32,710 nt of DNA. It comes from Acaryochloridaceae cyanobacterium SU_2_1. Lineage in GTDB: Bacteria > Cyanobacteriota > Cyanobacteriia > Thermosynechococcales > Thermosynechococcaceae. The position numbers and the translations under genes were made by a program. Location: the NCBI GenBank assembly GCA_012030735.1, contig JAAUUW010000014.1, forward strand, positions 1 to 32,710, written 5' to 3'. Below, in pieces: positions 1 to 32,710 of this stretch; positions within the stretch are counted from its first letter, which is position 1, and every line of letters starts with the position of its first letter. Under the pieces are notes generated by a model. That model was not told where the DNA came from. It saw only the letters and a program-made list of their open reading frames with translations, and ran no database searches.

Positions 1-64
1 CGATGGCGATGGCTATGGCTATGGCTATGGCTATGGCGATGGCGCTGGCTATGGCGATGGCTGA
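1..64 (+). CDS. C-terminal end of Gly-Tyr/Gly-Asp dipeptide-repeat protein (gene cut by window edge)
   Basis: From base 2 the frame reads alternating GAT/TAT and GGC codons (DGDGYGYGYGYGDGAGYGDG) and stops with TGA at 62-64. It has no start in the window. The same codon pattern ends the window (32380-32710), so this is most likely the tail of that gene in a circular molecule. Joining the ends directly puts the two parts out of frame by one base (TACG+CGATGG); adding one G restores ...AYGDGDGYG.... The true repeat number is uncertain because assemblies often collapse or break in such repeats. Confidence 0.6.
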   Translation, partial: DGDGYGYGYGYGDGAGYGDG

Positions 65-94
65 TCTCAAAGCAGAAGTTAAAAATGGAGAAAA

Positions 95-280
95 ATGCAT
101 AAATTCGAACTTGGCGATCGCATCTATTGCTACGGGATCTTTGTGGGGCTTTACATAACGGTCATTGAGCGTACAGAGAAGGGATATATCTACGGATTAT
201 CCGACCATCCAGGAGATTGCCCTAGCTTCTGGCGATACGCCCACGAAATTCAGAGATCGGAGGTAGCCAATGCCAGTTGA
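95..280 (+). CDS. Small hypothetical protein, 61 aa
   Basis: ATG at 95 follows a GGAG motif (84-91 region, AATGGAGAAAA) at good spacing. The protein begins MHKFELGDRIYCYGIFVGLY and is rich in aromatic residues; its strand-like pattern (GDRIY, GLYITVIE, KGYIYGLS) suggests a small beta-barrel or SH3-like fold, but I do not recognise the family. It lies 30 bases after the dipeptide-repeat gene and its end overlaps the next start by 11 bases, so it belongs to the + strand early operon. Function unknown. Confidence 0.65.
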   Translation: MHKFELGDRIYCYGIFVGLYITVIERTEKGYIYGLSDHPGDCPSFWRYAHEIQRSEVANAS

Positions 281-575
281 AGACTTTGCCCATTTACCAG
301 CCAAGCCACCGCTATCTGAGTCCAATAGGCTCTCTAATGAAGCGGCAAATATCGTTAGGGCGCTGATCGAACTCATGACCCCATATGAGCGCTACTTTTG
401 CCATGATCTGGTTGATTTACTAAAAGAAACCAGGTATTCAAAGAACAATAATTGCAGCCTATCCCGCTGGGTAAGGCTGGCTAAAAGCAAGGGCCTAATC
501 CACAACGGATTGCGCATTAATATGAAGCAAGATCGTTCCCGGAAAAATATCTACTGGGTGGAGTTCGTCGAATGA
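270..575 (+). CDS. Hypothetical early protein, 101 aa
   Basis: The start overlaps the previous stop by 11 bases and the stop overlaps the next start (ATGA), so translation is probably coupled. The middle part (residues about 22-90: NEAANIVRALIELMTPYERY, then HDLVDLLKETRYSKN and SLSRWVRLAKSKGLIHNG) looks like a winged-helix fold: a helix, a helix-turn-helix and a wing ending in KNIYWVEFVE. A DNA-binding role is therefore inferred, not recognised from a named family. No membrane segment is seen. Confidence 0.6.
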   Translation: MPVEDFAHLPAKPPLSESNRLSNEAANIVRALIELMTPYERYFCHDLVDLLKETRYSKNNNCSLSRWVRLAKSKGLIHNGLRINMKQDRSRKNIYWVEFVE

Positions 576-823
576 ATTGGCTGGATCGCTGGCGGCAGAA
601 TCGCCTTAGAAAATACAGAGCCGATAAAATTTCATATCTATATCGGATCGAGGCCAGAGAAAATAATGCGATTTACCTGTGGCTCCTGGCGAATAATTGC
701 CCCTTCTGTGGGGGCCACCTTTTACTTCAGGTTCAGTTCGAAAGTAAAGATCTCGCACTACGCGAATTAAAGTGCCAGCACTGTAAAAATTTTCAGTTCA
801 CCGTCGAAAAAAAAGCACTGTAA
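572..823 (+). CDS. Small zinc-ribbon protein, 83 aa
   Basis: Starts in a 4-base ATGA overlap with the gene before it. It carries two CxxC knuckles, NCPFCGG (residues about 43-48) and KCQHCKN (about 69-74), spaced as in a zinc ribbon. The N-terminus is Arg/Lys-rich (WLDRWRQNRLRKYRADK) and could touch nucleic acid. Small zinc-ribbon proteins are common in phage early regions, but the exact family is not recognised. The next gene starts 6 bases downstream. Confidence 0.65.
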   Translation: MNWLDRWRQNRLRKYRADKISYLYRIEARENNAIYLWLLANNCPFCGGHLLLQVQFESKDLALRELKCQHCKNFQFTVEKKAL

Positions 824-829
824 ATACTG

Positions 830-1561
830 ATGGTTTACTATCCTCTTGAGAAAACAGAACTAGATGGGTTTAGCGAGCTATCCAAGATTGAGCTGCATCT
901 ACTCCTCTGGCTTAAAAGTCAGCATCCCTTTGGGAGCCAGATTCCCTTGGCTACACGATCCTTTGCTGAGCAGTTGCAATGCTCTGTGCGGTCTGTCCAG
1001 AGAGCGATAAGGCACCTCTGCGACCTGGCGTTGATTGCCAAAGAAGGGGCAATCATTATCCTGTCTCCAGCGCCGCTGATATCAACGCCAGCAGAAACAA
1101 GTCCACCGCTACTATCAGAATCGATGAAAACCGATAATAAGCCGCCGATCCCCCCCTGGCGGCAGACTCCTCAGTTGCTTGCGGGATTTATGGCCTACGT
1201 GCAAGGTTACCTGACCGCCGTGTGGCGGAAACACACGGGCAAAGTCGCCGGAGCTGGCGATGCTGAGAAATTTATCCACAAGAGAGAGGCCACCCCTAGC
1301 GGGCTAGAAGAACTCACCGGCCATTACTCAGATTATTTGGCCTCTACCAGGCCCAGGTCGCCCATCATCGAAGATCTTGATCTGCCCCCCACAATCCCGA
1401 AAAAACCAGAAAGTCTCGCCGAAACAGCCGCGAGGCTGACGGCCAAATTGCATTTGCCCTTTGTAAAGCGATCCGATATCGAGTCTGAGGTGGATAAGTT
1501 CGGGGGGCGATTGCTCCTCACAGACGCAGGAGTCGAGGTAACAAATGGAAGAGCAACTTAG
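830..1561 (+). CDS. Winged-helix DNA-binding protein, replication-initiator-like
   Basis: 243 aa. Residues about 16-75 contain KIELHLLLWLKSQHPFG, ATRSFAEQLQCSVRSVQRAI and a following hydrophobic wing: a clear winged helix-turn-helix like those at the N-terminus of cyanobacterial plasmid or phage replication proteins. The middle is Pro-rich (residues about 82-120) and probably a linker. The rest has helical stretches (SLAETAARLTAKLHLPF) but no motif I can name. It is the largest early protein, next to the integration module, so replication initiation or transcription control are both possible. No helicase or polymerase gene is seen in the window, which favours dependence on host replication. 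Confidence 0.6.
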   Translation: MVYYPLEKTELDGFSELSKIELHLLLWLKSQHPFGSQIPLATRSFAEQLQCSVRSVQRAIRHLCDLALIAKEGAIIILSPAPLISTPAETSPPLLSESMKTDNKPPIPPWRQTPQLLAGFMAYVQGYLTAVWRKHTGKVAGAGDAEKFIHKREATPSGLEELTGHYSDYLASTRPRSPIIEDLDLPPTIPKKPESLAETAARLTAKLHLPFVKRSDIESEVDKFGGRLLLTDAGVEVTNGRAT

Positions 1562-1602
1562 AGCGGATTTAATTTTAAGAAGAGCGAAATAAAGGAGGCA
1601 CC

Positions 1603-1716
1603 ATGCTTGCACTGAGTATTCGCCAGCCCTGGGCGAGCCTGATCCTGGCGTGGCAACTCGGGTTCTTCGATGTACCACTGACGATGGACCAGCTTGCGGC
1701 TGGCCCGACGGCATAG
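1603..1716 (+). pseudogene. Remnant of an ASCH-domain gene (37 codons)
   Basis: ATG at 1603 sits 6 bases behind a near-perfect ribosome site (AAAGGAGG, 1591-1598), the strongest in this region. The peptide MLALSIRQPWASLIL is the hallmark N-terminus of ASCH-domain proteins (PUA-like fold, modified nucleotide or RNA binding). The next expected residues (AG.KDIENR) are missing; after LILA the frame reads WQLGFFDVPLTMDQLAAGPTA and stops at 1714-1716. A typical ASCH protein is over 100 aa, so most of the domain has been deleted. The intact start signals suggest recent loss. It may still make a short peptide. Confidence 0.6.
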
Positions 1717-1741
1717 AGCAAGCAGTCCGAGCTAGATAAAC

Positions 1742-1978
1742 ATGACTGAATGGGTGAGCATTAAAGAGGCAATAGAACACCTAGGCGCTGGCTTTTCCAA
1801 AAGCTCAATCTTTCGGAAGATCCGCAGTGGAGAATTGAGTGAAGGGATTCATTTTGTCCGCATCAGCCCGAGGGTGATAAGAATAAATTGCAATGCCATT
1901 ACTGATGATTGGCCGCAATCAATTCCTCATATAAGCGGCGATAAGTCGCCTCTCCCCACCAGGCGCGATAGATCTTGA
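1742..1978 (+). CDS. Excisionase-like small helix-turn-helix protein
   Basis: 78 aa. The first ~58 residues (WVSIKEAIEHLG, SKSSIFRKIRSGELSEGIHF, SPRVIRINCNAI) match the layout of AlpA/excisionase-type winged helices: a short helix-turn-helix, the RSGEL turn, then a basic beta hairpin. Its 3' end overlaps the 3' end of the integrase by 80 bases in opposite orientation, an arrangement that allows antisense interference between the two. Position beside int and attP supports a recombination directionality factor. The last ~20 residues (PTRRDRS) lie entirely over integrase coding sequence and may be an accidental extension. Confidence 0.6.
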   Translation: MTEWVSIKEAIEHLGAGFSKSSIFRKIRSGELSEGIHFVRISPRVIRINCNAITDDWPQSIPHISGDKSPLPTRRDRS

Positions 1979-2999
1979 GCTGAACGGCCATCGAATGGCC
2001 CATCAGCTTTGCCGTGAGGTCGGCGGGAAATTGGTGTTCAAAGCACCGCCGCGCATAACAGTGGCGCAAATCATAGGGTTTGCAAAGGTTGTGCTTTGCA
2101 AACCACTTTGAGGTTTTGGTTCCTAGTAGGGAATTATCCCAATCAAAATGCTTCCCTGAGAGTCCCTGTAATTCGGGGAATTTGCGATCGCAAAGTTGCC
2201 AGCGATCGCACCACTGGGGATGCAATGGATACACAAACCGCTTCCCCGTCTTTGTGGGGTCCTCAACCCAAACCGTCGGCCACTCGGACAGGTTGAGGTG
2301 AAATACCTCATGGTTGCGCAGTCCATAAGCGGCCATCATTCCCGCCACCCACCGCCAGCCCAGACTAGCTATCCCATCAATCATCGTCTCGATCTCAGGA
2401 TCACTGGGCAAATCCCGTGGCTCCACGGATTTAGCGGAATAGTTGCCAGCTAGCGCCTTAATTCCCACTGTGGGCAGCTCAGCCATATTTGCCAACTTGG
2501 CAAGCACCATGGCCGCCCGTTGCCGTGCCCTGGTGTCTGGCTCAATCATCGCCAATACTTCAATCAACCCATCCACTGTCAGGGGCTGATTCGCTGCCAG
2601 CTTATTAAATACCTGGCGATATATTTTCCAGTTGTTTTGGGCACTAGCTGAGGTCCGCTTGCGTTTGCGCCAGTAATCCTGCTCGAAACGAGCAATCCAA
2701 TCACCTGCCGTCGTGGGGTTCAGGATTGGATCTGTTATCCAATTATTCCAATCAAACTCTTTTAATCGCACTGCTGCGCCAGCTCGGGCCAACATAAATT
2801 CAGCCTCCCGAATTCCGATCGGGGTTACCGGCTGCCGCAAGGCGAATCTTTGCTGATATGGCTGGCGTTGAGAAAGATGAGGCTTGGCTGGCAAGATGCC
2901 CCTGGCCCATAGCCAGCGACCCCGCCGCTCTAGTCGTAGCGGGTTTGCCACTTTTTTAAGCCGCGCATTTGTCGCGGCAATCAGGCGATCAGCATCCAT
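1899..2999 (-). CDS. int: Tyrosine recombinase (phage integrase)
   Basis: 366 aa. The C-terminal catalytic domain (residues about 190-366) shows the family residues in order: Arg228 in YGLRNHE, a Lys in PTKTGKR (250/253), Arg312 in KPYDLRHCYARR, His335 in LMGHSM and the nucleophile Tyr344 in LKIYRAWW. The first His of the usual HxxR box is replaced by Tyr309, a substitution seen in some members. The N-terminal part has an arm-binding-like basic region and a core-binding helical domain (residues about 80-175). It catalyses site-specific recombination between attP and a host attB, here expected to be a tRNA-Cys gene. It lies just downstream of a 65-aa gene, which begins next to attP; the two probably share a promoter inside the attP arm repeats. 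Confidence 0.93.
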   Translation of the reverse strand: MDADRLIAATNARLKKVANPLRLERRGRWLWARGILPAKPHLSQRQPYQQRFALRQPVTPIGIREAEFMLARAGAAVRLKEFDWNNWITDPILNPTTAGDWIARFEQDYWRKRKRTSASAQNNWKIYRQVFNKLAANQPLTVDGLIEVLAMIEPDTRARQRAAMVLAKLANMAELPTVGIKALAGNYSAKSVEPRDLPSDPEIETMIDGIASLGWRWVAGMMAAYGLRNHEVFHLNLSEWPTVWVEDPTKTGKRFVYPLHPQWCDRWQLCDRKFPELQGLSGKHFDWDNSLLGTKTSKWFAKHNLCKPYDLRHCYARRCFEHQFPADLTAKLMGHSMAVQLKIYRAWWGEATYRRLYEELIAANHQ

Positions 3000-3009
3000 T
3001 CATGCAAGG

Positions 3010-3207
3010 CTACCCACCGGGGAAGAGGGCTGCTCTCACTGCCGCATCTTTAGCCTCAAGTAGCTTCCTTAGCGATGCAGTCCTTTCTGGGCCTGCTTTA
3101 ATATTTGCGATCTCAAAAATGGCCAAATCCATAAAGGGCTTGGCTACCTCTTGCAAGCCCAGAGGCAGGTGCGAGAATTCAAACCATTTCAGCATCCGTT
3201 CTTCCAT
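3010..3207 (-). CDS. Small helical protein, possible Acb2/Tad1-type cyclic-nucleotide sponge
   Basis: 65 aa, 10 bases upstream of int on the same strand. The sequence has a short N-terminal segment (WFEFSHLPLGLQEV), a helix (AKPFMDLAIFEIANI), a turn with GPERT, and a strongly helical end LRKLLEAKDAAVRAAL. This 'helix, GPERT/PSADQT turn, LRK-LxEA helix' layout is a recurring small phage protein, and similar small phage hairpin proteins are the Acb2/Tad1 sponges that bind immune signalling nucleotides. I infer that link from pattern only; it is not a motif match I can verify. The start could also be Met5 (3195). Its own upstream region is the attP arm repeat, so expression may follow integrase occupancy. 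Confidence 0.5.
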   Translation of the reverse strand: MEERMLKWFEFSHLPLGLQEVAKPFMDLAIFEIANIKAGPERTASLRKLLEAKDAAVRAALFPGG

Positions 3208-3216
3208 ATCTGTAAA

Positions 3217-3259
3217 AAAAAATTGTGACTAAAATTGTGACTAGATTTTGGCAATATCT
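3217..3259 (+). repeat. attP left arm repeat
   Basis: AAAAAATTGTGACTAAAATT... ending TTTTGGCAATATCTG. The copy at 3436-3478 is the same except for one base (GCAATATCTG versus GCACTATCTG). The left copy is followed by an extra ATTCTATCTG before the shared ACACTATCG. It contains two TTGTGACTA units 12 bases apart, consistent with helically phased integrase contacts. Confidence 0.8.
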
Positions 3260-3292
3260 GATTCTATCTGACACTATCGACCAAATCCGAAG

Positions 3293-3308
3293 GCGACAAA
3301 AATGTCGC
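3293..3308. repeat. 16-base palindrome GCGACA-AAAA-TGTCGC (copy 1)
   Basis: Perfect 6-base inverted repeat with an AAAA centre, about 76 bases from the left arm repeat start. An identical 16-mer occurs at 3516-3531 at nearly the same distance (80 bases) from the right arm repeat. This suggests it is part of the duplicated arm unit, for example a site for an accessory or excision protein. Confidence 0.6.
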
Positions 3309-3372
3309 TGCATGGGTTTTTAGGACGGCGGCCTGGGAGTTTTAGGCCAAATCTAGTCACAGGGGGTAGGTG

Positions 3373-3414
3373 CCTGCAAAGCCTTTACCCCCAGTTCGAA
3401 TCTGGGTGCCGCCT
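3373..3414 (+). other. att core: 3' half of tRNA-Cys(GCA) gene
   Basis: The stretch starts in an anticodon-loop-like CTGCAAA (anticodon GCA), continues through GCCTTTACC, a perfect T-arm (CCCAG TTCGAAT CTGGG) and ends with acceptor strand TGCCGCC plus T. This matches the 3' half of cyanobacterial tRNA-Cys. The 5' half (acceptor GGCGGCA, D-arm) is absent, so it is not a working tRNA. Integration here would rebuild the host gene's 3' end, the usual strategy for integrases targeting tRNA genes. Confidence 0.82.
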
Positions 3415-3435
3415 TTACGTTTCAGCGATCGCTCA

Positions 3436-3478
3436 AAAAATTGTGACTAAAATTGTGACTAGATTTTGGCACTATCTG
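3436..3478 (+). repeat. attP right arm repeat
   Basis: Second copy of the arm repeat, 219 bases to the right of the first and on the other side of the tRNA-Cys core. Again it holds two TTGTGACTA units (3441 and 3453) 12 bases apart, the second followed by GATTTTGGC. Same orientation as the left arm. Confidence 0.8.
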
Positions 3479-3515
3479 ACACTATCGCCCACGCCAAATT
3501 TTGAGAGCTTGACCC

Positions 3516-3531
3516 GCGACAAAAATGTCGC
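3516..3531. repeat. 16-base palindrome GCGACA-AAAA-TGTCGC (copy 2)
   Basis: Exact second copy of the palindrome at 3293-3308. Its ends (GCGACA/TGTCGC) are also the ends of the larger inverted repeat at 3560-3595, so three related palindromes lie within 300 bases. Confidence 0.6.
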
Positions 3532-3559
3532 CCTACCCCTCATGCCAGAATCACAGGAT

Positions 3560-3595
3560 GCGACATCCCTGTCGCCGAAACGACAGGGATGTCGC
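3560..3595. repeat. Perfect 15-base inverted repeat (cruciform or hairpin)
   Basis: GCGACATCCCTGTCG, spacer CCGAAA, then its exact reverse complement CGACAGGGATGTCGC. There is no T-run on either side, so it is not a typical intrinsic terminator, although it lies 108 bases beyond the stop of the tape-measure gene. A protein-binding site, a cruciform or a 3'-end stabilising hairpin are all possible. The rest of 3596-3702 is AT-rich with no gene seen. Confidence 0.7.
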
Positions 3596-3702
3596 GATCG
3601 GGGGCTGAAACCCTCTCAGGCTATAGGCTGATTTTTAAATAGATCTAATAGATTTTTATTTAAAAGAGCAGGAAGGAAGATAAGAAAAAGTTTTGGATTT
3701 CC

Positions 3703-6700
3703 CTAAGAATTTCGCAGCACCGATCTCCGATACAGCTCGCCGGCCTCACGACCGATCTGGCTCTCCGATTTTCGGAAGGAATTTGCATCTGGGGTCATGA
3801 CGGTCATATTGATTTGGGGAGTGACCGACCTTCGACTCGAATTGCGATCCTCAAAATCCACCCGATTAAAACTTCGGGAAGGGCGACCTGATCGGTTCAA
3901 CTCCTCAAGCAAAGATGTGCCTAGATTGGCAACCGCCGCCGCTTGCAAAACAAACTCACCACCACTGACTAAACCCAAGCGATTGCTCACATAGCCACCC
4001 TCAGCAAAGCCACCAATCAGTCCGCCAACAATGCCGCCAGCGGATCCGCCAGCGCTGGCACCGCCACCAATTAATCCACCTAAGGCACCGCTGATCACAC
4101 CCATCAAACCCCGCAACCCTTGCTGGAAGAAAAATTGAGCAATTTGGCCAAATAAGTTGCTAAAAAAGCTCAAAACCGCGTCTCCTAGAGATTTAGTGCC
4201 TTCAAATACTTGCTTGAGATCGTTAAAAAAGCCCTGTAACGCTGAGCCAATTGCCTGGGCAATCACGTCACCCAGATTTTCGAACTGGCTGCTAATTTGG
4301 GTCAGCTCCAGGTCGTTCAGCTCCTTGGTTTTGTCAATCACCTGCTGAATCGCCAGCCGCTCTTCATTGCTACGCGCCGCTAACAGCCGCTCTTGCAACT
4401 GCGCCTGTTGCAACTCCTGTTGGGCGCGAGCAACGGCTAGGGCGTTTTCTTCACGAATTTCATTGCCCTCCAAGAACGGATCGGCTCGGTCTTCAATGGC
4501 TTTGGCTCGATATTCTGCAATTTGGGCATTGAGCTGTGCTAGCTCAATTTCTCGGTTAGCATTCTCCTGCCGTTGGGCATTGGCTTCACCCAGCGCGGCT
4601 TTCTGGGTCGCTTGCTGCTGTACGCCAATTACGGCCAGATAGGCCGCTTGCAGTGCCTCTAGTTGACGCTGTTCCCGCTCCGTCTCTAGCCCCAGCGCTT
4701 TTTTCGTTTCGATCAACTCCCAAACCGTGCGGATAGCTGCCACCACTTGATCTTTATAGGGGGCAAATTGCTCATTGAGCTGGCGGCTCAGTTGTGAGTC
4801 TCTAACCTCCTCAGTTAGATCACCGTAAGAAAGACGAAGCTGCTCCGTGTTGTCGATCGCATCTGCAACAGCTGCATCGGCTTCTATTACCAGGCCATCG
4901 ATTTTTGCTTGGTTCTCCGCCTGATCGATTTTGGCTTGAAGCTCAAGGGAAGCCTTGAGAAGTGTTGCTCGTTTCTGAAGAAAGGCTATTTCAGCAGAAA
5001 GGTCACGCGCATCAGAGCTTTCTCCAGATAGCTTGCGCTTGCGCTGTAGATCTAGATTCTCGATCCCTTGCTGAATTTCCAGCAGCTCTCGCTGAGCAGA
5101 TAACTCACGCTCAAGCTGTGTTCGCTTTTGGCCCCGCAGTCCCTTTGTCGGCCCCTCTGGCGTTTGAGCCGTTTCAAGGTCAAATTGTTCTAGTTTTTGC
5201 TGATCATCAAGTTCCCGATTTCTCAGCAAAAGCTGCTGCTGCTGCTGGCGCTGAGTGTCCGCCCTTTGGCGGGCCTCCTCTAGGATCCGCTGCCGTTCGG
5301 CTTGCTCTGCAAAAAATTGCTGATTCTGATCCTCGATCCCATACTGATCAGCCAGCCCAGCCTTGCCGCCTAAGAACTTCATCGCCGCTTGATAGTGCTC
5401 GCCGGACTTCAGACCTTTTGCGGCACTGGCCACACTGGTGCCAAAGGAATCTTGGCTGTGAATATTTACATGGGGGTTGCCACCTAGAACAGTCGCGTAT
5501 GCCTGCTCGATGGTCATTCCATTTTTGAAGCCCCGATCTTTGAAATACCGGACAACGGGACCCGACACTTGCTCCTCAAATGACTGTTTTGAGTTGGCAC
5601 CGTAGGCGGCCCGCTCGGCTGGGCCGAATTGGATTAGCCCCATATAGTTGCCACCCTCCCCACCGTAGATCGACGGGGAAAAACCAGATTCTTTACTGAT
5701 AATCGCGGCCAACCATTCGGGAGGCATCCCAATCTCTTTAGCAGCTCTAATCAATGCCTGTTGCTTTGAACCTAGCTTCGGTCCGGATCTCCTCTCAGCC
5801 GTTGGAATCTGGGCTGATCGGCTGGGCACAGATGGTCGTCTAGATGCAGCGGTCCCAGAGCCACTAACACGTCCGCTGGTGTCGCGGGTGCCATACAGTA
5901 GCTCATGCACCTCTTGGTAATTCAGCCAAGAGGTCTGAGCGCGATCTGCTACCAATCCAAAATGCAAATGGGGCACATTATTGGCAGTTCCCACCTCACC
6001 CAGTCGCTGCCCTGGCTGGATTCGCACTGGCTTGCCGTGATCCGTCCCCTTGCCGAGTAGATCTTCGGCAACGGAGATCATATGGGTGTAGTAGGCATAG
6101 GCAAGCGTTTTTCCGTATGCCTCAATTGGCTTATCTAGTTTTACCAGCACACTATGCGGGGGCTGGTATCCGGGGCGAGTTTTCGCCGCATCCTCCGTCC
6201 AACTCGTATGGCCCCGCTCTGCATAAACCAGGGTGCCCCCGGTGGCCGAGACAATCTCTGTCCCCTCTGGCACCAAGAAATCTAGGCCAGAATCTTCGGG
6301 ATATCCCCCACCATTGGAGCTGGTTGCCCCTGGGATGGGGCTAACCAAGCCATTTTCATTGCCTTGAGCGCTTCCTTTGCCGAACCGCTCCCTTAAATTA
6401 GTAATCCCTCGACTGCGCGCAAACTTATAAAGCTCATCGCGCGCCGCTGTATCGTAGGCATTATAGTACTCATCCCCTCGGACTAAGTTCGCCAAAAAGC
6501 CAACACTCTCTTGGGCCTTTTTGGCGATCGCTCCCTTTATTTCGGTAACCTGAGCAGGCGTTGCGCCCACCTCTCCTGCTAGCTCAGTGAATAGCTCAGG
6601 GGTCAGACGCTCATCAATGCGTGATCCTGCCGAGTTGGTGTTGTAATCAAAATTACCCGTGGCCTTAGCCAGCGCTTCGCCAGTGGAGGAGATCGCGGCT

Positions 6701-8133
6701 CCAAGTTTGCGGAAACCATACAGGGAAAAATTGATCAGCTCTAGGAGCTTGCCCATGCCCTGCAGTAGGGTGCCAAGGTTCTTAACCGCATCTGCTATTG
6801 CAGTTGGATTCTGCTTCAAAAAATCAAGCGTCTGCTGGGCCAGCCCCGCGATTGAGGTCATGGCCACCTGCATGCCATCCTCAAGGGATTTTGCGATCGC
6901 ATCTACGATCTGTGGATTTTCCTTGATGTAGTCCCTGAACGCCTGGGCCTGCTCATTGATTCCAGCGAATAGCCGCTCATTCTCCCCAAGCGGATTTACC
7001 ACCTCGATTATTGTGTCAAGGACTGCGGCTAAGGCTGGGGATACCCCGTTGTAGATGGCCTGATAGATTTTTGTGAACGAATCATTGACATTGCTCAATT
7101 TGACAGCCGTGGTGCCGCCCAGCTTTTCCATCAGCCCATTGAATCGGCCACCCTCAGAGGTGACCGAAACGATCACCTTCTCTAGCTCTTCAAAGCCGAA
7201 CTTGCCCTCAGAGACGAGCTGGCGAACCTCCTTCTGGCCCACATTTAATGCCTTGGCGATATCGCCAATGGAGATGCCTGCATTGGTGAGCTGGTTTAAG
7301 TCCTGGCCGAATGCCTTGCCCTGGTCCTTGATTTGGCCATAGACAAACAGCAATTGGTTGAGGGGCTTATCGGCACCCGCCGCAATTTCCCCCAATCGTC
7401 TGATGCTCGGGATAATTTGATCCGCTTCCACCCCCTTGGCTAGCAGCGTTTTGGCCGCCTCCGTTACCTCGGGCAGCTCAAAGGGCGTGGTGGCGGCAAA
7501 TTCGCGCACTTCCTTGAGCAGTTTTTGGGCCTTCTCAGCCGAACCTAAAAAGGTCTCGAAGGCCACCGCTTGGCGTTCGGCGGCGGCGCCAGTGGCAATC
7601 ACCTGCTGCCCTAGCCTCTGGACGGCATTCCCCACCGCATTAAAGGCTTGCAGCGCCAGACCCCCCAGGAAGCTACTGAGTGCTCCCTTCCAGACTGTAA
7701 ATCCGCCGCCCGGGCCGCCAGATTGCTTGAGCTGCTGATCCAGCTCGGCCACCTTGCGCTTCAGGGCATCCTGAGCCACGGCAATATCTCGGGCACTGGC
7801 CACCCCCGAGCTTTTCATGGCCGCGAAGGCACTGATCGCCTGCTGCTTGGCGCGCTCAATATCGGCGCTAGAGCGCACCCCTAATTCACGGTAAGACTGG
7901 GCAATCAGCCGGCTGGCCTGATTCGCCGCCCTTACCTTGGCGGACTCCGCTGCCTCAAATCCCTTGGCATCTCCAGCCCCACCCGCCCGTGCTGCCGCAG
8001 CTGCGGCTTCTGACACCGACTTCTTGGCCTTAGCCAGGGCATTATCAAAACTGACCCCGACCTTCTGGAGCGAGTTAATGGTTTCGGCAAACCCTTCGGT
8101 GGAGTATTTAATTTTCAGGTTACGGTCGGCCAT
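3703..8133 (-). CDS. Tail tape measure protein with M23-like and lytic-transglycosylase-like domains
   Basis: 1476 aa, the longest gene, after the tail chaperones. Residues about 20-150 are coiled coil; about 211-365 form the tape-measure signature (TTPFELPEVTEAAKTLLAKG, GKAFGQDLNQLTNAGISI). At about 597-745 lies a peptidase M23-like fold ending in PHLHFGL (HxH at about 722); the first zinc motif, usually HxGxD, reads DSGLDF, so one ligand looks lost and activity is doubtful. At about 793-920 follows a lysozyme-like domain with SKESGFSP and GLIQFGPAE, where the Glu of KESG is the expected catalytic acid. Long Gln/Glu-rich coiled coil follows (about 925-1300), then a Gly-rich hydrophobic stretch (about 1320-1385) that could insert into membrane. 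Length would set tail length; the domains would help DNA cross the wall. Confidence 0.92.
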   Translation of the reverse strand: MADRNLKIKYSTEGFAETINSLQKVGVSFDNALAKAKKSVSEAAAAAARAGGAGDAKGFEAAESAKVRAANQASRLIAQSYRELGVRSSADIERAKQQAISAFAAMKSSGVASARDIAVAQDALKRKVAELDQQLKQSGGPGGGFTVWKGALSSFLGGLALQAFNAVGNAVQRLGQQVIATGAAAERQAVAFETFLGSAEKAQKLLKEVREFAATTPFELPEVTEAAKTLLAKGVEADQIIPSIRRLGEIAAGADKPLNQLLFVYGQIKDQGKAFGQDLNQLTNAGISIGDIAKALNVGQKEVRQLVSEGKFGFEELEKVIVSVTSEGGRFNGLMEKLGGTTAVKLSNVNDSFTKIYQAIYNGVSPALAAVLDTIIEVVNPLGENERLFAGINEQAQAFRDYIKENPQIVDAIAKSLEDGMQVAMTSIAGLAQQTLDFLKQNPTAIADAVKNLGTLLQGMGKLLELINFSLYGFRKLGAAISSTGEALAKATGNFDYNTNSAGSRIDERLTPELFTELAGEVGATPAQVTEIKGAIAKKAQESVGFLANLVRGDEYYNAYDTAARDELYKFARSRGITNLRERFGKGSAQGNENGLVSPIPGATSSNGGGYPEDSGLDFLVPEGTEIVSATGGTLVYAERGHTSWTEDAAKTRPGYQPPHSVLVKLDKPIEAYGKTLAYAYYTHMISVAEDLLGKGTDHGKPVRIQPGQRLGEVGTANNVPHLHFGLVADRAQTSWLNYQEVHELLYGTRDTSGRVSGSGTAASRRPSVPSRSAQIPTAERRSGPKLGSKQQALIRAAKEIGMPPEWLAAIISKESGFSPSIYGGEGGNYMGLIQFGPAERAAYGANSKQSFEEQVSGPVVRYFKDRGFKNGMTIEQAYATVLGGNPHVNIHSQDSFGTSVASAAKGLKSGEHYQAAMKFLGGKAGLADQYGIEDQNQQFFAEQAERQRILEEARQRADTQRQQQQQLLLRNRELDDQQKLEQFDLETAQTPEGPTKGLRGQKRTQLERELSAQRELLEIQQGIENLDLQRKRKLSGESSDARDLSAEIAFLQKRATLLKASLELQAKIDQAENQAKIDGLVIEADAAVADAIDNTEQLRLSYGDLTEEVRDSQLSRQLNEQFAPYKDQVVAAIRTVWELIETKKALGLETEREQRQLEALQAAYLAVIGVQQQATQKAALGEANAQRQENANREIELAQLNAQIAEYRAKAIEDRADPFLEGNEIREENALAVARAQQELQQAQLQERLLAARSNEERLAIQQVIDKTKELNDLELTQISSQFENLGDVIAQAIGSALQGFFNDLKQVFEGTKSLGDAVLSFFSNLFGQIAQFFFQQGLRGLMGVISGALGGLIGGGASAGGSAGGIVGGLIGGFAEGGYVSNRLGLVSGGEFVLQAAAVANLGTSLLEELNRSGRPSRSFNRVDFEDRNSSRRSVTPQINMTVMTPDANSFRKSESQIGREAGELYRRSVLRNS

Positions 8134-8485
8134 TCAATATCTCCTGAACTTCTCGATTGATTTGCCGCTCTGCGCCTTGGGCCGCCAGCGCCTGATCTCG
8201 GATCGCAAAAGCCCGACGCTTAGACTCCAGCTCCACCGAGGCTTTCAGAAACAGTAGGAGTTGCTTCTTCGTATAGCCCTGGATCGCCTCCCAGGTATGG
8301 CCCGATTCAATCAGCCGCTGGACTAAGAGTCCGTAGCCTTCGACTTGGCCTCGATCCGACTGGAAAATCGGCTGCTGCCCTCCTGAATCGTCTGCACGAA
8401 AAAATCGGCGTTCACCTCCGCCACCTTGAAAAATAGATTCATCGCCTCGTGCCCTGGCAGCTCCTCTAGAAAGTTGCGATCGCAA
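8120..8485 (-). CDS. Tail assembly chaperone, frameshift extension (lambda GT-like)
   Basis: This frame is read by -1 frameshifting from the upstream chaperone gene and has no good start of its own. After the slip site at 8398-8404 the fused product continues RADDSGGQQPIFQSDRGQVE and ends REVQEILNGRP, overlapping the tape-measure start. The T-like part is helical (IQGYTKKQLLLFLKASVELE). In lambda and many siphophages a G/GT pair like this, just before the tape measure, chaperones tape-measure assembly and is lost from the virion. Only the portion below 8404 is expected to be translated. Confidence 0.82.
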   Translation of the reverse strand: MRSQLSRGAARARGDESIFQGGGGERRFFRADDSGGQQPIFQSDRGQVEGYGLLVQRLIESGHTWEAIQGYTKKQLLLFLKASVELESKRRAFAIRDQALAAQGAERQINREVQEILNGRP

Positions 8486-8730
8486 CCTGTACTCATCTCT
8501 GTCAGCTCCGCCAAGTCGTCCAGCGCTTCCTCCCCCACATCCAGCATCACCTGCACAAAGGACCGGGGATTTTCCGAATCCTCCAGCTCCGCCAAATACC
8601 GTTTGAGCACCTGAAGAACCCGCTTGAACTGGCCAAATTTAAAGGGATTGACCAGCAGCACCCCGGCACCGCACTCAAACGGCTCCGCCGGGAATAGAAT
8701 GTCCAGCTGATCTTGCTTTTTAGCTGCCAT
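8323..8730 (-). CDS. Tail assembly chaperone (lambda G-like)
   Basis: 135 aa, start overlapping the end of the previous gene by 11 bases. The helical, acidic sequence (RVLQVLKRYLAELEDSENP, EALDDLAELTEM) and its place between tail tube and tape measure fit the siphophage tail chaperone. The 163-base overlap with the next frame plus a canonical slippery heptamer supports two products: the short G form ending KSKATDS and the longer GT form. Confidence 0.82.
   Translation of the reverse strand: MAAKKQDQLDILFPAEPFECGAGVLLVNPFKFGQFKRVLQVLKRYLAELEDSENPRSFVQVMLDVGEEALDDLAELTEMSTGCDRNFLEELPGHEAMNLFFKVAEVNADFFVQTIQEGSSRFSSRIEAKSKATDS
8398..8404 (-). promoter_or_regulatory. Programmed -1 frameshift site T TTT TTC
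   Basis: On the minus strand the G frame reads GAT TTT TTC GTG. T TTT TTC is a canonical X XXY YYZ slippery heptamer in the correct phase; a -1 slip leads to TTT TTC CGT GCA GAC, which is exactly the phase of the downstream T-like frame. It lies inside the overlap of the two frames, about 80 bases before the G stop. No obvious downstream stimulatory structure was found by eye. Confidence 0.8.
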
Positions 8731-9298
8731 CTAGTAAATTCCTAATTTCGCTAAAGATTTGGTTGCCGATCTCCTCGGCGAGTTTGTAAAAGCTAATTTT
8801 TTTGGGCAGCTGCACCTGGAGCTGAATTTTGTAGATAGGAACACCCCTATATAGCACTAGACTGCCATCGGATTTAGCCATGACAAAGGCGGCCTTGCTG
8901 ATCCTCTGCCAGACCCTTGGCCATGGGTTGCCCTTTGTGATCCTCCGAAACCCCATCCGCTCACCTTCGGGCAGCAGGATAATCAGGTTGCCACTGCGCC
9001 CCCGAACAGTGCCCCCTTCTTCAAAGATCCGCATAAAAGGAACGCCCAGCGACACGTATGCCGCTGGGCCTAGACCTGCTTTAGAAGGTAAATTTTTGAT
9101 TTTTACTGCTCGATGGAAACTCCCAGAGGAGCCAGGGCCTTTTTTGAAGTTGGCGCGCAACTGCTTGCGAGTTTCACGCTGAAGGGCCGAGGCGGCTATC
9201 TTAATGGCAGAACTAGAGGCAGCATCGATATTCTTGATCTCTGCTCGGAAGAAATCCCGAGCAATTCGGGCTTGATCTGATTCAGAAAAACCTCCCAC
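8720..9298 (-). CDS. DUF6441-like tail/neck protein
   Basis: 192 aa. An N-terminal helical region with basic residues (IKIAASALQRETRKQLRANF) is followed by strands with FEEGGTVRGRSGNLIILLP and a C-terminal helix (FYKLAEEIGNQIFSEIRNLL). The FExGGxxR-G pattern is typical of DUF6441-type phage proteins found beside the tail tube gene; these may act in tail tube completion. It is 4 bases after the tail tube stop and overlaps the chaperone start by 11 bases, consistent with one late transcript. Confidence 0.6.
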   Translation of the reverse strand: MGGFSESDQARIARDFFRAEIKNIDAASSSAIKIAASALQRETRKQLRANFKKGPGSSGSFHRAVKIKNLPSKAGLGPAAYVSLGVPFMRIFEEGGTVRGRSGNLIILLPEGERMGFRRITKGNPWPRVWQRISKAAFVMAKSDGSLVLYRGVPIYKIQLQVQLPKKISFYKLAEEIGNQIFSEIRNLLDGS

Positions 9299-9302
9299 AG
9301 CA

Positions 9303-10058
9303 CTAGGCGGCTACGAGTTGCCGTTCGCGATAGAAGCGATCGCCATCGGGCTGCAGCGCATCATACAATACCTCGCCCTCAAGCTCTAGGCTCGAAAGTT
9401 CATTCCCGATCCAATCGATAGAGGCGGCTGGCTCCAGGCGGACTTTGTAGAAATCAAGGACAACCGGGCTATCGTTTTCGGCGGTGTTTAACCCCTCAAA
9501 CCTGATCCAGATGTTACGGTTAGCGCGAGAGAATGTGGCAGTTTTTTCGTAACCAGCAGTCGCGTAATTTGCTCTCAATGCCTGCCCCTCAGTGATCGCC
9601 GTCCCTGTGGCAGGGATCGAGATCAATCCCGTCTTTAAATCAACGGTATAGTCAGTGCCTGAAACGTAGGTCGTGGTGGCATCATCGTTGGTCAGGGAGG
9701 TGAATGCTGAGAGGTTGATATGGCGGACTGGGGTTGATTTACCCCGATACCCAATCAGAGCCTCACTGGTAACCGTTAGCGTGGCCTGATCTAGGGTGGT
9801 TCCGTAGAGGGCCAGCGCCAGATTCTCCTGATCGAAAAATTCTAGCTGAGTGGTGAGCATGACCTTTTGCCCAGTTTCAATCACTAGATCCGTCAGGCTC
9901 CGTCCCGTGTAAGATTCTTGGTGATCAATCTTGTTAGTTTGCGATCTCGTTCGCAAAATTGGGCAGTTTCCGATCCACCGGAAGCCAAGCGGAACCCCAG
10001 CAGTACTGCGTTCGGCCACGTAAACTTTACCCTGGCCCCTGTAATATCGATCAGCCAT
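9303..10058 (-). CDS. Major tail tube protein
   Basis: 251 aa, beta-rich throughout, with MADRYYRGQGKVYVAERSTA at the start, as in tail tube subunits of GTA-like and siphovirus tails. An internal Ig-like insert (TYVSGTDYTVDLKTGLISIP, residues about 130-150) resembles repeats in the DUF2460 and GpJ-like proteins here. It heads the late tail run tube, DUF6441-like, chaperones, tape measure. A divergent + strand operon begins just 61 bases away. The start ATG at 10058 is preceded by AGGCGA. Confidence 0.8.
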   Translation of the reverse strand: MADRYYRGQGKVYVAERSTAGVPLGFRWIGNCPILRTRSQTNKIDHQESYTGRSLTDLVIETGQKVMLTTQLEFFDQENLALALYGTTLDQATLTVTSEALIGYRGKSTPVRHINLSAFTSLTNDDATTTYVSGTDYTVDLKTGLISIPATGTAITEGQALRANYATAGYEKTATFSRANRNIWIRFEGLNTAENDSPVVLDFYKVRLEPAASIDWIGNELSSLELEGEVLYDALQPDGDRFYRERQLVAA

Positions 10059-10119
10059 GCTGAGATCGCCTCACCTAATGTCTAGATTTAGAATAATTGC
10101 AGACAGAAGGCAGCCAGAG
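10059..10119. promoter_or_regulatory. Divergent intergenic region between tail tube and tail-tip operons
   Basis: 61 bases separate the minus-strand tail tube start from the + strand DUF2163 start at 10120. The AT-rich centre TTTAGAATAATTG could give a -10 (TAGAAT) for the + strand and TATTCT for the minus strand. A -35 is not clear. Because two late operons start here back to back, a two-way promoter is expected; the boxes are a guess. Confidence 0.35.
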
Positions 10120-10980
10120 ATGAAAATCCTTGACCCAGCTTTGCTGAATCATTTAGGGGCTGCGGCAACCAGCCTAGCCTGGTGCTGGTTGGTTGAGCGC
10201 CAGGATGGCGAGAGCCTAGGGTTCACAAACTACGATCAGGACTTAGTGATCGCTGGGCTCACCTACCAAGCGGCAACAGGTTTTGCGCCGAGCGCCTATA
10301 CAAGCGATAGCACTCTCAGCGTCAATAACCAGGAACTGACCTCGATCCTAGATGCCGAGGCCATTACAGAGAGCGATTTGCTCGGCGGAAAATACGATGC
10401 AGCTAAGGTTTCAATCTTCCTCGTCAATACAGCCTCTCTGCCAAGCAGCCTAGATGTGCTTCCCATTGCACCCAAGCATGTCACCTTGGCCACGGGGTAT
10501 ATTGGCGAGGTCCGCCACACGCCCACTCGCTATGCGGCTGAATTAAGATCGCTCTCTCAGAAACTCCAACAGCGATATTCTCAAGTCACCAGCAAGCTCT
10601 GTCGCTACGATCTGGGAGATAGCCGGTGCGGGGTGAACCTTTCCACACATAGGTATGCTGTGCAAGTGATTTCGATCACCAATAACCGCACCTTTCAAAT
10701 CAGTGGTGCAGTGCCCACCGGGGTCCTCAGCTACGGGACTGCGGTTTTCACCAGCGGCGACAATGATGGCTGGGGGACGATCATTGCTCAGCATCTAGGG
10801 GCAGAGTTGCAGCTATTTGAGCTGGCCCCGTTTTTCTTGGCCGTGAATGACACCCTGACCATCACGGCAGGCTGTGATAAAACCATAGACGGAGGTTGCA
10901 CTCGCTTCGGTAATCAAATCAATTTCGGCGGGGAGCCGCATATCCCTGGCCCAGACGAGTATTTTAGGGGGCCAGATTAA
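10120..10980 (+). CDS. DUF2163 / BR0599-family tail-tip (hub) protein
   Basis: 286 aa from the ATG at 10120, behind AGAAGG; an earlier ATG at 10057 overlaps the tail tube start codon and adds an unlikely Arg-rich leader. The N-terminal half has HLGAAATSLAWCWLVERQDG and an LGFTNYDQDLVI beta pattern; the C-terminal half has CRYDLGDSRCGVN, CDKTIDGGCTRFGN and NFGGEPHIPGPDEY, the four-Cys and closing motifs of this family. RcGTA gp13-like proteins of this kind sit in the tail hub and bring in the NlpC/P60 peptidase, here encoded next. The gene is + strand, opposite to the flanking tail genes. Stop overlaps the next start. Confidence 0.85.
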   Translation: MKILDPALLNHLGAAATSLAWCWLVERQDGESLGFTNYDQDLVIAGLTYQAATGFAPSAYTSDSTLSVNNQELTSILDAEAITESDLLGGKYDAAKVSIFLVNTASLPSSLDVLPIAPKHVTLATGYIGEVRHTPTRYAAELRSLSQKLQQRYSQVTSKLCRYDLGDSRCGVNLSTHRYAVQVISITNNRTFQISGAVPTGVLSYGTAVFTSGDNDGWGTIIAQHLGAELQLFELAPFFLAVNDTLTITAGCDKTIDGGCTRFGNQINFGGEPHIPGPDEYFRGPD

Positions 10981-11414
10981 TGACGGTAACTCGCCAACAA
11001 GTGATTGCCTGTGCACGAGGGTATCTAGGCACTCCTTACCATCACCAAGGCCGGCTCAAGGGGGTCGGGGTGGACTGCATTGGGTTGGCGATCGCAGTTG
11101 CGGCTGACCTGGGCCTGGTGGTCGCGGCGCAATATCCAATCGATTATGGCCGCGATCCTGATGGCAGCCTGCCAGCCACCCTAGATAGAGATTGCACTCT
11201 TCTGGCCGACGCGACCTACCAAGAGGCGGATCTGCTGTTAATCCGCAACTTAAAAGGCCCACCCCGGCATTGCGGTCTGGTGGGATTATTAAATGGCGAA
11301 TTTACGCTGATTCATGCCTGGGACAAAAGAGGGATGGTCGTTGAGCACGACCTGACCGAATGGTGGCAACAGCGGATTGTCTCCGTTTATCAACTACCAG
11401 GGATCGAGCAATGA
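10980..11414 (+). CDS. NlpC/P60-family tail peptidase
   Basis: 144 aa. Catalytic Cys33 in GVDCIG and His97 in PRHCGLVG are in the family arrangement, with a further polar residue at IHAWD (His112). The N-terminal YLGTPYHHQGR is the usual NlpC/P60 opening. It has no signal peptide, so it is a virion-carried enzyme that would cut peptidoglycan stem peptides during DNA entry, like RcGTA gp14. It lies between the two hub proteins, with coupled overlaps on both sides (start at 10980, stop in ATGA at 11411-11414). Confidence 0.88.
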   Translation: MTVTRQQVIACARGYLGTPYHHQGRLKGVGVDCIGLAIAVAADLGLVVAAQYPIDYGRDPDGSLPATLDRDCTLLADATYQEADLLLIRNLKGPPRHCGLVGLLNGEFTLIHAWDKRGMVVEHDLTEWWQQRIVSVYQLPGIEQ

Positions 11415-12694
11415 CCGCGCCCTTTGCCGAAATACGATTGGAGCTGGGCATCCATTACGGCACCGTGGGCGGCCCCGCCTTCAACACCTCAGTGATCTCA
11501 GATGGTGCCGGCGGCGAACAACGAAACTCAAACTGGTCGCAGCCCCTGTGCCAGTGGAACCTGGGGAACAAGAACATAAATCAGGCTGAACTTGAGTACC
11601 TGGTATCCTTCCACCAGGCAAGGAAGGGGGCCTGGGAAGGGTTCAGATTTAAAGATTGGACCGATTATTCCGCCAGGGACCAACCCCTGGGCCTCGGCGA
11701 CGGCACGAGGACGCAATATCAGCTCATTAAAACCTACCGGATCGGCACATTCTCTACCCAGCGACCCATTACCAAGCCAGTTCTGGGCACGGTGACCGTT
11801 TATGTGGATGGCGTGATTGCGGCTGGCCTTGTGAATTTTGCCACGGGGTTGGTCACCCTCTCCACGCCGCCGGCGCTGGCGACGCTGATTACAGCAGACT
11901 TTGACTTCGATGTCCCTGCCCGATTCAGTGAGGATCAGATTCGATATCGATATTTGGCTCGCGAGGGCGATCAAGCCATCTATGAGCTTGATCAGCTAGC
12001 CTGCGTTGAGGTGCGCCAGCCGGCATCTTTAATCCAACCTCTAATTGCAGATTTTAATCATGTGATCGACCTCGGCATCGATCTGCAAACAGTGGGCGGC
12101 CCAATTTTTGAAACTCAAATCAGCCGCGTGGGTGGTAGTTGGGAGCGCCGAGATAGCCACTGGGCAGATCCGCTTGGCCGCTATCTCTTGGGCGATCGCT
12201 CGCTTACCAAGGCGCAAGCGGATTATTTCATCAGCTTGTTTCGGCTCTGCCGTGGCAGGGCGGCGAGTTTTCGCTACCTAGATCCAATTAGGGGCGAACA
12301 GATCACAGTAAGATTCGCCGAAGATCAGCTAGCGATCGGTTTTGATGCCCTCGCTGAGGAGGAGGCACTTTACACTCTTTCCAGCTTGGGGTTGCATGAG
12401 GTCAGGGCTGTAGTGGTGCCAACACTAAAAACGTACACCGTATTTATCGAATTCATTCCCAATGCAGGCAGTAGTTGGGTTGGAATGCACTCGCGAGTAG
12501 TTACGGCGCCAATCCTAGGGATTTTCACCGAATATGGCTCACAAAATGCCCCGAACGACTCTAAATCAGGCTACCTAATCACGGGTGGTAGCGCAGGCGG
12601 ATATTATGATTTTTTTGGTGGTGGCTCAGCATTTGGCATAAATGCCGCTGGAATCGAAGGGGGCTTTGCGATCTCTAGCGTGATAGAAGTCTAA
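11411..12694 (+). CDS. Tandem DUF2460 tail-tip protein (gp12-like) with extra C-terminal domain
   Basis: 427 aa from the ATG that overlaps the NlpC stop; the longer frame upstream lies in NlpC coding sequence. It contains two DUF2460 units. Unit 1 (about 1-215) has LELGIHYGTVGGPAFNTSVI, WNLGNKNINQAELEYLVSFH and GAWEGFRFKDW. Unit 2 (about 216-340) has DLGIDLQTVGGPIFETQI, RSLTKAQADYFISLFRLCRG and ASFRYLDP, but lacks the middle Ig-like insert of unit 1. Both close with the same R-F-E-D-Q... pattern. A third region (about 341-427, Gly/Ser-rich with ITGGSAGGYYDFFGGGS) is unmatched and could bind receptors. RcGTA gp12 has one unit, so this duplication is unusual. Ends 6 bases from a convergent gene. 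Confidence 0.8.
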   Translation: MTAPFAEIRLELGIHYGTVGGPAFNTSVISDGAGGEQRNSNWSQPLCQWNLGNKNINQAELEYLVSFHQARKGAWEGFRFKDWTDYSARDQPLGLGDGTRTQYQLIKTYRIGTFSTQRPITKPVLGTVTVYVDGVIAAGLVNFATGLVTLSTPPALATLITADFDFDVPARFSEDQIRYRYLAREGDQAIYELDQLACVEVRQPASLIQPLIADFNHVIDLGIDLQTVGGPIFETQISRVGGSWERRDSHWADPLGRYLLGDRSLTKAQADYFISLFRLCRGRAASFRYLDPIRGEQITVRFAEDQLAIGFDALAEEEALYTLSSLGLHEVRAVVVPTLKTYTVFIEFIPNAGSSWVGMHSRVVTAPILGIFTEYGSQNAPNDSKSGYLITGGSAGGYYDFFGGGSAFGINAAGIEGGFAISSVIEV

Positions 12695-12700
12695 TGCTGC

Positions 12701-13471
12701 CTAATTTCGTCCTAATGCCGTTTGCAGGGTCAGTTCGGCGGAATATAGAGCGCTAATTTCTGTTGCTGATAGGGCTCCCTGCCAGATGCTGTAATGTTGG
12801 CACACAGAGGCTGAGCCCTGGGGATAGGTAGGGGCACCCTGCTCTCGTAGGATTCCTAATAGAACCTCAGTTCCTGAGGGCGCAGGGCTCTCCGAGAAGG
12901 TGGCCGCTAGAGATCCGTTGGTGTAATGCAAGAGAGCGTTGCCACTTCGGACGGCGGCAAAGTGTTTTACGGGCGATCCGAGTGTTTGACTGAATTCATT
13001 GGTTGAGTTAATAGCAACAAATAGCAGCGTAGGGAGGATCCCGGCGTAGAACCTGGGCTGAGCGTTGCCCGTATTGATTGTACCCAGCCTAATATCACTG
13101 CTTTGGGAATACCCACAAAGGGTGAAATCACCAGCAGAGGAGATAAAATCCGTCTCGGCGTACCCGCCGTTAAACTGAACCCCGGTGCTAGAGTGCGTTG
13201 CAGCGGTCCCTAGATAGCTGAGGGTATTGCTATCTAGATCTGACCAGTTCAGCCCATGGGCCGCAGCGCTACCGCCCAGAAATCCATATAGCAAGATCCT
13301 CCTGTCCCAGATGTCTTCTAGATCCTGCTCTATGTAAGTCGTCAGGGCCGATTGATGAGGAGGAGGCAGGGTGCCGCCGTTCCCGAGGATGGCGTTGATT
13401 ATTTCGACGGCTGGGCCAGGTCCAGTTGCGGCGGGGGCCGCCATTATCGTAGGGGCAAAGCTAAAAACCAT
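12701..13471 (-). CDS. Putative tail fibre / receptor-binding protein with lectin-like (LamG-type) fold
   Basis: 256 aa from ATG 13471 (MVFSFAPTIM), which overlaps the previous stop by 11 bases; a longer frame to 13528 would run back over the upstream gene. Pattern: hydrophobic Ala/Pro N-terminus, VEIINAILGNG, then beta strands with YGFLGGSAAAHGLNW, and a C-terminal closing motif YSIWQGALSATEISALYSAE...LQTALGR. That closing pattern is typical of concanavalin/LamG-like domains in phage tail proteins (LT.xE...LY..V..fQ..LGR). Location next to the hub and fibre genes fits host recognition. The precise ligand is unknown. Confidence 0.65.
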   Translation of the reverse strand: MVFSFAPTIMAAPAATGPGPAVEIINAILGNGGTLPPPHQSALTTYIEQDLEDIWDRRILLYGFLGGSAAAHGLNWSDLDSNTLSYLGTAATHSSTGVQFNGGYAETDFISSAGDFTLCGYSQSSDIRLGTINTGNAQPRFYAGILPTLLFVAINSTNEFSQTLGSPVKHFAAVRSGNALLHYTNGSLAATFSESPAPSGTEVLLGILREQGAPTYPQGSASVCQHYSIWQGALSATEISALYSAELTLQTALGRN

Positions 13472-14156
13472 TTTTGATTCCTGCAAATCGCAAATCCGAT
13501 CCGATCGTTTGAAAGCTGAGCCAGTCAACCTCGTTGGCTAGGGTAGATAGGGTGGGTGCCCCGTCTGCCCCAAACTTATAGGCGGTGCCATAACTCAGGG
13601 TTCGGCCCCCCGTCGCGTCCTGGCTGACGTGGAAATTGTAAACAGCGCCAGCTTGCAGATTAGTAGGGTTGCCCAAGGTGCGATTACCCCCTAGCGTGAT
13701 CGTAAAGGTATTGCTCAATGACCCATCGACCGCAATCGTTGATCCGTCAGTCAGCCCTACCGGTTCGACGGTTTGTGTTTTTGTGAAGACATTCACAGAG
13801 TCTAGTTCTACTCCGCCATCGCCACCAGTGGCTATATAAAGTGCGCCATCAAAAAAGTAGAGTTTTTCCTCCTCGATGACAAACCACACTGTACCGGGGA
13901 TCGATTCATAGGTGCGCCAGCCATTATTTAGCCAGTGCTGTAGCTTGTTCTCCTTGCTGGCCCACGCTCCAGTGGCTGGCGCTGCGGGAATATACAGCGA
14001 ACCCTCTACAGGCGTTGTCGGCGGGGCCGTGAGCGTTCGGCTGGTGATTACGCCAGCAATGAATGCTTCCGCTTTCCGCAGCGCTTCATTGTGCTGAATA
14101 TAGGCATCAATCTGCCCCGTGGCGAGTTCTGGTAATCCTAGAATAGGTGTACTCAT
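13461..14156 (-). CDS. DUF2793-type tail fibre protein
   Basis: 231 aa. Residues about 1-110 follow the DUF2793 pattern: LGLPELATGQIDAYIQHNEA, LTAPPTTPVEGSLYI, ATGAWASKENKLQHW and KLYFFDGALY. The C-terminal part (SLSNTFTITLGGNRTLGNPT ... GRTLSYGTAYKF) is a beta-rich head like those ending many trimeric fibres. Start overlaps the hub stop (ATGA). It would attach to the hub and bind the cell surface. Confidence 0.8.
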   Translation of the reverse strand: MSTPILGLPELATGQIDAYIQHNEALRKAEAFIAGVITSRTLTAPPTTPVEGSLYIPAAPATGAWASKENKLQHWLNNGWRTYESIPGTVWFVIEEEKLYFFDGALYIATGGDGGVELDSVNVFTKTQTVEPVGLTDGSTIAVDGSLSNTFTITLGGNRTLGNPTNLQAGAVYNFHVSQDATGGRTLSYGTAYKFGADGAPTLSTLANEVDWLSFQTIGSDLRFAGIKNGF

Positions 14157-16705
14157 ACGGTGGCTCCTGCTGGGTAGCCTCTATTGATCACAGCACTCAA
14201 TTGGTAAATACGGATAACTACACTGCCCTGGAGAGACCCAAAATCTGCAACTTGCTGAGCAGCAGAATAGGAAATCGAGGGAACGCTACTCCCAATGGTT
14301 CGCACGACTGCCGCTGATTGATAAATATCGACTTCGTATCGCTCATCGACCTCTGACAATGGTTTCGGCGCAAACAACGGCAATTCAGACGCTCTCCGGT
14401 CCCGTCTGCTCCAGCTTATCGTTAAATTACCAGATCCATCCCTAGACCCGGTGATTGCTGTGGGGGCGTAGGGCTTCAGGCTGTTACCTTCAACAAATGG
14501 GCTGATTTCACCCACCTCTTCAAGGGACTGGCCAGACCGGATCGCCTTGAAATTGAGCACTGTGTTTAAGTCGCCTGGGTTTCCATCAATCCTCTCTAGT
14601 TGATTCGTGAGGGTGAAATCCTCATAGGGAACATGGGTGTTGATACGGTGCTCGGTCCCCCTGGCCCCTCGGATCATATTTGTGATCCGGTAGCGCCCTG
14701 TACCGATCAGGACTGCATCCTTAAATCGGATTACTTCACCCCCCACGACGGCGGTATTTCCCCCAGCAAGAAGTTGATCATGCGTAATGGAGCTGAGTTC
14801 ACCGGTAAAAAGCGACACAATGATTGCAGACTGATCAATCCCAGCGGGGCTGGCTGGCGGTAGCGTTGATTCTAGCTGGCCTGTAGCCAGGGTTGTTCCC
14901 ATCGTTCGGATTAAATCATAATCTCCTCCGGCACGGCTGCCGTAGAGTCCAGCAACGGTGGTACTTCCCAGAGATCCAATTCCAGCGTATAGCCCGTAAT
15001 CATCATCTCGATCGGTCAAGAGCGGAATATCAAAAACCCTCAGCCCTACTGGCCCTCTGAATATCTCTGTCTCTCTGGGCACTACCCCCGCAGGGAGTAG
15101 ATAGCAGGCCGTGACCTGGGTGTCGTCTTCAATGTCGCCCGATCCCAGAATCAGCAGTTGCCCAGTTGAGAGAGTGATTTGATAATCATCCCCCTCTTGA
15201 TAGGTCTGGCTAGATCCGGTATCAGTAAGGCTTAAAAACTCCAGCAGTGAACTGTGCTGCAGGCTGTATGTACCGCTGCTATCTACCGTGAAGGTTTCGC
15301 AAAACGCCTCAGGAACGGTTGCTTTGTGATTGTAGAGAGTGTCGTCGTAACCTGTCCCCTCGATCTCAACCACCAAATTAGAGCCCAAGTTCACCTTGGT
15401 GATCGAAACAACTTGGTTCCTGCCAGTCATTGGCATCCGCACCAGGTCGCTGGGTTCCAGGGCCAGGTATCGCAAAGGTAGGTTGAATTTATAGGTTATT
15501 CGTCGGACCCATGCGAGGTACAGCAGTCGATCCGCAATGGTGCGAGCATCAGAAGAGGACATGACTATCGGCAGGTTCACCTGCTGCTGACTGTCTGTTT
15601 CCAACGCTCTCTTTCTGGCGTATTGGAGTCCCTGATTATAATCCAAGCCCGGATCAAGAAAGTTGACCTGGATTTCTGATGGCAACTCCAGATCGGCCGT
15701 TCGGGTGAGTTCGTAAGCCTCGCCACGATCGGTCCCTGCCTCATGGGCTGCCAGTGATGAGGGTGGTAAATCCATAACCACCCCATATCGCCGCTGGTCG
15801 ATCAGCCGCAACTGCCCCGCCGACTCGACTACATCAAAGAAAAATCCCTGCTGCAGCTGCACCAGGGCATCACGCCAGGTGGTGCTGGATGAAATGACAA
15901 ACCCCCGTATATTTTGCTCAGTTAGCCCGATTAGATCAATATTCTCACTTTCAACCCCAGCCTTGGCAAGTATGTCCGCCACCACCACCCGCAAATTAAT
16001 TGGCGCGGCTTCCAAAACATTTCCTGCAAACGCCAGATCACCACCAAACAGGGCATCAAAAAAAGCCTTCAAATCCAAAGGCGATCCGGGATTAAAAAGT
16101 GAGAGGGTTTGGTTTTTTGGCCGTAGCTTCCCGTTTTGGACCACTTCAGCCGTCATGGTTGGCACTCGATTGCCATACTCCTCAAGGGGTAGATCATGAA
16201 AGACAATGTAGGCTCGGTGCCGGAATGCAGGAGTGGCGGCTGTCCCCTCTTTCGATTGGATTAGCGGATCTCTCGATTGAGTTCCAGTGCCTAGATAGAT
16301 TCGTAGATATTTATTGGCAAACTCCTTGCTTTCATTGAGTGTTTTGGTCGAGGCCGAATGCCGCAAATCGTAAACCAACTTCGAATTAAGCCAGATTCGC
16401 GAAACGCCAACGATCGGCCCCTGGCACAGCAGCATTGCGAAGTCGGCAAAGTAGGTATACTCCACAACTTTGGGGCCTAACCCCTTACCCGCCTTGCGCT
16501 TGCGCTTAACTTCGCGAATATCTTCAGCCCAGATTAAATTCCCTGCAACTTTTGTTGTGCCGTAGATCAGAGGGATCTGAACCCCATAATTCGATTTAGG
16601 CGCAGAGAGATCGTCCAGCCTCGGCCCTTCAACTGCCGGAGTCAACAGGGAGGAAATAAATTGCCCACCCAAAGCGATAGCGAAACTAATAGCAATCGCG
16701 GCCAT
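14153..16705 (-). CDS. GpJ/gp15-like multidomain tail hub protein
   Basis: 850 aa. The N-terminus (AISFAIALGGQFISSLLTPA, YGVQIPLIYGTTKVAGNLIW) is the usual start of central tail hub proteins. A middle region with LVDKAGV-like helices (VVADILAKAGVESENIDLI, SSTTWRDALVQLQQGFFFDV) matches the phage-tail_3 type domain. Ig-like and fibronectin-like repeats follow (about 490-560, and GSRDGSGNLTISWSRRDRR at about 755). This protein caps the tail tip and is the usual specificity determinant. Here it is separated from the tape measure by an inverted operon and lies upstream of the tube gene, a non-standard order. Confidence 0.88.
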   Translation of the reverse strand: MAAIAISFAIALGGQFISSLLTPAVEGPRLDDLSAPKSNYGVQIPLIYGTTKVAGNLIWAEDIREVKRKRKAGKGLGPKVVEYTYFADFAMLLCQGPIVGVSRIWLNSKLVYDLRHSASTKTLNESKEFANKYLRIYLGTGTQSRDPLIQSKEGTAATPAFRHRAYIVFHDLPLEEYGNRVPTMTAEVVQNGKLRPKNQTLSLFNPGSPLDLKAFFDALFGGDLAFAGNVLEAAPINLRVVVADILAKAGVESENIDLIGLTEQNIRGFVISSSTTWRDALVQLQQGFFFDVVESAGQLRLIDQRRYGVVMDLPPSSLAAHEAGTDRGEAYELTRTADLELPSEIQVNFLDPGLDYNQGLQYARKRALETDSQQQVNLPIVMSSSDARTIADRLLYLAWVRRITYKFNLPLRYLALEPSDLVRMPMTGRNQVVSITKVNLGSNLVVEIEGTGYDDTLYNHKATVPEAFCETFTVDSSGTYSLQHSSLLEFLSLTDTGSSQTYQEGDDYQITLSTGQLLILGSGDIEDDTQVTACYLLPAGVVPRETEIFRGPVGLRVFDIPLLTDRDDDYGLYAGIGSLGSTTVAGLYGSRAGGDYDLIRTMGTTLATGQLESTLPPASPAGIDQSAIIVSLFTGELSSITHDQLLAGGNTAVVGGEVIRFKDAVLIGTGRYRITNMIRGARGTEHRINTHVPYEDFTLTNQLERIDGNPGDLNTVLNFKAIRSGQSLEEVGEISPFVEGNSLKPYAPTAITGSRDGSGNLTISWSRRDRRASELPLFAPKPLSEVDERYEVDIYQSAAVVRTIGSSVPSISYSAAQQVADFGSLQGSVVIRIYQLSAVINRGYPAGATV

Positions 16706-16813
16706 TTTTAAGAGCCTCGATTAATGCGGCGGCAATGGTTTGAAAAATTTCTGGCTCTAGAAAGGTCGCGCGCGTAACCGACCCGCATATTGAACCCCCA
16801 GGGAGGACCCGTG
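16686..16813 (-). pseudogene. Open frame without a start codon (possible small tail gene)
   Basis: Between the tail terminator and the hub gene the minus strand stays open for ~43 codons ending ATFLEPEIFQTIAAALIEAL...NGRDCY. The sequence looks protein-like and its stop overlaps the hub start by 20 bases, but it has no ATG, GTG or TTG. A nearby ATG (MRVGYAR) is in another phase; a two-base change in the adjoining GCGCGCG run would connect them. It could be a real small gene damaged by a sequence error, or chance. Confidence 0.25.
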
Positions 16814-16816
16814 AAA

Positions 16817-17242
16817 TTAAATCTCATAACGTCCAGACCGATAGGTAAGGATAAACTCCGCAACTATTCGCACGGCTGTTTTGCCTTTTGTCTCGACTAC
16901 TGTAGTGAGAGTCATAGGGCTGGCTGATAGGCCCTGCCCGAACGCTGTGGCCGCATTGCCAATCGCCTGCACCAAGTCAGCAGCGATAGAGCACCCCATG
17001 GTAAGCGGGTCGTCTGTAAATGAGATCGCAGTTATTTCTAGATTGATTCGGTGCTCGTCAGCTCCGCCGATTTGAGTGATAGTTGTTTCGGCATCTGCCC
17101 AGGATATTGCCCCGTCCTCGCCATACTCGAAGGGCAGATCGCGCCAATAGTACAGATGTTCGCCAAGATTGGTTAAAAAGCCATTGGCCTGCAATATCTG
17201 TGCCAACTGAACTGCCACCTCTGTCAGTATCGGTAATCTCAA
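16817..17242 (-). CDS. Tail terminator / completion protein (gpU-like)
   Basis: 141 aa. Helical start (ILTEVAVQLAQILQANGF), then beta strands with WRDLPFEYGEDGAISW, ITAISF and a final AEFILTYRSGRYEI. A protein of this size ending in an 'F-x-L-x-YR-TGR' strand just after the head-tail joining protein is typical of the tail terminator that stops tube growth and docks it to the head. Start overlaps the previous stop (ATGA). Confidence 0.6.
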   Translation of the reverse strand: MRLPILTEVAVQLAQILQANGFLTNLGEHLYYWRDLPFEYGEDGAISWADAETTITQIGGADEHRINLEITAISFTDDPLTMGCSIAADLVQAIGNAATAFGQGLSASPMTLTTVVETKGKTAVRIVAEFILTYRSGRYEI

Positions 17243-17532
17243 GCGGCCTCCTTGAGGATCAACTCTGTAAAGGTTCCCTCTGCCTCTGGCTGGATGCCTA
17301 CAACTGAATAAGTGTTGGGAGCGATGATCAGCGTGTCGCCATGCCGTAGGGCTGTTAGATCTGAGGATTTGGCGAGGGCTGTTATCGATCTTCCCTCAGC
17401 ATCGATGCTGCTGAACTCATAGGCGAGATCAAAGATTACCTTAATAGTTGAGGCCACCCCGTTGATCGACAGGGTGGCCTCAACGGCAAATTCATCCGTA
17501 TTTAAGAATGGATCAAGGCTTTCCTTTAGCAT
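17239..17532 (-). CDS. Head-tail joining protein (gpFII / HK97 gp10-like)
   Basis: 97 aa, beta-rich. The pattern DEFAVEATLSINGVASTIKV, an FDLAYEF strand, then GDTLIIAPNTYSVVGIQPEA and ELILKEA matches the small beta-sandwich head-tail joining proteins (Y-x-V-x-x-I-x-P-E...G...L). The start lies inside the end of the upstream 51-aa gene (20-base overlap), and the stop overlaps the tail terminator start, so the set is coupled. Confidence 0.72.
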   Translation of the reverse strand: MLKESLDPFLNTDEFAVEATLSINGVASTIKVIFDLAYEFSSIDAEGRSITALAKSSDLTALRHGDTLIIAPNTYSVVGIQPEAEGTFTELILKEAA

Positions 17533-17668
17533 CTACCTTTGGCTTATCAGTTGCTAGTTCTAAGTTCTGGCCGTGTAGTTCCGCTATTTGGGGGGATAGT
17601 TCGATCTCATCGCCCTCGCCATAGGCGGTGCCGTCATGTTCGATATTCTTTAAGACTTTGTATCTCAT
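17513..17668 (-). CDS. Small head protein, 51 aa, paralogue of the gene before it
   Basis: Short gene from ATG 17668 to TGA 17513-17515, behind AAAGGA. It reads MRYKVLKNIEHDGTAYGEGD, then EIELSPQIAELHGQNLELAT and a charged tail. The 'YkVl..I.hdG..Y..GD.IeL' pattern marks a small beta-barrel family (DUF7210-like) common next to phage capsid genes. The neighbour at 17702-17887 has the same layout (EYIVRNGFNVLHANTAYPSG, then SVIELTEPELR), so the two look like tandem paralogues. A decoration or head-completion role is inferred from position. Confidence 0.65.
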   Translation of the reverse strand: MRYKVLKNIEHDGTAYGEGDEIELSPQIAELHGQNLELATDKPKVDAKGKP

Positions 17669-17701
17669 CGTTAATCCTTTGGCGTTCTGCCTTGAGTTGA
17701 T

Positions 17702-17887
17702 CTAGTCTGGCTCTGTACTTGGCGGCTTCTTCCCTGCCTTTTTTTTGGCAATGGCCTCAGTGACTGGCTCGACCTGATGCGCGCAAAGACGAAGCTCCGG
17801 CTCAGTGAGTTCGATCACTGAGCCGGAGGGATAGGCTGTGTTGGCATGTAGAACATTGAAGCCGTTCCTCACTATGTATTCAGGCAT
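17702..17887 (-). CDS. Small head protein, 61 aa (DUF7210-like)
   Basis: MPEYIVRNGFNVLHANTAYP, then GSVIELTEPELRLCAHQVEP and a Lys/Ala/Pro-rich tail. Same small barrel pattern as the 51-aa protein downstream. It starts 4 bases after the capsid stop, so capsid, both small proteins and the head-tail joining protein form one transcript. Its exact role is unknown; a position right after the capsid suits a decoration or connector protein. Confidence 0.6.
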   Translation of the reverse strand: MPEYIVRNGFNVLHANTAYPSGSVIELTEPELRLCAHQVEPVTEAIAKKKAGKKPPSTEPD

Positions 17888-17891
17888 TTTC

Positions 17892-19696
17892 TTAGGTGAT
17901 CACTGCGTCGGTAATCACGGCAAAGGACTCGGGGTGGCGGATAGCAACATCCACTGTTTGCATGACTCGGATATCTAATGCACCGCTGTTGTAGCCTGCG
18001 CCGTAGGGGTTGGGAAGAATTTCCATGACCCCCCATTCGCCGATCAGGACATCTGCCCAATTACCAAATAGGATGGCACTCAGGTTCGTGCCCGTGCCCT
18101 TACTCAAGTTGCTGGGCACTGATTCGATACCCCAGCGTTCAGCCCATTCACCATCCCCATCCCCTCATTGGTTGGATAATCCTGCCAGATGAATTCGGAA
18201 ACGGAGCTGGCCGATTTCAGGGTGGTTTTGAGCTTGCCGCGAACGGCTGAATTGGTCAGATAGGCGAGGCTGCCGATATCGGCATTGTCGGCCGCCACCT
18301 CGGTTTCCAGGCGGACAATGCTATCCCAGGTGGGAGCAGCGCCGTTTGTCCCGAGCGCCACACTATTGATGCCGACTTGGTTGAGGATGCCTCGCGGTTC
18401 GTTGCCTGTGCCAGAGCCGCTAATCACGGCTCTGTCGAGGCCCAGGGCAATCACCTGGGCGAAGTCCATTCGCACAAACTGCTCGACATCCATTGAGGAC
18501 TGCAACAGCAGCAGACGAGAGAGCTGAGAACGGGCGGCGATGGTTTTGGGAGCTAGCAAAACTTGATCAAAGGTGGCCTCTGCCTGCGTGATCGCCGCGT
18601 TCTCAGCTACCCAATAGGTTGTAGTGGCTGAGTTTTGCCGAGGGATGGCCACATTGCCCTGTAGCCCACTCAGCATCCGAGCACCGAGGCGAATGGTCAT
18701 CGCGCGGTTGCGGAGCAAATCAATAAAGTTCTGAGCCAGCAATTCTATGGCCACCAAGTTTCCCCCTTGGGCAGCGGGGCTGGTTTGGTAGGGTGCCCGA
18801 ATTTGCAGATCCCGCATGGGCACCAGAACGCCTTTGGTACTCGTCCGGCCTGTGCGCTTGAGGAGTTCCAGGTGGCACTCTCGCTCGAATCCCGCGTCTT
18901 TCCAGTCGTTGTCGGTGGCGGCTCGAATGGCTCGGATTATCGAGTATTGGCGCTGATCTCGCTCTGTGAATCCCAGTGGATCAACCGATCCGGCGACTGG
19001 CCTCTGTGTTCTAGTAAGTTCTGCTAAATATGAGGCCCGTGCTTCGTCAAGGCTGGTGCCATCTGCGATCAACTGGTCGGCCATCTCTCTATGGCCATGC
19101 GCATCGGCGAGGGCTCGAATAGCAGTGATTCGAGCGCGTTCTTGCTGGATCGGGTCGGATTGGGTGACGGTCATGGCGGGGTTCCGGTTGGCTGGATTAA
19201 TTGTAAAAGCAGACAGCGATCTATTTAGACCGACCGAATAGTCTTCTGGCACCGAACAAAGACTGATCTCGCAGAGCTGCCACTTAGTAACGGTGTAATC
19301 TTCCGAATCGGCTTTTTGTAACGTCTCCAAAACCTTATAGCCGCAGGACACATTTCTCGTTATCCCCTCTTCCACGTCCGTTCTGCGAGCCTCGGCTTGC
19401 TCATTGCTTGCCCAGCGACACTGGGCATAGGCTTTCGGGCCAGAAGTCCATACCTTCTCAATAACCCCTAGGACCTCATTCGGATTGTGCCCCCAGAGGA
19501 GCGGCACAGCCCCTTCTCTGACACGATCTTGATCCATGCCCGAGATAGATAAAATCTCGTTTCCGTGGTAGCGCCGCACCGGTGCTTCACTGGCAAAACT
19601 GATCGTAAAGGTGTCGCCATTATCGGCCTGTTGTATTTCTAGAAAACCTGCTCTGTAATAGATTTCCGCTGGGATAGCAGCAGTTTCGTTGGACAT
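17892..19696 (-). CDS. HK97-type prohead protease fused to major capsid protein (read as two frames, -1 shift near 18115)
   Basis: From ATG 19696 (MSNETAAIP; earlier in-frame codons overlap the upstream gene). Residues 1-~165 are a prohead protease with His70 (LLWGHNP), Ser117 (NVSCGYKV) and Glu143 (CEISLCSVP). After a linker, from about 175, comes a scaffold-like helical delta region (RARITAIRALADAHGHREMA) and the HK97 capsid fold (about 270 on: TTYWVAENAAITQAEATFDQ, SGSGTGNEPRGIL). The frame stops at 18104 after GVSNQCPAT, while the conserved capsid C-terminus (PSNLSKGTGTNLSAILFGNW, GALDIRVMQTVDVAIRHPES) continues in the -1 phase to 17892. One extra base in the CCC run (18114-18116) gives a ~601-residue protein. 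No slippery heptamer is present, so an assembly error or a mutation is likelier than programmed shifting. The protein would build the head and mature itself. Confidence 0.88.
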
Positions 19697-19721
19697 GATT
19701 GACCCAAGGTGATTATGCCAA

Positions 19722-19931
19722 TCAAACTGTATCAACAGACAGCTTTTTCTTGATGGCATTAATGCGTTGCTGTGTCGCCGAAATGTCTTCATCTAAGGCA
19801 TTTAGCGCCAGAGCATTCTTACCTCGGTTCCCCCCTTTTTTTTCTTCTTCTAGCATGGATTTGTAGAGTTCTTCATCGCCCTGCAGCTCCTCTTCTAGTT
19901 CGGCTAGCTCTTGTTCAAGCGCGTCTATCAT
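19722..19931 (-). CDS. Small coiled-coil protein, 69 aa
   Basis: Highly charged, almost wholly helical: MIDALEQELAELEEELQGDE, then ELYKSMLEEEKKGG and a second heptad run ATQQRINAIKKKLS. It ends 26 bases before the protease-capsid start. A small coiled-coil protein directly ahead of the capsid suggests a scaffold or assembly accessory. I cannot name the family. Confidence 0.6.
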   Translation of the reverse strand: MIDALEQELAELEEELQGDEELYKSMLEEEKKGGNRGKNALALNALDEDISATQQRINAIKKKLSVDTV

Positions 19932-19941
19932 ATTTCTATCC

Positions 19942-21192
19942 TCAGATATTATTCAATCCGTTATCGGTGCCCTGGATCCGAACAGCAGTTCGGTTCAGCA
20001 GGTTTGTGTAAGTCGCGTTGTAGGCGACTCCCTTTAGTGAGATCGCATCCCACCCCAACAAAGCCCCAAAGCGCCCCGAGGGCGGACCGTTATCGCCATA
20101 AATAACTTTTCGTGCCCGTCTGGCCTTGTTCTGGAAATCTGCAAGCTGTTGGCCGGTTAGCTTCGCTGCCTCTTTGGTTTCCCAATTTCGGAATTTTGTA
20201 ATAAAGCTATTGGTCTCTTTCTTCGCCTGGGTGGCACTAACAACGATTGCCCCATCTTTCAGAGTGCCACGCATGACCCCTGATCCGTAAGGAGAGGCTG
20301 CACCTGAGGCAAATCGTCTGGCCTTCGGAGTTTTATCTTGAGCGGCAGCCACGTATGTGCCGTGTCCATAAATTCCGTGGCCGGCAAAATAATCGCCGTA
20401 TTTAAATGCGTCGAATCGTGCAGTAAAGCTTTTCTTCGTACTGGATGTGGCACGATAAAATACTGTTCGCCCAGCGGCTATGTCAGCATCGATATCTTTT
20501 TTCCCCACGACCTCTGGCAAGCCATTATAGCCAATATCTGAAAAGAGCCTTGATAGGATTGGATCGGATCTATCTCCTGATGGAATATTTGCAGTGACAT
20601 TGCCAGCCTTAGTCAGCCCGTAGAATTCCTGCGCGGTTCCGGTTTCCGCCACACTCTTGTTTTTTACTTCCTCATAAATCTGATCGGCCAGGTCAAGGAC
20701 CTTAGTGAAATTTCTAGTCCGGGCTGGGGCGGCTATTTGCGATCGCAACTCTATTGCAAGTTGCTGCCCCGTCGTTTGCGCTGCTGGCGCTGGCGCGGCT
20801 GCGGATTGAGTCGCTGCACCCTTAGACGGCTTTGATGCCTTCTTAGGCGTGGGCGGCTGAGCCGCAGCCTTCGCACCTTTTTTGCCCGCCGCAGATAATG
20901 CGACCCGACACTGCTTATTATTGGCGATGCAGCTATTACCGCATGGCTTTCCCTTCTTGCAAGTTTTGGCGCGCTCCTCAATGGGTGGATCAATTACCCG
21001 CACCTCTTGCATTCCTGGTATCTCTTGGTACTGATTCCCAGATAGTAGAAAATTCCGCAGATGGCCGGAATCATAGAACGATCCACGGATTTGCGCCCCA
21101 TCCTTTACATAGGAAAGGTGGGTGACCTCGCCTTTTCGAAGATTCATCACCAGCAGTCCCAGCGATATATCAGTAAGTGAGGGTTCCATCAT
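19942..21192 (-). CDS. ADP-ribosyltransferase-like minor head protein
   Basis: 416 aa. The N-terminus (about 1-70) resembles a small beta domain with VTHLSYVKDGAQIRGSFYDS. A Cys-rich motif at about 77-95 (KTCKKGKPCGNSCIANNKQC) could bind metal; similar CGNSCI motifs occur in cyanobacterial and phage proteins. An Ala/Pro/Lys linker (about 100-145) follows. The C-terminal part (about 235-350) has GRTVFYRATSSTKKSFTARF, then FKYGDYFAGHGIYGHGTYVA. The 'FYRA ... GxGIYGxGTYVA' layout recalls the Arg and central strand of ADP-ribosyltransferases; a clear ExE is not seen, so activity is uncertain. Between portal and capsid, this position suits a head protein ejected with DNA to modify host targets. 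A small acidic protein directly upstream is translationally coupled. Confidence 0.62.
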   Translation of the reverse strand: MMEPSLTDISLGLLVMNLRKGEVTHLSYVKDGAQIRGSFYDSGHLRNFLLSGNQYQEIPGMQEVRVIDPPIEERAKTCKKGKPCGNSCIANNKQCRVALSAAGKKGAKAAAQPPTPKKASKPSKGAATQSAAAPAPAAQTTGQQLAIELRSQIAAPARTRNFTKVLDLADQIYEEVKNKSVAETGTAQEFYGLTKAGNVTANIPSGDRSDPILSRLFSDIGYNGLPEVVGKKDIDADIAAGRTVFYRATSSTKKSFTARFDAFKYGDYFAGHGIYGHGTYVAAAQDKTPKARRFASGAASPYGSGVMRGTLKDGAIVVSATQAKKETNSFITKFRNWETKEAAKLTGQQLADFQNKARRARKVIYGDNGPPSGRFGALLGWDAISLKGVAYNATYTNLLNRTAVRIQGTDNGLNNI

Positions 21193-21358
21193 TTAAGTCA
21201 ATCTCAAAGTCGTAAATTTTGCTTTGATCTTTAAATTCGCCGACAATTTTATTTTCTTCCTCGTCAAAGGAAAACTCTGTCACCGTATCGATCCCATCAA
21301 TGTATACCTCCTCAATAACCTCCTTTATGATTTGGCGGTGATCTTCTAGTGTTCGCAT
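21170..21358 (-). CDS. Small acidic protein, 62 aa, coupled to the ART-like gene
   Basis: MRTLEDHRQIIKEVIEEVYI, then GIDTVTEFSFDEEENKIVGE and FKDQSKIYDFEIDLNDGTLTY: one helix followed by beta strands, strongly acidic. It overlaps the portal stop by 13 bases and the ART-like start by 23 bases. It could be a small head-completion protein, or a partner that keeps the ART-like protein inactive in the producing cell. The second idea rests only on coupling and charge. Confidence 0.6.
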   Translation of the reverse strand: MRTLEDHRQIIKEVIEEVYIDGIDTVTEFSFDEEENKIVGEFKDQSKIYDFEIDLNDGTLTY

Positions 21359-22977
21359 AAAACCTCCAAGATCTGATGGAATATCTCAGCCTGCTTAGTG
21401 GAAAGAATCTTCGTGATGGGAGCGGAGCGGATCAGAGTTTCGGCAATTTCACACTGGGGAGGAGTCAGAGCGATTGCTCGTTCTGGCTCCTGATTCTCCT
21501 CTGGCTCAGGATCCTCTAGCGAGTCTATCAGTCTCGGCGCTGCCGCTTGGGCCTCATCGTCGGTGTTTTCGATCTCTAGAGTGGTATCGAATTTCAGATT
21601 GAGATTCGCAGCGAGATCTAGCTCTCGCCGTCGCTCTTTATAAATATCCTCCACGTCCATCCCCGCCTGGGCCACCACCTGAGTGGTAGTCAAAAATCCG
21701 GCCTTAATAGCTTCCTTGTAGGCCGCGACCTCTTTCACGGGATCTACCCACTGCCAGCCGCGAAGTACCCAGCGAGGCTTGGTATATCGCCTTGGATTTA
21801 CCTCATAGTCGTTGAGTTGCAATGCCCCAGATAGCACTGCTAATTGCAGCCATTCCTCAAAGAGTCGCTGATGGACATTTCGCGCGAGCCAGCTTTGTAG
21901 AGTTCGGTAGTGATCACGCTCCTCCAGGAGAGCAGTTCGGGCGCTGGAGTAGCTTGTATTTGAGTAATCGCGACTCAGCGACTCGTAACTCAGGCCCAAT
22001 CCAGAGGCCGCACCCCGCAGCATCATGCGAATAAAGGGATCAAAAGAGTCACCTGGGCGCGTTGGGGCAAAACCGGTAAATTCCTCACCAGGAGCCAGGA
22101 CCTCAATTGCGCCAGGTTCTAGATTCCTAATTCGTTGATCGCCTTCGACTCCATCCGAGAGTAGGTCCCCATCGGGGGTTTGGATAAATCCCATCACTGC
22201 GGCCTGGGCGCGAGCCGCGACCAACTCGGCCTCTTCATAGCCGCCGACATTCCTGAGCCTAGTGAGTGTGCTGTAAAACCAGGGTACCCCTCGGGTTTGG
22301 CCGGGGCGATCGCAAAGGTAGGGATGCAAGATATCTCTGGCTGGGACTGTGATCAGGCGGCTTCCTTGCTCGGTAGAGAATTGATAATCCCCTGGATGGT
22401 GTGGGTAGAGCCAGTATTGCAGTGGGCGCTGCCATTGGTCCATTTCCACGCCCATGCGGATATCACGGCCGGAATGCTCATCGCAGAGCTGATCTATCTC
22501 AATGATTTCTAGAGATAGCGGCACAGGCGATCCTGCGAAGGGCTGCCGCACTAGTCGAATCAGCACCTCGCCCGATTCGATGATCGAACTCATGATCAGG
22601 CGCTCGATATCCTCAAAGTCCAAGGTTCCGGCTGTGTGGCAGTATCTGGCCTGACACCATTCCCCCCAGAGATCTTCGATTTTTGAATTCGTTTTCTCAT
22701 CCAGGCTCTCTCCCCGCAGCTTTTTCACGGTGGATTGAAGCCCAATGCCCTTTCCGATCACGTTATTGACGATACTGCGAACGGCGCCCCGAGCATAATC
22801 GTTGTCCCGGCAAAGCTGCCGCGAGCGATTCCGCAATAGTCGGAGGCTCGTTAGCAGCTCCGAATCGGCACTGGTACTGCTGGCAATCCAATCCGCCGTC
22901 AGTCGGCTGATTTTTGCCCCAGCGTAGCTGCGTTGCTGGCGTTGGGGTTGAGGCTGCGGTTTTTTGGATTCCACCAA
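21346..22977 (-). CDS. Phage portal protein, lambda family
   Basis: 543 aa. The N-terminal SAdSEl-like stretch (DWIASSTSADSELLTSLRLL), RNRSRQLCRDNDYARGAVRS and IVNNVIGKGIGLQ is the signature of lambda-family portals. GEVLIRLVRQP, SRDYSNTSYSSARTALLEE (the stem and wing region) and a C-terminal WRVDPVKE-like WVDPVKEVAAYKEAIKAGF follow. It forms the dodecameric ring at the head vertex through which terminase pumps DNA. Its stop overlaps the 62-aa gene; the lysis enzyme gene ends 9 bases upstream of its start. Confidence 0.93.
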   Translation of the reverse strand: MVESKKPQPQPQRQQRSYAGAKISRLTADWIASSTSADSELLTSLRLLRNRSRQLCRDNDYARGAVRSIVNNVIGKGIGLQSTVKKLRGESLDEKTNSKIEDLWGEWCQARYCHTAGTLDFEDIERLIMSSIIESGEVLIRLVRQPFAGSPVPLSLEIIEIDQLCDEHSGRDIRMGVEMDQWQRPLQYWLYPHHPGDYQFSTEQGSRLITVPARDILHPYLCDRPGQTRGVPWFYSTLTRLRNVGGYEEAELVAARAQAAVMGFIQTPDGDLLSDGVEGDQRIRNLEPGAIEVLAPGEEFTGFAPTRPGDSFDPFIRMMLRGAASGLGLSYESLSRDYSNTSYSSARTALLEERDHYRTLQSWLARNVHQRLFEEWLQLAVLSGALQLNDYEVNPRRYTKPRWVLRGWQWVDPVKEVAAYKEAIKAGFLTTTQVVAQAGMDVEDIYKERRRELDLAANLNLKFDTTLEIENTDDEAQAAAPRLIDSLEDPEPEENQEPERAIALTPPQCEIAETLIRSAPITKILSTKQAEIFHQILEVLCEH

Positions 22978-22986
22978 GGCATTTAT

Positions 22987-23658
22987 TTAAATTGTCCCAA
23001 ATCCCCAGTCAACTGTTAGCGTCTTGGGTTTGTACCGCCTAATATAATCCACGATCTCCCAGATCTCGCGGACTGAGTTAGCTGGCGCGATGCAGCCTGC
23101 GGTTCCTGGCGCGTGACGCCAATTGTAATCGGGGTGGATCAAGAGGGCATCACGGCCCCCGATATTGGATTTGGGGTGCAACTCAATGACCACATCGCCC
23201 AGGCCCCCACCAAAATTGCCTTCGACAATCTCGCCTACGGTGTAATGCCCCTCAGGGCAAGGGCGCAGGGACCCAGGATAATCTTGACTGGGAAAAACTG
23301 GGTCGGTGCCCGGAGCACCTGATATTACGGTCCAAGCGCGAATTGGCTTCCCGCCCTGGTGCAAGGCCAAAATTCCTTGGGGGCAGCCATAGCGATCGTA
23401 GGGGATGGCGGAGCGATTCAGCGTGAGGTGGGCCTCCCCGACGGGGGTATCGGTGGTGAAATGATCCGCAAATAGGTAGCCGACCCGATCCTGGCCGTCT
23501 AGGCGGAGCTCGGCCCGCCAGTGGCCTTGAATGATTACCGGATCCTCAAAGGCCAGCTCTTGGTCCTTTGAAATCCTCAGAAGTTGCGCTGGGCTTAGGT
23601 CAGCAGCTTGGGCCAAGACGGTCTTTAGCCAGGTATCAGTTTTAGCTGTGGCTTTCAT
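22987..23658 (-). CDS. YkuD-like (L,D-transpeptidase-fold) cell-wall enzyme, putative endolysin
   Basis: 223 aa. The C-terminal domain (about 70-205) has beta strands (AHLTLNRSAI, ILALHQGGKPIRAW) and the motif IHPDYNWRHAPGTAGCIAP, with His175 and the nucleophile Cys189 as in YkuD enzymes (H...TxGCI). The N-terminal ~70 residues (WLKTVLAQAADLSPAQLLRI, GHWRAELRLDGQDRVGYLF) look like an SH3-like wall-binding domain. The gene overlaps the end of a holin-like gene (ATGA), so this pair is the likely lysis cassette. A wall-remodelling role instead of lysis cannot be excluded. No signal peptide is seen, which fits holin-dependent release. Confidence 0.68.
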   Translation of the reverse strand: MKATAKTDTWLKTVLAQAADLSPAQLLRISKDQELAFEDPVIIQGHWRAELRLDGQDRVGYLFADHFTTDTPVGEAHLTLNRSAIPYDRYGCPQGILALHQGGKPIRAWTVISGAPGTDPVFPSQDYPGSLRPCPEGHYTVGEIVEGNFGGGLGDVVIELHPKSNIGGRDALLIHPDYNWRHAPGTAGCIAPANSVREIWEIVDYIRRYKPKTLTVDWGFGTI

Positions 23659-23879
23659 AGAGAGTTATGGGGCCTGTATTGATTGGCATCAGCGGGAGTA
23701 ATGTAGCTGAATAAAAAACCGATCAGAGTAGCCGCAGCTGCAGCGACCTCCGGTGGTAGCTCATGCCCTCCAGTTCTGGCTAGATAAATGAGAAGCGATG
23801 CCAGGGAGGAGGCGCTTGTACCAGCAAAAACTTTGCGAACTGGGAATAAAGATCGCGCAATAAGATTTCTTCTAGCCAT
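23655..23879 (-). CDS. Holin-like small membrane protein
   Basis: 74 aa from the Met at 23879 (MARRNLIARSLFPVRKVFAG); a longer frame starts at 23936. There are two hydrophobic segments, SASSLASLLIYLA and VAAAAATLIGFLFSYITPAD, joined by RTGGHELPPE, with the basic start and polar tail usual for small holins. The 'K.x.a...LPPEVAAA...Y.TPA' layout is common in phage holins. It precedes the wall-enzyme gene with a 4-base overlap. Confidence 0.65.
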   Translation of the reverse strand: MARRNLIARSLFPVRKVFAGTSASSLASLLIYLARTGGHELPPEVAAAAATLIGFLFSYITPADANQYRPHNSL

Positions 23880-23989
23880 TTCACAATCCTGTGAATTATT
23901 CATTTCACGGTACCTACAGACGGTGATTTTATCCAAAGGCGATCGCCTGGGCTTGCACCAGGCTGGCAGCTTTACTGCAATCGTGGTTT

Positions 23990-24477
23990 TTATGCGGCTT
24001 TGTCTTGCGATTTGTCCGCCTCTTCAAGCAACGCGGTGGCTGCGATCAAATCATTCGCCAGGCGAATTAGGTCAGCGGCCCGCTTGGGGCTGCGGCCCTT
24101 CCAGTCGAATCCCTCCGCCGCTTGAACGGCGTAATAGTGGTGATCACGGCCAAACTTGATTGCCCAAATTACCAGCTTGGCAATCTGAGGCAACCGAGCA
24201 GTGCCTTTGCTTTTTTCCCTGATTTTTAATTGCTGCAGCCCATCGGGATTGAGCTGCAAAACCTCAAACAATTTCGCCACATCCTTGCGGTTGCGAAGAA
24301 ACCGAGCATTTGCCTTGAAATCCCTTGCCAAGCTCTGTAGCTCTGGATTGTCGCCAGTTTCCTGAGCGAGACCCAGGCTTTGAGTTCCTTGGTGGAATCC
24401 AGGCCAAGCTGCGTTTTCATTGCGTTTAGCATTTCGTCGCGCTTGATCGTGTTGAGGTTGATGGGTGTTACGGACAT
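23990..24477 (-). pseudogene. Helical protein gene split by a one-base loss (~162 aa restored)
   Basis: ATG 24477 has a strong ribosome site (TAGGAGATTCACT). The frame reads MSVTPINLNTIKRDEMLNAM, KTQLGLDSTKELKA, then loses sense; the -1 phase continues GLAQETGDNPELQSLARDFK, ANARFLRNRKDVAKLFEVLQ and ends KSQDKAA at 23990. Adding one base in the G/C run around 24372-24377 joins them. The product is helical and basic (RLPQIAKLVIWAIKFGRDHH), with no family recognised. It is the third gene of the small cassette in which each gene follows a tRNA-like RNA element. The 110-base gap from 23880 to 23989 holds no gene. Confidence 0.6.
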
Positions 24478-24509
24478 AGTGAATCTCCTAGAGTTTTTTG
24501 ATTGGTCGA

Positions 24510-24596
24510 TTGACCGCAGTGCCTAAGCAGGAGAGGAGAGCTGCTGCGCGGCAATGCCCAGCCAGGGGATCGAACCCTGGTTTACCAATCTGGGCT
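24510..24596 (-). ncRNA. Mini-tRNA-like element 1 (acceptor/T-arm minihelix plus second hairpin)
   Basis: On the minus strand: GCCCAG (24595-24590), linker ATTGGTAAA, a T-arm CCAGGG TTCGATC CCCTGG, then directly CTGGGC (24561-24556). The two stems stack into 12 base pairs with a 7-base T-loop, as in the top half of a tRNA, with D and anticodon arms replaced by a 9-base linker. A second hairpin follows (TTG-CCGC ... GCGG-T-CAA, 24554-24510, one bulge). It starts at the stop codon of the 50-aa gene and ends before the next gene, so it lies in a leader. Two relatives lie upstream. Confidence 0.6.
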
Positions 24597-24747
24597 ATTG
24601 ATAATTGAGGATATCGAGCATCCGGTCGAGATTCGCCTCTATTCCCTTCAGGGAGGCCCTTGTTTGTTCCATCGAGCTATAGATATCAGAGATCACCTCT
24701 CTGAGGGTGGGATCAAGAGATCCGTTCGTGTTTTGTAGCGGTTTCAT
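24595..24747 (-). CDS. Small helical protein, 50 aa
   Basis: ATG 24747 to TAG 24595-24597: MKPLQNTNGSLDPTLREVIS, DIYSSMEQTRASLKGIEANL, then DRMLDILNYQ. It is almost entirely amphipathic helix and may form a coiled coil. It lies between RNA elements 2 and 1; its stop codon is the first part of element 1. Family unknown. Open frame, heptad-like spacing and placement in a regular cassette support it as a gene. Confidence 0.5.
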   Translation of the reverse strand: MKPLQNTNGSLDPTLREVISDIYSSMEQTRASLKGIEANLDRMLDILNYQ

Positions 24748-24761
24748 TTTGAATAGGTATG

Positions 24762-24827
24762 GCCGGGAAGAACAGGATCCGGCAAGGCCCCTGCCGGTTG
24801 CGAACCACGGTTACACGATTCAGGGGC
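24762..24827 (-). ncRNA. Mini-tRNA-like element 2
   Basis: Minus strand: GCCCCTG (24827-24821), linker AATCGTGTAA, arm CCGTGG TTCGCAA CCGG (two-base bulge), then directly CAGGGGC (24793-24787): a perfect 7-base acceptor-like stem stacked on a T-arm-like hairpin. A second hairpin GCCGG-ATCCTGTTCTTC-CCGGC (24783-24762) follows, 15 bases before the 50-aa gene. It closely matches element 3. Read on the + strand, the outer stem is followed by TATTTTTT (24827-24835) and could look like a terminator, but no + gene ends here. Confidence 0.6.
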
Positions 24828-24840
24828 TATTTTTTGGCTG

Positions 24841-25083
24841 CTAGCAGCAACCGAGCGCCATGTCGATTGCTTCTGCGTCTTGGTCGGGATGATTGGCAGC
24901 GAGCCAATCAAGCCAAGCATCCAAATCCTCGGAGATGGCCTCCTCGCATTTGAATATCCACCAGGCGCGGATGGCCATCACCTGCGGATTGATCCCGCGC
25001 TCGTTGGCGAACTCGGTATCGTAATAGCCGAGGCGCTTGAGGCTGGCTATTTCCCTAGGTGAGGCAGATTGCGGTGTGAACAT
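24841..25083 (-). CDS. Small hypothetical protein, 80 aa
   Basis: From ATG 25083 (MFTPQSASPREIASLKRLGY); a longer TTG start at 25110 would run through the second hairpin of RNA element 3, so the shorter start is preferred. The protein is helical with several Trp (IRAWWIFKCEEAISEDLDAW, LDWLAANHPDQDAEA) and a C-terminal GCC. No family recognised. It is the first gene of the element-gene cassette and is followed 14 bases later by element 2. Confidence 0.55.
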   Translation of the reverse strand: MFTPQSASPREIASLKRLGYYDTEFANERGINPQVMAIRAWWIFKCEEAISEDLDAWLDWLAANHPDQDAEAIDMALGCC

Positions 25084-25094
25084 TAATTTATTGA

Positions 25095-25162
25095 TTCCGG
25101 TGAATAACAAGATCCGGAAGGCCCCTGCCGGTTGCGAACCTCGGTTACGCCATTTCAGGGGT
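25095..25162 (-). ncRNA. Mini-tRNA-like element 3
   Basis: Minus strand: CCCCTG (25161-25156), linker AAATGGCGTAA, arm CCGAGG TTCGCAA CCGG, then directly CAGGGG (25127-25122), followed by hairpin TTCCGG-N13-CCGGAA (25119-25095). Compared with element 2 the loop sequences are kept (TTCGCAA; ATCYTGTTNTTC), while the second stem changes on both sides (GCCGG/CCGGC against TTCCGG/CCGGAA). Such paired changes indicate a selected RNA structure. It precedes the 80-aa gene. Confidence 0.6.
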
Positions 25163-25504
25163 GGTACTTATGAGGGTTTTTTCTTTTATAAAGCGCATCC
25201 CCTAGCGCTTGTCCTCCCCCACCGCCATCGGTGCCTTAGCCTCTCCCCCATTACGGTTTGACTGCCCCAGGATTGGACTATTTGGTTGGTTAAATGCTGT
25301 CTCTTTGCTATCGCTGGTCGGTCAGCGCCGGAGGTATTTCTAGAGCGCCATCGCCGGAGGCGCTTGAGAGCGGAAGCGTTGCTCTCATGAATCTATTATG
25401 CCCCATAATTAGGGATATATCAACAATTTTATAAAAGATTTCCCTGATTTGCTAAGAGAGTTCTGTGTCATGATTATTAGGGTAAGTTTCTGGGCTTTTC
25501 CCTA
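25163..25504. promoter_or_regulatory. Intergenic control region with hairpins and operator-like boxes
   Basis: About 340 bases with no gene, between the minus-strand cassette and the + strand accessory genes. Contents: hairpin AGCGCC-N9-GGCGCT (25344-25364), hairpin GAGAGC-N9-GCTCTC (25366-25386), CCCCATAATTAGGG (25401-25414), and ATTAGGG (from 25476) with matching CCCTAAT just before the ATG at 25505. A possible + promoter is TTGCTA (25449-25454), 18 bases, ATTATT (25473-25478), overlapping a TTAGGG box. The CCCC/TTAGGG boxes resemble those beside the regulator at 31.5 kb, which suggests shared repression. Confidence 0.45.
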
Positions 25505-25789
25505 ATGTCAAAATTCAGAAAGGTAAAGAAAATCATGAATTTGGTGGCCAGCCTGGCGCTGAAGCCAGCCGAGCTTGAGCAACTGATCGAAGAATTGATC
25601 GCTTTAATCAAGCAGCCAGCCGAGCCCCCGCCAGGCCCATTGCAGTTGCCTTACGGGGAGGGCTGCTATGAAATTAAACACATCCGAGGCCATGATTATG
25701 TTTACCACCGATTTAAAGAGGGCGGACGGTTGCGCTCAAAATACATGGGTCCCGCTCGCAAATTCTTTGGCACCGATAGAGATCTGTAG
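25505..25789 (+). CDS. DUF6788-like small protein, 94 aa
   Basis: N-terminal helix (MNLVASLALKPAELEQLIEE, LIALIKQ), Pro-rich hinge (PAEPPPGP), then YGEGCYEIKHIRGHDYVYHR and FKEGGRLRSKYMGPARKF. The end matches the 'HGPYxYxxx.r.GgrlrskYiG' pattern of DUF6788-type proteins often found in mobile elements and cyanobacteria. Function not known. The ATG at 25505 lies directly behind the inverted CCCTAAT box, so a repressor bound there would block expression. First gene of a two-gene + strand unit. Confidence 0.6.
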   Translation: MSKFRKVKKIMNLVASLALKPAELEQLIEELIALIKQPAEPPPGPLQLPYGEGCYEIKHIRGHDYVYHRFKEGGRLRSKYMGPARKFFGTDRDL

Positions 25790-25836
25790 TGATTACTGTG
25801 TACGGGGTAGGATCTGGGTGTTTCAGGGGGGGAACG

Positions 25837-26508
25837 ATGGGCGACCTAGAATCCGAGATTAAAGAATTACGGGCGGAGGTGGATCGGCTGAGCTGCATCT
25901 TAGAAAAGCAGATGAACTCAGAGTCTGCGGCTGCCGACCTGCCATCCCAGGCGAAAAATGCGATCGCACTCCACAGACTCTTGAGATCGCGGCCCTTCAT
26001 CTATCTATTGATGTTGCTAGCCGGATTTGCCTGGGGGTTGCCGGTATTTTTGCAACATGTGATTGAGGCGGCGACAAAAATAAATGCAATCACAGCTTTG
26101 CTACCCAGGGAAGCACCCAGCGCGCCCTTGAAAAATCCACAGGAGCTGCTGGCACAACTCAGGGCAATTAAAGCCCATTCAGGGGCGGACTTAGCCTACT
26201 TCGGCGAATATTACGCCGATCGAGAACAAGGGGCAATCCGCCTGGAAATTGACAAGCAACTATGGCTCTCTATAGAGCCTAAGCCACCGGTGCTCCTGCC
26301 CCTAAGGGATGCCTTTGAAGCCAACGCGCTAGGGGATTGCCAGACGAGCCGCCACCGCACACTCGCTCAGTTAGGAATAGCCAGCCAGATCGCCTGCCCC
26401 ATCGCCAGGGGCAACCGACTATTTGTGGTGGTGGTGGGATTTTTAGGGGTGCCACCAGCGGGTGCTCTCGATCAGATCAAAGCGGTCGGGGAAAAATTTT
26501 CTCCGTGA
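25837..26508 (+). CDS. Single-pass membrane protein with coiled coil and GAF-like C-terminal domain
   Basis: 223 aa from ATG 25837 (MGDLESEIKELRAEVDRLSC), behind GGGGGGAACG; an upstream GTG at 25789 is possible but adds no clear domain. There is a short coiled coil (about 2-25), a membrane helix (FIYLLMLLAGFAWGLPVFLQ, about 55-75), then a ~130-residue soluble part with an alternating helix/strand pattern (ELLAQLRAIKAHSGADLAYF, LGIASQIACPIARGNRLFVV). That pattern is GAF-like, but no ligand residues are recognised. A membrane sensor or superinfection factor is possible. Its 3' end overlaps the convergent FecR-like gene by 32 bases. Confidence 0.6.
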   Translation: MGDLESEIKELRAEVDRLSCILEKQMNSESAAADLPSQAKNAIALHRLLRSRPFIYLLMLLAGFAWGLPVFLQHVIEAATKINAITALLPREAPSAPLKNPQELLAQLRAIKAHSGADLAYFGEYYADREQGAIRLEIDKQLWLSIEPKPPVLLPLRDAFEANALGDCQTSRHRTLAQLGIASQIACPIARGNRLFVVVVGFLGVPPAGALDQIKAVGEKFSP

Positions 26509-27343
26509 GGGGATGGCCATTAATCTCCCCCTTGAGAAATGTCTCATTTCCCAGTAATGGCAGTGAGCGGGGAGCGGGAGCGGCTTTGATTCTAAAATCG
26601 AACCTGTCGGACTCCAAGTTGACCCGCCTTGCTCCGAGTTTCAATGTGGCGTTTTGGATCGGCTGCTCTAAAAAATAGGGCGTACCGACCAGATGAGATC
26701 GCAACTTTAATTTGCCCTGAATTCGCCAGTAAGCCCCCTGGCGCTCTACCCGAAAATCTTCAAGACTGGGGATAGATTTCGTTCGCGTGGGCAAATTCGG
26801 CCCCTGCCCTGGGGGGGCCGCCACACCAAAACCCGCCCCGACGAACACCCCACCCTGGGAGTTTTCGGCCTGAACCGAACCCTGATCCACCGCCATCAGA
26901 TTGGTTTTGCCATCGGTAAAGGCGCTGAATTGGGTGCCCCTGACCTTATAAATAGTCCCCTGCGGCCCATGAACCAGAAACAGGCTATAGGGATTCGTGA
27001 ACCGGCGCAGGGAGGCCCAAAGATTGCCGCGATAAAGTCTTAGGGTTGTCCGAGCACCCCCTTTTTGCGTACTGAGTTCTTGAACCGCCGCACGACTGTT
27101 GCCTGTGAGAATGATCACCCCTTGATTGAGATCTAGGCGCAATTTAGCGCTGGCAGTTGTAATAATTTGGTCGCCAACTTTGAATTTATAGCCTGGGTCG
27201 GCCCTGAGCGCCGAACCAGACGCAGTAATAATTGTGGTTCGGCCCCGTACCGCTTCGAGAATTAGCGCTCGGGCATAGGTCCGCCCCCCTGGCCAAGAAA
27301 CAAAAAAAGCGAGGCTGATTCCCAGCAATTTGGGCCAGCTCAT
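26477..27343 (-). CDS. Exported FecR-domain protein
   Basis: 288 aa from ATG 27343 (MSWPKLLGISLAFFVSWPGG), a signal peptide ending near ARA. The mature part has the FecR pattern: ALRADPGYKFKVGDQIITTA, SAKLRLDLNQGVIILTG, then GNLWASLRRF, PQGTIYKVRGTQFSAFTDGK and NLMAVDQGSVQAENSQGG. FecR-like periplasmic domains are common in cyanobacteria but are not structural phage proteins. It sits at the end of the terminase-connector run; its ATG would overlap the connector's predicted stop (ATGA) if one missing G is restored. A lysogenic conversion gene is the most likely role. Confidence 0.78.
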   Translation of the reverse strand: MSWPKLLGISLAFFVSWPGGRTYARALILEAVRGRTTIITASGSALRADPGYKFKVGDQIITTASAKLRLDLNQGVIILTGNSRAAVQELSTQKGGARTTLRLYRGNLWASLRRFTNPYSLFLVHGPQGTIYKVRGTQFSAFTDGKTNLMAVDQGSVQAENSQGGVFVGAGFGVAAPPGQGPNLPTRTKSIPSLEDFRVERQGAYWRIQGKLKLRSHLVGTPYFLEQPIQNATLKLGARRVNLESDRFDFRIKAAPAPRSLPLLGNETFLKGEINGHPLTEKIFPRPL

Positions 27344-27899
27344 CGAAATGCCACCCACAATCGACGTGGATCGCCCAGCCCTTGGGCAATCTTTTCGGCA
27401 GCCGTTCACGGGAGACTTCGGTTTTGAGTTGCGATCGCAACGTCATTAGCTGCGCCATATCCATGTAGGCGAGATTGCGGCCTCGAATCGCATAGCTTGC
27501 TACTGCACCACCCTCTAGGCGAGCAGTAATGGCGGATTCGATTGCATCGAGCATCTTTGCGGCGGGGCTGCGGTTATCGGTAGGAGTTGCGATCGCAAGT
27601 GGGTTCGCCAGTATTTCGAGGGGACCAAAAGCAAAGGTTGTGCGATTTGAGCTGGCAATTTCAGTGATTAGAGCGCTCCACTGGTAGCGGCCCAAGGAAA
27701 GGTTTGATTGAGTGCCGGTAACGGTGGTTTTCCATCCGCCATCCGGCTGGGAAACAGCAGCCAGATCTAGAATCTGGGCCCCCCTTATCGCCCATTGGAG
27801 ATTGTGAGTAAGGCTGGTCACATCAGGCCAGGGAGGCGTAATCCATTCGATGAAATCTCCAGCCACCCATGGCGACGGAATTAATACCGACTCATCCAT
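27186..27899 (-). CDS. Head-tail connector-like protein; 3' end probably frameshifted
   Basis: ATG 27899 overlaps the terminase stop by 19 bases. An N-terminal beta region (PSPWVAGDFIEWITPPWPDV, NLQWAIRGAQILDLAAV, GRYQWSALITEI) is followed by a helical part AAKMLDAIESAITARLEGGA and MAQLMTLRSQLKTEVSRERL. The 'L..LRs.L..EV..E' ending is typical of small gpW-like head proteins next to terminase. As written, the frame runs on over FecR coding sequence to 27186, a 158-base overlap with the FecR start. Restoring one G in the GGG run at 27354-27356 would end it at VDCGVAFR with a TGA overlapping the FecR ATG (27340-27343), a more natural arrangement. Confidence 0.65.
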   Translation of the reverse strand: MDESVLIPSPWVAGDFIEWITPPWPDVTSLTHNLQWAIRGAQILDLAAVSQPDGGWKTTVTGTQSNLSLGRYQWSALITEIASSNRTTFAFGPLEILANPLAIATPTDNRSPAAKMLDAIESAITARLEGGAVASYAIRGRNLAYMDMAQLMTLRSQLKTEVSRERLPKRLPKGWAIHVDCGWHFDELAQIAGNQPRFFCFLARGADLCPSANSRSGTGPNHNYYCVWFGAQGRPRL

Positions 27900-29770
27900 G
27901 ATTTATTGCGCTCAATCCAAGGTTCTTTGCTTGCCGTAGTATCACTCAAGACGGGTTCATCTTGAGCGGCCTCAATTGCCTCTGGAAAAAGCTTTTTACG
28001 CAATTTCTCTGCATCAAGGCGCGGTAGGCCAATTGCGATCGCAACCGCATAGGCGTAGACCGCACAATCCAGCGCTTCATTGCGGGGACGGGTTTTTACC
28101 CATTCCCGTCGTGGGAACCCTTTGTGAAAGCGGGTTGTCACTTTCTCCGCGCAGATCTGCTGATAATATTCCTCGTCCAGGCCGATTGGGAAATGCACAA
28201 ACCCAGAACCAGGCCCCTGCAACCGGAGCCGCCCATAAAGAACGCCCTTGCAAACATCCACCCCCACGGGCCAGAGCTTGACCCCGCGCTTATAAACCTT
28301 GCCCCGATAGGTCACCTCTTGGTAGCTGGGGCGGCCAATGATCGGGCGACCTGGGGTTGACACCCCCTTCAGGGCATAGCATTGCTGTCCCTGCGCGCGG
28401 CAATAGCGATAGATCGCCTGGGGTTGATAGCCCGTATCAATGGCGGTGGCGCTGATGGATAGATCCGCACCACTCTCATGGCGGTAGGTGGCGCTCAGCA
28501 ACTCGGTGAGCTGCCCCCAAACCGCATCCAGTAGAGGATCGCCCCAGAGTTCGGTATTGCCAATCAGCCAGCTTTCCTCTTGGGCACCCCAGCCCCAAAT
28601 GGAGCAGGCCAGCCGATCTTTTTGGACATCCACCCCAGCGGTGAGCACCAGGGCACCCTCGGGCACCGTCCAGGGTGCATAGGGTTCGGCGCGAGCCATC
28701 AGCCGCTGCCATTCCAGTCCTTCGCCACCCTCTTCATCAAAGGGTTCCCCCAAACAGGTATTGACCCAAACCTTCAAAGTTTGGGGGTCATCCTTGGCCG
28801 CTAGGAATTCCTGGGCGCAATCACCCAAGCTCATCCACGGCGAGTAGGCCGCCCAGAGGTGGTAACTGATCGATTTGGCCGTGCCCTGCTTAGGAGTGGC
28901 CGTCGGCTGCCACCGACCTAACCGCACCATCTGTTTTTTCTGGGCATCACTCATTTTGTGGCCGCAGCCTTCGCACTCATACCAGGCCGCGCTGGGGTCT
29001 TTATCCCAATCCCACTTCACCTGCGGCCATTTTAGGTATTGCTCATGGCCGCACTCAGGGCAGGGGATAAAAAAGCGGCGCTGATCACTGGACTCGAAGG
29101 CAGACCAAATGCGGCTAGCGCCTTTAATGGTTGGCGTAGAGGTCAGCACCAGCTTGCGATTAAAAAAGGTGCTGGTCCGTTTTTTGGCGAGATTCACCAC
29201 GTCGCCCTCAGTCCCCGCCGCCGTAAACCGATCCACCTCATCGCAGAGAATGATTCGGCAGGGGCGAGAGCTGAGGCTAGCGGGGCTGTTGGAGCCGCAG
29301 AGGGTGAGCCGACCGGCTGGGAATTCTTTATGCAGCAGCGTATTGCCGCTATCACGGCTGCGGGGATCTCCGATTCGAGCCGCCAGCGCTGGGCAATCGC
29401 GCACCATAGGGGCAATCCGATCCTTACTGATGGCCTCGGCTAATTCCAAGGTGGGCATCACAAACAGGACTGGGGCAGGGTCTTGATGGATGTAATATCC
29501 CAAGATACAGAGCTGTGCCTCGGTTTTGCCGATTTGGGCAGAGCTGCACAAAATCACCTCCTCGATGCTGGGATTATTGAGCGAATCTAGAATTTCCTGT
29601 AGATAGGGGGTGCGGGAGGTGCGCCACCGCCCTGGCTCGGCAGAGGATTCAGGGCTGAGCATCCGATACTCATCGGCCCACTCAGATACCCGCAGCTGCG
29701 GGGGTGGGGCAGCAACGGCGGCAATGCCCGTCACCAGGTTATTCAGGGTCGCTTGGCTGGTACCGTGCAA
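27881..29770 (-). CDS. terL: Terminase large subunit, lambda GpA family
   Basis: 629 aa. Walker A-like CSSAQIGKT (about 75-83), Walker B IILCDEVDRF (about 173-182), a zinc ribbon CPEC...CEGC (237/240 and 266/269), and the nuclease region beginning LTAGVDVQKDRLACSIWGW, all as in GpA-type packaging enzymes. It cuts concatemers and drives DNA into the head through the portal. GpA-type enzymes usually cut at cos sites, so the virion genome is probably linear with cohesive ends while replicating DNA is circular. Start is TTG at 29770, overlapping the small subunit by 32 bases. Confidence 0.95.
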   Translation of the reverse strand: MHGTSQATLNNLVTGIAAVAAPPPQLRVSEWADEYRMLSPESSAEPGRWRTSRTPYLQEILDSLNNPSIEEVILCSSAQIGKTEAQLCILGYYIHQDPAPVLFVMPTLELAEAISKDRIAPMVRDCPALAARIGDPRSRDSGNTLLHKEFPAGRLTLCGSNSPASLSSRPCRIILCDEVDRFTAAGTEGDVVNLAKKRTSTFFNRKLVLTSTPTIKGASRIWSAFESSDQRRFFIPCPECGHEQYLKWPQVKWDWDKDPSAAWYECEGCGHKMSDAQKKQMVRLGRWQPTATPKQGTAKSISYHLWAAYSPWMSLGDCAQEFLAAKDDPQTLKVWVNTCLGEPFDEEGGEGLEWQRLMARAEPYAPWTVPEGALVLTAGVDVQKDRLACSIWGWGAQEESWLIGNTELWGDPLLDAVWGQLTELLSATYRHESGADLSISATAIDTGYQPQAIYRYCRAQGQQCYALKGVSTPGRPIIGRPSYQEVTYRGKVYKRGVKLWPVGVDVCKGVLYGRLRLQGPGSGFVHFPIGLDEEYYQQICAEKVTTRFHKGFPRREWVKTRPRNEALDCAVYAYAVAIAIGLPRLDAEKLRKKLFPEAIEAAQDEPVLSDTTASKEPWIERNKSWMSRY

Positions 29771-30215
29771 GCTCGGACAATGCCTCGTATAAAAAATCTT
29801 TGATTAATGCCTCTGCCTCGGCGGGGGACAATCCATTCAGTTGGGGGGCAATTTTAACGGGCAGACTCAGGGTCTTGGCGCGGAAGGCCGCCACCAGGCT
29901 ACCCATCTCCCGCCGCACCAGCTCGGCATCTAGCAGCCGCCCCTCCTGTTCTGCCACCTTTAATTCCTTCTCATCGGCCTGGGCGCGGGTGAGGCGCACC
30001 TTTTCTTGATAGAGTTCGTCGTCGCCTTCCTCGCTGCGGCGCTCGGCCTGAACTTTGAAGTGGGCGACAATGGCCATCACTGCTGCGGCAATTGTTGCCC
30101 CGCCTGGGATAATTCCCTTCTTGCGCCAGTCTCGAATCGTGCGTTCTGGTATCCCCGTAATTGCATTAATTTCGGCGATCGTTGCTATAGGCATTGCGGC
30201 GTAGGATGCAATCAC
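29739..30215 (-). CDS. terS: Terminase small subunit (Nu1-like)
   Basis: 158 aa, or 151 from the Met at 30194. Residues about 8-36 (MPIATIAEINAITGIPERTI, RDWRKKGIIPG) form a winged helix-turn-helix as in Nu1-type small terminases. A helical stretch follows (DDELYQEKVRLTRAQADEKE, LKVAEQEGRLLDAELVRREM), a typical oligomerisation region. It recognises the packaging site and recruits the large subunit, which follows with a short overlap. The preceding HTH gene overlaps its start by up to 50 bases. Confidence 0.85.
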   Translation of the reverse strand: MIASYAAMPIATIAEINAITGIPERTIRDWRKKGIIPGGATIAAAVMAIVAHFKVQAERRSEEGDDELYQEKVRLTRAQADEKELKVAEQEGRLLDAELVRREMGSLVAAFRAKTLSLPVKIAPQLNGLSPAEAEALIKDFLYEALSELARYQPSDPE

Positions 30216-30492
30216 AAATTGTCGTTTTGGTCGTGCAAAATTGGGTGCCCAATTGGCGATAGGTTAAACCGCCGGCCTCGTAGAGTTCCTGTATCTGGGA
30301 GATCTGTTCCTCGGTGAGCTTGCGCTTGCAATATTGGCGGGGCCGATAAACTCTCTGGGGTGTTCTCACGGTAGTTGGATGGGCCTCGATCAGTTCCTGC
30401 CTGTCCCAGTGACGGGGGGACAGCACCGCCTCCTCAGCTTCGGCGGCGGCGATCGCCTTTCGCAATTTTTCTACGATCGACATCATTTGCAT
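30166..30492 (-). CDS. Helix-turn-helix protein, 108 aa
   Basis: Helical N-terminus (VEKLRKAIAAAEAEEAVL), a basic linker (TPQRVYRPRQYCKRK), then KLTEEQISQIQELYEAGGLT, YRQLGTQFCTTKTTICDCIL, a resolvase/Hin-like homeodomain helix-turn-helix. No catalytic domain is attached, so it is a DNA-binding factor, perhaps a late-gene regulator or part of packaging-site recognition. Ends inside the small terminase start. Confidence 0.65.
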   Translation of the reverse strand: MQMMSIVEKLRKAIAAAEAEEAVLSPRHWDRQELIEAHPTTVRTPQRVYRPRQYCKRKLTEEQISQIQELYEAGGLTYRQLGTQFCTTKTTICDCILRRNAYSNDRRN

Positions 30493-30888
30493 TCAAAGAC
30501 AAAATTTCTGCGCTGTTGCTTCAAATATAGCTGATGAAGCGTGAGCAATAATCAGATCGCTCTGCCCCGCCAGTGAGGCGGCGGTCTGCTCGTGGCAATA
30601 GCGATAGATTCGCCCCAGTTTGTCGATATGCTCGACAATGGCCTGTTTATCTAATTCCCCCGCCAATATCGCCCAGGTGGTTTTGCCGTCCCGAGCGCCA
30701 GTGGGCACAAGTTGAACCAAGCTACCGGGCTTGAGCTTGTTCAAGTGCGGGTCGCCTGCCTCGAAGGAGACCCAAACGGACTCTGACCCAGACTGAAAGA
30801 GGACAGCTTGATAGGAGCCGTACTGGCCGTCTTTTGGAGCACAGATCCGCTCGACTTTTGCAGGAATGGGGGTGAGAACTTTGGTCAT
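30493..30888 (-). CDS. Possible OB-fold protein, 131 aa
   Basis: First gene of the minus-strand terminase run. N-terminal ~75 residues (KVERICAPKDGQYGSYQAVL, FQSGSESVWVSFEAGDPHL, LKPGSLVQLVPT) have the strand pattern of an OB fold with a hydrophobic barrel, like small ssDNA-binding proteins. The C-terminus is helical (QAIVEHIDKLGRIYRYCHEQ, DLIIAHASSAIFEATAQ). ssDNA-binding or cos-site function is plausible but not proven. Its stop adjoins the HTH gene start directly. Confidence 0.55.
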   Translation of the reverse strand: MTKVLTPIPAKVERICAPKDGQYGSYQAVLFQSGSESVWVSFEAGDPHLNKLKPGSLVQLVPTGARDGKTTWAILAGELDKQAIVEHIDKLGRIYRYCHEQTAASLAGQSDLIIAHASSAIFEATAQKFCL

Positions 30889-30917
30889 ATGGGTATTCTA
30901 ATGTGCAAGTTCCGACA

Positions 30918-31028
30918 ATGCGAAATATGAATAGCCTGATTAAGACTGAGATTTCTAGAATTGCCTTGGCACATGGCATCGAAAGTGCTGTGCTGGCGGA
31001 ATTTGCGGAATTTGTCCTAGCAAACTAA
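30918..31028 (+). CDS. Small + strand protein, 36 aa
   Basis: MRNMNSLIKTEISRIALAHG, IESAVLAEFAEFVLAN, stop TAA at 31026-31028; Met4 (30927) is an alternative start. It is a compact two-helix peptide. It diverges from the terminase run and is followed 100 bases later by a strong + strand terminator, which supports real transcription. No ribosome site is obvious. Family unknown. The stretch 31029-31130 has a near-repeat (GCCGCCAGGTCAG / GCCGCCAAGTCAG) and no other gene. Confidence 0.45.
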   Translation: MRNMNSLIKTEISRIALAHGIESAVLAEFAEFVLAN

Positions 31029-31130
31029 ACAACGGCATGTTCTCCATCTGCCGTGGCCTATTCCTAAGTTGCTGCCGCCAGGTCAGTTGCCGCCAAGTCA
31101 GTAAAAAAGTCCTCTAATGCAGTCACCAAT

Positions 31131-31167
31131 AGCCCCAGAAATCTGTGCGATTTCTGGGGCTATTTTT
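31131..31167 (+). terminator. Intrinsic terminator
   Basis: Perfect 13-base stem AGCCCCAGAAATC / GATTTCTGGGGCT with a 5-base loop (TGTGC), followed by ATTTTTC. It fits a Rho-independent terminator for the + strand, closing the 36-aa gene. On the minus strand the stem is not followed by a T-run, but the convergent regulator gene ends inside it (31160), so the hairpin could also cap that mRNA. Confidence 0.82.
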
Positions 31168-31518
31168 CGTCGGTTTGAAATTTATGCTCTACACCTTTGA
31201 GGGCTTCAAGTCTTACCTGGATTTTTGAAATTTTGTTGTCGTTTTTTTTAATCTCCTCATACAACTTCTCATTAGATTGATACCGCTCGGTCAACTGATC
31301 CTCAAGCTCAAGAATCAGTTGACCGATGATTCCCCCAATAACTGAATGTTGACATTCGACCTCAGTAAGCCACGAATCAGCCTCTCTAAATACTCCGACT
31401 GGCTGATTCCCATCTCCATCGCTCGATTTTCCACCATCTCTCCAGCTTCGGGGGTAAGCCTCAGCTTGGTTTCCCAAGTTTTCTTTTGCCCGTATTGAGC
31501 GTGCTTTGTTTTTGGCAT
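31160..31518 (-). CDS. Ribbon-helix-helix regulator with coiled-coil tail (split by a one-base loss)
   Basis: Frame 1 (31518-31315) reads MPKTKHAQYGQKKTWETKLR, LTPEAGEMVENRAMEMGISQ, SEYLERLIRGLLRS: a ribbon (TKLRL) and two helices as in CopG/Arc-type repressors. It stops soon after NIQLLGESSVN. The -1 phase continues GIIGQLILELEDQLTERYQS, NEKLYEEIKKNDNKISKIQV, a coiled coil ending at 31160. One base in the C5 run (31332-31336) would make a ~129-aa protein with a tail for oligomers. It faces the early operon over 129 bases, so it is the likely repressor. Even the short form would hold the complete DNA-binding domain. Confidence 0.68.
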
Positions 31519-31647
31519 CTTTTGTACCCCTAATGTGTTCTTTCCCCATATTAGTGCCCTTATAGATAAAATTTAGTCCCCTTATATTGACAAAGTAGCA
31601 GATATTAGGGGAATAATAGTAGAGATACGGTAAACCCAATCACCACC
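31519..31647. promoter_or_regulatory. Divergent promoters with repeated operator boxes
   Basis: TTGACA (31587-31592) is the -35 of a + promoter (AATAAT at 31612-31617, 19-base spacer) and overlaps TTGTCA of a minus promoter (31593-31588; TTTATC at 31570-31565, 17-base spacer). CCCC-type boxes recur: CCCCTAAT (31527), CCCCATATTAG (31544), GCCCTTATAG (31556), CCCCTTATATT (31578) and inverted ATATTAGGGG (31602-31611). Short tandem boxes suit a cooperatively binding ribbon-helix-helix repressor encoded alongside. Confidence 0.6.
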
Positions 31648-32067
31648 ATGAACAGATACACCAAACAACTCACAATCAACCCACTAGAGGATGGCAGCAC
31701 AATGGTCTACCACGAAGGCGACCCCCTGGTGAAATTCCTAGACAAAACTGAAGCCGAAGAAACGCTGGCAGAATTAATCCTCAAGGGGTGGACATTAATC
31801 TGGGGGCAAGAAAATGGGATCCGGTGTCCATCGCCGCAGAGCAATATCCAGCCAGGGTTACGGGCCAAACGGCCTATCACTACTGGAGTCAACCATGACC
31901 TATCACTACTGGAGTCAACCATGACCTATCAAGTAATTCTGGGCATCGTAGCCCTCCGACTCGCTTGCCAAGACTTTGCCGACGATGCAGAGGACGTGGC
32001 GCGGATTGAGGCTGAATATCTAAATTCAGCAGCAAGCTATTTAGCCCGAGGCGGCCGTAGCCGCTGA
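31648..32067 (+). CDS. Early protein, apparently two genes fused by a 26-base duplication
   Basis: 139 aa. N-terminal part (TKQLTINPLEDGSTMVYHEG, TEAEETLAELILKGWTLIW) is a small domain; the C-terminal part from Met at 31921 (MTYQVILGIVALRLACQDFA, DDAEDVARIEAEYLN) is a short helical unit that has its own ribosome site (GGAGTCAACC). A 26-base tandem duplication at 31873-31924 lies exactly between them and, not being a multiple of 3, shifts the first frame into the second. Without it the two would be separate overlapping genes. First gene behind the repressor-controlled promoter. Confidence 0.6.
   Translation: MNRYTKQLTINPLEDGSTMVYHEGDPLVKFLDKTEAEETLAELILKGWTLIWGQENGIRCPSPQSNIQPGLRAKRPITTGVNHDLSLLESTMTYQVILGIVALRLACQDFADDAEDVARIEAEYLNSAASYLARGGRSR
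31873..31930 (+). repeat. 26-base tandem duplication (2.2 copies)
   Basis: The unit beginning CCTATCACTACTGGAGTC and ending AACCATGA occurs at 31873-31898 and 31899-31924, followed by 6 bases of a third copy. Each copy carries a ribosome site (GGAG) and an ATG. The first ATG (31895) opens a 9-codon peptide (MTYHYWSQP) whose TGA overlaps the second ATG (31921). Confidence 0.92.
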
Positions 32068-32103
32068 GGAAGCTAATGCGATTTTAAAAAACATTTGGAG
32101 AGA

Positions 32104-32387
32104 ATGAAGATGGTTGAATTTACAGGAAATTATGTGCTGATCACCACCGAATGGCGGGGTGTTTTCTTCGGCAAGCTGGATCGCATAGAGGGAACTACGG
32201 CATGGCTGTCGGATTGCCGATCGGCAATCCGTTGGGAACCACTGGTGGCTTCTTAGAGCTAGCCGATAAGGGGCCAAATTCGAAATCCAGAATTGGTAAT
32301 CCAGCCCCAATCTGTCGATTTTTTGGGGTCACATCAATTGCCTCATGCACCGAGGCGGCGGCCATCGCCTGGAGAGAGCATGAATAA
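32104..32387 (+). pseudogene. Small phage protein of RGVFFG...GVTS type, split by a one-base loss
   Basis: ATG 32104 (or 32110) behind TTGGAGAGA. Frame 1: MKMVEFTGNYVLITTEWRGV, FFGKLDRIEGTTAWLSDCRS, AIRWEPLVAS, stop. The -1 phase continues GTTGGFLELADKGPNSKSRI, GNPAPICRFFGVTSIASCTE to 32387. Restoring one G in the GGG run at 32234-32236 gives AIRW-GTTGGFLEL..., the complete ~94-aa layout of a common small phage protein (RGVFFG ... W.xx.G...LA..GP...S..G ... GVTSv.eCT). Its function is unknown. Its end overlaps the start of the dipeptide-repeat gene by 8 bases. Confidence 0.68.
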
Positions 32388-32710
32388 AAATCCAGATCCA
32401 TGGCCACCGCAGCCCACCTGGATCTCTGCGGAGGATTTCTTCCGGGTTGGCGCCTGTCAGTCGGGAGTGCTCGATTTTATGGATGAGCACCAAATCACGG
32501 ATACAGCGGTTCGCGCCGCTGACTTAGTGGCTCGCTTCCCTGGAAATGAGTGGATTTTAATAGCCAGCGGATACGGTGGCTTTGGCTATGGCTATGGCGA
32601 TGGCGATGGCGATGGCTATGGCTTTGGCGATGGCTTTGGCGATGGCGCTGGCTATGGCTATGGCTATGGCGATGGCTATGGCTATGGCGATGGCGATGGC
32701 GGTGCTTACG
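32380..32710 (+). CDS. Gly-Tyr/Gly-Asp dipeptide-repeat protein, 5' part (runs off the window end)
   Basis: ATG 32380, 110 codons to the edge. The first ~65 residues are an ordered-looking domain: PTWISAEDFFRVGACQSGVL, DFMDEHQITDTAVRAADLVA, RFPGNEWILIASGYG. The 'W...FFr..AC..gv..F' pattern is that of small phage proteins that precede such tails. From about residue 66 the sequence is G-x dipeptides with Tyr, Asp, Phe or Ala (FGYGYGDGDGDGYGFGDG...). The tail is low in complexity, acidic and aromatic, and likely unstructured. It continues, in a circular molecule, at 1-64. Confidence 0.72.
   Translation, partial: MNKNPDPWPPQPTWISAEDFFRVGACQSGVLDFMDEHQITDTAVRAADLVARFPGNEWILIASGYGGFGYGYGDGDGDGYGFGDGFGDGAGYGYGYGDGYGYGDGDGGAY

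What the first reader, a model, noticed from the sequence alone, without database searches (positions are those of the whole stretch)
19942..21358. ADP-ribosyltransferase-like head protein with a coupled acidic partner
The 416-aa protein between portal and capsid has a Cys-rich CGNSC motif, a flexible linker and an ART-like C-terminal region (FYRA ... GHGIYGHGTYVA). Phages such as T4 inject ADP-ribosyltransferases, so a virion-carried host modifier is plausible. The 62-aa acidic gene overlaps it by 23 bases and could protect the producing cell or help assembly. The ExE motif was not found, so the fold may be inactive or divergent.
Basis: inference. Interest (0 to 1): 0.64.

Follow-up and report, generated by a model that had tools for sequence, protein, structure and literature searches.

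The report
Cysteine-tagged ART-like phage head effector
A temperate phage of a cyanobacterium carries, right after its portal gene, a protein whose tail end resembles NAD-using ADP-ribosyltransferase toxins but lacks their usual catalytic glutamates; relatives are fused to phage portal or head proteins, and its short cysteine tag recurs on many other effector types, suggesting a set of enzymes carried in virions.

Summary
In detail: a 416-aa ORF (19942-21192, -) with a four-Cys CGNSC motif, an Ala/Pro linker and a YRA...GHGTYVA C-terminal domain, preceded by a 62-aa acidic ORF overlapping it by 23 bases, between portal and capsid of a temperate siphophage. The ART reading gains real support. 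The domain belongs to a family of which I aligned 29 diverse members, fused to Mu- or MuF-type head proteins or standing alone. Its profile matches canonical ART profiles above every decoy, and a compact homologue's AlphaFold model has AcrIF11, RES toxins and ParT among its top PDB neighbours (suggestive E-values only). Conserved residues are R247, Y280, D382 and N400-R401. There is no ExE and no Glu at the PARP-type position, so any chemistry is divergent and unproven. In a sister prophage the portal itself carries a canonical ART with E-x-E. The protective role of the 62-aa protein is not supported: its domain precedes unrelated tagged effectors and is fused between portal and tag in a relative, so it looks like an assembly adaptor. 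The downstream 69-aa ORF (19722-19931) is the better immunity candidate. The Cys tag recurs on kinase-like, zeta-toxin, HNH, zincin-like, DnaJ and ART proteins. A new variant of portal/MuF-linked polymorphic effectors; packaging and activity are inferred.

The parts
19942..21192 (-). 416-aa tagged effector: N-terminal region (1-77), four-Cys tag (78-95), linker (96-142), ART-like domain (about 151-416)
   Evidence: ORF; homologues; no Pfam or NCBIfam match and no significant PHROG match
20908..20961 (-). four-Cys tag CKKGKPCGNSCIANNKQC (residues 78-95)
   Evidence: exact pattern match; 98 IMG/VR stretches against 0 for the reversed pattern
20767..20907 (-). Ala/Pro/Lys-rich linker (residues 96-142)
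   Evidence: sequence
19945..20742 (-). ART-like effector domain (residues 151-416; R247, Y280, D382, N400, R401 conserved)
   Evidence: AF2 model pLDDT 90.9 over residues 140-416; profile and fold comparisons
21170..21358 (-). 62-aa acidic adaptor protein, overlapping both the portal and the effector ORF
   Evidence: matches an adaptor-domain profile built without it, E=9.5e-7 among 9247 ORFs
19722..19931 (-). 69-aa coiled-coil-like ORF starting 10 nt after the effector; candidate immunity or partner protein
   Evidence: weak homologue of the ORF directly downstream of the domain in L027/L028 (E 0.002-0.004 among 9247 ORFs; positions)
21346..22977 (-). lambda-family portal protein (tag and effector are fused to its homologue in L019)
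   Evidence: PF05136 1.2e-108; fusion in L019
18104..19792 (-). prohead protease-major capsid fusion
   Evidence: PF04586 5.5e-6, PF05065 3.1e-33; phrog_617 1e-116

Best explanation
The 416-aa protein is a head-linked phage effector. Its N-terminal part with the four-Cys tag, helped by the 62-aa adaptor made from the same operon, attaches it to the portal vertex or procapsid (inferred). A flexible linker then presents a C-terminal domain with an ART-like fold (well supported). At infection the domain would enter the host with the DNA and use NAD+, through an R247/Y280/D382/N400-R401 centre instead of R-S-E or H-Y-E, to modify a host molecule or consume NAD (inferred). In the lysogen, self-damage would be limited by the downstream 69-aa protein or by sequestration in the capsid (speculative). 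The effector module is exchangeable: relatives put the same tag in front of kinase-like, zeta-toxin, HNH, zincin-like and canonical ART modules.
For: Fold: the domain profile aligns to an ADPrib_exo profile (Prob 71, P 3.7e-5, score 35.1; 0 of 400 column shuffles reach it, maximum 22.5; reversed 11.8) and to ART-PolyVal (29.1; 0 of 400, maximum 25.9; reversed 19.0), with YRA on YRG in the first, and GTYVA on the YVSTS strand and on GLYFA respectively. Thirteen unrelated natural profiles score 19.4 or less. Some members hit ART-PolyVal at 0.007 and DRAT at 0.022 on their own. Foldseek: PolyVal-ART at E 6e-4 in BFVD; for the compact homologue, PDB ranks 1-6, 10 and 11 are AcrIF11, RES toxins, SAIP and ParT, best E 0.027. 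Head link: fusions to Mu portal (L018, L026, L031), to MuF (L052, L057) and to portal+MuF (L058); a sister portal carries tag plus canonical ART, with the ART-like gene next. The window is a temperate phage with integrase, TerL and tape measure. Tag. Adaptor.
Against: No PDB match is formally significant and hhalign P-values are single comparisons. The third catalytic Glu of known ARTs is absent, so the domain may be inactive or do other chemistry. Presence in virions, injection and any activity are untested. Neither the tag nor the adaptor has a known binding partner. The homology of the 69-aa ORF is weak (E about 0.003).
Confidence: 0.6

Rival explanations
1. Catalytically dead ART relative kept as a structural or binding module of the portal vertex, for example plugging or gating the portal.
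For: No ExE and, by eye on the alignment, no Glu at the PARP-type position; MuF-type proteins without toxin domains are portal-associated structural proteins (PMC5576092); no immunity gene of the common type follows it.
Against: R247, Y280, D382, N400 and R401 are kept in essentially all members at 19-48% identity, in tandem copies (L045) and beside canonical ARTs (L019, L059); other effectors on the same tag look plainly enzymatic; a conserved small gene follows the domain in many members.
Confidence: 0.2
2. MuF-like antibacterial toxin used by the lysogen or phage against competitors, with the neighbouring small gene as immunity: the first reader's 62-aa gene or, better, the 69-aa gene. (Overlaps with the best explanation; differs in the target being competitors rather than the infected host.)
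For: Same layout as MuF toxins (temperate phage, gene after portal, variable C-terminus, small ORF next; PMC5576092) and as Bxa, an ART with immunity proteins (PMC11699363); a conserved small protein follows the domain in many homologues and is fused to it in L052.
Against: No MuF domain in the window protein; the 62-aa family occurs with unrelated effectors; homology of the 69-aa gene is weak and it may be structural.
Confidence: 0.3
3. The domain is not an ART but a different alpha/beta fold with look-alike YRG and GTY motifs.
For: No significant single-sequence Pfam hit for the window protein and no significant PDB fold match.
Against: Profile scores above all 400 shuffles, the reversed profile and 13 natural controls for two independent ART families; ART folds dominate the top PDB neighbours of the compact homologue.
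Confidence: 0.1

Closest known systems
MuF polymorphic toxins of temperate phages (Jamet et al. 2017, PMC5576092; Bxa, PMC11699363)
   Same: Gene just after the portal in a temperate phage, exchangeable C-terminal effector, ART among the effectors, small ORF next door; the same ART-like domain is found on MuF proteins in other phages (L052, L057, L058).
   Different: The window protein has no MuF domain; a four-Cys tag, fused or split adaptor and linker take its place, and the tag is also fused directly to portals.
Canonical ADP-ribosyltransferases (PF03496/PF01129; T4 Alt-type head ARTs)
   Same: YRG strand, order of strands, head linkage; a sister portal carries a bona fide PF03496 domain.
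   Different: STS replaced by GTY, no ExE; conserved D382 and LNR motif instead.
ART-PolyVal (PF18760), PARP/H-Y-E type
   Same: G-x-G-x-Y-x-A strand with a following A..Y helix; by eye also GYDxI and a terminal strand; found in phage polyvalent and head-packaged proteins (PMC5512222, PMC9503650).
   Different: Arg instead of His on strand 1; Tyr/Phe where Glu/Gln should be.
AcrIF11 anti-CRISPR ART (6KYF) and RES/ParT toxins
   Same: Best PDB structural neighbours of the compact homologue; AcrIF11 also has an unorthodox acidic centre (PMC12421852).
   Different: No sequence homology shown, E 0.03-3; not known to be tagged or head-linked.
Polyvalent and head-packaged effector proteins (PMC5512222, PMC9503650)
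   Same: Fusions of effectors to portal or MuF, tandem effector domains, InPase fused to portal (as in L020).
   Different: The Cys tag and adaptor modules are not mentioned in the passages I read.

Membership tests
ART superfamily (any clade) | ART fold | tested here: inconclusive
   AF2 model pLDDT 90.9; ARTs enriched among top PDB neighbours but E 0.027 or more; BFVD PolyVal-ART E 6e-4
ART superfamily (any clade) | profile similarity to known ARTs | tested here: met
   score 35.1 against maximum 22.5 of 400 shuffles and 19.4 of unrelated natural controls
R-S-E clade (PF03496, Alt/VIP2) | Arg on strand 1 | tested here: met
   R247 invariant, 29/29
R-S-E clade (PF03496, Alt/VIP2) | STS motif | tested here: not met
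   aligned strand is GTYVA, Y280 invariant
R-S-E clade (PF03496, Alt/VIP2) | E-x-E motif | tested here: not met
   no E.E anywhere in the protein
H-Y-[EDQ] clade (PARP, ART-PolyVal) | His on strand 1 | tested here: not met
   Arg in all 29
H-Y-[EDQ] clade (PARP, ART-PolyVal) | conserved Tyr in GxYFA strand | tested here: met
   Y280 29/29, aligned with GLYFA
H-Y-[EDQ] clade (PARP, ART-PolyVal) | E/D/Q before the last strand | tested here: inconclusive
   aligned by eye to Tyr/Phe in YxVLLNR; D382 or N400 might substitute
MuF polymorphic toxins | MuF domain | tested here: not met
   no Pfam or PHROG MuF match at E up to 1
MuF polymorphic toxins | gene just after the portal in a temperate tailed phage | tested here: met
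   portal, 62 aa, 416 aa; integrase in window
MuF polymorphic toxins | small immunity ORF immediately downstream that neutralises the toxin | tested here: inconclusive
   69-aa ORF 10 nt downstream; neutralisation cannot be tested here
Head-packaged injected effectors (T4 Alt type) | protein present in the virion and injected | not testable with these tools
   only fusion and neighbourhood evidence
NAD-dependent enzymes | NAD binding or turnover | not testable with these tools
   none

The most novel reading that the evidence does not exclude
Phages, some of cyanobacteria, have a virion-effector loading system that does not need MuF: a four-Cys tag (CxxGx[PS]CGxxCIxxxKxC), often with a small adaptor domain, marks many unrelated effectors (ART-like, canonical ART, kinase, zeta toxin, HNH, metallopeptidase, DnaJ) for the portal or procapsid and delivery, up to five per phage; the ART-like cargo here has a new R-Y-D-N active centre.
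Probability: 0.4. Interest if true: 0.8.

Novelty: new variant of a known kind. Interest (0 to 1): 0.62.

Why it matters
Head-packaged ARTs are known mainly from T4 Alt and MuF toxins. This adds an ART-like family without the usual glutamates, spread over portal, MuF and split architectures, and suggests a sorting tag that would let one find the injected effectors of many uncultured phages by a short motif. It makes testable predictions: which residues catalyse, which proteins are in the virion, and whether the small downstream gene is an antidote.

Tried and rejected
Single-protein searches with the 416-aa protein: no Pfam, NCBIfam or significant PHROG match, no IMG/VR or GTDB hit, and only weak phage hits, best a Gordonia-phage protein at E 0.01. 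Low-complexity hits in lipoamide-transferase-like proteins (L002, L008) and in L009 were discarded as linker matches. PDB sequence search with the profile: nothing. A Foldseek PDB search with the window's own domain was inconclusive, probably because of helical insertions; repeated with a compact homologue. An alignment-based GTDB scan was impossible. DUF3626 was not found in 98 sampled genomes (no control rang). A first looser Cys pattern had a spacing error and found nothing; corrected. The 62-aa gene as antitoxin: rejected because its family accompanies unrelated effectors. A match of residues 23-50 of the 416-aa protein to the 62-aa protein was not significant.

Full report
Observation. 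Transcribed order is portal (PF05136), 62 aa, 416 aa, 69 aa, prohead protease-capsid fusion. The window is contig C48, bases 1-32710, of a 3.0-Mb bin that has a photosystem reaction-centre gene, hence cyanobacterial. The window carries integrase, large terminase, head-tail joining protein and tape measure, i.e. a temperate tailed phage.

Relatives. A search of 29 genomes of the order found the domain on a Mu-type portal (L018/P0003, portal match PF06074 1e-91) and in a sister prophage L019, where the lambda-type portal itself ends in a CGNTC motif followed by a canonical ART (PF03496 6e-15, PF01129 1.6e-14; YRG, STS, EKE), and the next gene is CGNTC plus our domain. Others came from 386 genomes of the phylum. 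A profile search of IMG/VR gave 35 loci. Several proteins carry MuF-type domains (PF04233 in L052 and L058, PF06152 in L057), one has portal + MuF + DUF3626 + our domain in 1884 aa (L058), one five tandem copies (L045), and one repeats of the domain plus a canonical ART (L059).

Fold. In 29 sequences, P226, R247, G278 and Y280 are invariant; D382 is 28/28 and L399-N400-R401 28, the exception being truncated L021. The AlphaFold model of residues 140-416 is confident (pLDDT 90.9, pTM 0.88). hhalign of the trimmed family profile: ADPrib_exo score 35.1 (P 3.7e-5), ART-PolyVal 29.1 (P 0.0017), each above all 400 column-shuffled decoys and the reversed profile. Fourteen natural profiles from the same loci gave at most 19.4, apart from the cluster built from the ART-PolyVal loci themselves, 27.2. 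Foldseek on the window domain gave no significant PDB hit, though OspC3 and PARP chains are among the top, and gave PolyVal-ART at 6e-4 in BFVD. With a compact homologue (L049, pLDDT 84.7), ranks 1-6, 10 and 11 are AcrIF11 (6KYF, identified from PMC12421852), RES toxins, SAIP and ParT, best E 0.027. No single test is conclusive; together they make an ART-like fold likely (my estimate 0.85-0.9). That SAIP, OspC3 and the RES proteins have ART-type folds is my own knowledge.

Active site. E-x-E is absent. Read by eye, the PARP-type Glu position falls on Tyr/Phe of YxVLLNR. The conserved residues suggest an R-Y-D-N/R centre; activity is not shown, and I could not inspect the model's coordinates.

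The 62-aa protein. In L031 (1376 aa) a portal is followed in one chain by a segment resembling it, then CGASC, DUF3626-like sequence and our domain; L020 has the segment at the N-terminus of the 881-aa protein. A profile from four such segments, without the window, finds the 62-aa ORF at E 9.5e-7 among 9247 ORFs, and also standalone or fused copies by metallopeptidase-like (L211, L188) and PI-kinase-like (L179) tagged proteins (effector types by Pfam or, for the metallopeptidases, by HExxH-type motif only). An immunity protein should track its toxin; this one does not, so I read it as an adaptor.

Downstream genes. Directly after the domain many homologues have a small ORF of one family (for example L020, L021, L029, L032-L039, L048, L058; apparently fused in L052). 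The window's clade has another: the 69-aa ORF resembles the 48-aa ORF of L027/L028 (E 0.002-0.004), itself clearly related to that of L026 (E 3e-12). These are the immunity or partner candidates.

The tag. The DNA pattern for CxxGx[PS]CGxxCIxxxKxC matched 98 IMG/VR stretches, its reversed control none. About a third are small proteins with a hydrophobic N-terminus; the others are tagged proteins, some with head genes in reach (13 of 65 loci, a lower bound from 12 queries). Pfam: portal fusions (L275, L197, L199, L226, L277), Zeta_toxin 8e-22, ART 9e-8, DnaJ 3e-9, Pkinase 5e-6 (below its cut-off), HNH_4 1e-4. Single phage records hold three to five tagged proteins. Because the motif also occurs in apparently secreted proteins, it may be a general metal- or disulfide-stabilised module rather than a sorting signal as such. 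The hosts of most of these viral contigs are unknown to me; only the window and the G-handle relatives are placed in the cyanobacterial phylum.

Literature. MuF toxins and their small downstream ORFs: PMC5576092; Bxa ART with immunity: PMC11699363; viral ARTs fused to MuF or portal: PMC9503650; polyvalent proteins: PMC5512222; MuF-VIP2 fusions: PMC7302621. I found no description of the Cys tag, but searched only open papers and few terms.

Noticed in passing
L210/L247 (record of 47,102 bases), L224, L229/L230: Single phage records with three to five Cys-tagged proteins, several kinase-like (HNDAHxxNVxxD), one zeta-toxin-like; other small Cys-containing ORFs lie nearby.
   Followed up: partly
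L181, L182, L191, L192 and others: The same Cys motif in small proteins with a signal-peptide-like N-terminus; L192 combines it with SNase and Ada zinc-binding domains.
   Followed up: partly
L045:1392-9497: 2702-aa protein with five tandem copies of the ART-like domain plus a GNAT domain.
   Followed up: partly
L020:4964-7024: Mu-type portal fused to an inorganic pyrophosphatase domain (PF18823).
   Followed up: no
L021:7680-8400: Chromosomal copy of the ART-like domain cut by a stop; the C-terminal GYDVI...FNRT part is in the next ORF, followed by a small partner-family ORF.
   Followed up: no
L018:14165-15001: A protein near the Mu-type head genes, possibly the prohead protease/scaffold, carries a Cys tag near its C-terminus (CQKGWSCGAGCISRTKRC).
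   Followed up: no
window 22987-23658 (-): YkuD-like L,D-transpeptidase (E 2.9e-4, below its cut-off) just upstream of the portal; a similar-looking gene lies upstream of the head genes in L018.
   Followed up: no
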